Of a stretch of DNA of 64,000 bases, positions 1 to 64,000 are shown piece by piece. Origin of the DNA: Caproiciproducens galactitolivorans. Its GTDB lineage: Bacteria; Bacillota; Clostridia; Oscillospirales; Acutalibacteraceae. The stretch lies in the NCBI RefSeq assembly GCF_004768785.1, contig NZ_SRMQ01000001.1, positions 372,001 to 436,000 of the forward strand, given 5' to 3'. How positions within the stretch are numbered: the stretch's first letter is position 1; each line of letters starts with the position of its first letter. A program made the position numbers and the translations under genes. The notes under the pieces were generated by a model that saw only the letters and a list, made by a program, of their open reading frames with translations, had not been told where the DNA came from and searched no databases.

Positions 1-1042
1 CGGAGAGTTCTTCTACGGAACTTGCCTGCTCCGTTGCTCCCTGTGCGAGCGCCTGTGCGCCGCTGGCAACTTGATCTGCGCTGCTGGCCACCTGTTCCGA
101 TACCTCGTTGATTTTTACCAGCGTATCGTTAAAAAAGGCCAGAATCCCACCCAACGACTTCTTTAAATTTGAATAATCTCCAATGTAATCCAGCTTTGAC
201 CGTACGGTAAGGTTCCCCTGTTCCACTTCGCGAAGGCAGTTTTCAATATCCGATATGTACATTTTAATGGATGAAACCGATTTTGCAAACGCTTCTCCCA
301 ACATTCCGATTTCATTTTTGGAATGGATGTTTATTTGCGCGTTTAAATCACCGGAAGCCATTCTTTGAGCAGCTTTTTCCATTTCTGTAAGCGGTTTGCT
401 GATGCTTCTGGAAATTCGGAATGCGATCAGTACAGAGACGATAAAGCTTAAGATAATGGTGCAGATAATGGCAATCTGCGCAGTCTGCATTTGTTTTGCC
501 AGCCGCACTGCAAGCATGTCGCCCTCTTCTGTTTTGGTGTTCATTAAATTATTGATACTGGTGCTTATTTTTGTGGCGATAGGACCTGCTTCATTTGTCA
601 AAAGATCCTGCGCTTCCTCTTTTTTGTTTTGTTTGGCAAGCGCAACACCGCGAGCCCGAATTTCGTTGTAGGAAATGATATCCTGATTAATGGATTTAAA
701 GTAAGCTTTTTCCTTTTCATGGACCATTTCTTTCTGTATTTGTGCTAAATAATGGTTAATCAGCGTCGTGGATTCATTTAATTTTGTTTCGGTTTCCTGA
801 ATTTTGTAAATTTCCTTATAGATCACAACATCCCTCGTGATGGCTCTGGCAGAGTTAAACTCCGCGGCAAGGCGTCCGATGTCACCTTGGGCAAAACCGT
901 AGCATTCCAGGGCTTCAGTGTATTCGGCGTTCAGACGGTTCATTACGCCAAAGCCGACACAGCCACCGATCGCAGAAACAAGGGCCACCAGAACAAAAGT
1001 TAGAATTAATTTTTTGCCGATTTTCATGTTTCTTAACATCAT
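1..1042 (-). CDS. Methyl-accepting chemotaxis protein, 5' part (gene runs off left edge)
   Basis: The first 347 residues of a chemoreceptor can be read from an ATG at 1042 with no stop before the window edge. A transmembrane helix lies near residues 9-30, followed by a mostly helical extracellular four-helix-bundle type sensor domain to about residue 187. A second membrane helix spans about 188-209, and a HAMP domain with the SKPLTEMEKAA start follows to about 265. From about residue 310 the start of the methylated, glutamine- and alanine-rich signalling coiled coil is visible. By family knowledge it would signal through CheW/CheA; the ligand is unknown. Start codons at 1042, 1039 and 1027 are all in frame; a GGAAGG-type site at 1047-1052 favours 1042 or 1039. 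A good promoter lies upstream at 1180-1208. The missing C-terminus should hold the kinase-contact tip. Confidence 0.93.
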   Translation of the reverse strand, partial: MMLRNMKIGKKLILTFVLVALVSAIGGCVGFGVMNRLNAEYTEALECYGFAQGDIGRLAAEFNSARAITRDVVIYKEIYKIQETETKLNESTTLINHYLAQIQKEMVHEKEKAYFKSINQDIISYNEIRARGVALAKQNKKEEAQDLLTNEAGPIATKISTSINNLMNTKTEEGDMLAVRLAKQMQTAQIAIICTIILSFIVSVLIAFRISRSISKPLTEMEKAAQRMASGDLNAQINIHSKNEIGMLGEAFAKSVSSIKMYISDIENCLREVEQGNLTVRSKLDYIGDYSNLKKSLGGILAFFNDTLVKINEVSEQVASSADQVASGAQALAQGATEQASSVEELS

Positions 1043-1179
1043 TCTACCTTCCTTACTGTTTATTATATAAATGAATTCGTTCCAGACCATCTATATAAAA
1101 TGTAAAATATTTTCATAAATAGTTAATGAAAGGATATTCTATGTAAACAATAATATTAGGGAATATAGCAACATTTAAT

Positions 1180-1208
1180 AGTATACTCGAATAATGTCGA
1201 TTTTTCAA
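1180..1208 (-). promoter_or_regulatory. SigmaA-type promoter for the chemoreceptor gene
   Basis: On the minus strand there is TTGAAA (1203-1208), a 17-nt spacer and TATACT (1180-1185). Transcription would start near 1173 and give a leader of about 130 nt before the chemoreceptor ATG. It looks like a vegetative promoter; I saw no sigma28 (flagellar) signature here. Confidence 0.65.
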
Positions 1209-1266
1209 TACTTATAGTCCCTTTTATTAAAGTATCTATAGAAATTCTCTTTAAAGGTTATTTCCT

Positions 1267-1644
1267 GTGACCGAGGTATGGTGTTTTCAAATGGAAAAAT
1301 CGAAGTATGATATTATGTATAAAACAGCAAACCAAATCCGTAGTTATCGGACATCCGCGGGGTTAAGCCAAAAAACATTGGCGGCTATGGCGGGCTTGGA
1401 TCCTGCTTTTTTAGGCCATGTTGAACGCTGCCTGAAGTGCCCTACCATCGACACTCTGAATAAGATTTCCAACGCGTTGAATATTACCCTTTCACAACTT
1501 CTCGATTTTGACCATCCACCGAAAGAGACCAAAAACGTAGACCTCTTAAAGAAGATTACAGTCCTTTTTAATCAGCTTACACCGGAAGAAGCCAATCACC
1601 TTACCAATATCATTTTTAAAATTGTAGAGTTTAAAAAGCATTAA
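1267..1644 (+). CDS. Xre/Cro-type helix-turn-helix regulator
   Basis: A small DNA-binding protein of 125 residues if started at GTG 1267, or 117 if started at ATG 1291. Residues about 20-80 form a classic Xre helix-turn-helix: IRSYRTSAGLSQKTLAAMAG, then a recognition-helix region around DPAFLGHVERC and the typical tail DTLNKISNALNITLSQLLDF. The last 40 residues are helical and may dimerise, as in SinR-like proteins. AAAGG at 1253-1257 lies 9 nt before GTG 1267; GAGG at 1273-1276 lies 14 nt before ATG 1291, so GTG is slightly favoured. It stands alone between a divergent chemoreceptor and a convergent S1 protein, so its target cannot be inferred from neighbours. Confidence is high for the fold and low for the role. 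Confidence 0.85.
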   Translation: MTEVWCFQMEKSKYDIMYKTANQIRSYRTSAGLSQKTLAAMAGLDPAFLGHVERCLKCPTIDTLNKISNALNITLSQLLDFDHPPKETKNVDLLKKITVLFNQLTPEEANHLTNIIFKIVEFKKH

Positions 1645-1700
1645 AAACAGGCTAAGGATGATTACAAAGGGCTTCCTTTATAAACACCGCTAGCCTGTTT
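1645..1700. terminator. Terminator hairpin between convergent genes
   Basis: AAACAGGCTA (1645-1654) is perfectly complementary to TAGCCTGTTT (1691-1700). The 36-nt loop holds a smaller AAAGG/CCTTT hairpin. On the minus strand the stem is followed by a run of T, which suits the end of the S1-domain gene; it may serve both convergent genes. The large loop makes it an imperfect terminator. Confidence 0.55.
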
Positions 1701-1702
1701 GG

Positions 1703-2632
1703 TTATTTTGATGCAAATTCGGTTACAATTTCCTTTTCGCTGTCCGGGGGAGAATATACGAACCGGTCGATCCGGTTCCCGCTGTAAAAGTATCTTGGCG
1801 CCGCCGGTCGGTAGGAATAGTCGAATGTATCGATAATCACAAGTTTTACTTTCATTCTTGAAGAAATAATGCTTTTGATGTAAACGCTGGCCTGCTGGCC
1901 CGGTACAACGTCTTCCTTTGTTTCCGCCAGCCCTGCCAAATTAGGGGACAGCTCTACGAAGATTCCGTAAGGTTCCACAGAACGGACGATTCCGGCAACT
2001 GTTTCGCCGGCTTTAAACATAGCTACGTTTTCTGCCCAAGTACCAAGCAGTTCCTTGTGGCTCAGCGTAATCCGCCCGTTTTCAATCGATTTGATAATGA
2101 CCTTAACATCCATCCCGACGGTAAAACGTTCACGGGGATGGTCGATTCTTGAAACGGAAATCGCGTCAATCGGCAACAGGGCAATAATTCCACAGCCAAT
2201 GTCCGCAAAGGCTCCGAAGCTTTCAAGATGGGTAATCCTCGCGTTTATGATATCACCCGGCGTGAGTTTCTTTACATATTCCTCCATGCATTTTTCCTGC
2301 GCGGCCCGCCGCGAAAGCAGCGCGGTTAAATGCCCTTCGGAATCCTTTTGGAAACTCGTTATCATAAAGCAAACCGGTCTGTTCACCCGGGAAATGATAG
2401 CTATGTCGCGCACCGTCCCCTCACGAATGCCTAAAGCCCCCTCGTCATGCGGGATAATTCCTTTCATGCAGCCTAAATCCACCAGTAAGTTGTGCGAGCT
2501 GTCACAAATCAGCGCACGTCCTTCCAAAATTTGTCCATCCCGGCAGGCATCGTTCAGCGCGGAGATGTTTTGCAGCGCCGCGCGGTTTTCCGGCGTATCG
2601 TTAATCCAACCTTCAGGATAGTAATCAAACAT
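1703..2632 (-). CDS. S1 RNA-binding domain protein (three S1-like modules)
   Basis: A 309-residue protein built almost entirely of S1/OB-fold RNA-binding modules. The first, degenerate module (about residues 33-105) begins at GQILEGRALICDSSHNLLVD. The second (about 120-195) has the canonical PGDIINARITHLESFGAFADIGCG core, and the third (about 207-270) has AGETVAGIVRSVEPYGIFVELSPNLAGL. Short proteins of this kind are often labelled small ribosomal protein S1 in Clostridia, but it lacks the full six-domain array and need not be ribosome-bound. ATG 2632 is chosen because a perfect AAAGGAGGT (2639-2647) sits 6 nt upstream; longer in-frame reading up to 2698 has no such support. It is divergent from the cyclophilin gene. 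Role inferred: RNA binding linked to translation or RNA stability. Confidence 0.87.
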   Translation of the reverse strand: MFDYYPEGWINDTPENRAALQNISALNDACRDGQILEGRALICDSSHNLLVDLGCMKGIIPHDEGALGIREGTVRDIAIISRVNRPVCFMITSFQKDSEGHLTALLSRRAAQEKCMEEYVKKLTPGDIINARITHLESFGAFADIGCGIIALLPIDAISVSRIDHPRERFTVGMDVKVIIKSIENGRITLSHKELLGTWAENVAMFKAGETVAGIVRSVEPYGIFVELSPNLAGLAETKEDVVPGQQASVYIKSIISSRMKVKLVIIDTFDYSYRPAAPRYFYSGNRIDRFVYSPPDSEKEIVTEFASK

Positions 2633-2638
2633 TTTCCT

Positions 2639-2647
2639 ACCTCCTTT
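2639..2647 (-). promoter_or_regulatory. Ribosome binding site fixing the S1-protein start
   Basis: Minus-strand AAAGGAGGT, 6 nt before ATG 2632. It is nearly full-length anti-16S complement and decides against the longer reading frame. Confidence 0.8.
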
Positions 2648-2733
2648 ATGTGTCTGATTATCTATATGCTTAAAACGGGTAGGTAATACTATCCGCAATT
2701 AATTATTAACTTGTTAATTTCATATATCGTAGC

Positions 2734-2762
2734 TTGAATATTGTCCCACATTATTATAAAAT
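2734..2762 (+). promoter_or_regulatory. Promoter for the cyclophilin gene
   Basis: TTGAAT (2734-2739), 17-nt spacer, TAAAAT (2757-2762), with an overlapping TATAAA. The predicted start is near 2769. A 6-bp inverted repeat (ATTAAC/GTTAAT, 2705-2718) lies upstream of the -35 and could be an operator, but I cannot assign it. Confidence 0.55.
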
Positions 2763-2797
2763 ATAGGTTATCTATGAAGAGAGGAAGAGTTAAAATT

Positions 2798-3679
2798 ATG
2801 CAAAAAAGCAGACGGATCATTGGCATGATTGCCCTTCTTGCAGTTACATTGAATTTAGCCGCGTGTTCCGGCGGAAGCGCCGAAAGTCAGGTGCCCTCTA
2901 CGGCAACGTCAGCCGAAAGCAGCACGGTTTCCCAGGCTTCCGATGACGCAAGAATACGTCCGGATGATGGAAAGAAGCTGGGGTATCAGTTGGAAAAACC
3001 CGCAAACGGGGAAGAAATTGCGGTTTTAACGACCAATATGGGCGTTATAAAATTACGTCTGTTCCCGCAGGCGGCTCCGAAGGCGGTAGAAAATTTTAAG
3101 GGACTCGTTCAAAAAGGATATTATAACGGAATAACCTTTCACCGCGTGATTAATGACTTTATGATTCAGAGCGGTGACCCAAAAGGGGACGGAACCGGCG
3201 GGGAAAGCATTTGGAATAAGCCGTTTGCAGACGAATTTAATGCGAATTTGGTCAATATCCGCGGTTCGGTTGCCATGGCAAATTCCGGGAAGGATACGAA
3301 CGGCAGCCAGTTCTTTATTAATCAGAAGGGGACAAAGGCGGCGATCGACTGGAGCTATTACCAAAAGGCGTTTGATGTGTACAAGGAGTCCCCGGAGGCA
3401 TTTATCCAGCAATACAACACCTATTGGCTCGACATGAGCAAGGTGACGGACGCATATAAAAATATCTATAATCAGTACGGTGGTAATCCAACTTTGGACG
3501 GCGCGTACAATATTGTGGAGAAAGGACATACCGTCTTTGCGCAGGTGTTCGAGGGAATGGACGTTGTGGATAAAATAGCGTCCTTGCCCGTCGTAGCAAA
3601 TGATCTGGGAGAGAAGAGCAAGCCTGCATCAAAGGTTTACATTGAAAAAGCGGAAATTGTTCCGTATAATTCCAAGTAG
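2798..3679 (+). CDS. Lipoprotein peptidyl-prolyl cis-trans isomerase (cyclophilin type)
   Basis: A 293-residue secreted lipoprotein. The N-terminus has positive residues, a hydrophobic stretch and the lipobox LAAC, so the mature protein is probably tethered outside the membrane by the cysteine. After a Ser/Thr-rich linker, residues about 70-285 are a cyclophilin domain: VENFKGLVQKGYYNGITFHR, the MIQSGDPKGDGTGG catalytic loop, GSVAMANSGKDTNGSQFFIN and HTVFAQVFEGMDVVDKI. Family activity is proline isomerisation in folding of exported proteins. An insert of about 50 residues (from about KGTKAAIDWSYY to NPTLDGAY) separates FFIN from HTVFAQV, as in other Clostridial secreted cyclophilins. ATG 2798 is chosen from GAGGAAG at 2781-2787; an in-frame ATG at 2774 is a weaker alternative. 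It is followed 25 nt later by a DUF4870 gene, likely co-transcribed. Confidence 0.93.
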   Translation: MQKSRRIIGMIALLAVTLNLAACSGGSAESQVPSTATSAESSTVSQASDDARIRPDDGKKLGYQLEKPANGEEIAVLTTNMGVIKLRLFPQAAPKAVENFKGLVQKGYYNGITFHRVINDFMIQSGDPKGDGTGGESIWNKPFADEFNANLVNIRGSVAMANSGKDTNGSQFFINQKGTKAAIDWSYYQKAFDVYKESPEAFIQQYNTYWLDMSKVTDAYKNIYNQYGGNPTLDGAYNIVEKGHTVFAQVFEGMDVVDKIASLPVVANDLGEKSKPASKVYIEKAEIVPYNSK

Positions 3680-3704
3680 AACCGATAGGAAATGGAGGTT
3701 TTTT

Positions 3705-4271
3705 ATGAATCAGAATGGTTCGGAAACAAACAGAAACCAGCACGATCAGCAGCCCTTTGACTATCAGGAGCATTATTGGCGGCAGAACCAGCAATACCGG
3801 AATCCGCCGCCCCCTTATACCCAGTATCCTCAGGATCCATGGCAGCAGTCGCCCATTCCGCCGAAGCCGCCGGTTCGTCCCAGCTATAACCCTTACGGCA
3901 TGTCGGCGGACAATACGAAAGTCTTTTGCATTATGTCTTATATCAGCATCCTTTGGCTGGTGGGCCTTTTAGCGGATAGGTACAATCCCAAGGTTCGCTT
4001 CCATGCGAATCAGGGGATCATTCTCACAATCTTTTATGCCATTTTAAGATTTGTACTGATTCTGCTGACCGGTTTCGTAAATTCCATCTTTGTCATTCCC
4101 TTTTCCGGGGTTGTGTTGCTGCCTCAGATTGGCGCCGCGTTAAACGGGCTGCTGACTCTGCTTGTGTGGGGCATTTACCTTTCCTTTGTGATTATCGGCA
4201 TTATGCATGCGGTACACGATCGGGAAGAACCGCTGCCGATTATTGGTACATTGTTTCAAATCTTAAGATAA
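3705..4271 (+). CDS. DUF4870 family membrane protein
   Basis: A 188-residue protein. The first 70 residues are a Pro/Gln/Tyr-rich, low-complexity cytosolic or surface tail (runs such as NPPPPYTQYPQDPWQQSP). Residues about 75-185 hold the DUF4870 membrane core: a hairpin around KVFCIMSYISILWLVGLLAD, the family motif RFHANQGIILTIFYAIL, and two to three further helices ending in IYLSFVIIGIMHAV. The function of this family is not established. The start is fixed by TGGAGG (3693-3698) before ATG 3705. It follows the cyclophilin gene by 25 nt and precedes the strong pyrG promoter, so it is probably the last gene of its own transcript. Confidence 0.85.
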   Translation: MNQNGSETNRNQHDQQPFDYQEHYWRQNQQYRNPPPPYTQYPQDPWQQSPIPPKPPVRPSYNPYGMSADNTKVFCIMSYISILWLVGLLADRYNPKVRFHANQGIILTIFYAILRFVLILLTGFVNSIFVIPFSGVVLLPQIGAALNGLLTLLVWGIYLSFVIIGIMHAVHDREEPLPIIGTLFQILR

Positions 4272-4284
4272 CATATAAAATTAC

Positions 4285-4318
4285 CGCCAATTGCATTGAC
4301 AAGCCCTTGCAATTGGCG
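4285..4318. promoter_or_regulatory. 11-bp inverted repeat across the pyrG promoter (candidate operator)
   Basis: CGCCAATTGCA (4285-4295) and TGCAATTGGCG (4308-4318) are perfect inverted copies separated by 12 nt. The -35 box TTGACA lies in the centre and the right arm ends two bases before the -10. There is no T-run after either arm, so a terminator is less likely than a protein binding site. Confidence 0.55.
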
Positions 4319-4325
4319 ATATAAT
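4296..4325 (+). promoter_or_regulatory. Consensus sigmaA promoter of pyrG
   Basis: TTGACA (4296-4301), 18-nt spacer, TATAAT (4320-4325). Both hexamers match consensus. The predicted start is near 4332, leaving a leader of about 50 nt with a T-rich tract. Confidence 0.85.
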
Positions 4326-4365
4326 TAATTTGTTTGTTGTTTTTTTAGTGGCAGATATTGTATAG

Positions 4366-5994
<1,629 letters not shown>

Positions 5995-6004
5995 GAACAT
6001 GATT

Positions 6005-6037
6005 AAAGGGTCTCCGGCTTTGCCGGAGACCCTTTTT
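6005..6037 (+). terminator. Rho-independent terminator of pyrG
   Basis: GGGTCTCCGGC (6008-6018), loop TTT, GCCGGAGACCC (6022-6032), then TTTTT. An 11-bp perfect GC-rich stem with flanking A and T runs. Confidence 0.95.
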
Positions 6038-6123
6038 GAGAGCATAAAGCGCCGCTTTGTGTTGTCCTTTTGTTTATGCTTTTCTTCGGGTCAAAAGGCA
6101 GCGCAAAATTATACTGAGAAAAC

Positions 6124-6158
6124 AAAAGGGAACCTTCCGCAAACCAAAGATCCCTTTT
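6124..6158. terminator. Convergent terminator downstream of the DUF2207 gene
   Basis: AAAAGGGA (6124-6131) and TCCCTTTT (6151-6158) form an 8-bp stem with T-rich flanks in both directions. It lies 16 nt past the DUF2207 stop on the minus strand. Confidence 0.55.
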
Positions 6159-6174
6159 TTATGGCTTAAGGGGG

Positions 6175-8127
6175 TTAGCGGACGCCACCGCCTCCGCCTG
6201 CGCCGAAGCCGCCGCCTCCTCCGCCAAAACCGCTGCCTCCGAAACCGCCGCCTCCAAAGCCGCCAAAGCTGTCGCTTCCGGATGCCGGGGGATGGGCTAG
6301 CCTCGTGGCCGAAGTGCTGATATTGCTGATTGTGGTACCCAGGTAAGTGCCGAAGTCGCTTCCGGCGGACTGGAATCCGTGCGCGCCGGACGAATGGCCC
6401 AACATATAGTAAAGATAGCTTGTGCCGAAGTTGGTGTTCAGATAAGCGTCGTCATTTAACTGAGGATAGACCATTTTCAGTTGTTTGCAAACTTTTTTCG
6501 ATATGCCCATCATGGTCGCGTATACCAGATATTCCTCCCACAAAGCAAGCTCTGGAACGCCATACTCCGTCATACGCGAAAACTCAAGCATGTATTTTTT
6601 CAGGCCCTGCCATACGGCGTAATCGTATTCGCCCTTCTGGCTGAGGCGGGGTCGCCGGTTGGAAGCAATCAGCAGCAAAATGCCAGAAATCAGCATACCG
6701 ATTGACAGATAGAGCAGCCATCCCTGTGTAAAAAACAATATAAGGATTGCCGCCACAATGCTGAAAATTCCTCCGAGTGTAGCAGCTGTTAAATAACTGG
6801 GCTTGCGCTCATAATACCCCCGGTCGGCAATTTCCTTTTTGGTCTGCTGCAGGAAATTCTGAATACTGGAGTCGATATACTGATAATGTTTCTTTGCGTA
6901 TGCCTTGAATTGGCGCATAGTGAAACTGCCGCCGGTTTCCGACGCGACGGAGGATATCATCTCATAGAATTCCTGTTCGCTTAATGTAAGAGGGACGTTT
7001 TTTTCATTTCCGGTAATTTCAACCAAAAAATCTTTCTTTTCAACGGATTCAAAACGCACGTAACCTTTCCACGCAAGGCTCATCAGTGTAGCGCTGAAAA
7101 TCCGTCCCTGCACCTGCTCTGTTACGCCGCCGCTGTAAAAGTAAAACAAGTTTGCGATCCCACCCGGCGAGTTGCTTTCCGGTATCTCCCGTGTGTATTC
7201 GGGGGCGTTTGTCTCGTAAGGTTTTGATTTCTTATTTAACAATAGGAAAAGCAGGATGCCGCCGATTGCAAGTATCACTCCGGATACGGCGTCCACGATG
7301 CCGACGATATATGCCAGTTTTTGTTTTTGCGCCCACTGGGCTGCCCAAGTTTCTTCTTCTTTTTTAATATTTTCAAGGGCTTTTGAAGCAAGCTTATTAT
7401 CAGAATCGGGGAATAGGGAAACAGGCATGCAGATGCGCGTTTCGACCATTGTTTTCGGCGGGACTTCCTTTGCTGTAAAGGTGATCCGGCTGGAAGAAAC
7501 CGTGAGATTGCTTTGCGCCGTGCAGTGCAGCCAGGCCATTACCGAACCCGCTTTTGCACCGGACGGAATTGCAACGGAACCGTGCAGTTCAGTAATCGGC
7601 AGCGTAAAGTTCTCTCCGACAAACGCATTGTAGAATACAGAAGTATCCTGATAAACGCTGACAATGTTTTTGATGGTGTAGGAAATTTTAAAATTGCGGA
7701 TCCCACTTTTGATTTGCGGCATGAACCAGCCGATTTCCGTTTTATTTCCGGAATTATAAATATAGCATACATTCTCTAATCCGGTTACGGCTTCGGGATG
7801 AATATCGTCGCGAAATGCATACTTCGTTTTATTGTCCAAGTCATATACGGCGAAATTGGTTATGCTGTTTGGGCGGATATTTTTCTCAAATGTTTTATAA
7901 ATGTTCGAATATGTTTTTTGGCGCTTTTCTAAATTGACACACCAGGTTTCTGTTACCCGCAGATCCCCGTTTGTTAAGAGCTCCGAAGCAATATCCAGCT
8001 TTTCTAGTGTCTGTTTCGAATTGCGCTTGTAACTATCCGAACAGCCGGCAAGGGTGAAAAAGATAAACACTACGGCAAGAAAAGCCGCGGCGCTCCTCTT
8101 CCTTGCATTTCTGCACAAATTGCCCAT
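6175..8127 (-). CDS. DUF2207 membrane protein with Gly-rich tail
   Basis: A 650-residue membrane protein. The start is a signal sequence with lipobox-like FTLAGC (Cys29). Residues about 35-285 are the extracellular DUF2207 domain. A membrane helix around LAYIVGIVDAVSGVILAIGG follows, then a cytosolic region with a winged-helix-like stretch (LSLAWKGYVRFESVEKK), a second pair of membrane helices (GGIFSIVAAILILFF, LLYLSIGMLISGILLLIA) and a C-terminal half starting GLKKYMLEFSRM. The last 30 residues are almost only Gly, Phe and Ser. The function is unknown. It follows lemA by 22 nt in the same direction, a pairing often seen for DUF2207 and LemA, which suggests a shared membrane role. The start at ATG 8127 is fixed by GGAGGAA at 8131-8137. 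Confidence 0.85.
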   Translation of the reverse strand: MGNLCRNARKRSAAAFLAVVFIFFTLAGCSDSYKRNSKQTLEKLDIASELLTNGDLRVTETWCVNLEKRQKTYSNIYKTFEKNIRPNSITNFAVYDLDNKTKYAFRDDIHPEAVTGLENVCYIYNSGNKTEIGWFMPQIKSGIRNFKISYTIKNIVSVYQDTSVFYNAFVGENFTLPITELHGSVAIPSGAKAGSVMAWLHCTAQSNLTVSSSRITFTAKEVPPKTMVETRICMPVSLFPDSDNKLASKALENIKKEEETWAAQWAQKQKLAYIVGIVDAVSGVILAIGGILLFLLLNKKSKPYETNAPEYTREIPESNSPGGIANLFYFYSGGVTEQVQGRIFSATLMSLAWKGYVRFESVEKKDFLVEITGNEKNVPLTLSEQEFYEMISSVASETGGSFTMRQFKAYAKKHYQYIDSSIQNFLQQTKKEIADRGYYERKPSYLTAATLGGIFSIVAAILILFFTQGWLLYLSIGMLISGILLLIASNRRPRLSQKGEYDYAVWQGLKKYMLEFSRMTEYGVPELALWEEYLVYATMMGISKKVCKQLKMVYPQLNDDAYLNTNFGTSYLYYMLGHSSGAHGFQSAGSDFGTYLGTTISNISTSATRLAHPPASGSDSFGGFGGGGFGGSGFGGGGGGFGAGGGGGVR

Positions 8128-8149
8128 GGTTTCCTCCAAAAGGGATGTA

Positions 8150-8704
8150 TTAAAATTTAACCTGCGGTACCGCTTTGTCTGCTTCCGCAATTTCAAAGTA
8201 TTTTTTCTGACCGAAATGGAACATAGAAGCGATGAGATTTGACGGGAAATGCAGGACATACTCGTTATACTTCATGGCTGTATCGTTATAGAATTGGCGA
8301 GCCATGGCAATTTTGCCTTCAATATCCTTTAATTGCGACTGAAGATCAAGAAAGTTTTGGTTTGCCTTTAAATCCGGGTACTGTTCCGCGGTTGCAAACA
8401 AATTGACGATCGCACGGGAAAGCTTCGCGTTGTTTTCCATTGCTTCCTCGGGTGTTTTTGCGTTTATTGCCGCGCCGCGCCACTTTGTCACTTCCTCAAG
8501 CGTTGTTTTTTCATGGGTCGCGTACCCTTTTACGGTTTCCACTAAATTTGGAATCAGGTCGAACCGTTTTTTAAGCTGTACATCCACCTGGGCCCATCCG
8601 TTGTCCACCCGGACGGACAGGGAAACCAGCCGGTTATACATACCGACTGCCCAGAAGAGCAGAATCAGGACGATGGCTATTAGAGCGATAATTATTGGAT
8701 TCAT
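8150..8704 (-). CDS. lemA: LemA family protein
   Basis: A 184-residue protein with one N-terminal membrane helix (residues about 4-22) and a helical-bundle domain outside the membrane. Family hallmarks are visible: VDNGWAQVDVQLKKRFDLIPNLVETVKGYATHE and, near the end, ARQFYNDTAMKYNEYVLHFPSNLIA. The molecular role of LemA proteins is not firmly known. A good AGGAGG site precedes the ATG. It is the first gene of a two-gene unit with the DUF2207 protein. Confidence 0.95.
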   Translation of the reverse strand: MNPIIIALIAIVLILLFWAVGMYNRLVSLSVRVDNGWAQVDVQLKKRFDLIPNLVETVKGYATHEKTTLEEVTKWRGAAINAKTPEEAMENNAKLSRAIVNLFATAEQYPDLKANQNFLDLQSQLKDIEGKIAMARQFYNDTAMKYNEYVLHFPSNLIASMFHFGQKKYFEIAEADKAVPQVKF

Positions 8705-8731
8705 TAGAATACCTCCTTAATAATCACAAAC

Positions 8732-8740
8732 ATAGTACCA
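8732..8740 (-). promoter_or_regulatory. Extended -10 promoter element for lemA
   Basis: Minus-strand TGGTACTAT, an extended -10 (TG plus TACTAT). No good -35 is present at the usual distance. It would place the transcription start about 20 nt before the lemA ATG. Confidence 0.4.
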
Positions 8741-8789
8741 TAATTTTATTAAAAAGAAAAGATGAAAATGAGAACAAATTCGCCTGAAC

Positions 8790-8817
8790 AAAAAAGGGAA
8801 GGACATAAGCCCTTCCC
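8790..8817 (-). terminator. Rho-independent terminator of acn-icd-rex
   Basis: Read on the minus strand: GGGAAGG, 8-nt loop, CCTTCCC, followed by six T. The hairpin lies 22 nt past the rex stop codon. Confidence 0.92.
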
Positions 8818-8839
8818 ATAAGTATTGTTAAGTATTCTA

Positions 8840-9481
8840 TTATTTGTTGTTCGGGTTGGAAATCCGGTAGCAAAGCGTCATTAAGCTGTCGTTCAGATGT
8901 ACATTTTCAACCACCGTATCCTCATAACGCATGGAAATGTCATAATGGCTGAAATTCCAAAAGTTTCGAACTCCTAGGCTGTAAAGGCGCTCCAGAATCG
9001 AATGTACGCCCTCGCGCGGGATACACAGGATTGCCATGACCGGTTTTTCTTTTTCACAGAAATCCTCCAGTTCCGTCGTATCCATAACGATTTTCCCGTT
9101 TATCCGAGTGCCTGTTTTGCTGGGGGAACTGTCGAAAATGCCAATCAGCTCAAACCCCTCTTCCTCAAACTGCATATGGGTCGCAATCGCTCTTCCAAGG
9201 TTGCCGGCACCGATCAGAATCGTTTTATAGCGGTTGGAAAGCCCGAGAATATTTCCGATCTCATCACAGAGCTGATCCACAATATAGCCGTAGCCCTGCT
9301 GGCCGAAACCGCCGAAGCAGTTCAGATCCTGCCGGATCTGGGAGGCGGTAAGCCCCAGCTTTACGGACAATTCGGTAGAGGAAATGCGGGTTACCCCTTT
9401 TTCCTTCAAATGCGTTAAAAAACGATAATACCGCGGCAATCTTCTGATTACCGACATTGAAATATTTTCACGTTTTGGCAT
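8840..9481 (-). CDS. rex: Redox-sensing transcriptional repressor Rex
   Basis: A 213-residue NADH/NAD+-sensing repressor. Residues about 10-75 are the winged helix (RRLPRYYRFLTHL, SSTELSVKLGLTASQIRQDL, FGGFGQQGYGY). The Rossmann NAD-binding domain follows with GAGNLGRA (91-98) and the C-terminal swap helix. In family members high NADH releases Rex from TTGTTAA-type operators of fermentation genes. GGAGG precedes the ATG. It is the last gene behind icd (gap 30 nt) and acn, so it is probably made from the same transcript that it may control. The genomic link to the 2-oxoglutarate branch is notable, since rex usually sits beside fermentation or electron-transfer genes. Confidence 0.96.
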   Translation of the reverse strand: MPKRENISMSVIRRLPRYYRFLTHLKEKGVTRISSTELSVKLGLTASQIRQDLNCFGGFGQQGYGYIVDQLCDEIGNILGLSNRYKTILIGAGNLGRAIATHMQFEEEGFELIGIFDSSPSKTGTRINGKIVMDTTELEDFCEKEKPVMAILCIPREGVHSILERLYSLGVRNFWNFSHYDISMRYEDTVVENVHLNDSLMTLCYRISNPNNK

Positions 9482-9511
9482 ACGTTAACCTCCGTAGTGT
9501 GCTGTATCAAA

Positions 9512-10720
9512 TTATAAAAGCTTTAATAGGCTTTTATTGACTTCCTGTAAAAACGTTTCGGTATCGACCGTCGTTTTCTTAGGCAGCGTTGAAAGACCGG
9601 CAAGATCGCCAGTCATGATACCATTTTCAATTGTCTGAATGGAGGCTGTTTCAAGCTTTTCCGCAAAGCTGACAAGCTCGGGAAGATGATCGAGCTCGCC
9701 GCGCTTTTTCAGCGCGCCTGTCCAGGCAAAAAGCGTTGCCATTGAGTTGGTGGATGTTTTTTCACCCTTTAAATGCTTATAATAGTGGCGCTGTACAGTC
9801 CCGTGCGCCGCTTCATATTCGTATACTCCTTCGGGAGATACAAGAACGCTCGTCATCATGGCAAGGCTTCCAAACGCGGTTGCGACCATATCGCTCATTA
9901 CATCGCCGTCATAGTTCTTGCAGGCCCAGATATAGCCGCCTTCCGAACGGATAACGCGTGCGACCGCATCGTCAATTAAGGTGTAGAAATAAGTGATGCC
10001 GGCTTCTTCGAATTTTTGTTTGAATTCCGCTTCATACAGGTCGTTGAAAATATCCTTAAAGCGGTGGTCGTATTTTTTCGAAATCGTATCCTTGGTGGAG
10101 AACCACAGATCCTGTTTTGTGCTCAGTGCATACTGAAAACAGGCCTTTGCAAAGCTTTCAATGCTTTGGTCAATATTATGCTGTCCCTGAAGGATACCGG
10201 GCGTTTTAAAATCGTGAACCAGCGCGCGATCTTCGGAGCCGTCCTCTTTTGTCACGACCAGCTCCGCCTTTGCACCGGCAGGAACCGTCATTTCCACATT
10301 GCGGTAAACATCGCCGTAAGCGTGGCGCGCGATGGTGATCGGTTTTTTCCAGTTGCTTACCAGAGGATCGATTCCTTTTACCACGATAGGGGCGCGGAAC
10401 ACGGTGCCGTCCAAGATGGCGCGAATCGTACCGTTCGGTGATTTCCACATTTCCTTCAGATTGTATTCTTTTACCCGGTCGGCGTTCGGCGTGATGGTTG
10501 CGCATTTTACGGCAACACCGTATTTCTTTGTGGCCATTGCAGAATCATAAGTTACTTTATCGTTTGTTGCATCGCGGTTTTTCAAGCCGAGGTCGTAATA
10601 TTCCGTTTTCAGGTCAACATAGGGGAGTATTAAAATATCTTTTATCATCTTCCAGATAATTCTTGTCATTTCGTCGCCGTCCATCTCGACCAGCGGCGTT
10701 GACATCTTAATTTTATTCAT
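9512..10720 (-). CDS. icd: Isocitrate dehydrogenase, homodimeric eukaryote-like type (probably NADP-dependent)
   Basis: Converts isocitrate to 2-oxoglutarate and CO2, presumably reducing NADP+. The 402-residue chain, starting [17 protein letters not shown], is the type found in eukaryotic cytosol or mitochondria and in scattered anaerobes, not the Escherichia coli type. Substrate motifs are visible: [28 protein letters not shown], and the metal-binding [37 protein letters not shown] matches the cofactor loop of the NADP-linked family. GGAGGG precedes the ATG. It lies between acn (33 nt) and rex (30 nt). In a fermenter its likely purpose is glutamate supply rather than a full citric acid cycle. 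No citrate synthase gene is in the window. Confidence 0.95.
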
Positions 10721-10753
10721 TATGAAAACCCTCCGTTATTTTCGATTTCGGCT

Positions 10754-12691
10754 TTATTTGCCGCTGTTTTCCCGGGTATAATTCAGCAGGCCGCCGGCAA
10801 GAACCATTTTTCGCTGGCGTTCGCTTAACACAGCTTCTGCTTCAAAAGTGGTTCCCTTTGTACGGTTTTTCACTAAAACCGTTGTCCCGCTTTCAATTTC
10901 CTTGCGGATATCCGGAAGCTCCAACTCGTCCATCTGGTCGACGGCGTCATAATCTTTTTCGTTTTTGAACATTAGGGGGATAATACCCGCGTTGGCCAGA
11001 TTCGCGCAATGGATCCGCGCGAAACTTTTCGCAATGACCGCTTTGATGCCGAGGTACAGCGGAACCAGCGCCGCATGCTCACGGGAAGAACCCTGCCCGT
11101 AATTCGCGCCGCCGATGATAATGCCCTTTCCGTTGTGCCTGCACCGTTCGGGGAATTCCTTATCGCATACGGCGAAACAGAAATTGGAAAGGTAAGGAAT
11201 ATTGGAACGGTACGGAAGAATTTTTGAACCGGCGGGCATGATATGATCGGTCGAAATGTTATCGCCGACCTTTAAGAGGGCTTTTGCCGCAATGCTTTGC
11301 GGAAGCGCTGTTGTTACGGGGAATTCCTTGATATTTGGCCCGCGAAGGATTTCAACATCCTTGGCTTCGCTTTCGCTGGCAGGCGGAACAATCAGATTAT
11401 CATTTATATAGAAATGTTCGGGCATTTCTACGGGCTTTTCTTTTCCAAGTGTACGCGGATCGGTCAGCACGCCAGTAATAGCGGAAGCCGCGGCGGTTTC
11501 CGGGCTGACCAGGTAAATCTGCGCGTTGGCCGTACCAGAGCGGCCTTCGAAATTTCGGTTAAATGTACGAAGGGAAATACCGGCTGAGTTCGGGGACTGC
11601 CCCATTCCAATGCATGGTCCGCACGCGCATTCCAGAATACGCGCACCGGCGGAAATTAGGTCGGCAAGCGCGCCGTTTTGCGCAAGCATGGTGTAAACCT
11701 GCTTGGAACCGGGCGCAATTGCAAGGCTGACATTGGGATTGATTGTTTTCCCTTTCAAAATAGAAGCAACGAGCATTAAATCGCGGTAGGAAGAGTTTGT
11801 GCAGGAGCCGATGCACACCTGATCAATCTTCATTTCACCGAGTTCCTCGACCTTTTTCACTTTGTCAGGGCTGTGCGGGCACGCCGCCATCGGCACGAGC
11901 TCGGACAAATTGATTGTAATGGTTTCGTCGTAGACCGCGTCGTCGTCCGGCTTCAGTTCAATCCAATCTTTTTCCCGGCCCTGCGCCTTTAAAAATTCTC
12001 TTGTGATTTCATCCGACGGAAAAATAGAGGTCGTCGCGCCGAGCTCCGCGCCCATATTCGTAATGGTTGCGCGCTCCGGAACACTCAAGGTGGCGATGCC
12101 TTCCCCGCCGTATTCTACCACTTTTCCCACGCCGCCTTTTACGGTCAGTATCCGCAGAACCTCCAGAATAATATCCTTTGCGGAAACCCATGGGGAAAGT
12201 TTTCCGGTCAAATTAATCCGCAGCATTTTCGGCATAGTAATGTAATATGCGCCGCCGCCCATGGCAACCGCGACGTCAAGGCCGCCCGCGCCCATGGCAA
12301 GCATTCCGATGCCGCCTCCGGTCGGGGTATGGCTGTCGGAGCCGATTAATGTTTTTCCCGGAATGCCGAACCGTTCCAAATGGACTTGGTGACAGATGCC
12401 GTTGCCCGGCCTAGAAAAATAAATTCCGTGCTTTTTCGCAACGGATTGAATAAAGCGGTGGTCGTCGGCGTTTTCAAAGCCGGTCTGGAGGGTATTGTGA
12501 TCGATATAGGCCACGGAACGTTCCGTTTTTACACGAGGAACGCCCATCGCTTCGAATTCCAGATAAGCCATCGTTCCGGTGGCATCCTGCGTCAGAGTCT
12601 GATCTATTTTTAAACCGATTTCACTGCCTGGTGTCATTTCTCCGCTCAAAAGATGAGACTGAATGATTTTTTGTGCTAGTGTCAGGCCCAT
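10754..12691 (-). CDS. acn: Aconitate hydratase (single-chain, LeuC/LeuD-like, Aquifex type)
   Basis: Isomerises citrate to isocitrate using a [4Fe-4S] cluster. The 645-residue chain is shorter than AcnA/AcnB (about 890) and fits the compact class often called Aquifex-type aconitase. The cluster cysteines are visible in IGSCTNSS (about residue 297) and in CACGPCIGMG (about 359-362). SDSHTPTGGGIGMLAMGAGG marks the active site region. The swivel domain (from about 480) has NISTDHIMPAG and GANYGQGSSREHAAL, which carries the catalytic serine-arginine pair. GGGAGG precedes ATG 12691. It is the first gene of acn-icd-rex, driven by a good promoter at 12733-12761. Confidence 0.95.
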   Translation of the reverse strand: MGLTLAQKIIQSHLLSGEMTPGSEIGLKIDQTLTQDATGTMAYLEFEAMGVPRVKTERSVAYIDHNTLQTGFENADDHRFIQSVAKKHGIYFSRPGNGICHQVHLERFGIPGKTLIGSDSHTPTGGGIGMLAMGAGGLDVAVAMGGGAYYITMPKMLRINLTGKLSPWVSAKDIILEVLRILTVKGGVGKVVEYGGEGIATLSVPERATITNMGAELGATTSIFPSDEITREFLKAQGREKDWIELKPDDDAVYDETITINLSELVPMAACPHSPDKVKKVEELGEMKIDQVCIGSCTNSSYRDLMLVASILKGKTINPNVSLAIAPGSKQVYTMLAQNGALADLISAGARILECACGPCIGMGQSPNSAGISLRTFNRNFEGRSGTANAQIYLVSPETAAASAITGVLTDPRTLGKEKPVEMPEHFYINDNLIVPPASESEAKDVEILRGPNIKEFPVTTALPQSIAAKALLKVGDNISTDHIMPAGSKILPYRSNIPYLSNFCFAVCDKEFPERCRHNGKGIIIGGANYGQGSSREHAALVPLYLGIKAVIAKSFARIHCANLANAGIIPLMFKNEKDYDAVDQMDELELPDIRKEIESGTTVLVKNRTKGTTFEAEAVLSERQRKMVLAGGLLNYTRENSGK

Positions 12692-12715
12692 TATCTTAAT
12701 TTCCTCCCAATCGTT

Positions 12716-12733
12716 ATGTTAAATATATAACTA
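12716..12733. promoter_or_regulatory. Candidate Rex operator at the acn promoter
   Basis: The 18-bp stretch matches the Clostridial Rex pattern TTGTTAA-N4-TTAACAA at 11 of 14 defined positions (half-sites ATGTTAA and ATAACTA). It covers the region from the -10 box to about +10, where a repressor would block transcription. The match is by eye against a remembered consensus. Confidence 0.45.
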
Positions 12734-12761
12734 TTATCTAATAAAAAATTGGAATTGTCAA
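12733..12761 (-). promoter_or_regulatory. SigmaA promoter of acn-icd-rex
   Basis: Minus strand: TTGACA (12756-12761), 17-nt spacer, GATAAT (12733-12738). The predicted start is near 12726, about 35 nt before the acn ATG. Confidence 0.8.
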
Positions 12762-12815
12762 TGTATCCGTTCATATTGGGTCATATTACTTATTATTTCT
12801 TGCGCCTTTCTTTTC

Positions 12816-12844
12816 TTGCTGAATACCGCAACAAATGTTATAAT
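12816..12844 (+). promoter_or_regulatory. SigmaA promoter of the TepA-like gene
   Basis: TTGCTG (12816-12821), 17-nt spacer, TATAAT (12839-12844). Divergent from the acn promoter, back to back, 55 bp apart between the two -35 boxes. Confidence 0.7.
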
Positions 12845-12928
12845 AAAAACTGATATTCTGAAAGAAATATTTTCGTGTATGAGAATCGCCTTCTTACGGT
12901 ACAATAATGCAGTAGGGAGGTGCGGAAT

Positions 12929-13750
12929 TTGAATCCGAAAGATCGTTCAGAAAATGAAAAGGATATCAAAGAAGCGGAAAAAAATGAAAAACAAACCAAC
13001 CAGATCGTCGATACCGGTTCCGTCATTACCGGAAACGGAAAGTACCGCATTCACTGCCTGACCATTATTGGGCAGATCGAGGGGCATTTTATTCTTCCTT
13101 CTCAAAATAAAACAACAAAATACGAGCATGTCATTCCTTTGCTTGTCGCAATAGAGGAAGATCCCGCCATCGACGGTCTTCTTATCATATTAAATACGGT
13201 GGGCGGCGACGTGGAGGCAGGCCTTGCTTTGGCGGAGCTGGTGGCCGGGATGCGCAAGCCGACTGTTTCGCTGGTGCTTGGGGGAGGGCATTCCATCGGG
13301 GTGCCGCTTGCCGTTGCGGCAAAGCGCTCTTTTATTGCGCCGAGCGCGACAATGACCATTCATCCGGTGCGCATGAACGGAATGCTTCTGGGCGTGCCGC
13401 AGACGCTGGAGTACTTTCAGCGCATGCAGGAACGCATTACCCGGTTTGTTACAAGGAATTCCAAAATTACGGCGGAGCGGTTCCATGAGCTTTCCATGAA
13501 TACCCAGGAACTGGTAATGGATGTCGGCACCATTCTGGACGGCAACGATGCGGTTGCCGAGGGATTGATCGATTCGCTTGGAAGTCTTTCGGATGCGATT
13601 GACTATCTTTACGGTATGATTGATCGATATAAAGCGGATAAAATACAGGGAAGCAAACCGCAGCGGAAAAAAGCGGAAGTGAAAACCAGAAGAGTACGCG
13701 AAAAGCGAAGCGAATCGCCGGCTGCAGATAATATGGAATATCTTTCCTGA
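12929..13750 (+). CDS. TepA/YmfB-like ClpP-fold serine protease
   Basis: A 273-residue ClpP-superfamily protein. The first 30 residues are highly charged. The ClpP-like core has [14 protein letters not shown], the nucleophile Ser122 in [14 protein letters not shown] and His145 in [11 protein letters not shown], followed by [14 protein letters not shown]. The C-terminal tail is rich in Lys and Arg. The Bacillus homologue (TepA/YmfB) was named for enhancing translocation; its true substrate is unclear, and the gene often lies beside ftsK/spoIIIE, as it nearly does here. The start is taken as TTG 12929, because TAGGGAGG (12913-12920) lies 8 nt upstream and overlaps the alternative GTG at 12920. 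Confidence 0.88.
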
Positions 13751-13755
13751 CCATG

Positions 13756-13797
13756 GATGAAGAATGAAAATGAGAAATTCAATATTCATTCTTCATC
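13756..13797. repeat. 13-bp perfect inverted repeat between tepA-like gene and uppP
   Basis: GATGAAGAATGAA (13756-13768) and its exact complement (13785-13797), 16-nt loop. The stem is AT-rich and followed by TTAAATTTA, so it is a poor terminator. The sequence style (AATGAAAATGAG, AATATTCATTC) resembles AT-rich dispersed intergenic repeats of Clostridiales. Confidence 0.6.
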
Positions 13798-13825
13798 TTA
13801 AATTTACATAGGGGGATTATTGTTC

Positions 13826-14758
13826 ATGACGGTACTGCAAGCAATCATACAGGGAATTATACAAGGTGCAACGGAATTTTTGCCGGTTTCCAGCAGCGGG
13901 CATTTATCACTTGCACAGCATTTTATGGGCGTACAGGTACCTGGCCTCTTTTTTGATGTTATGTTACATATTGGTACGCTGTTAGCGGTTCTGGTGGTTT
14001 ATTACCGGCTGGTCGGCCGGCTTATCTGCGAATTTTTTCTTACAGTCCGCGACCTTTTTACGGGTCGGTTCAAATGGAGTAAAATGAATCCGGACCGACG
14101 GATGCTAATTATGCTGATCATTGGCCTTATGCCTCTCTTCCTTTTGTTTTTACCTGTTCCCGGAACAAGCATGAAGCTAAAGGACTTTGCGGATCGATGG
14201 GCGTCCGATAGTGACATCGTTATCGAAGGCGCTGCGTTGGTGATTACGAGCATTTTGCTGACATTTGGCATTATGACAGGCGACCGTTCGGACGCTCGTC
14301 ATGCGAGGAACGGGCGCACCGGCGGCAGAAAACAGTTCAATGCACCGGATGCGCTTACCGTTGGACTGGTCCAGTGCGTTGCCGCCGTATTTCCCGGACT
14401 TTCCCGCTCCGGTTCCACGCTTTCTGCCGGACTGATACGCGGCGTGAATCGTCAGACGGCTCTCGACTATTCTTTTGTAATCGGGATCCCCTCCATTCTG
14501 GCTGCGGCGGTTCTAGAACTGAAGGACGCGGTGCATGAGCCAATGGGAATTTCCATGGCGGCGATCCTTGCGGGCGTGATTACGTCCGCGGTTGTGGGCT
14601 TTCTGGCAATTAAGCTTCTTCGCTGGATGGTTACTACCAATAAATTACATATCTTTGTTATGTACACGTTTGTTTTAGGCGTTACCGTTTTGGTACTTGG
14701 CATTATGGAGCATCACACCGGTGTGAACGCAATTACCGGTGCGGCTCTGCAATTTTAA
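13826..14758 (+). CDS. uppP: Undecaprenyl-diphosphatase (BacA family)
   Basis: An integral membrane enzyme of 310 residues that removes a phosphate from undecaprenyl diphosphate to recycle the lipid carrier for peptidoglycan and other cell-wall polymers. Both signature motifs are present: QGATEFLPVSSSGH near the N-terminus and VAAVFPGLSRSGSTLSAG around residue 190, with about eight hydrophobic helices. A short charged loop (GDRSDARHARNGRTGGRK) lies before the second motif. ATG 13826 is chosen over TTG 13820 for its better distance from the GGGGG site at 13811-13815. Overproduction of such enzymes gives bacitracin tolerance in known species. It precedes ftsK by 49 nt and may share a transcript. 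Confidence 0.96.
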   Translation: MTVLQAIIQGIIQGATEFLPVSSSGHLSLAQHFMGVQVPGLFFDVMLHIGTLLAVLVVYYRLVGRLICEFFLTVRDLFTGRFKWSKMNPDRRMLIMLIIGLMPLFLLFLPVPGTSMKLKDFADRWASDSDIVIEGAALVITSILLTFGIMTGDRSDARHARNGRTGGRKQFNAPDALTVGLVQCVAAVFPGLSRSGSTLSAGLIRGVNRQTALDYSFVIGIPSILAAAVLELKDAVHEPMGISMAAILAGVITSAVVGFLAIKLLRWMVTTNKLHIFVMYTFVLGVTVLVLGIMEHHTGVNAITGAALQF

Positions 14759-14807
14759 GGGTATACGGAAAACATACGGAATACTAAAATTATAAGGTGA
14801 GAAATTA

Positions 14808-17303
14808 GTGGCAAATCGGAAACATAGTGTAAAAAAGAAAGCACCCGCCCGCGCGGGCCGTACGCCAAAAGCGCAGCATATGGCCAAAAACGCGGAAAAA
14901 AAACCGACTAGGGATCCAGAATATAAAAAGCAGCGCAATCAGATTAACGCGATTGTGATATTTGCTGCGTCCATTTTAATGGCTTGCCTTGTCCTGATCC
15001 CGGGCGACCATATCTGGCTTTGGTGCCACAACGCGCTCTTGGGTTTGTTTGGAAGCTGCGCCATTATCTGGCCGATTTTATTGTTTTACATATCGATTGT
15101 CACCGCTTTAGAACGTCAGAACCATTGGCTTGGCGGCAGGGTCGTTCTAATGGTGGTAATCATTACCCTGTTTTGTTCGGCGGTCTATATTTTTTCCGCT
15201 TCGGATAAAGCGTCGCTGCAATCGCTGCAAAACCAGCTTGTGAAACTTTATAATTTGGGGATGCAGCGCTCCGGCGCGGGCCTATTTGGTGGTTTGTTCG
15301 GAATCCCCATTGTCGCGGCGCTCGGTTCCGTCGGCGCGAAAATTGTGATCATCTTGGCCCTTTTCGTAGCGATTATGATTTTAACCGGAACCAGCCTCAT
15401 ACAGCTCTTCCGTGCGATAACGAAACCGGCCGACATGGTTGCCGCGAATCTTAGCAATGCATATGAGCAGCGGGCGATTGAACGCGCCCGTAAGGAAAAT
15501 GCGTATATTGACATTCCTCTCGACGAGGAGGATATTACGCAGCGCCTGAAGGCAAAGAACAAAAAAGGGAAAAATGAAAAGCTCGATCAGCTGGAAAAAG
15601 TGTTCGGGGTGAAAGAACCGGTTGTCGAGAAAGTGGAAAACAATCCGGCTTCCGTGCCGGATTCCGGCGAAAAACCAGAGCCTTCGGCGGCTGTTCTTGA
15701 AGCGGTGAAGAAGTCCGCGCCCAAGCCTGAAAAAGCAAAGCCACCTGTCGGCGCTTCCATGCAGATGACGATGTTTGCCGACGAACCGCCGCAGGACGGA
15801 TCGTACCATTTCCCGCCGATCACGATGCTGGAAACAACGAAGGTGACAAACGAACAGGAAATTGCAGAGGAATTGAAAACCAACAGCCGGATGCTGGTGG
15901 AAACGCTGAAAAGCTTTGGTGTTCAGACAAAAATTGTGGACATCAGCCGCGGACCGGCGGTAACGCGTTATGAACTGCAACCTGCCGCAGGTGTGAAAAT
16001 CAGTAAAATTACGAATTTATCGGATGATATCGCCATGAATCTGGCCGCTTCGGGCGTGCGTATTGAAGCGCCTATTCCGGGCAAGGCCGCCGTCGGAATT
16101 GAGGTTCCGAATAAAAAAGTCAGTATTGTGCGTATGCGGGAGCTGATCGAATCCAACAGCTTCTGTACCGCCAAGAGCCGCCTTACCGTCGTCCTAGGGC
16201 GCGATATTGCGGGCGAGGTAGCGACGGCGGATCTGGCAAAAATGCCCCACCTGCTAATTGCCGGCTCAACCGGTTCGGGAAAATCGGTATGCATCAATTC
16301 ATTTATTATCAGTCTTTTATATAAGGCCACCCCGGAAGAAGTGCGGTTTTTGATGATCGACCCGAAGGTTGTTGAGCTTGGCATTTATAATGGAATCCCG
16401 CAGCTTTTGGTTCCGGTTGTCACCGATCCGCGCAAGGCGGCGGGTGCTTTGGGTTGGGCGGTGAACGAAATGCTGAAGCGTTACAAAATTTTTGCAGAGA
16501 AAAATGTCCGCGATCTGAACGGTTACAATACGCTGGCTGCTTCCAACGGGTATAAGGACGAAAACGGCCAGCCCATGCCGCGTCTTCCGCAGATTGTAAT
16601 TATTATTGACGAGCTGGCGGATTTGATGATGGCTGCGCCGAATGAGGTGGAGGATTCCATCTGCCGTTTGGCACAGATGGCGCGCGCTGCGGGCATGCAC
16701 CTCCTGATTGCGACGCAGCGTCCGTCCGTCGATGTTATTACGGGTATTATCAAAGCGAACATACCAAGCCGGATCGCGTTTGCCGTATCCTCACAGGTTG
16801 ACTCCCGCACCATTCTGGATATGGGCGGAGCGGAAAAGCTGCTGGGCCGGGGCGATATGCTGTTTTCACCGGTCGGTTCGCAAAAACCGATTCGTATACA
16901 GGGGTGTTTTGTAAGCGATAGTGAAATTGAATCCGTGGTTAACTATGTCAAGAAAACACAGGAAGCCGGGTACGATAAGGATATAGCGGAGGAAATCGAG
17001 AAAAACGCCGTTGCGGAAAAGGACAGTAGTTCCGACGGCGCGCTTGGAGAAGATACCGACCCGATGATACCCGAAGCCATAAAATGCGTTGTGGAAGCTG
17101 GACAGGCCTCCACCTCCCTCCTCCAGCGTCGTCTGCGCCTTGGTTACGCTCGGGCAGGCAGATTGATCGATGAAATGGAACAAATGGGAGTTGTGGGTCC
17201 TCACGAAGGCTCAAAGCCGCGCCAGGTGCTAATTACCTATCAGCAGTGGCTGGAAATGACCATGCAACAGGCCGACAAAAAAGAAAGCGAAGAGCAAAAA
17301 TAA
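14808..17303 (+). CDS. ftsK: DNA translocase FtsK/SpoIIIE
   Basis: Pumps chromosomal DNA through the closing septum at division and, in spore formers, into the forespore. The 831-residue chain has a basic N-terminus, four membrane helices (about 45-200), a Pro/Glu-rich linker, then the RecA-like motor from about residue 340: Walker A GSTGSGKS, Walker [11 protein letters not shown] and the arginine-finger region [21 protein letters not shown]. The C-terminal gamma winged helix (from [18 protein letters not shown] to about PRQVLI) reads orienting DNA sequences in known family members. The GTG start at 14808 follows AAGGTGA (14794-14800) by 7 nt. Whether it is the vegetative FtsK or the sporulation SpoIIIE cannot be told from sequence alone. 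Confidence 0.97.
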
Positions 17304-17403
17304 AGCTGTTTGTCGGCAGCGCGGCGTTCTGATGGCGGGCAGGCTTGTTTACGCAGCTTTTGATGTGGTGCGCTATACGTTCAAAGCGGGAGGAAGCGCG
17401 GAA

Positions 17404-18327
17404 ATGGAGCAGCAAAAAAACAGCAAAAAAGTGCTGAAAATAACCCTGCTGGTATTTTTGGCGGTTGGCCTGCTTGTTTCCTTCCTCCCGTTTGGCACGG
17501 AGGCTTCCTGGCGGCATATCTTCCGTTTCTTCGGTTTAACGGATTTTGCCGCGGCTGCGGACAATGCTCCGCTTTCCATACATGTGCTGGACGTTGGGAA
17601 AGCGGACAGTATCTTTGTTGCCTGCGAAGGGAAATATATGCTTGTTGACGGAGGAACGCAGGACTGCGGCGAGGGGATTGCGGAGTATCTCGATCGGCGG
17701 GATGTGAAAAAACTGGATTTCGTTTTTAACACGCACCCGGACGCAGACCATATCGGCGGCCTTGGCTATATCATCCGTCATTATCAGGTCGGAAGCTATT
17801 TTGCTCCTGATGTTCCCCAAAACCTTATACCGCAGGGGGAGGAATATGCCGCTGTGCAGACTGCCCTCAGGCAAACGGATACTGCGGGGCGAAGCCCTTT
17901 CTGCGGCGAATCCATGCAGTTAGGGAGTTTAAAAATAAAAGTGCTCGCGCCGGTTAAAACCGGGGACAGCACGAATAACAATTCGATTATTTTAATGCTT
18001 ACTTTTGGAAAAAACCGGTTCCTGTTAATGGGCGATGCGGAGAAGGAAGAGGAGCGGGATCTTATGGAAAAATGGGAAAACCTTTCCGCAAATGTGCTGA
18101 AAATTGGCCACCATGGCAGCTCCACTTCCACTTCGGAACCGTTTTTGCGTGCGGTTCAGCCGAATTTTGCGGTGATTTCCGTGGCCCGCGATACCAGCCG
18201 CCTGCCCAAAAGGGATGTGCTGAAAAGATTGTGGGACGCGAACATTCCGGTGTATCGGACTGATGTAAGCGGTACGCTTGTTTTTATGAGCGACGGGGAG
18301 AAAATTACTGTTTTAACAGAAAAGTAG
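17404..18327 (+). CDS. ComEC-like metallo-beta-lactamase-fold hydrolase, membrane anchored
   Basis: A 307-residue protein with one membrane helix near the N-terminus (KITLLVFLAVGLLVSFLPFG), so the catalytic domain should face outside. The beta-lactamase fold starts at LSIHVLDVGKADSIFV and has the metal motif THPDADHIGG, MGDAEKEEE and GHHGSSTSTSEPFL. These match the C-terminal domain of ComEC, the DNA-uptake channel nuclease, but the channel part is absent. Family members are thought to act on nucleic acids or phosphodiesters; the substrate is unknown. ATG 17404 is chosen because GGGAGGA lies at 17388-17394. It is followed 31 nt later by a DUF3006 gene, a frequent companion. Confidence 0.9.
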   Translation: MEQQKNSKKVLKITLLVFLAVGLLVSFLPFGTEASWRHIFRFFGLTDFAAAADNAPLSIHVLDVGKADSIFVACEGKYMLVDGGTQDCGEGIAEYLDRRDVKKLDFVFNTHPDADHIGGLGYIIRHYQVGSYFAPDVPQNLIPQGEEYAAVQTALRQTDTAGRSPFCGESMQLGSLKIKVLAPVKTGDSTNNNSIILMLTFGKNRFLLMGDAEKEEERDLMEKWENLSANVLKIGHHGSSTSTSEPFLRAVQPNFAVISVARDTSRLPKRDVLKRLWDANIPVYRTDVSGTLVFMSDGEKITVLTEK

Positions 18328-18358
18328 TTTAATAAAAGAAAATAAAGGGGAATGTGTT

Positions 18359-18580
18359 ATGAGAACCTTGATCATCGACCGTTTTGAAGGCACCTATGCT
18401 ATTTGCGAGGACAAGGATCAGAAATTTTTTGCAATCGAGGTTTCCGAGCTGCCGGAGGGGGTGCGTGAGGGTGACGTGCTCGACGTAAACGATGCGGAGG
18501 GTACGGTGAGCATTAATGCGGAGGCAACCAAGCAGAGGCGCTCAAAGGCCAAAAAATTGCAGGACAAGTTGTTTTCTTAA
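18359..18580 (+). CDS. DUF3006 family small protein
   Basis: A 73-residue cytosolic protein with the DUF3006 pattern: a short beta-barrel start (LIIDRFEGTYAICED), LPEGVREGDVLDV, and a charged Lys/Arg-rich helical tail. The function is unknown. Genes of this family often follow ComEC-like beta-lactamase-fold genes, as here, so it may belong functionally with the upstream hydrolase. AAAGGGG (18344-18350) precedes the ATG. Confidence 0.85.
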   Translation: MRTLIIDRFEGTYAICEDKDQKFFAIEVSELPEGVREGDVLDVNDAEGTVSINAEATKQRRSKAKKLQDKLFS

Positions 18581-18591
18581 TCAATTGCTTA

Positions 18592-18619
18592 TTGATCGTT
18601 TATGGGGCTCTTATACAAT
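18592..18619 (+). promoter_or_regulatory. Possible promoter of the SEDS gene
   Basis: TTGATC (18592-18597), 16-nt spacer, TACAAT (18614-18619). Only 15 nt separate the -10 from the ATG, so the leader would be very short. Confidence 0.4.
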
Positions 18620-18633
18620 AAAAAGGGGAAACT

Positions 18634-19788
18634 ATGCGAGTAATGAAACCGATCATAAATTATTTTAAACAAACCGATAAATTGTATTGGCTGATTATGC
18701 TATCCATTTCGGCTTACAGCCTTTTACTGCTGAAACCCATCCCGCCGAGTTCTTCGGGTAGATCCTATTTTACGGTACAGCTTATCGCTATCGTAATTGG
18801 GTATTGCGGAGCAATTTTTTTAACGTTGATTGATTACCGGGAAATTGCGAATTATTGGTATCTTGTAGCCGGCTTTTGCCTTTTTCTAATTGTTTATACC
18901 CACATCTTTGGTGTGGCGGTTACAAGCAGCGGCGGCATCAATGCGAAAGCTTGGATTAAGCTGCCCGGAGGAACATTCCAACCCAGCGAACTGGTTAAAA
19001 TCGGTTTTATGATTACCTTTTCCAAGCACCTGTCGGAATTAAAGAAACGGGAACTGCTCGAGTCTTTTCCGCAGGTTATTCTCCTTGCCTGCCATGCAAT
19101 GGTTCCAATTCTTTTAGTCCATTTTCAAGGGGACGACGGAACAGCGGTTATTTTCTTTTGTATGTTCCTGAGCATGACTTTCGGTGCCGGGGTGCAACTT
19201 CGCTATTTTGCAGCGGTTTTTGCTGCAATTGCCATTGGTTTTCCCATTGCATGGCAATATATATTAAAAGACTATCAGAAAATGCGGCTTACTTCCTTTC
19301 TTCATCCGGAAAATGATCCTCTTAAAGATGGGTACCAGCAGTACCGCGGGATGCTTTCCATTGGCAGCGGCCAGTTTTGGGGACGCGGTTTGTTTAATAG
19401 TGATACCCGTGTCAGCAAAAAAGTTGTTCCGGTACAGGAAAAAGACTTTATTTTTTCTGTAGCAGGAGAATTGCTCGGATTTGTTGGCTGTATGCTGATT
19501 CTTCTTCTTCTGACTCTTCTCCTTTTCCGTACTCTGCGAATTGCGAGGAAATCGCCGGACTGCCTTGGAAGTTCTATCTGCTTCGGCTTTTTCGGGATGG
19601 TTGCGGCACAGGCATTGTTCAATCTGGGGATGTGCCTTAGTCTACTTCCGGTTATGGGCGTTACCCTGCCATTCTTCAGCGCGGGCGGTTCGTCGGCGTC
19701 CTGTCTTTACTTTGGTTTTGGATTGGTAATGAGTGTTTATATGCATAAAGTAAGCCCCGATAAAGTGTCGCTTCAGCATAAATTCTAG
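18634..19788 (+). CDS. SEDS family peptidoglycan glycosyltransferase (RodA/FtsW-like)
   Basis: A 384-residue protein with about ten membrane helices. SEDS proteins polymerise lipid II glycan strands together with a class B penicillin-binding protein. Family signatures are visible: KAWIKLPGGTFQPSELVKIG, YQQYRGMLSIGSGQFWGRGLF, the loop VPVQEKDFIFSVAGELLGFVG with the conserved Asp, and LLPVMGVTLPFFSAGGSS. The last motif has Ala where most members have Tyr (SYGGSS). The lack of a nearby pbp or mre gene leaves the choice between elongation (RodA), division (FtsW) and sporulation (SpoVE) open. It has its own possible promoter and a long hairpin downstream. Confidence 0.9.
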   Translation: MRVMKPIINYFKQTDKLYWLIMLSISAYSLLLLKPIPPSSSGRSYFTVQLIAIVIGYCGAIFLTLIDYREIANYWYLVAGFCLFLIVYTHIFGVAVTSSGGINAKAWIKLPGGTFQPSELVKIGFMITFSKHLSELKKRELLESFPQVILLACHAMVPILLVHFQGDDGTAVIFFCMFLSMTFGAGVQLRYFAAVFAAIAIGFPIAWQYILKDYQKMRLTSFLHPENDPLKDGYQQYRGMLSIGSGQFWGRGLFNSDTRVSKKVVPVQEKDFIFSVAGELLGFVGCMLILLLLTLLLFRTLRIARKSPDCLGSSICFGFFGMVAAQALFNLGMCLSLLPVMGVTLPFFSAGGSSASCLYFGFGLVMSVYMHKVSPDKVSLQHKF

Positions 19789-19836
19789 CGGAGAATCAAT
19801 GCTACCTGCATTACATAGTTTGATATAATTCTTTAG

Positions 19837-19893
19837 AAACCTCCTTTGCTGACTGTTGGCTGCAAAACCACAGTATAAGCAACTGGAGGTTTT
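19837..19893 (+). terminator. Long imperfect hairpin, probable terminator of the SEDS gene
   Basis: AAACCTCC (19837-19844) pairs with GGAGGTTT (19885-19892); inside, TTGCT pairs with AGCAA and CTGTTGG with CCACAG around a bulge. A short T run (TTTTCTC) follows. The structured loop is larger than usual for a simple terminator. Confidence 0.55.
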
Positions 19894-20093
19894 CTCACGC
19901 CGTTTGCTCGAATTCTCTCGGTGCCATAGCCGTGGTAGTGCAAATAAAAAACCGGTAGATAAATTGTTTTAGCAGGCATGAATCAACTGGAGCTTTTTTC
20001 ATATGATAAGAGAAATATATGGAATTTGGCGCCTGCTGTTTTCCGGGAAAATTCAAAAATTGCCGCGGTATGGTTCTTTTTTATTGAAAAATA

Positions 20094-20102
20094 TGCTATA
20101 AT
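20094..20102 (+). promoter_or_regulatory. Extended -10 promoter of fhs
   Basis: TGCTATAAT, a perfect extended -10. The -35 (TTCTTT) is poor. The start would be near 20109, about 25 nt before the fhs ATG. Confidence 0.6.
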
Positions 20103-20133
20103 TTTGACATATTTTTTGTGAGGAGATGCACGA

Positions 20134-21801
20134 ATGCTAACTGACATCGAAATAGCGCAGCAGGCAAAGCTTTTACCGATTGCACAGGTTGCTTCCGAAC
20201 TCGATATTCATGAGGAAGAGCTAGAACCTTACGGCCGGTATAAAGCGAAGCTGAATGACTCTCTCTACAACAGACTTGCCTCCAAGAAGGACGGCAAACT
20301 CATCCTGGTAACGGCGATCAACCCGACTCCGGCGGGCGAGGGAAAAACCACGACAACGGCCGGTCTTGGGGAAGCAATGAAAAAAATCGGCAAAAAAGCG
20401 GTTATCGCCCTGCGGGAACCAAGCCTTGGGCCAGTATTCGGCATCAAGGGCGGGGCCGCCGGCGGCGGTTACGCGCAGGTAGTGCCGATGGAGGACATCA
20501 ACCTGCATTTTACCGGTGATTTTCATGCGATTACCTCCGCGAACAACCTTCTCTGCGCCATGCTCGACAACCATATGCAGCAGGGGAATGTCCTTGGAAT
20601 TGACCCGCGCAGGATTTTAATCAAGCGCTGCCTCGATATGAACGACCGCGCTTTACGGAATATTGTGATTGGACTCGGCGGGAAAATGAGCGGGGTTCCG
20701 CGTGAGGATAGCTTCTGCATTACGGTTGCGACGGAGGTTATGGCGATTTTCTGCCTTGCTTCCGACTTGCTGGATTTGAAGGAACGGCTTGGAAAGATTT
20801 TGATTGCCTATACTTATGAGGGCGCGCCCGTTTATGCGCGTGATTTAAAAGCGGAAGGAGCGATGGCCGCGCTTTTAAAGGATGCGATTTATCCGAACCT
20901 GGTGCAGACGCTGGAAGGAACGCCGGTTATCATGCACGGTGGGCCGTTTGCGAATATTGCCCACGGGTGCAATTCCGTAAGGGCGACGCGTCTGGCGCTT
21001 AAGCTTGCCGATTACTGCATTACGGAGGCAGGATTCGGTTCCGACCTCGGTGCGGAAAAGTTCCTCGATATTAAATGCCGCCTTGCGGGATTAAAGCCTA
21101 ACGCGATTGTGATTGTAGCCACCGCGCGCGCCTTGAAATACAACGGCGGCGTTCCAAAGGATAAAACTGCGTTGGAAAACCTCGATGCGCTGAAAAAGGG
21201 AATTGCCAATCTGGGCGCGCACATTTCCAACATGAAGAAATACGGCGTCCCGGTTGTTGTTGCGATTAACCGCTTTAACAATGATTTCGAAGCGGAACTG
21301 AGCTATATCGAGAACTACTGCCGTGAGAACGGTGCGGATTTCGCGCTGTCCGAGGTTTTTGCAAAAGGCGGCGCAGGCGGCGTGGATTTAGCGAGAAAGG
21401 TGTGCGAAGCGGCTGAGAAGCCGTCCAATTTCCAGCCGATTTATTCGGCGGATTCCACCATTAAACAGAAAATTGAGTGCATTGCAAAAGAGATATACGG
21501 CGCGGACGGTGTGGATTATACAAGTCAGGCGGAAAAAGCCTTGCGGGATATTGAAGCGCTCGGCGGGGATATACTGCCGGTCTGCATTGCGAAAACGCAG
21601 TATTCCTTATCGGATAACCCTGCTTTGTTAGGCAGGCCGGCCGGATTCCGAATTACCATCCGCGACTTGCGCCTTTCGAACGGGGCCGGTTTTGTCGTGG
21701 CCTACGCGGGTGATATTCTCACAATGCCCGGACTGCCCAAGGTGCCTTCCGCCGAAAAAATCGATGTGGATGCACAGGGAAGAATTTCAGGATTATTTTA
21801 A
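20134..21801 (+). CDS. fhs: Formate-tetrahydrofolate ligase
   Basis: Joins formate to tetrahydrofolate with ATP, giving 10-formyl-THF for purines, initiator Met-tRNA or acetogenic one-carbon flow. The 555-residue length is standard. The P-loop TPAGEGKTT (65-73), [18 protein letters not shown] and HFTGDFHAI are strongly conserved family motifs. AGGAG (20121-20125) lies 8 nt before the ATG. It heads a probable five-gene unit fhs-tsaE-tsaB-rpiB-upp with gaps of 17 nt or overlaps. Presence of fhs alone does not show acetogenesis. Confidence 0.98.
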
Positions 21802-21818
21802 GTTACAAGGGGACTGCT

Positions 21819-22244
21819 ATGCGGGACATAATGACATCTTCGTTGGCTGAAACAGAAGCGCTCGGCGTGAAAATAGCGGAAAAGCTTTCCGGCGGCGAGG
21901 TGATTGCGCTTTTCGGCGGAATGGGCATGGGAAAAACAGCCTTTACGCGCGGGCTTGCAAGGGGATTGGGAATTTCCGAAGGGGTTTCCAGCCCGACGTT
22001 TGCGCTGGTTCATGAATACCACGGCAGGTTGGACGTTTACCATTTTGATATGTTCCGCGTGTCCGGTTGGGACGACCTGTACTCCACCGGTTTTTTTGAT
22101 TATCTGGAGAGCGGGGGCGTTCTGGTAATCGAATGGAGCGAAAATATTGAAGCCGCGCTTCCGCAGGATGCAATCCGCATTGAAATCCGGCAGGGCGAAG
22201 GCGAAAACGAACGCATTTTTCATATTGAGGGGATGGAACTATGA
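21819..22244 (+). CDS. tsaE: tRNA threonylcarbamoyladenosine ATPase TsaE
   Basis: A 141-residue ATPase that helps TsaB and TsaD make the t6A37 modification of ANN-decoding tRNAs. The P-loop GGMGMGKTAFTRGLARGLG follows an N-terminal helix; SPTFALVHEYHG, VYHFDMFRV and LVIEWSENIE are the family's further motifs. AAGGGG precedes the ATG. The stop overlaps the tsaB start by 4 nt (ATGA), so the two are translationally coupled. tsaD is not in the window. Confidence 0.96.
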   Translation: MRDIMTSSLAETEALGVKIAEKLSGGEVIALFGGMGMGKTAFTRGLARGLGISEGVSSPTFALVHEYHGRLDVYHFDMFRVSGWDDLYSTGFFDYLESGGVLVIEWSENIEAALPQDAIRIEIRQGEGENERIFHIEGMEL

Positions 22245-22951
22245 GAATACTGGCGATTGATTCGTCGGCGACCGCGGCGTCCGCGGCATTGGTTGAGGAC
22301 GGAAAAGTGCTGGGTGAATTTTATATTAACACGAAGCTGACACACAGCCAGACGCTGATGCCGATGATTGATAATGTGCTGAAATGCACGCGCGCGGATT
22401 TACAGAGCGTGGATCTGTTTGCGGTCAGTTCCGGCCCCGGATCCTTTACGGGAGTCCGTATCGGCATCGCGAGCGTCAAGGGCCTTGCCATGGCGCAAGA
22501 CAAGCCCTGTGTGGGCGTGTCCACGTTGGAAGCAATGGCGCGGAATCTTGAACATATGGACTGTACGGTATGCGCGGTTATGGACGCGCGCTGCGGGCAG
22601 GTTTATAATGCGGTTTTTAGTGCACACGACGGAAGAATGGAAAGAATTACGGAAGACCGGGCGATCTCCATTCTGGATTTGGCGGAGGAATGTAAAAAAT
22701 TCGCAAAACCGCTGATGCTTGTTGGAGACGGCGCAAAATTGTGCTATAATAATGAACGGTTTCAAAGTCTTCATGCGCTTTTGCCGCCCGAGCCGCTGCT
22801 GTACCAGCGTGCCTGCGGCGTTGCGAAAGCCGCGTGCAAAGTATATGAGCAGGGCGGAGCAGTATCTTCCGCAGCTCTGATGCCGGTTTATCTACGCCCG
22901 CCGCAAGCGGAGCGCGAACTTAAAAAACGTATAGAAGGAGAAAACAAATGA
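22241..22951 (+). CDS. tsaB: tRNA threonylcarbamoyladenosine factor TsaB
   Basis: An ASKHA-fold protein of 236 residues that pairs with TsaD in t6A synthesis. It opens with ILAIDSSATAASAALVEDG and has HSQTLMPMIDNVL and the SSGPGSFTGVRIGIASVKGLA signature. The C-terminal extension contains PVYLRPPQAERE. It overlaps tsaE and rpiB by 4 nt each. Confidence 0.96.
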   Translation: MRILAIDSSATAASAALVEDGKVLGEFYINTKLTHSQTLMPMIDNVLKCTRADLQSVDLFAVSSGPGSFTGVRIGIASVKGLAMAQDKPCVGVSTLEAMARNLEHMDCTVCAVMDARCGQVYNAVFSAHDGRMERITEDRAISILDLAEECKKFAKPLMLVGDGAKLCYNNERFQSLHALLPPEPLLYQRACGVAKAACKVYEQGGAVSSAALMPVYLRPPQAERELKKRIEGENK

Positions 22952-23391
22952 TAGCTTTAGGAGCAGATCATGGCGGATTGCAGTTAAAAGAAGCGATCAA
23001 AAAGTATTTGGAAAACGAGAACATCGAATATAAAGATTTCGGAACGTTTGACGAAGCTTCCGTTGACTATGCGCCGATTGCGGCGAAGGTTGCACATTGT
23101 ATTATAAATGGAGAAGCGGAACGCGGGATCCTTTGCTGCGGGACAGGCATTGGAATGAGCATTGCCGCCAATAAGGTGAAAGGAATCCGCGCCTCTGTTT
23201 GCTCCGACACATACTGCACGGAAATGACGCGTCGTCACAACAACGCGAATATCCTCTGCCTGGGCGGAAGGGTTATTGACGAAGCAAAAGCAGTTGAGCT
23301 TGCAAAGATTTTCCTGCATGCTGAGTTTGAAGGCGGCCGCCATCAGCGTCGTCTCGACGAAATCGCAGCGATCGAGCGCGGCGAGCTGTAA
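22948..23391 (+). CDS. rpiB: Ribose-5-phosphate isomerase B
   Basis: Interconverts ribose 5-phosphate and ribulose 5-phosphate in the pentose phosphate pathway. The 147-residue chain has GADHGG at the N-terminus, the phosphate and catalytic loop CCGTGIGMSIAANK with the family's catalytic cysteine (Cys63 or Cys64), and RRHNNANILCLGGR. Length is typical. It overlaps tsaB by 4 nt and precedes upp by 24 nt; ribose 5-phosphate is the precursor of the PRPP used by Upp. Confidence 0.96.
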   Translation: MIALGADHGGLQLKEAIKKYLENENIEYKDFGTFDEASVDYAPIAAKVAHCIINGEAERGILCCGTGIGMSIAANKVKGIRASVCSDTYCTEMTRRHNNANILCLGGRVIDEAKAVELAKIFLHAEFEGGRHQRRLDEIAAIERGEL

Positions 23392-23415
23392 TTTTAAATT
23401 TGGAGGCTGTCAGAT

Positions 23416-24048
23416 ATGAATAAACAGGTCTTTATTATGGATCATCCCCTCATCCAGCATAAACTTACGTTTTTGCGTGATAAAAATACGGGCTCAAAGG
23501 AATTCCGCGAGCTGGTAGGCGAAATCGCAATGCTGATGTGTTATGAGGCCACAAGGGATTTACCCTTGGAGGAAACGACGATCGAAACACCGATCAGCAA
23601 AACAAAAACGAAGGTTATCGCGGGCAGAAAGCTCGCGTTTGTCCCGATTTTAAGAGCGGGCCTCGGTATGGTGGACGGCGTGCTCCGCATGGTGCCTGCC
23701 GCGAAGGTTGGTCATATCGGCCTTTACCGCGATCACGAAACCCTGCAGCCGGTCGAATATTACAGCAAGCTTCCGCTGGATATTAACGAGCGCGAAGTGA
23801 TCGTGCTGGATCCGATGCTTGCAACCGGCGGTTCGGGAATCGACGCTGTGACAATCATTAAGCGCAGCAACCCGAAGAGCATCCGCTTTATGTGCATTAT
23901 TGCAGCGCCGGAAGGGGTAAAAGCATTTACGGCTGCCCATCCGGATGTAGAGCTTTATTGCGCTGCCGTAGACGATCATCTTAACGAAAACGGCTATATT
24001 GTTCCGGGACTTGGCGATGCCGGTGACCGCATTTTCGGAACACTTTAA
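23416..24048 (+). CDS. upp: Uracil phosphoribosyltransferase
   Basis: Salvages uracil with PRPP to UMP. The 210-residue chain has the PRPP-binding motif [28 protein letters not shown] near the middle, and the uracil-contacting [15 protein letters not shown] near the C-terminus. TGGAGG precedes the ATG. It closes the fhs-tsaE-tsaB-rpiB-upp unit and is followed by a terminator at 24063-24086. Confidence 0.97.
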
Positions 24049-24062
24049 TATGAATAAAATCG

Positions 24063-24086
24063 GGGGCGGCTTTGGCCGTCCCTTTT
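24063..24086 (+). terminator. Rho-independent terminator of upp
   Basis: GGGGCGGC (24063-24070), loop TTTG, GCCGTCCC (24075-24082) with one G-T pair, then TTTT. Confidence 0.85.
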
Positions 24087-24105
24087 GTTATCTGGAGGTT
24101 AAAGA

Positions 24106-24207
24106 ATGGAACTGGAAGAAATGATCCGGTTTTTTACAGCGCGGGTGGACGAATACAACAAGCATATGCTAAGTTGTGGGCTCGAAAAGAGCCCGATATT
24201 CCGTTAA
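24106..24207 (+). pseudogene. Truncated start of a SAM methyltransferase-like gene
   Basis: A 33-codon frame with a perfect TGGAGG (24093-24098) and ATG. The peptide begins MELEEMIRFFTARVDEYNKHML, which resembles the N-terminus of class I SAM-dependent methyltransferases of Clostridiales that begin MEL..M..FF..R...YD.HML. After about residue 22 the similarity ends and a stop follows. The rest of the domain is missing; the yjdF-type leader begins directly afterwards. I infer a deletion that fused the start of one gene to the leader of the next. The family match is from memory. A 6-bp GGGCTC/GAGCCC hairpin (24178-24194) lies in the junction. Confidence 0.5.
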
Positions 24208-24219
24208 GATAGGATTCGA

Positions 24220-24325
24220 AAAGACAAAAACACAGTTCTGGTTGGTAGTCCAGACGCGGCAATCAGCCGTCAGTAACCTGCCTCCTAAGGTTGTCCAGTC
24301 TTTGTTAAGTTGTTTTTTGGGAGGA
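24220..24325 (+). ncRNA. Candidate yjdF-type (azaaromatic) riboswitch leader
   Basis: The leader directly in front of the broken yjdF gene can fold into a closing stem (AAAGAC 24220-24225 with GTCTTT 24298-24303) that encloses three hairpins: TCTGG/CCAGA (24237-24254), CGGC/GCCG (24257-24269) and AACC/GGTT (24275-24292). Past the closing stem comes a T-rich stretch and the ribosome binding site GGGAGGAA. yjdF genes of Firmicutes are known to be preceded by the yjdF motif RNA, which senses azaaromatic compounds. Assignment rests on position and multistem form; I could not compare it with the covariance model. Confidence 0.55.
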
Positions 24326-24332
24326 ACTTCAG

Positions 24333-24714
24333 ATGGACAAATGCAGAATTACGGTGTTTTTTGAGAACCCTTTCTGGGTTGGTGTAATGGAACAGCTGAT
24401 CGATGGAAAGCTGGAAGCTGCGAAAGTAACGTTCGGTGCGGAATCAAAGGATTATGAGATTTACAGCTATTTCTACTGGAAAATCAAAAGATTGAATAAA
24501 AGAAAATCAATCCAAAACGGTTGCAGTAGCTTATCAACCGCCAATTATTGCAAAGCGGAATCGGCACAAGCACAGCAGGCCCTGAAGCTGCAGCAGGAGC
24601 AAGGGAAAACTGGAACGGAAATCTTTTAATCGGAAACAGTTGGAAGAGGAAGAACAGCGGCGGTTTGAACTGCGCCAGAAAAAGAAAAACACAGGGGCAG
24701 ATAACTGCATATGA
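24333..24714 (+). pseudogene. yjdF: Frameshifted yjdF (DUF2992) pseudogene
   Basis: The frame opens with MDKCRITVFFENPFWVGVME and GKLEAAKVTFGAESKDYEIY, the start of the DUF2992/YjdF family. The middle is damaged: NPKRLQ and NRQLLQSGIGT appear in another frame with stop codons in it (TAA and TAG), then AQQALKLQQEQGK returns in the first frame. An apparent extra A near 24608 again shifts the frame, and the family's charged tail LERKSFNRKQLEEEEQRR and FELRQKKK continues in a third segment to TGA 24712-24714. Part of the central region also seems deleted. At least three independent lesions make a working protein unlikely. Its leader looks intact. Confidence 0.82.
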
Positions 24715-24718
24715 AGAT

Positions 24719-24748
24719 GGCTTTGAACCATTAAGGTTCAAAGCCTTT
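24719..24748. terminator. Terminator between yjdF remnant and DUF4380 gene
   Basis: GGCTTTGAACC (24719-24729), loop ATTAA, GGTTCAAAGCC (24735-24745): an 11-bp perfect stem. TTTCTCT follows on the plus strand. It lies just past the stop codon of the convergent DUF4380 gene. Confidence 0.8.
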
Positions 24749-24750
24749 CT

Positions 24751-25689
24751 CTATAAATTCAATTCCTGTACAAATTTTTGGACACTATCTTCATTTAAAG
24801 GGTCGAATATAGCTGGTGTTTTCATCAGGAACAGGTTTTCCACGTGCCGGATGCCTTCTCCGGGCTCAAGACTGTACAGCGGGCTTAGCGTCTGCATTTC
24901 TATAAAATCCTTACACAGATAGGTTTCGGAAGAACAGCCGTAATCCGGGTAAGGGGCCGACGGGCTGTGCACATATCGCTTGACCAGCGTGGTATCGCCG
25001 TTCGCATAGCAGGCCCAGCCGGGGAAATTATTCAGCCCGATTTTAAGGGGCTTTTCATTCTCTTTTTCATGCCGGACGGTGATGAACCGATGGCCAAAGC
25101 AAAGCCGGTTATCGTGGAAATCCGTATTGGGCCAAAGGGATAGGGTCCGGTTGGGGGAAATCAGATTTTCGCCCTCCGCATTGAAAGGAAGAATTTCCGT
25201 TCCGCCTCCATTCAGCATGGTGACTGCCCATAGCGCGCAGGCACGCTTTTCTTTCGAATCATTCTTCGCGCTGTGTACGACCATAATATCGGTTGTGCCT
25301 TCGCTCATAATAATTTCAAAGCTAAGCTGCATATCCGTTTGCTTTTGTCGGGGTGGAGTAAAGGTAACCCCTTCCGGCAAAATGCCGTAAACCACCGGTT
25401 CATTGTCCGGGTAATAGGTGTCCGGCATCTTTTCCGGGCTTAGCCAGATACGGTGTCCCCCGTAATATAAAAAGGCGGCGTCCCTGCCGAAACGCTCTTC
25501 AATTTTTTCGTTCTGTACAGTATATTTCCGTTCCAAATCATTATAAAGGATATTCGATCCGCCCGTAAAACCGAAACGCACAATCCGCGGTCCAAAATTG
25601 ATTGTAACGACAACATCGATTAATCCATTGCTGATCTCCAAACATTTCCCATAGTTCTCGTATTTGATTTCCTTTATTTCAACAGACAA
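24751..25689 (-). CDS. DUF4380 family protein (aldose-epimerase-like fold suspected)
   Basis: A 312-residue cytosolic protein. The N-terminus (LEISNGLIDVVVTINFGPRIVRFGF) and GGHRIWLSPEKMPDTYYPDNEPV follow the pattern of DUF4380 proteins, which have a mutarotase-like beta-sandwich by family annotation. Conserved His, Trp and Glu residues would be candidates for sugar contacts, but no activity is established. It has no signal peptide. It follows tmcAL by 21 nt and is probably co-transcribed, though a functional link is not obvious. Confidence 0.75.
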   Translation of the reverse strand: MSVEIKEIKYENYGKCLEISNGLIDVVVTINFGPRIVRFGFTGGSNILYNDLERKYTVQNEKIEERFGRDAAFLYYGGHRIWLSPEKMPDTYYPDNEPVVYGILPEGVTFTPPRQKQTDMQLSFEIIMSEGTTDIMVVHSAKNDSKEKRACALWAVTMLNGGGTEILPFNAEGENLISPNRTLSLWPNTDFHDNRLCFGHRFITVRHEKENEKPLKIGLNNFPGWACYANGDTTLVKRYVHSPSAPYPDYGCSSETYLCKDFIEMQTLSPLYSLEPGEGIRHVENLFLMKTPAIFDPLNEDSVQKFVQELNL

Positions 25690-25710
25690 TTAAGACACAT
25701 CCTTTCAGCA

Positions 25711-26901
25711 TCAAGACGAAATGGATAGAATACCTGTTGTCCGGTCGCGCCCACAGGGCGCCGCCTGCGAGGAACAAAGGGAATACAGGTCCGTTGCCCT
25801 GCTTTCTAATTCAAGCACACTTTTCCCATCATTGTCAAGGGACAATATGTCTGATGTGTTGGTAACAATAGGGAGTTTTACAGAGGATTTTCGCGAATGC
25901 AGAATTTCCGTCCCCCGTTTGTTAAATCCAAGGACGCGAAGATAGGGGGGGACTCTTTTATTCAAAGAAGAATCTAATTCTAAAAAAGCGGAAAGCACAA
26001 TCCTGCGGATGCGCGCGTGCGTATACCGTTTGGATTTAATAAGCGAATACAATTCGTCAAGGGAGCAGGCTTGGCGGGAAGCATCGTATATGCGGTTTTC
26101 CAGGCCTTCGCTAATGTCCGGTAGGGAAGCGAATTCTTCGCGGCTCATACCCCGCAGCTTTGCGAGGATGGCCCGTTCCACCGTCCCAATAGAAACCGGC
26201 GCGCTGCCCGCCTTGATTTCCCGCAGCGCGATTTCCGCCGCGTTCTCCGGCATCCATGCGGCAAAGCTTTCCCCGGTATGCATGCATTTCCGTATCTTTG
26301 AAGCGGAGGCAATGTCATTCACGGCATCCTGCGCATCATGTGCAGCCCCAATGCGTTGAATCGTAAAAGGGATCACTTTGGAATGTAGGCGGTCTACTGC
26401 CTTTAGATATTCAATCGCGAGAATATTGTTGGGTTCCCGAAGAAGGCGGGAGGCTTCGCCGTCGATTTGGCTCATGGCGTTCTGCCTTGCTTTTGCGAAG
26501 GTCGCCCCGTTTTTGATTTCGTTTTTTATCGCGTCGCGGAAACTGGAGGAGTTCAGCGCTTTTGCCGCACTTTGCAGCTCGTCGATCCGGCCGCACTCGC
26601 TTCCAAAACTCAATATGTCGACACCAAGCGCATCCAGAAGGAAAACCCCGCCGAACGCAAAGGTTTCCGCGCCGGAAAGCGCCCATGGAAGCGGGAGCTC
26701 CAATACAAGATCAACGCCGTTCAAAAGCGCCTGTCTGGTTCTGGCCCATTTTGAAAGGATAGCTGGTTCGCCACGTTGGACAAAATTGCCGCTCATGACC
26801 GCAACAATGTGCGTAGCACCTTCCTCACGGGTACGCGATATGAGTGCGGCGTGTCCGCGGTGAAACGGATTAAATTCAGAAACAATCCCCGCAGTAAGCA
26901 T
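25711..26901 (-). CDS. tmcAL: tRNA(Met) cytidine acetate ligase TmcAL
   Basis: Makes N4-acetylcytidine at the wobble position of elongator tRNA-Met from acetate and ATP in known members (YlbM of Bacillus). The 396-residue chain begins GIVSEFNPFHRGHAALI, the HIGH-like nucleotidyl-transfer motif, followed by MSGNFVQRGEPAI, and has LREPNNILAIEYL and ASKIRKCMHTGE further on. It is divergent from ackA, which makes and uses acetate; the shared promoter region is therefore of interest. An AAGGAG-type site precedes ATG 26901. Confidence 0.94.
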   Translation of the reverse strand: MLTAGIVSEFNPFHRGHAALISRTREEGATHIVAVMSGNFVQRGEPAILSKWARTRQALLNGVDLVLELPLPWALSGAETFAFGGVFLLDALGVDILSFGSECGRIDELQSAAKALNSSSFRDAIKNEIKNGATFAKARQNAMSQIDGEASRLLREPNNILAIEYLKAVDRLHSKVIPFTIQRIGAAHDAQDAVNDIASASKIRKCMHTGESFAAWMPENAAEIALREIKAGSAPVSIGTVERAILAKLRGMSREEFASLPDISEGLENRIYDASRQACSLDELYSLIKSKRYTHARIRRIVLSAFLELDSSLNKRVPPYLRVLGFNKRGTEILHSRKSSVKLPIVTNTSDILSLDNDGKSVLELESRATDLYSLCSSQAAPCGRDRTTGILSISS

Positions 26902-26915
26902 TTTTCATAAACTCC

Positions 26916-26944
26916 TTGAATTTCCGAAGTGGTAGTACTATTAT
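26916..26944 (+). promoter_or_regulatory. Promoter of ackA
   Basis: TTGAAT (26916-26921), 17-nt spacer, TATTAT (26939-26944). The leader is about 50 nt. The -10 overlaps the -10 of the opposite promoter. A small TACTA-TTA-TAGTA dyad also covers it. Confidence 0.7.
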
Positions 26945-26968
26945 AGTATATGGTGTTATTTATGTCGA
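26940..26968 (-). promoter_or_regulatory. Promoter of tmcAL
   Basis: Minus strand: TCGACA (26963-26968), 17-nt spacer, TATAAT (26940-26945). The start would be near 26933, about 30 nt before ATG 26901. Confidence 0.7.
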
Positions 26969-27002
26969 TACAAGCATAAAAGTAATTTTAGGAGGAATAA
27001 GT

Positions 27003-28256
27003 ATGAAGATTCTGGTAATCAATGCCGGCAGCTCTTCTTTAAAGTATCAGTTAATTGATATGGATACGGAAGAAATGCTTGCAAAAGGCAATTGCGAAAG
27101 GATAGGCATTAAGGGAGGAACATTCAGCCATAAAACTGCGGATGGCCGCAAAAAAGATTTGAATGTGGAAATGGCTAGCCATATCGATGCGTTTAAGCTG
27201 GTAACGGCTGCCTTAACGGATAAACAGGTTGGGGTAATCAAGGATTTGTCGGAGGTTACGGCAATCGGCCACCGTGTGGTTCAAGGTGGTGCAAAATTCA
27301 GCAAATCCCTTTATGTTAATGATGATGTTATTGAAGGAATAAAAGAATTAATTCCTTTGGCTCCCCTTCACAACGGCCCGGAGCTACAGGGAATTCTTGC
27401 TTGCCAGAAAGTTTTCGGAAAAGATGTGCCGGAATGCGTTGTCTTTGATACCGCTTTCCATTCGACCATGCCGAAAAAGGCATATATGTTTGCTATTCCT
27501 TATGAATATTATGAGAAGTATAAAATTCGCCGCTACGGTTTCCACGGCACATCCCACCGTTACGTCAGCTCGCGCTGCGCGCAGTTGATGCATCAGCCTC
27601 TTGAGGATATCGATATGGTTACCTGCCATATTGGGAACGGTTCTTCTATTGCGGCTATCCATGGCGGAGAAGTAATCGATACCAGCATGGGCCTGACTCC
27701 GTTGGACGGTTTCATGATGGGTACGCGTTGCGGATCGCTCGACCCGTCCATTGTAACCTTTATTATGGAAAAAGAGGGCCTTACCCCGGAACAGATGAAC
27801 GAAATTCTGAACAAAAAGTCCGGCCTTCTCGGTATTTCGGGTTACAGCGATGACCGTGATGTAACAAAGGCGGAAATTGAAGGAAACAAAAGGGCCATTC
27901 TTGCGCATGAAATGCTGAGCTACCAGATTATTAAATTCATCGGCTCTTACGCGGCGGCGATGAACGGCCTTGACTGCATCGTGTTTACAGCGGGCCTTGG
28001 CGAAAATCAGACCCACCTGCGTTATTCGATTTGCCGCGGGCTGAAATACTTCGGTGTAAAAATTGACCCGGTTCTGAACGATAAAATGATACATGGGCGC
28101 GAGGGTAAGATTTCCGCATTTGATTCCAAGGTTGCTGTATATGTTGTACCGACAAATGAAGAGCTTCTGATTGCACGCGATACAAAAGAAATTGTTGAGA
28201 AGCTGACATATGCTTCCACAGAGGATAAGACGGTTGTTGATCTGGAAGACATCTAA
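27003..28256 (+). CDS. ackA: Acetate kinase
   Basis: Interconverts acetyl phosphate plus ADP with acetate plus ATP, the ATP-yielding end of acetate fermentation. The 417-residue chain starts MKILVINAGSSSLKYQL and has VFDTAFHSTMP, RRYGFHGTSHRYV, TCHIGNGSSIAAI and FTAGLGENQ, all kinase signatures. It is about 17 residues longer at the C-terminus than typical enzymes. AGGAGG (26990-26995) fixes ATG 27003 over upstream in-frame codons. No pta gene is adjacent. It has its own terminator at 28351-28396. Confidence 0.98.
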   Translation: MKILVINAGSSSLKYQLIDMDTEEMLAKGNCERIGIKGGTFSHKTADGRKKDLNVEMASHIDAFKLVTAALTDKQVGVIKDLSEVTAIGHRVVQGGAKFSKSLYVNDDVIEGIKELIPLAPLHNGPELQGILACQKVFGKDVPECVVFDTAFHSTMPKKAYMFAIPYEYYEKYKIRRYGFHGTSHRYVSSRCAQLMHQPLEDIDMVTCHIGNGSSIAAIHGGEVIDTSMGLTPLDGFMMGTRCGSLDPSIVTFIMEKEGLTPEQMNEILNKKSGLLGISGYSDDRDVTKAEIEGNKRAILAHEMLSYQIIKFIGSYAAAMNGLDCIVFTAGLGENQTHLRYSICRGLKYFGVKIDPVLNDKMIHGREGKISAFDSKVAVYVVPTNEELLIARDTKEIVEKLTYASTEDKTVVDLEDI

Positions 28257-28350
28257 TCCAAAATAGAACGGTGCTCTCGTAGATAAGAATAGAAAAACAT
28301 AGAATTTTCATATACTTAAATCATAACAAGCGTTCTGCGCTATACAAAAG

Positions 28351-28396
28351 CCCTCCTGCCACTTCACAACATTACGGCAGGAGGGTTTGTTTTGTT
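28351..28396. terminator. Terminator of ackA (also usable from the V-ATPase side)
   Basis: CCCTCCTGCC (28351-28360) and GGCAGGAGGG (28376-28385), a 10-bp perfect stem with 15-nt loop, then TTTGTTTTGTT. On the minus strand the stem is followed by CTTTTG, so it can also end the atp operon. Confidence 0.92.
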
Positions 28397-28419
28397 GATC
28401 TGAAAATCCGACTGAACGA

Positions 28420-29034
28420 TCATTTTTGCAATTTTTGTTTTTTTATGACTTTAAGTCTTGAGAACTCCTCGCGATCCTTTTCTTCTAGTGCGTCCGTGAT
28501 AAACTTCACTGTAGTCTCAAACCATGGGATCATAATATTTTTCAGAGCATTTGCTCGTTTCTGCGTCTTTTTAATCGCGACGGCCAGCCGGTAAACGCTG
28601 TTTTCCACTTCGGCCAGTTCCGCGGTGAGGCGCTTGACTTCTTCAAATTTTTTGTAGGCGTCGTCCAGCATAATATTGGTGGAATTCAGCCCGAACGGAA
28701 TCGGAATGCTGACCGGGTCGTACGAAACCATGGGAATCTCCACGCCCATAACGCTTCGATAAGCCACATTCAGGCTATTATCGAGCGGAACAGTACGGGA
28801 CAGTTCGTCGCAGATGCCAAGGGTAATATTTGCCCTTTGAAGCGCGGCATATGCCGCATCGTACGTATCATCAATTTTTCCTTGAATTTTCGCCGCCCGC
28901 TCAATCAGGGCCATCATTTCCCGTATTAAAATGTTCCGTTTCCGGTCAAGAAGCTCAAAACCTGTGCGTGAAAGCGCAAGGGACTTTTTTGTGGCGAGCA
29001 AATTTCCTTTTGTCGGAACGATTTGGTTGCTCAA
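28420..29034 (-). CDS. atpD: V-type ATPase subunit D
   Basis: The central rotor shaft of the V1 part. The 204-residue chain is mostly two long antiparallel helices; the N-terminus IVPTKGNLLATKKSLALSRTGFELLDRKRNIL and the C-terminal KKTQKRANALKNIMIPWFETTVKFI are the conserved parts. Last gene of the operon, 82 nt after atpB. Confidence 0.95.
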   Translation of the reverse strand: MSNQIVPTKGNLLATKKSLALSRTGFELLDRKRNILIREMMALIERAAKIQGKIDDTYDAAYAALQRANITLGICDELSRTVPLDNSLNVAYRSVMGVEIPMVSYDPVSIPIPFGLNSTNIMLDDAYKKFEEVKRLTAELAEVENSVYRLAVAIKKTQKRANALKNIMIPWFETTVKFITDALEEKDREEFSRLKVIKKQKLQK

Positions 29035-29116
29035 TGCGGCACACCTCCTTCGGTTGGTAAAAATTGCGCGGTGAAAATGCGGTGCAATTTTCTATGTGCT
29101 ATCCTGCGCTTTCATA

Positions 29117-30541
29117 CTATTCGTCAATGCTTTTTTCGGGTTCCGTCACAGAGGAATCCGACTGAATCGCTTTTTCATAGTATTTATCAAGAATCACGTC
29201 GTCCACACGATCGAGTTCTTCACGCGGCAGCGTGGAAAGAAGCTTCCAGCCCAAATCCAAACTTTGTTCGATGGAACGGTTTTCATTAAAGCCCTGTGCT
29301 ACAAACTGGGATTCAAACCGTTTACCGAATTCAATGTATTTTTTATCGACAGGGGAGAGCTCTTCTTCACCGATAACAGAGGCGAGCGAACGGGCGTCCA
29401 TTACTTTCGCATAAGATGCGAAAAGCTGATTGGAAAGCGCCGGATGGTCTTCACGCGTAAAGCCTTCGCCGATGCCGTCCTTCATCAGACGGGAAAGGGA
29501 AGGAAGGACGGAAACCGGCGGATAAACACCGGAATTGTCCAGAACGCGGTCAAGCACGATCTGTCCTTCGGTGATGTATCCGGTCAAATCCGGTACCGGA
29601 TGGGTAACGTCGTCGTTCGGCATTGTGAGAATTGGGATTTGGGTTACAGACCCTTTTTTGCCGCGCACCATGCCCGCGCGTTCGTAAAGGGAGGCAAGGT
29701 CGGAATACAGGTAGCCCGGGAATCCCTTTCTGCCCGGAATTTCGCCTTTGGAAGAACTGAACTCACGCAGCGCTTCCGCATAGGAGGTCATATCCGTCAT
29801 AATGACGAGGATATGCATATCCAGCTCAAAGGCAAGGTATTCGGCAACCGTCAGCGCGCAGCGCGGGGTCAGAATTCTTTCAATAATCGGATCGTTAGCA
29901 AGGTTCAGGAACATAACAACCCTTTGCAGAACACCGGATTCCTCGAAAGAACGCCGGAAGTATTCGGCAACGTCGTTTTTAACGCCCATTGCGGCAAAGA
30001 CAATTGCAAAATTATTGCCGCTGTTGTCGGTGATCTTTGCCTGCCTTGCAATCTGAACGGCAAGCTCGTTATGCTTCATACCGGAGCCGGAGAAAATGGG
30101 GAGTTTCTGCCCGCGAATCAGCGTCATCAACGTATCGATGGTTGAAATGCCAGTATTGATGTAGTTTTTCGGATATTCACGGGATACCGGGTTAATCGGC
30201 GTTCCGTTAATATCTGCCTTCTTCACCGGAAAAATGTTTCCCAACCCGTCAATCGGCCGACCCGCACCGTCGAATACGCGGCCGAGAATTTCCGGGGAAA
30301 GCGGCATTTGCATTGGGTGACCTTTCAGCCTGGTGCGCGTGTTGTCCAGCGAAATGCCGCGCGTACCTTCAAATACCTGAATGACTGCCCGCTTACCGTC
30401 CAACTGAACGATTCTGCCCTGGCGCATAGTGCCGTTTTCCAGACGGATATCGACAACCTCTTCAAACGACGCGTTTTCAACGTTGTCTAGCACAATCAGC
30501 GAACCGTTTATTTCCTTTAGACCAATGTAATCAAGAATCAT
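29117..30541 (-). CDS. atpB: V-type ATPase subunit B (non-catalytic)
   Basis: A 474-residue subunit that alternates with A in the V1 hexamer. It has the beta-barrel start ([19 protein letters not shown]), IGTPINP-like and [29 protein letters not shown], and in place of a Walker A the degenerate loop [12 protein letters not shown], as expected for the non-catalytic subunit. [35 protein letters not shown] is a strong family block. It lies 41 nt after atpA. Confidence 0.97.
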
Positions 30542-30582
30542 GGTGTAACCACCTTCTTAGGTAAAATTAGTATCCGTCCGAA

Positions 30583-32343
30583 TCAGGATTCGAGAATGGC
30601 GGACAGAGCCTCATCAATTTCGTTGATGTAATTATCGAATATTTCTAGTTTATTGTTGGGAATATCATACTTCATTTTCACTATTTTATCGAACAACCCG
30701 GTCTGTTTAATCACCGAAATCGGAACGGAAGCGGTTACAAGCTGCTTCGATTTCTTATAAAGATGAAGGATAACTTCCATCATCCGCTTCTGCTTTTCAA
30801 GCGGCACATAGGTGTCTTCCGCATGGAATGCGTTCTGCTGCAGGAAACCGACGCGGATAAGACGCGCAATTTCAATGATCAGCTTCTGATCGTCCGGCAG
30901 AACATCCGAACCAATCAGCTTTACGATTTCCATTAACTGGCTTTCTTCCTGTAAGATGCGGTTAACCTGTACGCGGTATTTTAAAAATTCTTTGCCAAGG
31001 TTTTTTTCGTACCATGGGTCAAGATCGCTAAAATACTCGCTGTAGCTTTGCGTCCAGTTGATTGCCGGGTAATGTCTCGCGTAAGCGAGGGCTTTGTCCA
31101 GCGCCCAGAAACAGCGGGTAAAACGCTTGGTGTTCTGCGTAACCGGTTCGGAAAAGTCCGAACCCTGCGGGGAAACGGCGCCGATTATCGTAATGGATCC
31201 GTCTGTGTTATTCAGATTCTTTACCATTCCTGCGCGCTCGTAAAATTCAGATAAGCGGCTTGGCAGATAGGCAGGGAAGCCTTCTTCCGCCGGCATTTCT
31301 TCCAAGCGGCCGGAAATTTCACGTAGTGCTTCTGCCCAGCGGGACGTAGAGTCCGCCATAATGGCAACATGGTAACCCATATCGCGATAATATTCGGCAA
31401 GCGTAATGCCGGTGTAAATAGAAGCTTCGCGCGCCGCAACCGGCATGTTGCTCGTATTTGCGATCAAAACCGTACGGTCGGTCATCGGCCTGCCCGATTT
31501 CGGATCCATCAGCGCCGAGAATTCGTCCAAAACCTGACACATTTCGTTGCCGCGTTCGCCGCAGCCGACGTAAATGATGATATCGGCGTCGCACCATTTC
31601 GCAAGCTGGTGCTGCGTCATGGTTTTTCCCGTGCCGAAACCGCCCGGAATCGCCGCTGTGCCGCCCTTGGAAATGGGGAACAGGGTGTCAATTACACGCT
31701 GACCGGTTATGAGCGGAACTTTTGTCTGGAGCCGCTCGGACACCGGGCGCGGCGTACGGATCGGCCATTTCTGACAAAGAGTGAGCTTGTGTATTTCACC
31801 GTGCTGATCCTCCAGCTCAAGGATGGTATCGTTTACCTTATACTTCCCGTTCCCAACGACTTTCTTTACGATGCCGGAAAGCAGGGGAGGAACCATGCAT
31901 TTATGTGTTATGATGGTTGTTTCCGGGCACTCGGCGTAAATATCGCCGCCCTTAAGCTGGTCACCTTCGTGCACCTTGATAGTTACATCCCATAGGCGGT
32001 TTTCGTCCAGCGCGGAAACGTTGCTGCCGCGCGCGATGAACGCACCGGATTGCTCCGCAACTCTTTTGAGCGGCCGCTCGATTCCATCGAATATATTATC
32101 GATGATTCCAGGACCTAAAGTTACGTTCATAGGGCTCCCAGTACCGTAGATCGGTTCGCCGGGTCGCAGCCCGGTCGTTTCTTCGTAAACCTGGATGGTA
32201 ATAAATTGGTCCGTAATACCGATGACTTCACCGACAAGGCGTTCATTGCCGACATAAACCATCTCCATCATCGAGAAGCTGCGTGAGTTTTTAACGGTTA
32301 CAACGGAACCATTAATGCCGTATATAATATTCTGATTCTCCAT
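30583..32343 (-). CDS. atpA: V-type ATPase subunit A (catalytic)
   Basis: The catalytic subunit of the rotary ion-pumping ATPase. The 586-residue chain has the barrel domain, the V-type insertion domain around residues 110-200, Walker [13 protein letters not shown] (234-241 core), GCGERGNEM, and the Walker B region [33 protein letters not shown] 32343 is chosen because minus-strand GGAG (32353-32356) lies 9 nt upstream and abuts the next in-frame ATG at 32352, which excludes it. The gene follows atpE by 31 nt. Confidence 0.98.
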
Positions 32344-32374
32344 CTTCTTCATCTCCGATATCACTAGGTATAGG

Positions 32375-32971
32375 TCAGACTACGGCCAAGCCTGAGTTTT
32401 CCTCAAACCACTCACGCTGATCCTCTAACTGGGCGTCGAGCGTTTCGTCCGCTGCAATACCCATCCCAGAGTTATAGGCAAGAATGCCGCCGATATGGAT
32501 ATCGTCGCTGATCCTAAATTCGCAGTCGTTTCCAAAAGCTTTTTGAATCAGCTCTTTGTACTGCTCATCCTCTTTACGGATACACAATACAGTACCCGGT
32601 TTACGGAAGGTCTTCGACAATATCTTTGCTTTCTTAACCAGCAAATCCTCGTAGCCTTTTTCCTTTGTAAATTCGGAAAGTGCTTTTTTCGCCCGTTCGA
32701 ACACCTCGTCCGCAATTTTTCTGCGTTTTGAAAGAAGCTCTTTTCGAACGTTCATTTCCCGCTGCGCCATTTCCTGAGCAATGCCGTTTCGCATCTCGGC
32801 CATTTCTTTTTGGATCAGCCGGTAAGCTTCGGTTAATACGTCAACCTCCGCTTCTTCAAGCTCTTTCTTCTTAAATGCTTCTATTTCTTGTTCGATTTTT
32901 TTACGCTGTTCTTCAGCATAGTGATTGATTGCTACATAAAATTTGTTTATTTTATCATCGTTGACAGCCAT
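32375..32971 (-). CDS. atpE: V-type ATPase subunit E
   Basis: A peripheral stalk subunit of 198 residues. The N-terminal half is a charged coiled coil (EEQRKKIEQEIEAFKKKELEEA); the C-terminal globular part ends near the GGILAYNSGMGIAADETLDAQLE motif typical of subunit E. It pairs with subunit H/G. ATG 32971 follows a G-run at about 32977-32982 on the minus strand; a longer in-frame start at 32995 lacks a site. Confidence 0.9.
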   Translation of the reverse strand: MAVNDDKINKFYVAINHYAEEQRKKIEQEIEAFKKKELEEAEVDVLTEAYRLIQKEMAEMRNGIAQEMAQREMNVRKELLSKRRKIADEVFERAKKALSEFTKEKGYEDLLVKKAKILSKTFRKPGTVLCIRKEDEQYKELIQKAFGNDCEFRISDDIHIGGILAYNSGMGIAADETLDAQLEDQREWFEENSGLAVV

Positions 32972-33000
32972 AACAACCCCCCGTTTCGCCGTCAAGCGGC

Positions 33001-33309
33001 TTAAATATTCAGCCCGATTGCCTCGCGGACATAACGGGTAATCGAATCCTTTGTACGGCCGTTGCCGTGTCTGTCCGGAATTTCCAGGATAAGCGGGCGC
33101 TTTTGGTTGAGCTTCAGGTCATAAACCATGTCCGGGCAAAGGGAGATCAGGGTTTCGGTCATCAGAATAACCGCTACGTCCTCCATCGCCATTGCCTCTT
33201 TCAAGGCTTTCTGCACTTCGGCGGCTTCATGCACGACAACGCCTTCAATACCCGCCAAGCGAAGCCCAACCTGCGTATCCACATTGTCGCTGATTAGATA
33301 AAAGCGCAT
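33001..33309 (-). CDS. atpF: V-type ATPase subunit F
   Basis: A 102-residue Rossmann-like subunit that sits on the rotor shaft with D and helps couple rotation. MRFYLISDNVDTQVGLRLAGIEG is the conserved start, and VAVILMTETLISLCPDMV is the central strand-helix pair. Its place between K and E is usual for bacterial V-ATPase operons. Confidence 0.92.
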   Translation of the reverse strand: MRFYLISDNVDTQVGLRLAGIEGVVVHEAAEVQKALKEAMAMEDVAVILMTETLISLCPDMVYDLKLNQKRPLILEIPDRHGNGRTKDSITRYVREAIGLNI

Positions 33310-33336
33310 AAAACATGCACCTCTGCTTTCAATGGG

Positions 33337-33789
33337 TTAAATCTTGTTCAGGATAAGAATAGAAATCAATAGTCCGTACAATGCGATACCTTCGCCCAAA
33401 GCAACGAAAATCAAAGCTTTACCGAAAACCTTCGGTTCTTCGCTTGTTGCACCGATAGCCGCAGGAGCAGCCGCCGCAACAGCGATTGCACCGCCTATAC
33501 CGGAAATTGCCGTAACGGCCGCGGCGGCGATTAAGCCAAGGCCTTTACCGGAATCAGAAGCAGGTGCTTCTTGAGACTGGGAAGTAGGTGCTGTTGCGTT
33601 TGCATCAGTTCCGGTTGCTGCGGAAGCGACGACAGGAACCGCAAACGTAAGAAGGCAAACGGCCAGGAAAGCGAAGATCTGCGTAGCTGCGGCTTTGCTA
33701 GGCTTTTTTCCATCTTTAACGGAACGGATTGAAAAAACAACAGATGCTACTAAGAAAATTACCGGTAAACAAATTAATACTTTAGTCAT
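33337..33789 (-). CDS. atpK: V-type ATPase subunit K (membrane c-ring), with extra N-terminal helices
   Basis: The ion-carrying ring subunit. The C-terminal half (residues about 82-150) is a normal two-helix c-subunit: GLGLIAAAAVTAISGIGGAIAVAAAAPAAIG, a loop with EEPKVFGKAL, and FVALGEGIALYGLLISILIL with the ion-binding Glu133. Unusually, the first 60 residues add two more hydrophobic segments (3-21 and 38-57), joined by a Thr/Ser/Pro/Gln-rich linker (59-81). This first half does not look like a duplicated c-domain and has no membrane carboxylate. The total of 150 residues resembles duplicated 16-kDa K subunits in length only. The first part might be a targeting or assembly element, and cleavage after VVASA is possible (inference). 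Confidence 0.9.
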   Translation of the reverse strand: MTKVLICLPVIFLVASVVFSIRSVKDGKKPSKAAATQIFAFLAVCLLTFAVPVVASAATGTDANATAPTSQSQEAPASDSGKGLGLIAAAAVTAISGIGGAIAVAAAAPAAIGATSEEPKVFGKALIFVALGEGIALYGLLISILILNKI

Positions 33790-33839
33790 AATACTTCCTC
33801 CAACTATTTATTAAAATAGAATTTTAGTCGTAAAAAACA

Positions 33840-35786
33840 TTACTGCTCTTTACGAACAACAACTGGGTTAAACGGACGGCCTCCGCCGTCGAAAAAGCGG
33901 CTGAACATCTCATAAAATTCAAGCCTTAAAACCTGAATGCCGACGAGCAGGCCCTCCAGCGCCATTACAAACGCATTGCCGATTACGACAATAAGGAGGT
34001 AGCCAATGCCGCTGGACATTTCAGCAAGTGTAAAGACAACCAGCATCATGCCGGCATGAACCAAAACAAAGGCGCCCACACGCAGGAAACTCATCGTATT
34101 GGTGGCGTAACTCAACATGAATTCAAATAGTTCAAAGAAATTCTGCATAATGTAATCGCCCCATGCTTTTGGTTTCCAGTCGGGCTTGCGCTTGAGCAAA
34201 TCCCCCAATATATCGCGGAAAAACATAAAGATGATGGGAACAATAAGGAAGAAAATAATAAAGGCTCGATTTACAATCTGCCTGCCAAACGTAATTTGCC
34301 CGCCGAAGCCGACAACCAGCGAGGAATAGAAAATTAATCCTGCAAGGCCGCTTGGCCCGAAAAATGCGTTTCCGTAGTCCTTCCTTTTTAAAGAGGAATA
34401 AATATTGACCAGCATCGCAAGGATTACCAGTAAAATGCCGATTCCAACAGCCGAGTATACAATCATGCTGGTGGTTTCGGGTTTCAAAACTTCAACCGGC
34501 TTTTCCTCAAATCCAATCGCTCTATATAAAGGATCCAGCGCATGTTCGAATCCGAAAACCGAGCCGAATATGATCCCGAAAATGCCGGCGGAAATACCGC
34601 AGGCAACCATAACCTTGCCGAGCTTCATTTTCTTTTTTTTCCACATCAGCCAGCCGATGAGCGAGACACAAAGCCCCTGTCCAAGATCCCCGAACATGAT
34701 GCCAAAGAGCAGAAAGTAAGTGATGGCAACAAAAGCGGTGGGGTCAACTTCGTCGTAACACGGGAGCCCGTACAAATCAACGAAGAATTCGAAGGGGCGG
34801 AAGATGCTCTTGTTTTGCAGCTTTACGGGCGGTGAATGGATTAATTCATCTTCGCCGCCGTCAAAGGTGTAAGCAAGGGACTCCACCTTATCAAGTTCTT
34901 TCTGAAAGTCCTCCTCTTTGTCCGCCGGAATCCAGCCGGTAAGGATAAAACTGTCATTATACCTTGCGGCATACCGCCGGATATCGAAGTAAACGGAGCG
35001 CTCGGTCAGCCAGGAATAAATCTTTTGGCACATAGGCAATTCTTTTTTCCAGAGCTTTTCAAAGCGCTTTTCCGTGTCTTTTAGCTGCTTGACCGCAGCA
35101 TCACGCTGCGCCTGCAGCGATGCAAGTTCCGATTCGGGGCTGCCGGTCAGCTCGGTTAACTGCGTCCTTTCAAAATAAAGACTTGAGAAAATTCTATCCA
35201 CTTCCGTTATGTTTTCAATTGGGGAGAAGTACACGCCCCAATATCGCAGGTCGTCGCTTGTGGACGGGAAAAATACAATGTATGGATTCTGTTTGTAAGA
35301 ATTCAGCTTCTCATAGCTTTCTTTTGGAAGAGAGCCGAAGCGAACGCGTATATATTTACAGGCGTGAATTTCGCTGAGATCTAAATCTAGACCGACAAAG
35401 TGGCTGATTTTATCGATTTCAACGGACAATTCACGGATTTTATCTTGCGCTTCTTCGCGTTCTTTCTGCAACTGACTGATCGAAGCGGATAGGGAATCCA
35501 CATAGGCAAACATATCCTCCGGACTCATCGTTATTTTTTCGACTTCCTCCGAACTTAACAAATCCATTTTATAATGAAAACTTGCCAGAACATCGGATAA
35601 CTGCTGCAAGGGTTCGGCATAAGGATTTTCTTCATTTATCAGAGGAGAAAACTCCGATGTATCCGAGAAAAAGGACAATGCGTTGTCCGGATGGAAATAA
35701 CAGGATTTCCCGCATAGCATGGTAGCCCGATCCAAGTCAGCCATTAATCCGAACATACTTACTACTTTAACTTTTATAACAGCCAA
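33840..35786 (-). CDS. atpI: V-type ATPase subunit I (a-type stator)
   Basis: A 648-residue stator subunit. The N-terminal 320 residues are cytosolic with long coiled coils (LQKEREEAQDKIRELSVEIDKI) that connect to the peripheral stalks. The C-terminal half holds about seven to eight membrane helices, beginning near FVAITYFLLFGIMFGDLGQGL, and includes YATNTMSFLRVGAFVLVHAGMM, where the arginine (in SFLRVGAF) is the residue that faces the ring carboxylate in this family. The stop of atpC lies 3 nt upstream of its ATG region, so the two genes are tightly coupled. Confidence 0.96.
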   Translation of the reverse strand: MAVIKVKVVSMFGLMADLDRATMLCGKSCYFHPDNALSFFSDTSEFSPLINEENPYAEPLQQLSDVLASFHYKMDLLSSEEVEKITMSPEDMFAYVDSLSASISQLQKEREEAQDKIRELSVEIDKISHFVGLDLDLSEIHACKYIRVRFGSLPKESYEKLNSYKQNPYIVFFPSTSDDLRYWGVYFSPIENITEVDRIFSSLYFERTQLTELTGSPESELASLQAQRDAAVKQLKDTEKRFEKLWKKELPMCQKIYSWLTERSVYFDIRRYAARYNDSFILTGWIPADKEEDFQKELDKVESLAYTFDGGEDELIHSPPVKLQNKSIFRPFEFFVDLYGLPCYDEVDPTAFVAITYFLLFGIMFGDLGQGLCVSLIGWLMWKKKKMKLGKVMVACGISAGIFGIIFGSVFGFEHALDPLYRAIGFEEKPVEVLKPETTSMIVYSAVGIGILLVILAMLVNIYSSLKRKDYGNAFFGPSGLAGLIFYSSLVVGFGGQITFGRQIVNRAFIIFFLIVPIIFMFFRDILGDLLKRKPDWKPKAWGDYIMQNFFELFEFMLSYATNTMSFLRVGAFVLVHAGMMLVVFTLAEMSSGIGYLLIVVIGNAFVMALEGLLVGIQVLRLEFYEMFSRFFDGGGRPFNPVVVRKEQ

Positions 35787-35789
35787 ATA

Positions 35790-36845
35790 TTAATCACCCC
35801 TTTCCTTATAATTGTATATGATCAGCAGTTTTATAATCTCGTCAGGAGGTAATTTGTATCTGATCCCCTCTATGATTGTGATAATATCCATAAGCTCAAT
35901 CTGCATAAGGAAAGTGTAAGACATTAATACAACGGAAGGATGCGTGGAATACCGTATGTTGTGGCGGCTTATGCTATATTTTGCAAATTTTGGTATTTCA
36001 TCCACATAAGAATGTTTAACTTTTAAAAATCGCTTACCAATGGATGTCTTTTCCATGATTTCTGTGATTTCTTCTAAGCTGTTCGCCGCTAGCATGTCAG
36101 AGTAGAACTTTCTGTCGACATTTCCGAAAGGCAAAAGCGAACTGCGAATAAAATCAGGGCTTGCGTTATAAGATACCTTCAATCGTACGATTCGGGCATA
36201 GTTGGTCAAATCGATATACGTTGTGAAAATTTCATAAAGCTGTTTGCGGGTTTCGAAATGCGTGTGCTTATTAATAATATCGAATACTTGTTTATACAGG
36301 TACGTGTAAAGCACGTTTTCGATACCGGTATAGTTTAGGGGGGTGCCGGCGACAGGCCGGAATCCCTCCAGCAGTTTCCGGTACGGGGTTTTGTCCAAAG
36401 CATTCAGCAGATCGTCGAAATTTTCAATTTGACTCAGCGCCGCAAGATCCAGTTGCGTATGCCTTGTAATATACATCGGAAGGTTGAAATCCCCCGGCGT
36501 ATCGGTTTGGAGCATGAGCAAACTGTGCAGAATCTGCTCAATTTCACTTTGCTCAATCAGGTACCGTGCGAAATGCTCGCCTACGGTAATTTCATATCGG
36601 CACAGGGATGAGTAATCCTCAAGAAGCTTTTGCTTGAGCTTTGCTTCCAGTTGGCCGCGGTGAACACTATTTTCGTCGATACTGACAAGTGCTTTTTTGT
36701 ATACTGTCCTTGTCTTCAAGTATGAAGCAACCTCGCTTACATTGCGGCAGGCCAGCAGGTCCTTGTAATTTTCCATTGTCAGGCGTCTGCCGTACATTGC
36801 GCGCGCTTTTGCCAGAATGACATTGGAAGAGAGGGTGGAAATCAT
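35790..36845 (-). CDS. atpC: V-type ATPase subunit C (d-type)
   Basis: A 351-residue, mostly helical subunit that caps the c-ring and joins it to the D/F shaft. NVILAKARAMYGRRLTMENYKDLLACRNVSEVASYLK is the characteristic start, and LFTTYIDLTNYARIVRLK-type repeats follow. ATG 36845 is chosen: GGGAG (36854-36858) precedes it by 8 nt and overlaps the alternative GTG at 36854. The atpH stop is one nucleotide away. Confidence 0.92.
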   Translation of the reverse strand: MISTLSSNVILAKARAMYGRRLTMENYKDLLACRNVSEVASYLKTRTVYKKALVSIDENSVHRGQLEAKLKQKLLEDYSSLCRYEITVGEHFARYLIEQSEIEQILHSLLMLQTDTPGDFNLPMYITRHTQLDLAALSQIENFDDLLNALDKTPYRKLLEGFRPVAGTPLNYTGIENVLYTYLYKQVFDIINKHTHFETRKQLYEIFTTYIDLTNYARIVRLKVSYNASPDFIRSSLLPFGNVDRKFYSDMLAANSLEEITEIMEKTSIGKRFLKVKHSYVDEIPKFAKYSISRHNIRYSTHPSVVLMSYTFLMQIELMDIITIIEGIRYKLPPDEIIKLLIIYNYKERGD

Positions 36846-36846
36846 T

Positions 36847-37161
36847 TCAATCACTCCCTAAAACGCGTTCTACAATTTCCTTCACCCATTTATCGCCGTT
36901 TTCGGTATAAAGTTTATCCAGCTTTTGGAAAATGAATTCGTTTTTCTTTTCCTTTTCTTTCCATTCCTTTTCTGCGGCCTCGCGTTCTTTTGGTTCGTTT
37001 AAGGCGATACGCCTTCTTGCCCTCTCAAGATACTCATTTCGGATCTGCTCCCGCTTTGCGGCAACTTCTTTTTCGGAGTTGACTTTTTCCATCTGCGCAG
37101 CATCGGTAATTTCTCTGGCTTTCCGATCCATGTCGACGATTTGTTTAATTAAGTCTTCCAT
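36847..37161 (-). CDS. atpH: V-type ATPase subunit H/G (peripheral stalk coiled coil)
   Basis: A 104-residue, highly charged coiled-coil protein (NSEKEVAAKREQIRNEYLERARRR) of the type that pairs with subunit E in the peripheral stalk. Sequence alone would fit many coiled coils, but it is the first gene of the operon, directly before atpC. AGGAGGT precedes the ATG at good spacing. Promoter at 37236-37264. Confidence 0.82.
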   Translation of the reverse strand: MEDLIKQIVDMDRKAREITDAAQMEKVNSEKEVAAKREQIRNEYLERARRRIALNEPKEREAAEKEWKEKEKKNEFIFQKLDKLYTENGDKWVKEIVERVLGSD

Positions 37162-37235
37162 TGATCCGCACCTCCTTGTAATAAATTAAACAATTTATTT
37201 TCTAAATTTTGTTTATTATCGATTGAGTGACACCT

Positions 37236-37264
37236 ATTATAATCCCTTTTGTCGATACTTACAA
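37236..37264 (-). promoter_or_regulatory. SigmaA promoter of the V-ATPase operon
   Basis: Minus strand: TTGTAA (37259-37264), 17-nt spacer, TATAAT (37236-37241). The predicted start is near 37229, about 68 nt before the atpH ATG. Confidence 0.72.
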
Positions 37265-37280
37265 TATGCAATTGTAAGTA
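37256..37280. promoter_or_regulatory. 10-bp perfect palindrome over the -35 box of the atp promoter
   Basis: TACTTACAAT (37256-37265) and ATTGTAAGTA (37271-37280) around a 5-bp centre. The left arm contains the -35 hexamer. It has no T-run and a tight centre, which fits a dimeric regulator site better than a terminator. The regulator cannot be named from sequence. Confidence 0.65.
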
Positions 37281-37335
37281 ATGGCCAAAATTTTTCTCTT
37301 AAATATTAGCGATAGTGTTAAAGATCTGTTTAAAA

Positions 37336-37354
37336 ATGAATAAAAGTCATTTTT
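37336..37354. repeat. 19-nt direct repeat, copy A
   Basis: ATGAATAAAAGTCATTTTT, identical to 37577-37595. A GC-rich imperfect hairpin (37369-37394: GCGCC/GGCGC with inner GGCA/TGCC) lies next to it. Confidence 0.8.
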
Positions 37355-37576
37355 AATTTTAAAATAACGCGCCCGGCAAAAACTGCCTTGGCGCTATGGA
37401 TTTTGTGGCCTTTGATTCGTGAGGAACGGTTCGCCGAACAAAAGAAACTTATCAAGAAGAATAAAGTTTCCCTTATTATAACGCCTGCTACACGCATTTA
37501 CAATTGGAATTATGTGCAATGGATAGCAATCTTTTCTTATTATACTTATATAATGTGTTATAAATGTGATTAAATT

Positions 37577-37595
37577 ATGAATAAAAGTCATTTTT
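37577..37595. repeat. 19-nt direct repeat, copy B
   Basis: Exact copy of 37336-37354, 241 nt away. The UPF0210 terminator hairpin lies directly beside it, in the same relative position as the hairpin at copy A. Confidence 0.8.
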
Positions 37596-37603
37596 TTGAT
37601 TCG

Positions 37604-37644
37604 AAAAATATCGCGCCCAAAATCTGGGAAAATTCTGGGCGCGA
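37604..37644 (-). terminator. Terminator of the ACT-UPF0210 unit
   Basis: TCGCGCCC (37611-37618) and GGGCGCGA (37637-37644), an 8-bp perfect stem with 18-nt loop. On the minus strand TATTTTTC follows. Confidence 0.8.
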
Positions 37645-37649
37645 TGAAT

Positions 37650-39008
37650 TTAGTTTTTAAGACTTTGCATTGGCGCCGGAATACGTCCGCCGCGTCGGAT
37701 GAATTTTAGCGGGGAGTAGCGGTTTACTTCCATAACGGGTCCGCTGCCCAACAAACCGCCGAAATTCAGCTCGTCGCCAGCTTTTTTGCCAATGGCCGGA
37801 ATCAGGCGGACCGCGGTCGTTTTGGAATTTACCATACCGATGGCGGCTTCGTCTGCAATAATGGCAGAGATGATTTCCGCCGGCGTATCCCCCGGAACCA
37901 CAATCATGTCAAGGCCGACCGAGCATACGGCGGTCATTGCCTCCAGCTTTGTGATGCTCAGGGATCCGCATTTTGCGGCGTCGATCATGCCTGCGTCCTC
38001 CGTCACCGGGATGAACGCGCCGGAAAGCCCGCCGACGTGGGAAGACGCCATGATGCCGCCTTTTTTTACGGCATCGTTCAGAAGGGCCAAGGCAGCTGTG
38101 GTTCCGTGCGCGCCGCAGCTTTCAAGCCCCATTTCTTCCAGAATATGCGCTACCGAGTCGCCGACAGCCGGGGTCGGTGCAAGGGATAAGTCCACTATAC
38201 CGAAGGGCACAAACAGCCTGCGGGAAGCCTCGCGGGCGACAAGCTGACCCATGCGCGTGATTTTAAACGCGGTTTTTTTTACAATATCTGCAACGCTCGT
38301 AATGTCGCAGTTGCCCGCTTTCGCAAGGGCAGCGCGCACAACACCCGGGCCGGAAACGCCTACGTTGATGACGCAGTCCGGTTCTCCCGCACCGTGGAAT
38401 GCGCCCGCCATGAAGGGGTTATCCTCCGGTGCGTTGCAGAACACCACCAATTTGGCAGGGCCAATGCAGTCACGGTCGGCAGTCATTTCGGCAAGCTTGC
38501 GCACAATAACGCCCATTTTGGCAACGGCGTCCATATTGATGCCCGCTTTGGTGGTTCCGATGTTCACAGAGGAGCAAACCAGTTCTGTTTCACTCAAAGC
38601 TTCCGGAATGCTTTCAATCAATGCATAATCGCCGGGGCCGAATCCCTTATGGACAAGCGCCGAGTACCCTCCGATAAAATTAACGCCGGTGGCCTTTGCG
38701 GCGCGGTCAAGGGTTTTTGCAAAATGTACAGGGCTTTTCGTGGGGCAGGCCGCAGCAATCATTGCGATGGGGGTGACGGCGATTCGTTTGTGGATGATCG
38801 GAATACCGTATTCCTTACTGATGTCCTCGCCGGTCTTTACCAGATTCCCTGCGTAGCGGCAGATTTTATCGTAAATTTTATCACAGGATTTTCCAATATC
38901 CGAATCGACACAGTCAAGAAGGGATATCCCCATTGTAATGGTTCGGACATCCAGGTTTTCGTTGTCGATCATATTGATTGTTTCAAGTATGTCATGAGAA
39001 TTTACCAT
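37650..39008 (-). CDS. UPF0210 (DUF711, PFL-like) family protein
   Basis: A 452-residue cytosolic protein of a widespread but uncharacterised family. Landmarks are [17 protein letters not shown] at the start, [16 protein letters not shown], and [16 protein letters not shown], with [22 protein letters not shown] near the middle. By family annotation it has a pyruvate formate-lyase-like fold, but I see no glycyl-radical motif. It is paired with an ACT-domain gene 40 nt upstream in the same direction, a conserved arrangement that suggests the ACT protein senses a ligand for it (inference). Confidence 0.92.
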
Positions 39009-39048
39009 TTGCTTCGACCCTTCCGTTATTTTCCGTTATATTATTTTA

Positions 39049-39318
39049 TCATATCCTGTGCATAGAGTTAAAAATGTCCTCATGCATGACATGAACCGTC
39101 AGATTCATGTCTTCCCCAATCGCCGTTAATTTATCCGCAAGCTCACTAAATGGAATCGTAGATTTTGATATGTCCACCATCATGATCATAGCAAATAAAT
39201 CCTGTAAAATGGACTGTGTCACTTCGACGACATTTACTCCGTTGTCCGCGCAGATAGCCGAAACGCGGGCGAGAATACCCACCATATCTTTGCCGATTAC
39301 CGTGATTACAGCGCGCAT
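39049..39318 (-). CDS. ACT domain protein (UPF0237)
   Basis: An 89-residue single or tandem-like ACT domain protein: AVITVIGKDMVGILARVSAICADNGVNVVEVTQSIL is the ligand-binding half of an ACT fold. ACT domains usually bind amino acids or other small ligands. It is first in a unit with the UPF0210 gene and has a strong promoter at 39366-39394. Confidence 0.92.
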   Translation of the reverse strand: MRAVITVIGKDMVGILARVSAICADNGVNVVEVTQSILQDLFAMIMMVDISKSTIPFSELADKLTAIGEDMNLTVHVMHEDIFNSMHRI

Positions 39319-39365
39319 ATTTTTAACCTCCGTATGAAATTAGAATTGCACAAACTTATTTTGTA

Positions 39366-39394
39366 ATTATGAGGGAAAATATTAACGTTGTCAA
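39366..39394 (-). promoter_or_regulatory. SigmaA promoter of ACT-UPF0210
   Basis: Minus strand: TTGACA (39389-39394), 17-nt spacer, CATAAT (39366-39371). Start near 39359, leader about 40 nt. Confidence 0.8.
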
Positions 39395-39570
39395 GTGTTG
39401 AAGCGGCGAGCAGCCGGGCAGAATGGTAAAACTGTTTAAAAATAATCCTACAATGCCTTTTGAAATAATTTAGGATAACATCTATAAATATGCCGCATTA
39501 TATGCTACTATATAATATTATAAATGGCGGACCGGAGAAAACTTTCACCGGTTTTGCCGGGAGGTATTCT

Positions 39571-40377
39571 ATGAAGTATCCTTTAATATCTGACAGTCAT
39601 GTTCATTCGGATTCTTCACGCGACGCAAACGACCCGGTCATGATGATGTGCGAAAGCGCGGCAAGGCTCGGCTTTTACTCAATTACCATAACGGATCACT
39701 GTGAGTGTAATGTTTACCATTCGGAATTTTACGACAGAAGCACCCGCCAGTCCTATTTTGAAACGCACAAGGCCGCCATGGTTTTTAACAGCCGCCTGCG
39801 TGTTTATGCCGGGGTTGAACTGGGACAGGCCGTACAGGATCCGGCCGCCGCAGAGGATATCCTGAACGCATGCGATTTTGATTTTGTTCTGGCTTCCGTA
39901 CACAATATTCGAAATTTCCCGGACTTTTATGAAGTAGATTACAATCAGGTGGATGTGGATAATGTCCTTAACCGTTATTTCGATGAATTGCTGGAGACCA
40001 TTGCGTGGGGAAAATTTGATTCCCTTGCTCACCTTACATACCCGTGGCGCTATTTGAATGCGAAGAAAAAACTTCCTATCAATATGTACAAAAAAAGAAT
40101 CGACGAAGTTTTAAACGCGCTGATTGCAAAGAATAAAGCTTTGGAAGTGAACACTTCCGGCCTGCGCCAGAAATTAGGAACGACCTTGCCCGACTTGCCG
40201 ATCCTGACCCGTTACCGTGAGCTGGGTGGGAAGCTTATTACCATCGGCTCCGACGCGCACCGCTGGGCGGATGTTGGCGGAGGAATCGAGCAGGGGCTCG
40301 GGGATTTATGCAGCGCCGGGTTCCACCATTTTACTGTTTATCAGCACCATGAACCGATCATGCTGCCGATCGAATAA
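39571..40377 (+). CDS. PHP-family phosphatase (histidinol-phosphatase type)
   Basis: A 268-residue metal-dependent phosphoesterase. The PHP motifs appear in order: SDSHVHSDSSRDAN, ITITDHCECNVY, GVELGQ, ASVHNIRN, HLTYPWRY, and GSDAHRWADVGG. These supply the metal-binding His, Asp and Glu residues. HisK-type enzymes hydrolyse histidinol phosphate, but no other his gene is near, so the substrate is open. ATG 39571 follows GGGAGG (39559-39564). The leader contains ACCGG/CCGGT followed by TTTT, a weak hairpin. It precedes an Lrp regulator by 26 nt. Confidence 0.88.
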   Translation: MKYPLISDSHVHSDSSRDANDPVMMMCESAARLGFYSITITDHCECNVYHSEFYDRSTRQSYFETHKAAMVFNSRLRVYAGVELGQAVQDPAAAEDILNACDFDFVLASVHNIRNFPDFYEVDYNQVDVDNVLNRYFDELLETIAWGKFDSLAHLTYPWRYLNAKKKLPINMYKKRIDEVLNALIAKNKALEVNTSGLRQKLGTTLPDLPILTRYRELGGKLITIGSDAHRWADVGGGIEQGLGDLCSAGFHHFTVYQHHEPIMLPIE

Positions 40378-40403
40378 ATTAAGTCATTGAGAGGAGTTCT
40401 ATT

Positions 40404-40889
40404 ATGGATCGCTTATTAAACCTGTTGGACGAAAATGCCCGCCTGTCTACCGAGCAGCTTGCGGTAATGCTTGGGAAAACACCGGATGAGGTTGAAAACG
40501 CAATTGCAGAATATGAGAAGCAGGGAGTTATCCGTGGCTACAAGGCGCTGATCAACTGGGAGAAAGTCGATCAAAACAAAGCAAGCGCGCTGATTGAACT
40601 GAGGGTATCCCCGAAGCGCGACCGCGGCTTTGATGAGATTGCGGGACGCATTATGCAGTTCGAAGAAGTGGAAAGCGTTTACCTGATGTCCGGTGGTTAC
40701 GATCTGGCGGTAAAGGTTCACGGGAAAAGCATGCAGGAAATCGCCATGTTTGTTATGCGCCGCCTTTCCACCCTTGACTCCGTCCTTTCAACAGCGACCC
40801 ATTTTATCCTGACCCGCTATAAAGACGGCGGTATTATCCTTAGCTCTGAGGATGAGAAGGACGAGAGAAGGAGTGTTCTCTGTGATTGA
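40404..40889 (+). CDS. Lrp/AsnC family regulator
   Basis: A 161-residue transcription regulator with an N-terminal helix-turn-helix (LLNLLDENARLSTEQLAVMLGKTPDEVENAIAEYEKQGVIRGY) and a C-terminal RAM ligand-binding domain (ALIELRVSPKRDRGFDEIAGRI, VYLMSGGYDLAVKVHGKS). Such proteins form octamers and respond to amino acids. It overlaps the aminotransferase gene by 8 nt, so it probably senses a substrate or product of that enzyme (inference). Confidence 0.93.
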   Translation: MDRLLNLLDENARLSTEQLAVMLGKTPDEVENAIAEYEKQGVIRGYKALINWEKVDQNKASALIELRVSPKRDRGFDEIAGRIMQFEEVESVYLMSGGYDLAVKVHGKSMQEIAMFVMRRLSTLDSVLSTATHFILTRYKDGGIILSSEDEKDERRSVLCD

Positions 40890-42054
40890 TTATCAGTCCA
40901 TGCTCAACGACGAGGTCAAGAGGATAAAACCGTCCGGCATCCGACGATTTTTTGATATTGCAAATGAAATGGATAATGTTATTTCCCTGTCCATCGGCGA
41001 ACCGGATTTTTCCACCCCATGGCATGTTCGCCAGGAAGGAATCCGAACGCTGGAGGATGGGAAAACGTGGTATTCCCCGAACCGCGGCTTTATAGAGCTG
41101 CGGGAGGAAATCTGCCGTTGGCTGAAACGCCGTTACCATCTTGAATACGAACCGAAAACCGACGTGGTGGTGACGGTTGGCGGCAGCGAGGCAATCGATT
41201 TGTGCATCCGCTGCCTGGTAAAGCCGGGGGAAGAGGTGCTGATTCCGGAACCAAGCTTCGTCTGTTACCGGCCCCTTACCGAAATGGCGGAGGGCATCCC
41301 CGTAACAATACAGACAAAGCAGGAGGATAAATTCCGTCTGACTGCAAAGGCGCTGCGTGAAAAGATTACGCCGAAATCAAAGCTTTTGATTCTCCCGTTT
41401 CCCAATAACCCGACAGGCGCGGTTATGCGCCGGGCGGATTTGGAGCAAATCGCCGAAGTAGTAAAGGAACACAACCTGATGGTACTTTCCGATGAGATCT
41501 ACAGCGAGCTCACATACGGCGAAACCCGCCATGTTTCGTTTGCTTCGATCGACGGCATGAAGGAGCGCACCATCGTCGTCAACGGCTTTTCCAAAGCCTT
41601 TGCCATGACGGGCTGGCGGCTTGGCTATGCGGTTGGCCCCAAGGAGATCATCGGGCAGATGACGAAGCTGCACCAGTACGGTATTATGAGTGCCCCGACC
41701 ATGGCGCAGTATGCGGCGATTGAAGCAATGAAGAATGGGGACAGCGACATCGATTATATGCGCGAGCAGTACGATATGCGCCGCCGTTTGATTGTTGACG
41801 GGCTCAATTCCATGGGGTTAGCCTGTTTTGAGCCGGAGGGGGCATTTTATGTATTTCCCTGCATCAAAAATACGGGCCTGTCCTCCCAAGAGTTTTGTGA
41901 GAAGCTGATTTACGCGGAGCATGTTGCGGTTGTTCCTGGCGACGCGTTTGGAGAATGCGGCGAGGGGTACCTTCGTGTGTCCTATTCTTATTCCATTAAA
42001 CATATTACGGAAGCATTGTCCCGTATTCGGCATTTTCTCAAAACGCTGAATTAA
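40882..42054 (+). CDS. PLP-dependent class I/II aminotransferase
   Basis: A 390-residue fold-type I aminotransferase. The N-terminal ISLSIGEPDFSTPWHV, YSPNRGFIELREEI, PFPNNPTGAV, DEIYSELTYG and the PLP-lysine motif VNGFSKAFAMTGWRLGY are visible, as is the C-terminal substrate arginine in YLRVSYSYS. Closest in style to PatA/aspartate-type enzymes; the amino donor cannot be told from sequence. The GTG start at 40882 is chosen because AAGGAG (40868-40873) lies 8 nt upstream; an in-frame ATG at 40852 inside the Lrp gene has no site. It is coupled to the Lrp regulator. Confidence 0.94.
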   Translation: MIDYQSMLNDEVKRIKPSGIRRFFDIANEMDNVISLSIGEPDFSTPWHVRQEGIRTLEDGKTWYSPNRGFIELREEICRWLKRRYHLEYEPKTDVVVTVGGSEAIDLCIRCLVKPGEEVLIPEPSFVCYRPLTEMAEGIPVTIQTKQEDKFRLTAKALREKITPKSKLLILPFPNNPTGAVMRRADLEQIAEVVKEHNLMVLSDEIYSELTYGETRHVSFASIDGMKERTIVVNGFSKAFAMTGWRLGYAVGPKEIIGQMTKLHQYGIMSAPTMAQYAAIEAMKNGDSDIDYMREQYDMRRRLIVDGLNSMGLACFEPEGAFYVFPCIKNTGLSSQEFCEKLIYAEHVAVVPGDAFGECGEGYLRVSYSYSIKHITEALSRIRHFLKTLN

Positions 42055-42079
42055 AAAATAATGGAAAGGAAAACACGCC

Positions 42080-42937
42080 ATGCCTGCTTCTGCAAAAGCC
42101 TATGCAAAAATTAACTTAGCACTCGATATCACCGGAAAACGCGAGGACGGTTACCACCTTCTTCGCATGGTGATGCAGTCGGTTTCGCTATATGACGAAG
42201 TTGAAATTCGAACGGGGGAGGCGGGGCTCCGCGTGGTGTGCAGCCACAGGAGCGTCCCTTGTGATGAAAGCAATGCGGTTTATAAAGCCGCGGCGGCATT
42301 TTTTAAACACACCGGGCTTGAGCCGGATGTTGCGATCCGTATTCATAAAACAATCCCTTCACAGGCGGGCTTGGGTGGTGCAAGCGCAGATGCGGCCGCC
42401 GTGCTGCGCTTGCTGAATACGCTGAAGGGGACAGCCCTATCCAAAGAAACACTTTGCGCTCTGGGACTTCAGGTCGGCGCAGACGTACCATTTTGCATCG
42501 CGGGGGGAACCGCTTTGGCAGAGGGGATCGGGGAAAAGCTGACTCCCCTTACGCCTCTGCCCTCCTGCCGCATTGTGATTTGCAAACCGGCGGTCAGCGT
42601 AGATACAACAAGAGCCTATGCGCTGGCGGACGCGGCCGCAAAAACAGGAAGCGGGTATTGCGATGCCGTGCTGGATGCGGTGCGTGCTTCGGATATCCGC
42701 GCGGTTGCGGCAAGCCTTGGGAACGAGTTCGAACAGGTAATGCACCTGGCCGAAGTAAAGCATATTAAAGATGCCATGAGGGATTTGGGCGCGCTTGGTG
42801 CCTGTATGACGGGCAGCGGTTCTGCTGTCTTCGGCATTTTTACTGATTTGCAGGACGCCGCGCGCTGCAGGGCAAAGCTCCAGGAATATTATTCTGAGGT
42901 TTTTTTATGCGAGCCTGTCCATGAAATAACGCTGTAA
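42080..42937 (+). CDS. ispE: 4-diphosphocytidyl-2-C-methyl-D-erythritol kinase
   Basis: A GHMP kinase of 285 residues that phosphorylates CDP-ME in the MEP isoprenoid pathway, whose product feeds the undecaprenyl carrier recycled by UppP. KAYAKINLALDITGKREDGYHLL is the start motif, IPSQAGLGGASADAAAVL the ATP-binding loop and GACMTGSGSAVFGIF the third GHMP motif. AAAGGA precedes the ATG 25 nt after the aminotransferase stop. Confidence 0.96.
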   Translation: MPASAKAYAKINLALDITGKREDGYHLLRMVMQSVSLYDEVEIRTGEAGLRVVCSHRSVPCDESNAVYKAAAAFFKHTGLEPDVAIRIHKTIPSQAGLGGASADAAAVLRLLNTLKGTALSKETLCALGLQVGADVPFCIAGGTALAEGIGEKLTPLTPLPSCRIVICKPAVSVDTTRAYALADAAAKTGSGYCDAVLDAVRASDIRAVAASLGNEFEQVMHLAEVKHIKDAMRDLGALGACMTGSGSAVFGIFTDLQDAARCRAKLQEYYSEVFLCEPVHEITL

Positions 42938-43225
42938 TTCGCGGACAAAAGGGTTCAATCCCCTTATGCTTGTACTGGGGAAATTACCGGAATTGCCCGG
43001 GCAATCAAGGAACTTTCCCGGAAATTACGCTGAAATCTGGACGGTGATTGCAATGGAACCCGGCGGGGCTGGGGTATGCTTTACGCTGCCGAATTTGTGA
43101 AGCCCGGCCGGTATTGTGTAATGTGAGAGCAAGGGGATTGGAAAGCTTACAATCCCATAAAATAAAAGGGAACCGCATACCCAAACCAGGAGTGCGGTTC
43201 TTCTGTAAAACCGGGAGGCTGTACA
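42938..43225. other. Intergenic region between ispE and the Met-sulfoxide reductase gene
   Basis: No supported gene. A T-arm-like AAGGG/CCCTT stem with a 7-nt loop (TTCAATC) lies near 42950, and a GGGATTG/CAATCCC hairpin lies at 43134-43156. A terminator-like hairpin with a short T run follows at 43170-43204. No tRNA body is present. Confidence 0.6.
43170..43204 (+). terminator. Weak terminator before the Met-sulfoxide reductase gene
   Basis: GAACCGCA (43170-43177) pairs with TGCGGTTC (43193-43200), followed by TTCT. It lies only 21 nt before the next ATG, so it could also act as a leader attenuator. Confidence 0.5.
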
Positions 43226-43726
43226 ATGGAGAAATTCCTTTATTCGGATGATAAAAAAGAAATGTACGCACTTTTGAAAAAGCAGTTAAAAGCACTGCTG
43301 GAAGGGGAGCACCATGTGCTTCCCAACCTGTCAAACGTGTCCGCGCTGTTAAACGGAGCGCTTCGGAATATCAACTGGGTTGGCTTTTACCTTCGCTACG
43401 GAGAAGATCTTTTGCTGGGCCCGTTTCAGGGAAAACCCGCGTGTGTGCATATCGCGCGGGGGAAGGGCGTATGCGGAACAGCCTTCGCCAAAGATGCAAC
43501 ACAGCTTGTAAAGGATGTGCACCAGTTTCCGGGGCATATTGCCTGCGACTGCGCCTCGCGCTCTGAACTTGTCGTTCCGCTGCATCAGGGCGGGAAGGTA
43601 ATCGGCGTGTTGGATATTGATAGTCCGCTATTAGGCCGCTTTGATGAAACGGACACTCGTGAACTGGAAGAAATTGCTCGCATACTTGAAAAATCCTGCG
43701 ATTGGGCAGAATGGCGTTTTGCCTGA
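43226..43726 (+). CDS. msrC: Free methionine-(R)-sulfoxide reductase (GAF domain)
   Basis: A 166-residue single GAF-domain enzyme that reduces free Met-R-sulfoxide. The redox cysteines are in the expected places: Cys73 (GKPACVHI), Cys83 (GKGVCGTAF) and Cys107 (GHIACDCASRSELVVP); an additional Cys109 lies next to the last. NINWVGFYLR and KVIGVLDIDSP are family blocks. GGGAGG precedes the ATG. It converges on the vanZ-like gene with only 3 bp between stop codons. Confidence 0.93.
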   Translation: MEKFLYSDDKKEMYALLKKQLKALLEGEHHVLPNLSNVSALLNGALRNINWVGFYLRYGEDLLLGPFQGKPACVHIARGKGVCGTAFAKDATQLVKDVHQFPGHIACDCASRSELVVPLHQGGKVIGVLDIDSPLLGRFDETDTRELEEIARILEKSCDWAEWRFA

Positions 43727-43729
43727 CGT

Positions 43730-44329
43730 TTAGGTGCGTTGTTTTGCAGTACGCTTTGGACGGAACAGCTTGCGCAAACCTGCAAAAATTAAATACGCAG
43801 TCAAACATCCTGCCGCATTTAGTACGACGTCCTCCATCTCCACACTTCTGGCAACCGAGCCGACGAGAATATTATGCAAAAGCTGCAAACCCTCGATCCC
43901 GATGGGAACGAGCAGCGATACCGCGATCATACGGCCCAGGCGGAACCGGGGATTGATTAACGGTACAAGGACGCCGAGCGGCATCAGTAAGACAAAATTC
44001 CCGCCGATCACCCGCAGGAACTCCTTGAAGCTGCCAATGCGGATGGAGTTTTTCAGGATATTTCCCGCCGACTGAAACGGAATCCATTGAATCTGGCTGA
44101 TCGCCCACGCTGTGGTTTTCGCGCGGATATGCCAGAACTGCGGCAAGGTCAGGGGAATTGTCAGATGAATTACTGCGGCGAGGTATAGAAACAAAATAGC
44201 GAGCCAGAATTTCTGAACCGGCTTTTTCCGCCGGAAGAAAAGGACAAGGCAAATGAGATAGACGACCAACCCGGCCAGCATCGGTGGACCAAAGCGGGAA
44301 AGAAATGAAAAAAATACGGTTTTCAGCAT
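43730..44329 (-). CDS. VanZ family membrane protein
   Basis: A 199-residue membrane protein with four to five helices. The VanZ pattern is visible: IQWIPFQS, GNFVLLMPLGVLVPLI, GIEGLQLL and EMEDVVLNAAGCLTAYLI. VanZ itself gives low teicoplanin resistance in enterococci, but most chromosomal members are of unknown role and no other van gene is here. It is divergent from spoIIR. Confidence 0.88.
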   Translation of the reverse strand: MLKTVFFSFLSRFGPPMLAGLVVYLICLVLFFRRKKPVQKFWLAILFLYLAAVIHLTIPLTLPQFWHIRAKTTAWAISQIQWIPFQSAGNILKNSIRIGSFKEFLRVIGGNFVLLMPLGVLVPLINPRFRLGRMIAVSLLVPIGIEGLQLLHNILVGSVARSVEMEDVVLNAAGCLTAYLIFAGLRKLFRPKRTAKQRT

Positions 44330-44414
44330 ATTGACCCTTCTTTATGTAAATTATTATGATTATATAATACGAATGTGCGAAATACAACGAATAAAAAGAA
44401 ATTATTGCGCCAAT

Positions 44415-44445
44415 AATCCTCCTGTAACATAATTACCGGAGGATT
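44415..44445 (+). promoter_or_regulatory. Hairpin that can hide the spoIIR ribosome binding site
   Basis: AATCCTCC (44415-44422) is exactly complementary to GGAGGATT (44438-44445), which contains the GGAGG site 5-10 nt before ATG 44451. An alternative hairpin, ATTATTG/CAATAAT (44401-44417), shares three bases with the anti-site arm, so the two structures compete. Confidence 0.55.
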
Positions 44446-44450
44446 TACTT

Positions 44451-45053
44451 ATGAAGTTGATAGAAAAGTCTCTTCTTTTGGCGTTTATTCTGACCGTACT
44501 GTTTTCGTTTACCGGCTTTGCCGCCGGCTGTGAGGATATACCGAATCATGTTCTCCGCCTGCATGTCCTTGCAAATTCCGATTCAAAAGAAGACCAGGAT
44601 TTGAAGCTGAGGGTGCGGGATCGGATTTTAGCGGAAAGTTCCCGTATGATGGATCATGTCACGAATAAAGAAGAAGCGCAGAACGCAGTCCGCGCGGCGC
44701 TGCCGAAACTGAAATCCGCGGCTGCGGATGAAATCCGGAAGCAGGGGTATCATTACCCGGTGGATGTGAAAATGGAGCGTATGTACTTTTCAACAAGGCA
44801 GTATAAAACCATAACGCTGCCGGCGGGCGAATACGATGCGCTGCGCGTGAGCATCGGTAAAGCCGAAGGGCATAACTGGTGGTGCGTCATTTTTCCACCG
44901 ATGTGCCTTCCCGCTGCGGAAGAGCCCAAGGAACTCCGGGACGTTCTGAACGAAAACCAGCTTCAAATTGTGGAGGGTAAGGGTGATTTCGAAATAAAAT
45001 TCAAAACGGTCGAACTGTACGAACAATTTAAAAATTATATAAAACAGAAATAG
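44451..45053 (+). CDS. spoIIR: Stage II sporulation protein R
   Basis: A secreted signalling protein of 200 residues. In Bacillus it is made in the forespore and triggers SpoIIGA to process pro-sigmaE in the mother cell. A signal peptide (LLLAFILTVLFSFTGFAAG) is followed by the family block HVLRLHVLANSDSKEDQDLKLRVRDRIL and, later, GHNWWCVIFPPMC with the conserved cysteine. Its presence shows the organism has a sporulation programme. I could not find a convincing sigmaF-type promoter upstream. Confidence 0.96.
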   Translation: MKLIEKSLLLAFILTVLFSFTGFAAGCEDIPNHVLRLHVLANSDSKEDQDLKLRVRDRILAESSRMMDHVTNKEEAQNAVRAALPKLKSAAADEIRKQGYHYPVDVKMERMYFSTRQYKTITLPAGEYDALRVSIGKAEGHNWWCVIFPPMCLPAAEEPKELRDVLNENQLQIVEGKGDFEIKFKTVELYEQFKNYIKQK

Positions 45054-45102
45054 AAGGATCGGTTTCCTTCTCTTCGCAATTCTTTTCTCAGCGCAGTATC
45101 TA

Positions 45103-45111
45103 TGCTATAAT
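45103..45111 (+). promoter_or_regulatory. Extended -10 promoter for addBA
   Basis: TGCTATAAT, the same extended -10 as in front of fhs. No good -35. Leader about 30 nt. Confidence 0.5.
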
Positions 45112-45147
45112 GATCTGTAATTAAACTACGGAAATGGGAGGCATACG

Positions 45148-48100
45148 ATGCTGCGTTTTATTTTGGGCCGCGCGGGCAGCGGGAAAACCGAATTGCTTCG
45201 AACCGAACTGGAAAATATGGCAAAGAATTCCCGAAAGAAATTAATGCTGATCGTGCCGGAGCAGTCCTCATTTGAAAATGAGCGTGCCATGCTCCACCGC
45301 CTCGGCGCGAAGGACGTGCAGCGTGTTTCCGTTACAAGTTTTTCCCGCCTTGCCGACGAAGTTTTCCGCCGCTACGGCGGCGGAGCCGGCCGGCGGCTCG
45401 ATGATGGCGGGCGGAGCATGTTTATGAGCCTTGCTTTGGAACAGGTGAAGGATCAGCTCCGTTTTTACCGCAAAAACGCGGACAGCGCCGAGCTAGTCGG
45501 GCTGATGCTTTCGGTGTCCGCGGAGTTTAAAATGTGCGGGATATCTCCGTCCGATATGGAACGGACCGCGCAGGAACTGCAGCAGGATTCGCTGAAACAG
45601 AAAATGACAGAGCTTTCCATGATCCTTTCCGCATACGATGCGCTTGTCGCGCAAAGCTACGTCGATCCCCTTGACGACCTGACAAGGCTGAAAAAGGTCC
45701 TGCTGAACCACTCGTTTTTCGAAGGCTATACCGTTGCGCTGGATTCCTTTCAGAGCTTTACGGTGCAGGAATACGATATTATCCGCTTGATCTTGGAGCG
45801 GGCGGACGACCTCTATGTAACGCTTTGCACAGATGGCCTGGACGATCCGGAACACGGGACAGGGCTTTTTTCCCTTGTGCGCCGCACGGGGAAGAATCTG
45901 ATGTGGCTTGCAAGGGAGAGCAATGTGGGCATTGCCGCGCCCGTCAAGCTGGAAAGCGGACGCCGTTTTCAGAATGCAGCCCTGGCTGCGCTGGAAGCAG
46001 GCGTGTACCGCGGAGAGCATAAACCCTGCGATTGTGATTGTGAGAATGTGGTTCTTTATGAAGCGGAAAACGCATATGACGAAGCCGCTTTTGTTGCCGC
46101 AACTATCCGCAGGCTTGTCATGGAAGAGCATTTTCGGTACCGCGATTTTGCGGTCATTGCGCGAACGCCCGACGATTACCGGGGAATTTTGGATACGGCG
46201 CTGGAGCGCTGGGAAATTCCGTATTTTATGGACAAGCCGCAGGCAATTGACGCGGAACCGCTCATGCGGCTCGTGCTTTCGGCGTTCCGGATTATCCAGA
46301 CCGGATTTTCCTCCGATTCCGTTTTCAGCTACCTGAAAACCGGCCTTGCGGGCCTTGGAACGGACGAAATTGCCCGGCTTGAAAATTATACCTTTGTTTG
46401 GAACATTTCTGGGTGTCGGTGGAAGGAAGAGTGGAAGGAGCATCCGAAGGGCTTCGCTGAAAAGCTGACGGCGGAGGATGAAAAACTGCTGGAGGAAATC
46501 AACAAAAGCCGGAAAGCCGTAATTACCCCGCTGCTCCGTTTTGCCGCGGGTATCCGCTCGCCGGACGGCGAGGGGATGGCGGCGGCCGTTTACACGCTGC
46601 TGCAGGACGTTGGCGCGGCGGAACATCTGAAAGCGCTTGCGCGCCATTTATCGGACTGCGGCGAGCCGGAGCTTGCCGACCGCCAGCTCCGGCTGTGGGA
46701 TTTGCTGATGAACATCCTTGACCAAACGGCGCTGGTGCTCAGCCACAATCCGGTCAGCCCGGCGCGGTATGCCGAGCTTTTGCACCTTGTCATACTGGCG
46801 AATGATATGGCAAGCATTCCGCAGGGGCTGGACGAGGTCACCGTCGGGTCTGCTGACCGCACGCGGACCGGCGCGCCGAAGGTGGTGTTCCTGCTTGGGA
46901 CGGTCGAAGGGGGATTCCCGCTTTCGCCGGGCGGGAACTGCGTATTCAGCGATCGGGAACGCCGCGAACTCATCCGACTCGGCCTGCCGCTGAACGACAC
47001 CTTTGAGGGTGTGGCGGTGCAGGAACGCTTCTTAGCATATACCGCGATGAGTGCCGCTTCGCACCGGTTATACATATCCTATCCCCTTTCGGGGAGCTCC
47101 GGAGAACCGAATACCCCTTCCTCCATTCCAAATGAAGCCTGTGCTGTCCTGAAAAATCTGAAAGTCCTCAGCGCGCTTCTCCTGCCGCAGACGTATTTTG
47201 CAAATGCCCCGGAACCCGCGTTTGAGCTGATGGCACAGCAGTGGAACCGCAATACGGTGCTTTCCGCCACGCTGAAAGATGTATTTGCTGCGCGCGGTTG
47301 CGGTTACCGCCTTGAAGCAATCGCCCGTGCGGCGGAAAACCGCCCCGCGGTGTTTGCTTCGAGTGAAAAATCCCGCGCCCTTTTTGGGAAAAGCATGCAG
47401 GTTTCCGCAACGCAGATTGAAAAATTCTATCAATGCCGGTTCCAGTATTTTTGCCGCTTCGGCCTGAACGCGAAGGAGCGCAGGCAGGCGGAGCTTGACG
47501 CGCTGGAATACGGGAGCCTGATGCATTACCTGCTAGAAAAACTGTTCTGCAATATCGGCAGTACGGCTATTCTCCAGATGAAGCCGGACAAACTCCGTCA
47601 GGAGATTTTCCGGTTGCTGAAGCTTTACACGGAAACGAAGATGGGCGGCATACAGAATCCGTCGTCGCGCTTTCTTTACCTGTTTCAGCGCATGGCCGAT
47701 TCCGCGCAGGTGATCGCCCACCATATTGCGGAGGAACTTTCGCAGAGCGAATTTATGCCTGCTGATTTTGAGCTTCCTGTCGGAAACGACGGCGTCCCTC
47801 CGCTGACCATTCCGCTTCCGGATGGCGGAAAGGTTGTGGTCGAGGGGAAAATCGATCGCGTGGATATTCTGAAGCGAGAGGACACCTGTTACGTGCGCGT
47901 GGTCGATTATAAAACCGGCCATAAGGAATTTAAACTTTCCGACTTGGTTTACGGCATCAATATGCAGATGCTGATTTATCTGGCGGCACTACTGGAAAAC
48001 GGGGATGCCCGCTACGGGAAAGTCTGTCCCGCCGGCGTGCTGTATATGCCCGCAAACCGTCCGATTCTTTCGGCAGCGCGGAATGCGGCGCAGGAGGAAA

Positions 48101-48495
48101 TTGAGCGGGAAGCCGCAAAAAAGCTGCGTATGGACGGCCTTGTACTGGATGACCCAGCACTCATCCATGCCATGGAGAGGAAGGGAGAGGGCAAATATAT
48201 CCCGGTCTCCCTGAAAGATGGCGCGCCGGGCAAGCGCGACCATGTGGTAAGCTCCGCCGAATTGTCCGGTATACTGCTGCATATGGAAGAACTTGTCCGT
48301 GAAATGGCGGTTGAACTGCATTGCGGTGACGTGTCCGCGCTGCCGCTTTCCGGGGACTTCGACGCGTGCGCGTGGTGCCCCTATCATGACGTGTGCGGCC
48401 ATGAAGCGGACAGCCCTTCCCGAGAAATGCAGAAGTGGGACAGGGACGCGGCTGTGAAAGAACTTTTAAAAAGCAGGGACGGTGAGAAGAAGTGA
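45148..48495 (+). CDS. addB: Helicase-exonuclease AddAB, AddB subunit
   Basis: One half of the double-strand break processing enzyme that readies ends for RecA. The 1115-residue chain has Walker A LGRAGSGKTELL near the N-terminus, a large degenerate helicase body, and a C-terminal nuclease domain with VRVVDYKTGHKEFKLSDL (catalytic Asp and Lys) around residue 920. The Fe-S cluster cysteines that staple the nuclease fold are visible as YQCRFQYFCRF near residue 770 and CAWCPYHDVC near the C-terminus. GGGAGG precedes the ATG. The stop overlaps the addA start by 4 nt. Confidence 0.96.
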   Translation: MLRFILGRAGSGKTELLRTELENMAKNSRKKLMLIVPEQSSFENERAMLHRLGAKDVQRVSVTSFSRLADEVFRRYGGGAGRRLDDGGRSMFMSLALEQVKDQLRFYRKNADSAELVGLMLSVSAEFKMCGISPSDMERTAQELQQDSLKQKMTELSMILSAYDALVAQSYVDPLDDLTRLKKVLLNHSFFEGYTVALDSFQSFTVQEYDIIRLILERADDLYVTLCTDGLDDPEHGTGLFSLVRRTGKNLMWLARESNVGIAAPVKLESGRRFQNAALAALEAGVYRGEHKPCDCDCENVVLYEAENAYDEAAFVAATIRRLVMEEHFRYRDFAVIARTPDDYRGILDTALERWEIPYFMDKPQAIDAEPLMRLVLSAFRIIQTGFSSDSVFSYLKTGLAGLGTDEIARLENYTFVWNISGCRWKEEWKEHPKGFAEKLTAEDEKLLEEINKSRKAVITPLLRFAAGIRSPDGEGMAAAVYTLLQDVGAAEHLKALARHLSDCGEPELADRQLRLWDLLMNILDQTALVLSHNPVSPARYAELLHLVILANDMASIPQGLDEVTVGSADRTRTGAPKVVFLLGTVEGGFPLSPGGNCVFSDRERRELIRLGLPLNDTFEGVAVQERFLAYTAMSAASHRLYISYPLSGSSGEPNTPSSIPNEACAVLKNLKVLSALLLPQTYFANAPEPAFELMAQQWNRNTVLSATLKDVFAARGCGYRLEAIARAAENRPAVFASSEKSRALFGKSMQVSATQIEKFYQCRFQYFCRFGLNAKERRQAELDALEYGSLMHYLLEKLFCNIGSTAILQMKPDKLRQEIFRLLKLYTETKMGGIQNPSSRFLYLFQRMADSAQVIAHHIAEELSQSEFMPADFELPVGNDGVPPLTIPLPDGGKVVVEGKIDRVDILKREDTCYVRVVDYKTGHKEFKLSDLVYGINMQMLIYLAALLENGDARYGKVCPAGVLYMPANRPILSAARNAAQEEIEREAAKKLRMDGLVLDDPALIHAMERKGEGKYIPVSLKDGAPGKRDHVVSSAELSGILLHMEELVREMAVELHCGDVSALPLSGDFDACAWCPYHDVCGHEADSPSREMQKWDRDAAVKELLKSRDGEKK

Positions 48496-51400
48496 GCGGA
48501 CGGAAATGGACGCAAAGCCAAAAAGACGCGATTACCGCAAGGGGCGGCACGCTGCTGGTTTCCGCCGCCGCTGGTTCCGGGAAAACCGCCGTGCTGGTTC
48601 AGCGCGTCATTGAGCGCATCACGGACCCGGAGCATCCTACCGACGCGGACCGGCTTCTGGTTGTAACCTTTACAAAAGCAGCCGCCGCCGAAATGCGCAG
48701 CCGTATTGCGGCTGAAATTTCAAATCTTCTGGAAGCGGACCCGTTCAATGTGACTCTGCGCCGCCAGCAGATTTTGCTTACCCGCGCGCATATCAGCACG
48801 ATCCACAGCTTTTGCAGCGATTTAATCCGGGAAAATTTTTATAAATTAGGCATTTCGCCGGATTTCCGGATTCTGGAAGAAAATGAAATGAATCTGCTGC
48901 GTAGTGACGCGGCCGCCGCCGCATTGGAAGAATTCTACTCGCAAAAGGACCCCGTTTTTTTTGAACTGTCGGACACGTTTTCCTCCGGAAGGGACGACAA
49001 CCGCCTAATACAAACGGTTTTCACCCTGTACGACTTTATCCGTTCGCATCCTTTTCCAAGGCGCTGGCTGAAAGAAAAAGCGTCCATGTATACTTCTGGT
49101 ATTTCTGCGACGCAAACCATGTGGGGACGCACGATTCTTTCCTATGCCGCGGAAGCGGTGGCTTACAGCATTTCCCTAACTGAAAATTCGCTTTCGCTTA
49201 TGAATGAGAACCCGAAGATAGCGGACGCTTACGGCGACGCCTTCCGCTCCGACCTTGCGGGGCTTATCGCTTTGAAGGAAGCCGCCGATGCGGGAGAATG
49301 GGATAAAATTGCATTTCAAAGCAAAAACTTTCAATTTATGAGGCTGAAAGCCCTGCGCGGGTATGGCGACGACCCCTTGAAGAACAAACTGACGGCAAGC
49401 CGCAAAGAAGTGCAGGGAACCGTAAAAAAACTGGCGGAGCTTTTCTGTTCCGATTCCGATCAATGCAAAGAGGAAATTGAACGGCTTGCGCCGCTGGTGC
49501 GGAAACTGTTCCAAGTTACTGAACGATTTGGCGAAATTCTTGACGGGATGAAAAAAGAGCGCCGTGCCGCCGATTTTAGCGATCTGGAGCATTACGCCTT
49601 AAAATTACTGGTAAGGGATACGGAGAAAGGCTTTGAGCCGACCGAAGACGCGATCGAGCTTTCATCGCATTTCGACGAAGTCATGGTAGACGAATATCAG
49701 GATACGAATGAAGCGCAGGACATGATTTTTCGCTCGGTTTCCCGCGGGGAAGAAAACTTATTTATGGTCGGCGATGTGAAACAGAGCATTTACCGTTTCC
49801 GCCAGGCCATGCCGCAGATTTTTCTGCGCCGCCGCAGCCAGTATCCGAATTATGACCGCACAGCGGATGCCTATCCAGCCTGCATTGTTCTGGACCGGAA
49901 CTTCCGCAGCCGCCGCGGCATAACTGAAGCCGTCAATTTTGTGTTCCGGCAGCTGATGAGCAAACAGACCGGCGAATTGGATTATACCAAAGCGGAGGAA
50001 CTGAAAGCGGGTGCGGATTATCCACCCTGCGAGGAACCTGCCGCGCAGCTTGAAATTATTGATCTTTCCGCCTGTGACAATGAGGAGGAAACGGTAACGG
50101 CGGAAAGCCGACATATTGCGGAGCTGATTTATCAGATGACCGCAAATGGAACCACTATTACCGACAAGGGGAAGCAGCGCCCGGTTATGTACCGCGATAT
50201 CTGCATCCTCCTCCGCAGCGCTAACAAATACGCGCAGGAGTACGCAAAGCAGTTGTCAGCTTTGGGCATTCCGGCTTGGGCGGATACCGCCGGAGGGTTC
50301 TTTGCGGCTGCGGAGGTAGGCGTTGCCATTTCGTTTCTCCGCGTAATTGACAATCCGATGCAGGATATCCCGCTCCTTTCGGTGCTGATGAGCCCAATTT
50401 ACGGCTTCACTCCGGACGACATGGCGGATATCCGTATCCCCTCGCGCAGAACCCCGCTTTACCTTGCGCTCGTTTCCTCGGCGCAGAGCGGCAATGAACG
50501 CGCGTCTGCGTTTTTGAATGATATCGATTCATACCGCACCCTTGCTGCGACCATGCCGTCCGACCGGCTGATCCGCATTCTGTATGAAAAGACCGGATAC
50601 CTGAATTTGGTTCAGTCCATGCCGAACGGCGAACTGCGCCTTGCCAATCTGCGCCTGCTTCTGGAATATGCGAAGAAATACGAAGCGTCCGGTTATAACG
50701 GGCTTTCCGGGTTCATCCGCTTTATTGACCGCCTTCAGAAAAACAATGCCGATCTGGCGGCGGCGTCGACGATCAGCGAGGCTGCCAACGTGGTAAAGAT
50801 TATGAGTATCCACCGCTCCAAGGGGCTGGAATTTCCCGTGTGCATCCTGGCGGGCTGTGCCAGACGATTCAATAAGGAGAAGGGAGATGTCCTTTTGCAC
50901 CCTTCCCTGGGGTTGGGCGTAAAGCTGAAAAGTGAAAACGGGCTTTCCCGTTACACGACGATGCCGCGGGAGGCCGTCGCGCTGGAGCTTGACAGGGACG
51001 AAATGAGCGAGGAGCTTCGCATTCTGTATGTCGCTATGACAAGGACCAAGGAAAAGTTAATTATGGTGACCGCCGTAAAAAACGCGTCGAAAACGCTGGG
51101 AAAGCTTGCTACGCATCTGACGGCGGAAAAGCGGATACAGCCCTATGTTGTACGTAGCGCAGGCTGTATTTCCGACTGGCTCCTGCTTTGCGCCCTGCGC
51201 CACCCAAGCGGCGGAAGACTTCGCGAACTGGCGGGTGCGCTTCCGGGAATCACCGCGGAGTCCGGCGAACCTTGGAGCATTCACCTGATTGCTTCCCAAG
51301 CCGCGCCGGAAGCTGCTGTGCAGACGCAAATTGCGGCCCCGGCCGCACCGGACGTTTCCCTTCGGGAAGAAATTGAAAAGAAGCTTGATTTTGTGTATCC

Positions 51401-52025
51401 ATTTGCCGATTTGAAGGGCGTTCAGGCGAAGGTGGCGGCGTCCGACCTTGCCGCACGCGAATTTTCCGAACAGTATGCAACAGTATCCCGTCCCGCTTTC
51501 CTGAGCAAGTCGGGCTTAACGCCGGCGGAACGCGGCACGGCGCTGCATGCCTATATGCAGTTTGCCGATTACCAAAAAGCTGCCCAGTCGCCGGAAAGCG
51601 AACTGGAACGCCTGGTCGCACAGGGCTTCCTGACCCGGGAGCAGGGCGGAGCTGTCGAGCTGGAGCGCGTGCGCGCTTTCTTTCAGAGCCCGCTTGCAAA
51701 GCGGATTCTCTCGTCCGGGCATGTTGTGAGGGAATACCGTTTTACTGTGGAAATTACCGCGGGCGATCTTCGCCCCGGACTCCCGGAGGATCTGAAAAAT
51801 GAACCGGTTGTGCTTCAGGGCGCGGTTGACTGTGCCTTTGAGGAAAACGGCGCCCTGATTATCGTCGATTATAAAACCGATAAGACACGGGACCCGGCGG
51901 AATTATGGAACCGCTATCGCGAACAGCTTTCGCTGTACCGGCTTGCGATGGAGCAGTGCACGGGGAAAAAAGTCGGGGGCTGCCTGCTTTATTCCTTTAG
52001 CTTGAACGCCGCAATTGAAAATTAA
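48492..52025 (+). CDS. addA: Helicase-exonuclease AddAB, AddA subunit
   Basis: The UvrD-like helicase and second nuclease of AddAB, 1177 residues. Walker A SAAAGSGKTAVLV (core 26-32), VVTFTKAAAAEMRSRI, the Walker B/DEAD-like EVMVDEYQDTNEAQD, MSIHRSKGLEFPVCI and VAMTRTKEKL cover the helicase motifs in order. The C-terminal nuclease has GTALHAYMQF and IIVDYKTDKTRD. GTG 48492 overlaps the addB stop (GTGA), showing coupling. Confidence 0.97.
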   Translation: MSGRKWTQSQKDAITARGGTLLVSAAAGSGKTAVLVQRVIERITDPEHPTDADRLLVVTFTKAAAAEMRSRIAAEISNLLEADPFNVTLRRQQILLTRAHISTIHSFCSDLIRENFYKLGISPDFRILEENEMNLLRSDAAAAALEEFYSQKDPVFFELSDTFSSGRDDNRLIQTVFTLYDFIRSHPFPRRWLKEKASMYTSGISATQTMWGRTILSYAAEAVAYSISLTENSLSLMNENPKIADAYGDAFRSDLAGLIALKEAADAGEWDKIAFQSKNFQFMRLKALRGYGDDPLKNKLTASRKEVQGTVKKLAELFCSDSDQCKEEIERLAPLVRKLFQVTERFGEILDGMKKERRAADFSDLEHYALKLLVRDTEKGFEPTEDAIELSSHFDEVMVDEYQDTNEAQDMIFRSVSRGEENLFMVGDVKQSIYRFRQAMPQIFLRRRSQYPNYDRTADAYPACIVLDRNFRSRRGITEAVNFVFRQLMSKQTGELDYTKAEELKAGADYPPCEEPAAQLEIIDLSACDNEEETVTAESRHIAELIYQMTANGTTITDKGKQRPVMYRDICILLRSANKYAQEYAKQLSALGIPAWADTAGGFFAAAEVGVAISFLRVIDNPMQDIPLLSVLMSPIYGFTPDDMADIRIPSRRTPLYLALVSSAQSGNERASAFLNDIDSYRTLAATMPSDRLIRILYEKTGYLNLVQSMPNGELRLANLRLLLEYAKKYEASGYNGLSGFIRFIDRLQKNNADLAAASTISEAANVVKIMSIHRSKGLEFPVCILAGCARRFNKEKGDVLLHPSLGLGVKLKSENGLSRYTTMPREAVALELDRDEMSEELRILYVAMTRTKEKLIMVTAVKNASKTLGKLATHLTAEKRIQPYVVRSAGCISDWLLLCALRHPSGGRLRELAGALPGITAESGEPWSIHLIASQAAPEAAVQTQIAAPAAPDVSLREEIEKKLDFVYPFADLKGVQAKVAASDLAAREFSEQYATVSRPAFLSKSGLTPAERGTALHAYMQFADYQKAAQSPESELERLVAQGFLTREQGGAVELERVRAFFQSPLAKRILSSGHVVREYRFTVEITAGDLRPGLPEDLKNEPVVLQGAVDCAFEENGALIIVDYKTDKTRDPAELWNRYREQLSLYRLAMEQCTGKKVGGCLLYSFSLNAAIEN

Positions 52026-52028
52026 TGC

Positions 52029-52057
52029 TTGACAAACCGATCAAGGGCTGATAAAAT
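52029..52057 (+). promoter_or_regulatory. SigmaA promoter of infC-rpmI-rplT
   Basis: TTGACA (52029-52034), 17-nt spacer, TAAAAT (52052-52057). Start near 52064. Confidence 0.82.
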
Positions 52058-52063
52058 AATCCA

Positions 52064-52242
52064 GTAAAACAAAGCGGGGCATTTTATGCTCACACCTGTG
52101 GGGTTTCGTCCGTCATGGGTCAATACGAAAACTACTTCCGGAAAGCAGTTTCCGGATGGCATTGGATGTATTGGTGCGCGGGCGGATATTCTGCCCGCGT
52201 TTTATTATTTGAGTGAACAACGTGTTTTGGAGGTGCTTAACA
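52064..52242 (+). ncRNA. infC operon leader with attenuator (probable L20 leader)
   Basis: About 180 nt of leader holds a stable TCCGGAAA/TTTCCGGA hairpin (52137-52156) and then an intrinsic terminator: CGCGGGC (52177-52183), 9-nt loop, GCCCGCG (52193-52199), TTTTATTATTT. A terminator in front of the first gene indicates transcription attenuation. In Bacillus the equivalent leader is bound by L20, encoded by the third gene of this operon. Assignment is from position and form. Confidence 0.7.
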
Positions 52243-52761
52243 ATTAGCAACAAGGAACTGCAGATTAATGAAGAAATTCGTGACAAGGAAGTGCGTGTTA
52301 TTGGCTCGGACGGTACCCAGCTTGGGCTGATGTCAGCGGCTCAGGCTTTGGAAAAAGCCTTTGAACAGAATCTCGATCTTGTCAAGATCGCACCGCAAGC
52401 CGTGCCGCCGGTGTGTAAGATTATTGATTACGGCAAATATCGTTTTGAACAGGCAAAGCGAGATAAAGAGGCAAAGAAGAACCAGCGCGTAGTCGATATT
52501 AAAGAGATTCGTTTGTCTTTGAACATTGACACACACGACTTCAATACGAAAGTAGGTCACGCAACCCGCTTCTTGAAGGATGGCGACAAAGTTAAAGTTT
52601 CTATCCGCTTTCGCGGACGCGAAATGGGACATCCGGAGCAGGGCTATGTCATTATGAAAAATTTCGCCGAGGCCCTCAGCGAGATTGCCAATGTTGAAAA
52701 GCCGGCAAAGCTAGAGGGACGGAATATGCTTATGTTCCTTGCTTCCAAACCCGCTAAGTAA
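52243..52761 (+). CDS. infC: Translation initiation factor IF-3
   Basis: A 172-residue factor that binds the 30S subunit and checks start codons. [21 protein letters not shown] is the N-terminal domain start and [17 protein letters not shown] the C-domain start. The best start is ATT at 52243: GGAGG (52229-52233) lies 9 nt upstream, and the protein aligns with other IF-3 chains from there. The rare AUU start is the known self-control device of infC, since IF-3 itself rejects it. An in-frame GTG at 52213 would place the start before the ribosome binding site and is rejected. Confidence 0.97.
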
Positions 52762-52784
52762 TTATAAACAAGGAGGACAATACC

Positions 52785-52982
52785 ATGCCTAAAATTAAGA
52801 CTCATTCGGGTGCGAAAAAGCGCTTCAAGATTTCAAAGAACGGAAAGGTTATTCGCGCTCACGCAAATAAATCCCATATCCTGAACAAGAAAACGACCAA
52901 ACGTAAGAGAGGACTCAGAAAGACCACAGTTGCCGACAAGACGAATGTGGCGCAGGTGAAGAGACTGGTTCCTTATAAATAA
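52785..52982 (+). CDS. rpmI: Ribosomal protein bL35
   Basis: A 65-residue basic protein: [20 protein letters not shown] is the standard bL35 start, and [16 protein letters not shown] follows. AGGAGG precedes the ATG. Middle gene of the infC-rpmI-rplT operon. Confidence 0.98.
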
Positions 52983-53026
52983 GGCCGGTCGAAATTAAGA
53001 AATAACCATTTATTGGAGGTAACATA

Positions 53027-53380
53027 ATGGCACGTGTAAAAGGCGCAATCATGACGCGCAAAAGAAGAAAAAAAGTTTTAAAGCTTGCTAAAGGCTACTG
53101 GGGTTCTAAGAGCAAACATTTTAAAATGGCCAAACAGGCCGTTATGAAATCTGGAAATTATGCGTTTATTGGCCGTAAAGCCAGAAAGAGAGATTTTCGT
53201 CGTCTGTGGATTACCCGTATTTCCGCTGCATGCCGCGCAAACGACGTGAGCTACTCCGTATTTATGAACGGGCTTAAAAAAGCGGGCATTACATTGAACC
53301 GCAAAATGCTTGCGGAAATCGCTGTTGCTGATGAAGCTGCTTTTAAGAGCCTGATCGAAAAAGCAAAGGCAGCACTATAA
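53027..53380 (+). CDS. rplT: Ribosomal protein bL20
   Basis: A 117-residue 50S assembly protein: [25 protein letters not shown] at the N-terminus and [29 protein letters not shown] in the C-terminal domain, which in other species also binds its own leader RNA. TGGAGGT precedes the ATG. Confidence 0.98.
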
Positions 53381-53390
53381 AAAGCTGTAA

Positions 53391-53424
53391 TTGCGCCCGG
53401 AAGATGCCCGGGCGCAAATTTTAT
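53391..53424 (+). terminator. Terminator of infC-rpmI-rplT
   Basis: TTGCGCCCGG (53391-53400), 7-nt loop, CCGGGCGCAA (53408-53417), then ATTTTAT. Very stable 10-bp stem; the downstream methyltransferase gene starts 15 nt later, so some read-through is likely. Confidence 0.85.
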
Positions 53425-53438
53425 ATGGAGAGAACAGA

Positions 53439-54263
53439 ATGCCCGACCAAATTACAAGCCGTAAAAATGAAATCATAAAGCAGGCCGCCCGGCTTTGCAC
53501 TAGTGCGGAAATCCGCAGAGAGCATGGGTTGTATCTTGTTGAAGGCGCCCGGCTTTGCCGCGATGCCGCCCAGAGCGGAGTAAAGATAGAAACCTTGTTT
53601 TATACCGCTCAGGCGGAAGAAAAATATAAGGAATATATCGCTTCCGCCGCCGATTCGGCACAGACTGTTTACGAAGTTGCGCCCCATGTTGCCGCGCTTT
53701 TGTCCGAAACCAAAACACCGCAGGGCGTTTTTTGTGTTTGCAAAATGAACCGCGCGGTGCGCGAAGTGCGGACAATTCCCGTCGGCCGGCATTATCTTGC
53801 GCTTGAAAACCTGCAGGATCCGGCAAATCTGGGCGCAATTTTGCGTACGGCGGAGGCGTTGGGAATCGGCGGGGTGATTCTGGGCGGAAGCTGCTGCGAT
53901 ATATATTCCCCGAAGGCGTTGCGCGCAAGTATGGGGGCGGTATTCCGTCTGCCGTTTTTTCTTGCGCCCGACATGCTTTGTGCGATCAAGCTCCTGCGGG
54001 ACATGAATTTTGCCTGTTTTGCGGCTGTGCCGGATGCTGCGGCGCAGCCGGTGACCGCGGTTAATTTCCACAATCATCCCACCGTGCTCATTGTGGGAAA
54101 CGAGGGGAATGGGCTTGCGAAAGAAACGATACAAGCCTGTTCGGGGCGGGTGACTATTCCGATGCTTGGAAGGGCGGAATCGCTGAATGCGTCCGCTTCC
54201 GCCGCAATCCTGATGTGGGAAATGATGCGGGCAGAGTCTGGAGGCGTTTCGGTTGGCAATTGA
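53439..54263 (+). CDS. TrmH/SpoU family RNA methyltransferase
   Basis: A 274-residue 2'-O-methyltransferase of the knotted SPOUT class. The N-terminal part (SRKNEIIKQAARLC, HGLYLVEGARLCRDA) is the L30e-like RNA-binding domain. The knot has ALENLQDPANLGAILRTAEALGIG, VLIVGNEGNGL and IPMLGRAESLNASASAAILMWE, the three SPOUT motifs. The closest named types are 23S rRNA methyltransferases such as RlmB or TsnR-like enzymes; target unknown. ATG 53439 follows GGAGAG. It overlaps dprA by 11 nt. Confidence 0.9.
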   Translation: MPDQITSRKNEIIKQAARLCTSAEIRREHGLYLVEGARLCRDAAQSGVKIETLFYTAQAEEKYKEYIASAADSAQTVYEVAPHVAALLSETKTPQGVFCVCKMNRAVREVRTIPVGRHYLALENLQDPANLGAILRTAEALGIGGVILGGSCCDIYSPKALRASMGAVFRLPFFLAPDMLCAIKLLRDMNFACFAAVPDAAAQPVTAVNFHNHPTVLIVGNEGNGLAKETIQACSGRVTIPMLGRAESLNASASAAILMWEMMRAESGGVSVGN

Positions 54264-55401
54264 TAAAAGAGCGTACTGGGTTTGGCTACAGCATGCGCTT
54301 GGAGCGGGAAGCTCAAAGCAGAACCGTATTCTTACCAATTACGGAAATTTGGAGGAATTTTATGCCGCGGGTATCAAAAACTGGCGTTTGGAAGGTTACT
54401 TTACCCAAAATGAACTGGGAAAGCTGGGGTCGTATTCTGTTTCCGATGCCTCGGCTCTTATTGAATATTGTGAAAAAATAGGCCAGAAGGTTCTTACGCC
54501 GGACTGTGGAGACTATCCGGAACCGCTCAGGCAGATTCACAATCCGCCCTGTGCCCTTTATGTAAAGGGAATACTGCCGGATTTCTCCTCGAACCCGGCT
54601 ATCGCGGTTGTTGGAACGCGAAAGGCAACCGCCACCGGAGTCGCTACGGCGCGGTCTTTCGCATATGAACTGGCGAAACGAGGGGCTGTTGTTGTCAGCG
54701 GTGGCGCGCTGGGAATTGATACGGCGGCGCACAAGGGCGCCCTGCAGGCGGGAGGAAAAACGGTTTGTGTACTTGGCTGCGGAATCGATTATAATTATCT
54801 GATGAGCAATGCTTCTCTTCGCGAATCCATCGCCCTTTCCGGGGCTGTCCTTTCCGAATATCCGCCGAACACACAGGCGGTCAACTCGAATTTTCCAATC
54901 CGGAACCGGATTATTTCCGGACTGACTTTGGGTACACTGGTGATTGAAGCCGCCGGGAAAAGCGGTTCGCTGATTACCGCACAGTGCGCGCTGGAACAAG
55001 GACGGGACGTATTTGCCGTTCCCGCCGGAATTTACAGTCCGGTTTCACAGGGGGTAAACAGTCTGATCAAAGCCGGTGCAAAACCGGTTTCGAACGCGGG
55101 CGAAATATTAGAAGAATATCTTTACCGTTTTTCTGATAAAATTGATTTAAATGATATCGAAAGCAATGTGATTCTGACGAATCAGCCAAAGCCGGAACCA
55201 AAAGCGGCGAAGATGCCGGAAAATTGTTCCGCGGATGCGGCGTCCCTTTATGCCGCACTTACGGAGGAACCATGCCATATTTCAGAACTGGAAAGAAAGA
55301 CAGGGATTCCAACCCCGCGGCTGCTTACCGCCGTGACGGAACTGGAGCTTTCCGGCTGCATCCGCTCCTATTCCGGCCGGCGCTACCGTTTGCCGGACTG
55401 A
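54253..55401 (+). CDS. dprA: DNA-processing protein DprA
   Basis: Binds incoming single-stranded DNA during transformation and loads RecA. The 382-residue chain has an N-terminal SAM-like helical part, the Rossmann core AVVGTRKATATGVATARSFAYEL, VVSGGALGIDTAAHKGAL and VCVLGCGIDYNY, and a C-terminal winged helix (ISELERKTGIPTPRLLTAVTELELSGCIRS). TTG 54253 is the start: GGAGG (54240-54244) lies 8 nt upstream. Together with the ComEC-like protein at 17.4 kb it hints at competence functions, though the full ComEC is not in the window. Confidence 0.95.
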   Translation: MAIDKRAYWVWLQHALGAGSSKQNRILTNYGNLEEFYAAGIKNWRLEGYFTQNELGKLGSYSVSDASALIEYCEKIGQKVLTPDCGDYPEPLRQIHNPPCALYVKGILPDFSSNPAIAVVGTRKATATGVATARSFAYELAKRGAVVVSGGALGIDTAAHKGALQAGGKTVCVLGCGIDYNYLMSNASLRESIALSGAVLSEYPPNTQAVNSNFPIRNRIISGLTLGTLVIEAAGKSGSLITAQCALEQGRDVFAVPAGIYSPVSQGVNSLIKAGAKPVSNAGEILEEYLYRFSDKIDLNDIESNVILTNQPKPEPKAAKMPENCSADAASLYAALTEEPCHISELERKTGIPTPRLLTAVTELELSGCIRSYSGRRYRLPD

Positions 55402-55403
55402 AT

Positions 55404-55444
55404 ATTGTTAAAAACTGCCGGCTTGTGCGGCGGGTTTTAACAAT
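55404..55444. terminator. Long terminator hairpin after dprA
   Basis: ATTGTTAAAA (55404-55413) and TTTTAACAAT (55435-55444) pair perfectly and enclose CTGCCG/CGGCGG with a 7-nt loop, one mismatch in 16 positions. The A and T tracts make it a usable terminator in both directions. Confidence 0.75.
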
Positions 55445-55522
55445 GTTTATGATTCTTCTATAGTAGATTCCCTTTTGAATAAGATACTATATTTTTAAAT
55501 AACGAAGAATGAGGTGATTTCC

Positions 55523-57604
55523 ATGTCAAAGCTAGTGATTGTCGAGTCACCGGCCAAGGCCAAAACAATCAAAAAGTTTTTAGGTCCGGATTATGATGTA
55601 ATCGCGTCTATGGGTCATGTTCGTGACTTACCGGAAAACCGTTTAAGCGTTGACATTAAAAATAATTTTAAACCGAAATATGATATTATAAAAGGAAAGG
55701 AAAAGCTCGTTCAGGAATTAAAGGAAAAGGCGGAGAAAAGCGATACCGTTTATCTTGCGACCGACCCGGATCGCGAGGGAGAGGCCATCTCCTGGCATCT
55801 TGCATATATTCTGGGGTTAGATATTACGGAAAACAACCGCGTTACGTTTAATGAAATTACGAAAGCCGGCGTTTCCAAAGGGATGGAGCACCCGCGCAAC
55901 ATTGATCTTGACCTTGTCAATGCGCAGCAGGCGCGCCGGATTCTCGACCGCTTGGTCGGTTATAAGCTCAGCCCTTTTCTTTCGCAGAAAATCCGCAGGG
56001 GCCTTTCGGCCGGGCGCGTGCAGTCCGTAGCGGTGCGGCTGATTGTTGACCGCGAGGAGGAAATCCGCGCTTTTGTTCCCGAAGAATATTGGACAATCGA
56101 TGCAAAATTCACTCCGCAGGGTTCCCGCAAGGCATTCGGCGCGACCTTCTACGGTAACACCGAAGGGAAAATGAAAATATCGAGTAAAGAAGAGGCCGAC
56201 AAAATCCTTGCTGACCTGCAGGATGCGGAATACTGCATTGTGAAGCTGAAAAAAGGGACTAGGAGAAAGTCCCCCGCGCCTCCGTTCATCACTTCCACTT
56301 TACAGCAGGAAGCGTCGCGCAGGCTTGGTTTTCAGGCTCGCCGCACGATGAAGGTTGCGCAGGAGCTTTACGAAGGAATTGAGATCGGGGAAATGGGTGC
56401 GGTCGGTCTGATTACGTATATGAGAACGGACTCTCTGCGTTTGTCGGAGGAGGCCATCCAAGACGCCGCTGAATATATCCGGGAGCGCTGGGGCGAAAAA
56501 TATCTCCCAAGTACCCCGCGCCATTTTAAAACCAAGGCAAATGCGCAGGACGGTCATGAAGCGATCCGTCCCACCATGCCGGAATTGTCTCCGGACAAGG
56601 TGAAGGACAGCCTTTCCAGCGACCAATATAAATTGTATAAGCTGATTTGGGAGCGCTTCATTGCGTGCCAGATGGCGAATTGCATACAAAGCACGACACA
56701 GGCGGAGATTCAGGCGATGGACTATATTTTTAAGGCTTCCGGCTATACCGTTACGTTCGACGGCTTTACGGTTCTGTATGAGGAAGGCAAAGACGAGGAG
56801 ACGGAAAAGGAGGCAACCCTGCCGCCGCTGGAAAAGGATATGCTGCTGAAGCTGAAGGAAATTACAGGGAATCAGCACTTTACGCAGCCGCCGCCGCGCT
56901 ATACGGAAGCTTCCCTGATCAAGGCGCTCGAGGAAAACGGGATTGGGCGTCCGTCCACTTACGCCGCCACCATTTCTACCATTACCAGCCGAGAATATGT
57001 GATACGGGAAGGAAAGGCGCTGAAACCGACGGAGCTTGGCGAGGTTTCGACCAAGCTGATGAAGGAGCGCTTTCCGAAAATCGTAAATGTCAAGTTTACC
57101 GCGCAGGTTGAAAATGATTTGGACAGCGTTCAAAGCGGAAAAACCGACTGGGTGGAAACGCTTCATGATTTTTACGGCGATTTTGAAAAGACCCTGAAAC
57201 AGGCAAAAGAAGAAATGCAGGGGATGAAAATCCAGCTCAAGGAAGATGAAACCGACATCATCTGTGAAAAATGCGGCCGCAAAATGGTAATCAAAACCGG
57301 GCGGTACGGCAAATTTATTGCATGTCCCGGGTATCCGGAATGCAAAAACGTGAAAAAGCTGGTGCAGGAGACCGGTGCGGAGTGCCCGAAATGCGGCGGC
57401 AAGGTCATTGTAAAAAAAACCAAGAAAGGGCGCACTTTTTACGGCTGTTCGGAATACCCGAACTGCGACTTTGTATCCTGGGATGAGCCGAGTATGGAAA
57501 AATGCCCGCGCTGCGGCAAAACCCTTTTGAAAAAAAAGGGGAAGCATCCGAAACTCTACTGCATTACGCCGGACTGCGGCTATGAAAAGACGGAGGAAGA
57601 ATGA
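55523..57604 (+). CDS. topA: DNA topoisomerase I
   Basis: Relaxes negative supercoils by a type IA mechanism. The 693-residue chain has the Toprim domain (VIVESPAKAKTIKKFLG, ATDPDREGEAISW), the catalytic Tyr299 in GLITYMRTDSLR, and GIGRPSTYAATISTI. Three C-terminal four-cysteine zinc ribbons are visible: CEKCGRKM...CPGYPEC, CPKCGGKV...CSEYPNC and CPRCGKTL...CITPDC. ATG 55523 is chosen over GTG 55514 because GAGGTGA (55511-55517) overlaps the GTG. It overlaps trmFO by 4 nt. Confidence 0.98.
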   Translation: MSKLVIVESPAKAKTIKKFLGPDYDVIASMGHVRDLPENRLSVDIKNNFKPKYDIIKGKEKLVQELKEKAEKSDTVYLATDPDREGEAISWHLAYILGLDITENNRVTFNEITKAGVSKGMEHPRNIDLDLVNAQQARRILDRLVGYKLSPFLSQKIRRGLSAGRVQSVAVRLIVDREEEIRAFVPEEYWTIDAKFTPQGSRKAFGATFYGNTEGKMKISSKEEADKILADLQDAEYCIVKLKKGTRRKSPAPPFITSTLQQEASRRLGFQARRTMKVAQELYEGIEIGEMGAVGLITYMRTDSLRLSEEAIQDAAEYIRERWGEKYLPSTPRHFKTKANAQDGHEAIRPTMPELSPDKVKDSLSSDQYKLYKLIWERFIACQMANCIQSTTQAEIQAMDYIFKASGYTVTFDGFTVLYEEGKDEETEKEATLPPLEKDMLLKLKEITGNQHFTQPPPRYTEASLIKALEENGIGRPSTYAATISTITSREYVIREGKALKPTELGEVSTKLMKERFPKIVNVKFTAQVENDLDSVQSGKTDWVETLHDFYGDFEKTLKQAKEEMQGMKIQLKEDETDIICEKCGRKMVIKTGRYGKFIACPGYPECKNVKKLVQETGAECPKCGGKVIVKKTKKGRTFYGCSEYPNCDFVSWDEPSMEKCPRCGKTLLKKKGKHPKLYCITPDCGYEKTEEE

Positions 57605-58938
57605 GTATCAAAGTGATCGGGGCCGGTCTTGCCGGGTGTGAAGCCGCGTGGCAGATCGCACAGGCCGGCGTGGAAACCGAGCTTTATGAAATGAAGCCTC
57701 AAAAGTACTCGCCGGCACATCACAGCCCGAATTTCGCCGAACTGATCTGCTCGAATTCCTTAAAGGCCGAACGTGTGGAAAGCGCGGCTGGCCTTTTAAA
57801 AGAAGAAATGCGCCGTTTGGGTTCCCTCCTTATGTCCTGCGCGGATACCTGCCGTGTGCCGGCGGGCGGGGCGCTTGCGGTTGACCGCAATGCTTTTTCC
57901 GAAGCGGTTACCAAAAAGATTACGGAGCATCCGCGGATCCATATTCATCATGAAGAAATTCAGGATATTCCGAAGAATGGCATTGTAGTTATTGCAACGG
58001 GGCCTTTAACCGCCGATGCGCTTGCCGAAAAAATAGCTTTCCTCTGCGGCGGGAGCCTCAGCTTTTTCGACGCGGCCGCGCCGATTGTAACTGCGGAAAG
58101 CCTTGCGATGGACAAAATTTTTGCTGCTTCCCGCTATGGAAAGGGAGAGGACGACGCTTATCTGAACTGCCCGTTGAATAAAGAGGAGTATGAGCGTTTC
58201 TATAACGCGCTGATTTCCGCTGAACGCGCCCCCCTTCACGAATTTGACGCAGCCGACCCAAAGGTTTACGAGGGATGTATGCCGGTGGAGGTTATGGCGG
58301 GCCGCGGGCCGGATACCCTTCGGTTTGGTCCGCTGAAACCGGTAGGGCTGCGGGATCCCAGAACCGGACATCGTCCGTGGGCGGTTGTGCAGTTGCGGCG
58401 CGAAGACAAAGACGGCACGCTTTATAATTTGGTGGGTTTTCAGACCAATCTGAAATTTGGTGAGCAAAAGCGGGTTTTCGGAATGATACCGGGGCTGGAA
58501 AACGCGGAATTTACCCGGTACGGCGTTATGCACCGAAACACTTTCCTTAATTCGCCGAAGGTTCTTCAATCCGATTACAGTCTACGCGCTAAACCGAACC
58601 TGTTTTTCGCCGGTCAGATTACCGGTGTGGAGGGGTATATGGAATCGGCTTCCTCCGGCATTATGGCCGGAATCAACGCGGTTCGGCGCTTGAAGGGGAA
58701 ACCCACGCTGACCCTGCCGCAGACGACGATGATCGGTTCGCTGAGCCATTACATTGCAAACGGCGGCGAGGCGGATTTTCAGCCAATGGGAGCAAATTTC
58801 GGAGTCATGCCGCCGCTGGAGCCTGCGGTTCGAGATAAAAAAGCGCGCTATGCCGCATTTTCAGAGCGTGCTTTACGGGATTTGGAGCAAATCATCGCGG
58901 CGTTTGGGTTATCAAGTAATTTAGAGGTGTTACAATGA
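57601..58938 (+). CDS. trmFO: Folate-dependent tRNA m5U54 methyltransferase TrmFO
   Basis: Makes ribothymidine at position 54 of tRNA using methylene-tetrahydrofolate and FAD. The 445-residue chain starts with the FAD fold IKVIGAGLAGCEAAWQIAQAG and has ELICSNSLKAERVESAAGLLKEEMR, and the later GRGPDTLRFGPLKPVGLRDP and GVEGYMESASSGIMAGINA blocks. Its one-carbon donor ties to the fhs product pool. Overlaps topA and plsX by 4 nt each. Confidence 0.97.
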   Translation: MSIKVIGAGLAGCEAAWQIAQAGVETELYEMKPQKYSPAHHSPNFAELICSNSLKAERVESAAGLLKEEMRRLGSLLMSCADTCRVPAGGALAVDRNAFSEAVTKKITEHPRIHIHHEEIQDIPKNGIVVIATGPLTADALAEKIAFLCGGSLSFFDAAAPIVTAESLAMDKIFAASRYGKGEDDAYLNCPLNKEEYERFYNALISAERAPLHEFDAADPKVYEGCMPVEVMAGRGPDTLRFGPLKPVGLRDPRTGHRPWAVVQLRREDKDGTLYNLVGFQTNLKFGEQKRVFGMIPGLENAEFTRYGVMHRNTFLNSPKVLQSDYSLRAKPNLFFAGQITGVEGYMESASSGIMAGINAVRRLKGKPTLTLPQTTMIGSLSHYIANGGEADFQPMGANFGVMPPLEPAVRDKKARYAAFSERALRDLEQIIAAFGLSSNLEVLQ

Positions 58939-59969
58939 AAATCATAGTGGATGCTTTCGGGGGTGACAATGCCCCGTTTGAAATATTGAAGGGCTGCGCG
59001 CAGGCGGTTGACGAGCTGGATATAGATATCCTTCTGACGGGCCGCAAGGATGAGATCCTGCGTGTGGCAAAGGAAAATGAAATTTCTCTGAACCGTATGC
59101 AAATCATTGACGCGCCGGATGTTATTACCATGGAAGACCACGCGGGGGAAATCATGAAATCGAAAGTCAATTCCTCTATGGCGGAAGGCCTTCGCCGCCT
59201 TGCGGCCGGGGAAGGGGACGCTTTCCTGTCCGCGGGCAACAGCGGCGCCCTTGTTGTTGGAGCAACCCTGCTGGTTAAGCGGATCAAGGGAATCAAACGG
59301 ATTGCCTTTGCACCGGTGATGCCGAAAAAGGATGGCTGCTTCATGCTGATTGACAGCGGGGCAAACGTGGAATGCAAGCCGGATATGTTGCGCCAGTTTG
59401 GCGTAATGGGTTCCATCTATATGGAGAAGGTTATGAAGATTCCGAACCCGCGTGTCGCGCTTGCCAATATTGGCACTGAGGAGCACAAGGGCGGCGAATT
59501 GCAACACGAAGCCTATGCTATGCTGAGTAAAACGGATCTGAATTTTATTGGAAATGTGGAGGCGCGCGATATCCCGATTGACGGGGCCGACGTAATTGTG
59601 GCGGACGGTTTTACCGGAAATACGATTTTAAAAACCTATGAAGGCGTTGCCATTTTATTGCTTGGCAAACTAAAAGGGATTTTTACAAAAAATATAATAA
59701 ATAAAATCGCGGCGGGAATTTTATTAAAAGATATAAAAGCGCTGATGAAGACGATGGATTACAATGAGTACGGCGGCGCTCCGCTCATGGGCTGTGCGAA
59801 ACCTGTATTTAAGGCGCACGGAAGCGCAAAGGCGAAAACATTTTTTAACGCTCTGCGGCTTACAAAAGCCTATGTGGATGGGGGCGTGGTAGATGAAATT
59901 GCCGCTTCCATTGCAAACTACCGGAAGGATCATGGGCAAGAACCTGTGGAAGATGTTTCAGAGGAATAA
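58935..59969 (+). CDS. plsX: Phosphate acyltransferase PlsX
   Basis: Makes acyl phosphate from acyl-ACP for phospholipid synthesis. The 344-residue chain has KIIVDAFGGDNAPFEILKGC, the AGNSGALVVGATLLVKRIKGI block, FMLIDSGANVECKP, NIGTEEHKGGELQHEAYAML and VADGFTGNTILKTYEG. It overlaps trmFO by 4 nt. The usual neighbour acpP is not found between plsX and rnc, which are only 27 nt apart. Confidence 0.97.
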   Translation: MKIIVDAFGGDNAPFEILKGCAQAVDELDIDILLTGRKDEILRVAKENEISLNRMQIIDAPDVITMEDHAGEIMKSKVNSSMAEGLRRLAAGEGDAFLSAGNSGALVVGATLLVKRIKGIKRIAFAPVMPKKDGCFMLIDSGANVECKPDMLRQFGVMGSIYMEKVMKIPNPRVALANIGTEEHKGGELQHEAYAMLSKTDLNFIGNVEARDIPIDGADVIVADGFTGNTILKTYEGVAILLLGKLKGIFTKNIINKIAAGILLKDIKALMKTMDYNEYGGAPLMGCAKPVFKAHGSAKAKTFFNALRLTKAYVDGGVVDEIAASIANYRKDHGQEPVEDVSEE

Positions 59970-59996
59970 ATTTCATTCGCAGTAGGAGCATATGTT

Positions 59997-60671
59997 ATGA
60001 AAGAATTGGAAGAGAAGTTAGGATATCATTTTAAAAATAAAAGCTATCTTAGAACGGCGCTCACGCATTCCTCCTATGCCAATGAAACCAAGGCGCCCGG
60101 AGGCAGCAATGAACGGCTGGAATTTTTGGGCGATTCTATTCTGGGTTGGGTAGTTGCGGATTATTTGTTTAAGCATTTTCCGGATCTTCCGGAAGGTGAC
60201 CTAACGAAAAAAAGGGCGGCGCTGGTTTGTGAAAAGGCATGCTGCGGCTTTTCCACCCAACTCAATGTGGGGAAATATCTGCTTTTAAGCCACGGGGAAC
60301 AGAATTCCGGCGGGCGTACCCGTTCGTCGATTCTTGCCGACGCATTCGAATCGATCATTGCGGCGATCTACCTAGACGGCGGATTGGAAGAAGCGCGGAA
60401 ATTCATCCTCCGATTTGTGCTTCCGCTTATGCAGTCGGCGAAGCCAAGGGCATTTAAGGATTATAAAACGATGCTTCAAGAAATTATTCAGCAGAATCCC
60501 GAAGAGCGTCTGGAATATGTGCTGACTGGGGAATCCGGACCGGATCATGACAAGCATTTCACGGTGGAGGTGCATCTGAACAGCAATGTGATTGGCAAAG
60601 GGGGCGGACGCAGCAAAAAGGAAGCGGAGCAGCAGGCCGCCCGTGAAGCTCTGGAGCTGATGGGCTATTGA
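59997..60671 (+). CDS. rnc: Ribonuclease III
   Basis: Cleaves double-stranded RNA in rRNA maturation and mRNA turnover. The 224-residue chain has the catalytic signature NERLEFLGDSILGWVVADYLF, LADAFESIIAAIYLDGG, and a C-terminal dsRNA-binding domain from DYKTMLQEIIQQNPEERLEY to GKGGGRSKKEAEQQAAREALELM. The stop overlaps the radical SAM start. Confidence 0.97.
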   Translation: MKELEEKLGYHFKNKSYLRTALTHSSYANETKAPGGSNERLEFLGDSILGWVVADYLFKHFPDLPEGDLTKKRAALVCEKACCGFSTQLNVGKYLLLSHGEQNSGGRTRSSILADAFESIIAAIYLDGGLEEARKFILRFVLPLMQSAKPRAFKDYKTMLQEIIQQNPEERLEYVLTGESGPDHDKHFTVEVHLNSNVIGKGGGRSKKEAEQQAAREALELMGY

Positions 60672-61675
60672 AGCACGCGAATGTGGCGCTTTTCGTACCC
60701 CATAACGGCTGCCCGCATAAATGCAGCTTTTGTAATCAAAAGAGCATTACCGGGCAGCAGTCGCAGCCTTCGCCGCAGGATGTGCGGGATGCTGTGCGGA
60801 TTGCAAAGGACAGTCTTGGGGACGAAACGAAAAATGCGGAGATTGCTTTTTTTGGCGGAAGTTTTACCGCAATCGAACGGGGCTATATGCTTTCGCTTTT
60901 GGAGGCGGCGTCGCCGTTTGTAAAGGACGGGACGTTTGCCGGAATACGGATTTCCACAAGGCCGGACGCTATCGATTACGAAATTTTGACGACATTAAAG
61001 CAATACGGCGTAACTGCAATTGAACTGGGCGCACAGAGCATGGATGACCGTGTGCTCGCGCTGAACGGCCGCGGCCATACGGCAAAACAGGTGGAAGACG
61101 CGGCGGAATTGCTTCGGTCGTATCATTTTACCCTTGGGCTTCAAATGATGACCGGGCTTTACGGTGATACCGCAGAGGGCAGTATGGAGACAGCGCGTCG
61201 CCTGGCGGCGCTGCATCCAGAGAATGTCCGCATTTACCCGACGATCATTATGCGCGGTACAGAACTGGGCGAACGGTACCGCAGAGGGGAATACCGGACG
61301 CTCAGTTTGAACGAAACCGTAGCGCTCTGCGCCCGGCTGCTTGATTTCTTTGAAGAGCAGAGCATTTCGGTCATCCGGCTCGGGCTGCATGATTCGCCGG
61401 AGCTGAAAAGGGACATGCTCGCGGGTCCATGGCACCCGGCTTTTCGCGAACTGTGTGAAAGCGCCCGTATCCTTCAGAAAATCGTCGGCTATTTAAAGGA
61501 ACATCAGATACCGAAGGGCAACTTATTGATAAAGGTCCATCCAAAATCAATTTCAAAAGCACTGGGGCATAAAAAAAGCAATCTGAATGCGCTTTTAGAA
61601 TTGGGCTATCCGACAACGATGGTACAAGATACCGGCGTAGCGGAAAACCGCTTTACGATAGAAAAACTGGGGTGA
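60668..61675 (+). CDS. Radical SAM protein, Elp3-like N-terminal domain type
   Basis: A 335-residue radical SAM enzyme. The cluster motif CPHKCSFCNQ lies near residue 14, followed by AFFGGSFTAIERGYM, IRISTRPDAIDYEIL, AIELGAQSMDDRVLALNGRGH and GLQMMTGLYGDT, which follow the pattern of the Elp3/COG1243 group. The acetyltransferase domain of full Elp3 is absent, so tRNA wobble modification as in Elp3 is not implied. A TTG start at 60668 overlaps the rnc stop. Genes of this kind often sit between rnc and smc in Clostridia; the function is not known. Confidence 0.88.
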   Translation: MKHANVALFVPHNGCPHKCSFCNQKSITGQQSQPSPQDVRDAVRIAKDSLGDETKNAEIAFFGGSFTAIERGYMLSLLEAASPFVKDGTFAGIRISTRPDAIDYEILTTLKQYGVTAIELGAQSMDDRVLALNGRGHTAKQVEDAAELLRSYHFTLGLQMMTGLYGDTAEGSMETARRLAALHPENVRIYPTIIMRGTELGERYRRGEYRTLSLNETVALCARLLDFFEEQSISVIRLGLHDSPELKRDMLAGPWHPAFRELCESARILQKIVGYLKEHQIPKGNLLIKVHPKSISKALGHKKSNLNALLELGYPTTMVQDTGVAENRFTIEKLG

Positions 61676-61679
61676 GTAT

Positions 61680-64000
61680 ATGCTGCTGAAGTCACTGGAA
61701 ATTCAGGGTTTTAAAACATTTCCGGATAAAACGACGCTCAGCTTTGACAAAGGAATAACCGTGGTCGTTGGCCCGAACGGCAGCGGAAAAAGCAATATCA
61801 GCGACGCGGTGCGCTGGGTTTTTGGCGAACAGTCCACCCGGGTACTTCGTTGCACAAAAATGGAGGACGTTATTTTCAATGGGACGCCTACACGCAAAGC
61901 GCAGGGATTTGCCGAAGTTACGCTGAATATCGATAATACCCTTCGCCAGCTTCCATTCGATGGCGACAGCGTGGCGATTACCCGCCGCTACTACCGCTCG
62001 GGCGACAGCGAATACTTAATCAATAAGGCCGCAGTACGGCTGAAGGATATTAACGAGCTGTTCATGGATACCGGTTTGGGGTGCGATGGGTATTCGATTA
62101 TTGGACAGGGCAAAATTGACAGTATCGTTGCCGCGCGTTCCGAAGACCGCCGCGAAATATTCGAAGAAGCCGCGGGGATTTCCCGTTTTCGTTACAGAAA
62201 GGAAGAATCGGAGCGCAAACTGAACCAGGCGCAGGAAAACCTGCTCCGGTTGAACGACATTCTGTCCGAGCTGGAAAGCCGAGTGGGACCGCTAAAGGAG
62301 CAGGCGGAAAAAGCGGAACAATATCTGGAATGGGCCGGAGAAAAACGCACGCTGGAAATTGGGCTGTGGCTCAATACGCTTAAAAAATTCGGTCAGATTC
62401 TGCGGGAGCATGAGGATAAAATCCTCATTGCCAGAAACCAGCACGAAACGTCCGAGCAGGAACTGGACGATATCGACCGGCAGATTGAAGAAAATTACAG
62501 GAAATCGGGCGAGTGCACCGCAAGGATGGATGAAATTCGCCAGCAAGCGGCGCAATTGGAAGAAAGCGCCGCAAAAAAAGACGGAGAAGCTTCCGTTTTG
62601 CAGAACGATATCCTTCATCACAACGAAAACATTGAGCGAATCCGAAGGGAAATCGAGCAAAGCAATCTTTCCGGCCAGGATATGGACCGGGATATTCTTG
62701 AAAAAAACAGGCATATTGAAGAAAAAAGCCAATACATAAACGATCAGGCGGCACAGGCAAAAAAGTTTGAAGAACAAATTGAGCAAATCCGGAAGGATAT
62801 GAGCGAAACAGCGGAAAAGATCGACGATTACACGCGTCAGATTGCTAAACTTACCGCGCAGGCAACCGAAGCAAAGGTTGCGAAAATGACCGCTGTTTCC
62901 TCGATTGCCGAAATCCAGCTCCGAATCTCCCAGATTGCTGAATCCGTCCGTTCAAAAAAGCTTCAGACCGAAAAGCTGCAAAATGCGGAAAAAGAAGCGA
63001 AAAAGAAGCTTGCCGAAGCCGACGAGCGCATCCATGCGCTTTCGAATTCGGTTAAGGGCTACGAAATGCGGCTTGCAACACGCCGCAAACGAATGGAAGA
63101 CCTGAAAAAACAGAGCGACGCCCTGTATCTGGATGCACAGGAGCATTCCCGACGCGCTCATCTTCTCGAAGAGTTGGAACGCAATCTGGAAGGATTCTCC
63201 CAAAGTGTCAAGGTGATTATGAAGGGAGCGCGCCGCGGTACGATCAGCGGGATTCACGGGCCGGTTTCTCGCTTAATCAAGGTGCCGCACCAATACGCGG
63301 TTGCAATTGAAACAGCGCTCGGCGCGGCAATGCAGAACATTGTCGTCGGCAATGAGCAGGATGCAAAACGCGCAATCCAACTTTTAAAGCAACGCGATTC
63401 CGGTCGTGCAACCTTTCTTCCGCTTTCCACAATCCGCGGCAGGGAGCTGCAAGAGACGGGACTTGAAGAATGTCCGGGCTATATTGGAACTGCGGTCAGC
63501 CTGTGCGGCTGCGATGAAAAATATAAGGATATTTTGAATTCCCTTCTGGGGCGCATCGCCGTTGCGGAGGATTTGGACAGCGCCGTTGCCATGGCAAAAC
63601 GTTATGGGTATCGTTTCCGGATTGTCACGTTGGACGGGCAGGTTGTCAACGCGGGCGGCTCGCTGACGGGCGGTTCGCTTGTGAAAAATGCCGGCCTTCT
63701 CAGCCGTGCTTCGGAGATCGAGCGGATGAAAGCGCAGGCTGCCGAACTTCAGGCGAAGGCGCAGGAAGCTGCGGCGGCTCTCAAATCCGCAACGGAAGAG
63801 GTTTCCGCTGCCGAAGCGTCGCTTTCCGCTTCAAAGGGTGAGCTAGCCACAGCGCAGGAGGAACGTTTCAAAATGGACGCGGAACGCGGCAGGACGGCTG
63901 CGGATTTAACCGCCGTCCGCAACGACCTCCTTGCATTGCAGGAAGAAGAAAAGGCTGCGACACTCCGGCTTAACGGCCAACGGGAAGCGCAGACAGACGC
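61680..64000 (+). CDS. smc: Chromosome segregation protein SMC, 5' part (runs off right edge)
   Basis: The first 773 residues of the ring-forming ATPase that compacts and separates chromosomes. LKSLEIQGFKTFPDKTTLSF and Walker A GPNGSGKSNI (31-40) form the head, with the Q-loop near GQGKIDSIVAARSEDRREIFEEAAGISR. A long coiled coil runs from about 170 to 510. The hinge domain follows (GTISGIHGPVSRLIKVP, ETALGAAMQNIVV, GGSLTGGSLV at its end), then the returning coil. The C-terminal half with the ABC signature and Walker B is outside the window. ATG 61680 follows GGGGTGA. Confidence 0.97.
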   Translation, partial: MLLKSLEIQGFKTFPDKTTLSFDKGITVVVGPNGSGKSNISDAVRWVFGEQSTRVLRCTKMEDVIFNGTPTRKAQGFAEVTLNIDNTLRQLPFDGDSVAITRRYYRSGDSEYLINKAAVRLKDINELFMDTGLGCDGYSIIGQGKIDSIVAARSEDRREIFEEAAGISRFRYRKEESERKLNQAQENLLRLNDILSELESRVGPLKEQAEKAEQYLEWAGEKRTLEIGLWLNTLKKFGQILREHEDKILIARNQHETSEQELDDIDRQIEENYRKSGECTARMDEIRQQAAQLEESAAKKDGEASVLQNDILHHNENIERIRREIEQSNLSGQDMDRDILEKNRHIEEKSQYINDQAAQAKKFEEQIEQIRKDMSETAEKIDDYTRQIAKLTAQATEAKVAKMTAVSSIAEIQLRISQIAESVRSKKLQTEKLQNAEKEAKKKLAEADERIHALSNSVKGYEMRLATRRKRMEDLKKQSDALYLDAQEHSRRAHLLEELERNLEGFSQSVKVIMKGARRGTISGIHGPVSRLIKVPHQYAVAIETALGAAMQNIVVGNEQDAKRAIQLLKQRDSGRATFLPLSTIRGRELQETGLEECPGYIGTAVSLCGCDEKYKDILNSLLGRIAVAEDLDSAVAMAKRYGYRFRIVTLDGQVVNAGGSLTGGSLVKNAGLLSRASEIERMKAQAAELQAKAQEAAAALKSATEEVSAAEASLSASKGELATAQEERFKMDAERGRTAADLTAVRNDLLALQEEEKAATLRLNGQREAQTD

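Follow-up and report, generated by a model that had tools for sequence, protein, structure and literature searches.

A yjdF riboswitch with an intact-looking core before a broken yjdF gene: very probably debris of a recently lost unit

Does a riboswitch outlive its gene because it still serves a purpose, or has it simply had too little time to decay? The window, by which we mean the whole 64,000-nucleotide stretch of DNA that was analysed, raises this question at one locus, where a structured leader RNA precedes the remains of a yjdF (DUF2992) gene. An earlier note, made from the letters, had offered two readings, recent debris or an RNA that acts on something else. We hold it very probable that the leader is debris of a recently dead yjdF unit in an early stage of decay.

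The leader RNA and the remains of its gene

The search with the RF01764 covariance model that the note had proposed gave one hit above the gathering score of 45 in the 64-kb window. It lies at 24214-24314 (plus strand), scores 84.9 bits with a window-wide E of 7.5e-16 and spans model positions 1-101 of 101; the same locus was the single one in the whole genome at E <= 0.001. On this evidence the RNA is a genuine member of the azaaromatic (yjdF) riboswitch class. The note had rightly placed a yjdF-type RNA before a ribosome binding site and the start of yjdF, and its closing stem and three hairpins are present in the RF01764 alignment as P1 to P4; its limits for the RNA, 24220-24325, were a few bases off. 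The locus comprises the following features, in which upp, like rpiB elsewhere in the region, was named from Pfam and the other genes by eye.

24062-24083, terminator-like hairpin between the leader unit and upp (scan)
24106-24171, plus strand, remnant of a methyltransferase-like gene start of about 22 codons, upstream of the leader, where the comparison genome G002 differs
24182-24210, plus strand, predicted leader promoter (-35 TCGAAA at 24182-24187, 17-nt spacer, -10 TAAGAT at 24205-24210)
24214-24314, plus strand, yjdF (azaaromatic) riboswitch (RF01764, 84.9 bits, full length)
24217-24224 and 24299-24306, plus strand, 5' and 3' strands of the closing stem P1 (RF01764 alignment)
24235-24255, plus strand, hairpin P2 (RF01764 alignment)
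24256-24270, plus strand, hairpin P3 (RF01764 alignment)
24280-24291, plus strand, hairpin P4 (RF01764 alignment)
24281-24290, plus strand, anti-Shine-Dalgarno stretch CCTCCTAAGG inside P4, a potential pairing partner of the ribosome site
24319-24324, plus strand, ribosome binding site GGGAGG, partner of P4 in the off state
24333-24704, plus strand, yjdF (DUF2992) pseudogene (PF11208 match, lesions relative to G002)
24719-24745, plus strand, terminator-like hairpin behind the pseudogene (scan)

The conserved core nucleotides and the stems P1-P4 of RF01764 were found. A P4 that matches the adjoining gene's ribosome site, a further mark of the class, is present by its predicted pairing: CCTCCTAAGG and the stretch ending in GGGAGG form a predicted duplex of -13.9 kcal/mol, inside the range of the gene-bearing relatives (-10.5 to -17.6 kcal/mol), and one of its A-U pairs has become G-U through an A to G change in the ribosome site on the window's branch. 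At columns conserved to 90%, the aptamer core deviates twice in the window and three times in G002, where yjdF is intact, and the window's core is no worse than that of G002. P1 keeps six of its eight pairs and has lost one relative to G002, at model positions 6-91, which read A-G in the window and C-G in G002. This pair is standard in 41 of the 42 gene-bearing RNAs of the family set, the sole exception being a genus relative (G008) in which the stem is perhaps shifted by one base. Most pairings are conserved in relatives, a point on which the note had asked for a check, and its remark that the RNA looks intact holds for the core and the P4 pairing, though one P1 pair is lost and, outside the RNA, the -35 box has lost a T. 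Core and P4 pairing speak for the idea that selection has retained the RNA after the loss of yjdF, as a stand-alone element, a trans-acting RNA or a ligand sponge, an idea that we nevertheless consider very unlikely.

A PF11208-matching frame begins 18 bases past the RNA, but it belongs to a pseudogene. The open frame at 24333-24629 (ATG at 24333, 98 codons) matches PF11208 DUF2992 at 64.1 bits, and the yjdF genes of the six genus relatives that carry both RNA and gene are 137-139 codons long (137 in G002). The full-length frame with a lysine/arginine-rich end, as expected of a functional yjdF, is absent from the window. The several frameshifts that the note had reported were borne out by comparison with G002: 6, 28, 2 and 7 bases are missing (after 24474, 24480, 24569 and 24680) and one is extra (24601), at coordinates that are approximate since gaps are uncertain by a few bases, and with the 6- and 28-base losses maybe a single event. 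The start codon and the first ~49 codons are unbroken, and ~30 shifted residues follow before the frame closes. No second yjdF copy was found in the genome in a search to E <= 10, the only other row lying inside the same pseudogene. The species is represented by one genome, which would allow for a sequencing or assembly error that makes an intact yjdF look broken. Against this stand several separate lesions, one of 28 bases, within so short a gene, and since the eight genes flanking yjdF show no frame break over 2415 codons aligned with G002, we reject assembly noise in general and consider such an error extremely improbable. Judging from these lesions, the yjdF of the window is dead, inactivated by several indels.

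Time of gene loss and surroundings of the leader

G002, the nearest relative in the comparison set, served as reference for lesions and divergence. Its gene order is that of window positions 20007-30907, most of which is covered by blastn blocks of 88, 83 and 87% identity, and its leader lies in the same chromosomal place behind upp with 104 of 113 aligned bases identical. It differs in its intact yjdF, its -35 box (TTGAAA), the additional P1 pair and, upstream, in an acetyltransferase-like frame (by eye) where the window has the methyltransferase-like remnant.

The yjdF remnant and the gene of G002 differ by 23 synonymous and 15 nonsynonymous changes over 117 codons, giving a w of 0.139 (bootstrap range 0.06-0.29; two codons reading as stops in the G002 frame excluded), and the eight flanking genes give 0.027-0.110. 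Since this divergence is mostly synonymous, selection acted on yjdF through most of the period after the split. With a w of 0 to 0.11 assumed for the living gene, and with 116 codons under a stricter contiguity rule, the point estimate has yjdF free of selection for 7-28% of the branch, during which the 113-base leader should have gathered 1.5-6.4 neutral changes; with w at its upper bootstrap bound of 0.295 these figures rise to 42-59% and 9.6-13.6. The death of the gene therefore appears to be recent, late on the window's branch. So few neutral changes are expected since then that an intact-looking RNA is no sign of retention, and the late death, having left the RNA little time to change, supports the view of the leader as debris. 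The leader differs from that of G002 at 9 of 113 sites, against 376 of 1066 four-fold sites, a contrast that we rejected as evidence of retention because the gene was alive for most of that time. When G010 is used to polarise the nine substitutions, six are assigned to the window's branch and three to that of G002, which is not a significant excess.

The same comparison bears on the truncated product of 98 residues, which might still be made under riboswitch control and be functional. The preserved start codon, ribosome site and ~49 codons, with few amino-acid changes, fit this proposal. Yet the ~30 shifted residues are followed by an end before the lysine/arginine-rich tail, a feature described for YjdF representatives by Li et al. 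2016 (PMC4793209), and w does not differ between the front 47 codons (0.131) and the remaining 70 (0.143), so that divergence past the first lesion is also mostly synonymous, as if the whole frame had been used until recently. We consider a functional short product very unlikely.

Changes were also seen in front of the RNA. In the window the -35 hexamer starts with TCG, where each of the six genus relatives that carry both RNA and gene has TTG (16-17 nt spacing); the aligned second -35 column holds T in all six, with the hexamer lying one base over in two of them. A wider tally has T at the second -35 position in 38 of 46, biased upwards since hexamers were picked automatically by score. A consensus promoter scan found the leader promoter in G002 and none in the window at 24000-24800, at a level no better than chance (2 found against 1.6 in shuffles; 0 against 1.1) and with a threshold of 9 of 12 matches that the G002 promoter just reaches with exactly 9. 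The terminator scan returned three sites in the region against 1.0 in shuffles, and the stretch of G002 aligned to the hairpin at 24719-24745 is similar in look, yet was not called. Further upstream, 20 of the 22 residues of the remnant at 24106-24171 can be aligned (55% identity, E 4e-4) to a frame in L067, the sole locus hit, and the continuation of this frame resembles a class I methyltransferase (family name by eye). Because G002 has other sequence here, the stretch upstream of the leader seems unstable too.

The possibility that the RNA acts on something else, which the note had raised, finds no support at this locus. The pseudogene is followed by two genes on the opposite strand (24751-25689 and 25711-26901), the next long plus-strand frame begins at 26916 (acetate-kinase-like by eye), and in the frame list, by eye, we judged no same-strand gene before 26916 plausible as a target. 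That the -35 box and P1 are altered at conserved positions, and that recent gene death explains the intactness of the RNA, both argue against a sensor retained by selection.

Aptamers with and without yjdF in relatives

RF01764 was surveyed in 11 genomes of the genus and in samples of the family (398 genomes, 46 hits), class (391, 34) and phylum (398, 22), which together gave 98 distinct hits; 97 were assessable after G024, whose RNA runs to a contig end, had been left out. PF11208 was searched in the genus, the family sample and 49 further RNA-bearing genomes. Within the genus the RNA occurs in seven genomes and a PF11208 match in nine; six have both RNA and gene intact, the window's genome has the RNA with a dead gene, and G006 and G009 have neither, although completeness ranges from 64 to 99.99% and absences in the poorer genomes are weak. 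One member, G001 (L010, G001:C1:785308-785703), has an intact yjdF and no RF01764 hit in its genome; PadR neighbours are reported for yjdF genes of this RNA-less kind (PMC4793209). Another, G004 (L017/L021, G004:C26:10866-11072, minus strand), carries a yjdF fragment that follows immediately on the end of an upstream frame, PhzF-like by eye, with no RF01764 hit in its genome. In this genus yjdF looks dispensable, and it appears to have been broken at least twice.

An intact yjdF stands behind 81 of the 97 assessable aptamers. Of the 16 orphans, nine have a frameshift or stop that breaks yjdF (G000, G178, G219, G843, G727, G842, G968, G473 and G588), four have it cut short (G1103, G214, G658 and, by eye, the second copy of G767), two lack any PF11208 match in the genome (G806 and G1156) and one, the first copy of G262, precedes another gene. 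Single lesions, as in G178 and G843, could be sequencing errors, and G212, G400 and G048, which a crude filter had flagged, were counted as intact on full PF11208 matches. Among the 859 distinct RNAs examined by Li et al. 2016, a non-yjdF element behind the RNA was very rare, a count that may treat broken yjdF genes differently from our 16 of 97 (PMC4793209). Among papers listed in searches on riboswitches before dead genes, DUF2992 and yjdF, no title or abstract beginning described gene-less yjdF aptamers, which leaves their absence from the literature unproven.

Several of these loci are of interest in themselves. In L182 (G658:C57:46465-46662, minus strand) the RNA is followed by 22 matched yjdF residues that run in frame into an unrelated stretch, and Pfam detects the DUF2992 start only. 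In L132 (G214:C21:35971-36188) 18 matched residues lead into part of an ADP-ribosylglycohydrolase frame (PF03747 positions 118-236 of 287), reflecting a deletion or a misassembly. L175, L179 and L177 (G843, G968 and G1103) belong to one genus and all have yjdF broken or cut behind the RNA. This lineage may have a divergent RNA, since unusual core changes are common to G843 and G968; the RNA of G1103 is quite different.

If selection retained the RNA without its gene, orphans should be as well preserved as aptamers that still have yjdF. Over the columns with at least 90% conservation among gene-bearing RNAs, the 16 orphans had a median of 3 deviations and the 81 gene-bearing RNAs a median of 0 (Mann-Whitney p 0.0005), and at least three core deviations were present in 9 of 16 orphans against 9 of 81 gene-bearing RNAs; column thresholds of 85% and 95% agreed in direction. 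Relative to its nearest gene-bearing relative, an orphan had more deviations in 10 cases, equally many in 3 and fewer in 3, the window's RNA being among the last (Wilcoxon p 0.004, with neighbours at varying distance, 70-98% identity). Since gene-bearing RNAs compared with their own nearest gene-bearing neighbours gave 23 more, 46 equal and 12 fewer, some lean towards more deviations is built into this test. Shared ancestry is only partly controlled among the 97 aptamers, G843 and G968 being of one genus with one neighbour, and the count covers RNAs above the model threshold and misses those eroded below it. As a group, orphan aptamers are more eroded than gene-bearing ones; the window's own core is not. 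The group erosion argues against a sensor retained by selection, in whose favour there remain four orphans with zero core deviation (G178, G262a, G1103 and G658). A trans-acting riboswitch, reportedly known in Listeria, offers that idea a precedent.

In one genome a yjdF aptamer stands before an intact gene of another kind. G262 (L133) carries two near-identical copies of the upstream stretch and RNA 1.3 kb apart, with RNAs 98% identical.

L133 2356-2484 (G262:C2:13855-13983), first RNA copy
L133 3622-3750 (G262:C2:15121-15249), second RNA copy

The first directly precedes a DUF6483 gene (PF20092, 82.8 bits) and the second an intact yjdF; P4 is predicted to pair more weakly with the ribosome site before DUF6483 (-8.8) than in the other copy (-13.5). 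By its sequence the first copy resembles a sensor that has been put before a new intact gene, the only such case in the 97 and found in a single genome. Rare associations of yjdF RNAs elsewhere hint at NAD+ or FMN metabolism (PMC7266159), and in Streptococcus thermophilus such an RNA lies before an NAD+ synthesis operon (PMC2864571). One might go further and see in the 16 of 97 aptamers that outlive their genes a pool of spare sensors for new genes, with the window's RNA at an early stage of this path or already stand-alone; we consider this proposal very unlikely.

Returning to the leader as debris of a recently dead unit, we counted in its favour the -35 and P1 changes at conserved positions, the lack of a same-strand target, the group erosion and G004. 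Counted against it were the core, with 2 deviations against 3 in G002; the P4 duplex of -13.9, as strong as in relatives; the w bound of 0.29, which allows a selection-free share of the branch of up to 59% and up to 13.6 neutral changes in the leader against the six counted; the six against three changes, which are no significant excess; the missing P1 pair in G008; and, in the 97-aptamer test, the partial control of shared ancestry and the four orphans whose cores do not deviate. On balance, the late death, the changes in promoter and P1 and the erosion of orphans as a group bear out the recent debris that the note had offered as an alternative.

According to the published mechanism, the ribosome site is held by P4 in the ligand-free RNA (PMC4793209, PMC9142559); chelerythrine and harmine are among the ligands named (PMC9142559). 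The leader would accordingly have been an ordinary translational ON riboswitch of the RF01764 class with one target gene, yjdF, recently inactivated by several indels. Going by the papers on other members, P4 would have been paired with the ribosome site in the absence of ligand while the gene was alive, and ligand binding would have freed the site. Judged by pairing, both states may still be formable, and the RNA of the window could in principle still switch; the present transcript would encode a product cut to 98 residues, which lacks the lysine/arginine-rich end. The RNA would then look intact through shortness of time and not through being kept. We infer weakened transcription, lack of function and this order of events.

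The locus carries a warning that an intact-looking riboswitch is not the same as a working one, and it gives a sense of timing, with a leader still at ~85 bits at a time when several indels have already struck the gene. Frequent loss of yjdF, and a tendency of its aptamer to erode once the gene is gone, suggest that the RNA does little on its own. Retargeting might be sought in the few orphans that have not eroded and in the copy before DUF6483.

Comparison with known systems

With the RF01764 class (PMC2864571, PMC9142559, PMC4793209) the leader shares the four-stem junction, the full-length model match, a P4 anti-Shine-Dalgarno that faces the ribosome site, and a place directly before a yjdF start codon. 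It differs in that its yjdF is dead and its -35 box and P1 have changed at positions conserved in relatives. The yjdF RNA of S. thermophilus likewise has no yjdF behind it; it stands before an intact operon of another kind and is described without the typical P4, whereas the window has remains of yjdF and a P4, and it is the G262 copy before DUF6483 for which the S. thermophilus case is a precedent (PMC2864571). An inactivated target is also found in Bordetella pertussis, where a Mn riboswitch precedes the decayed exporter gene BP3410 (PMC8546581). There the lesion is a reversible tandem duplication and the riboswitch was shown to work (PMC8546581), while the gene in the window has several separate indels. 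Set among these systems, the RNA of the window adds one member to a known riboswitch class.
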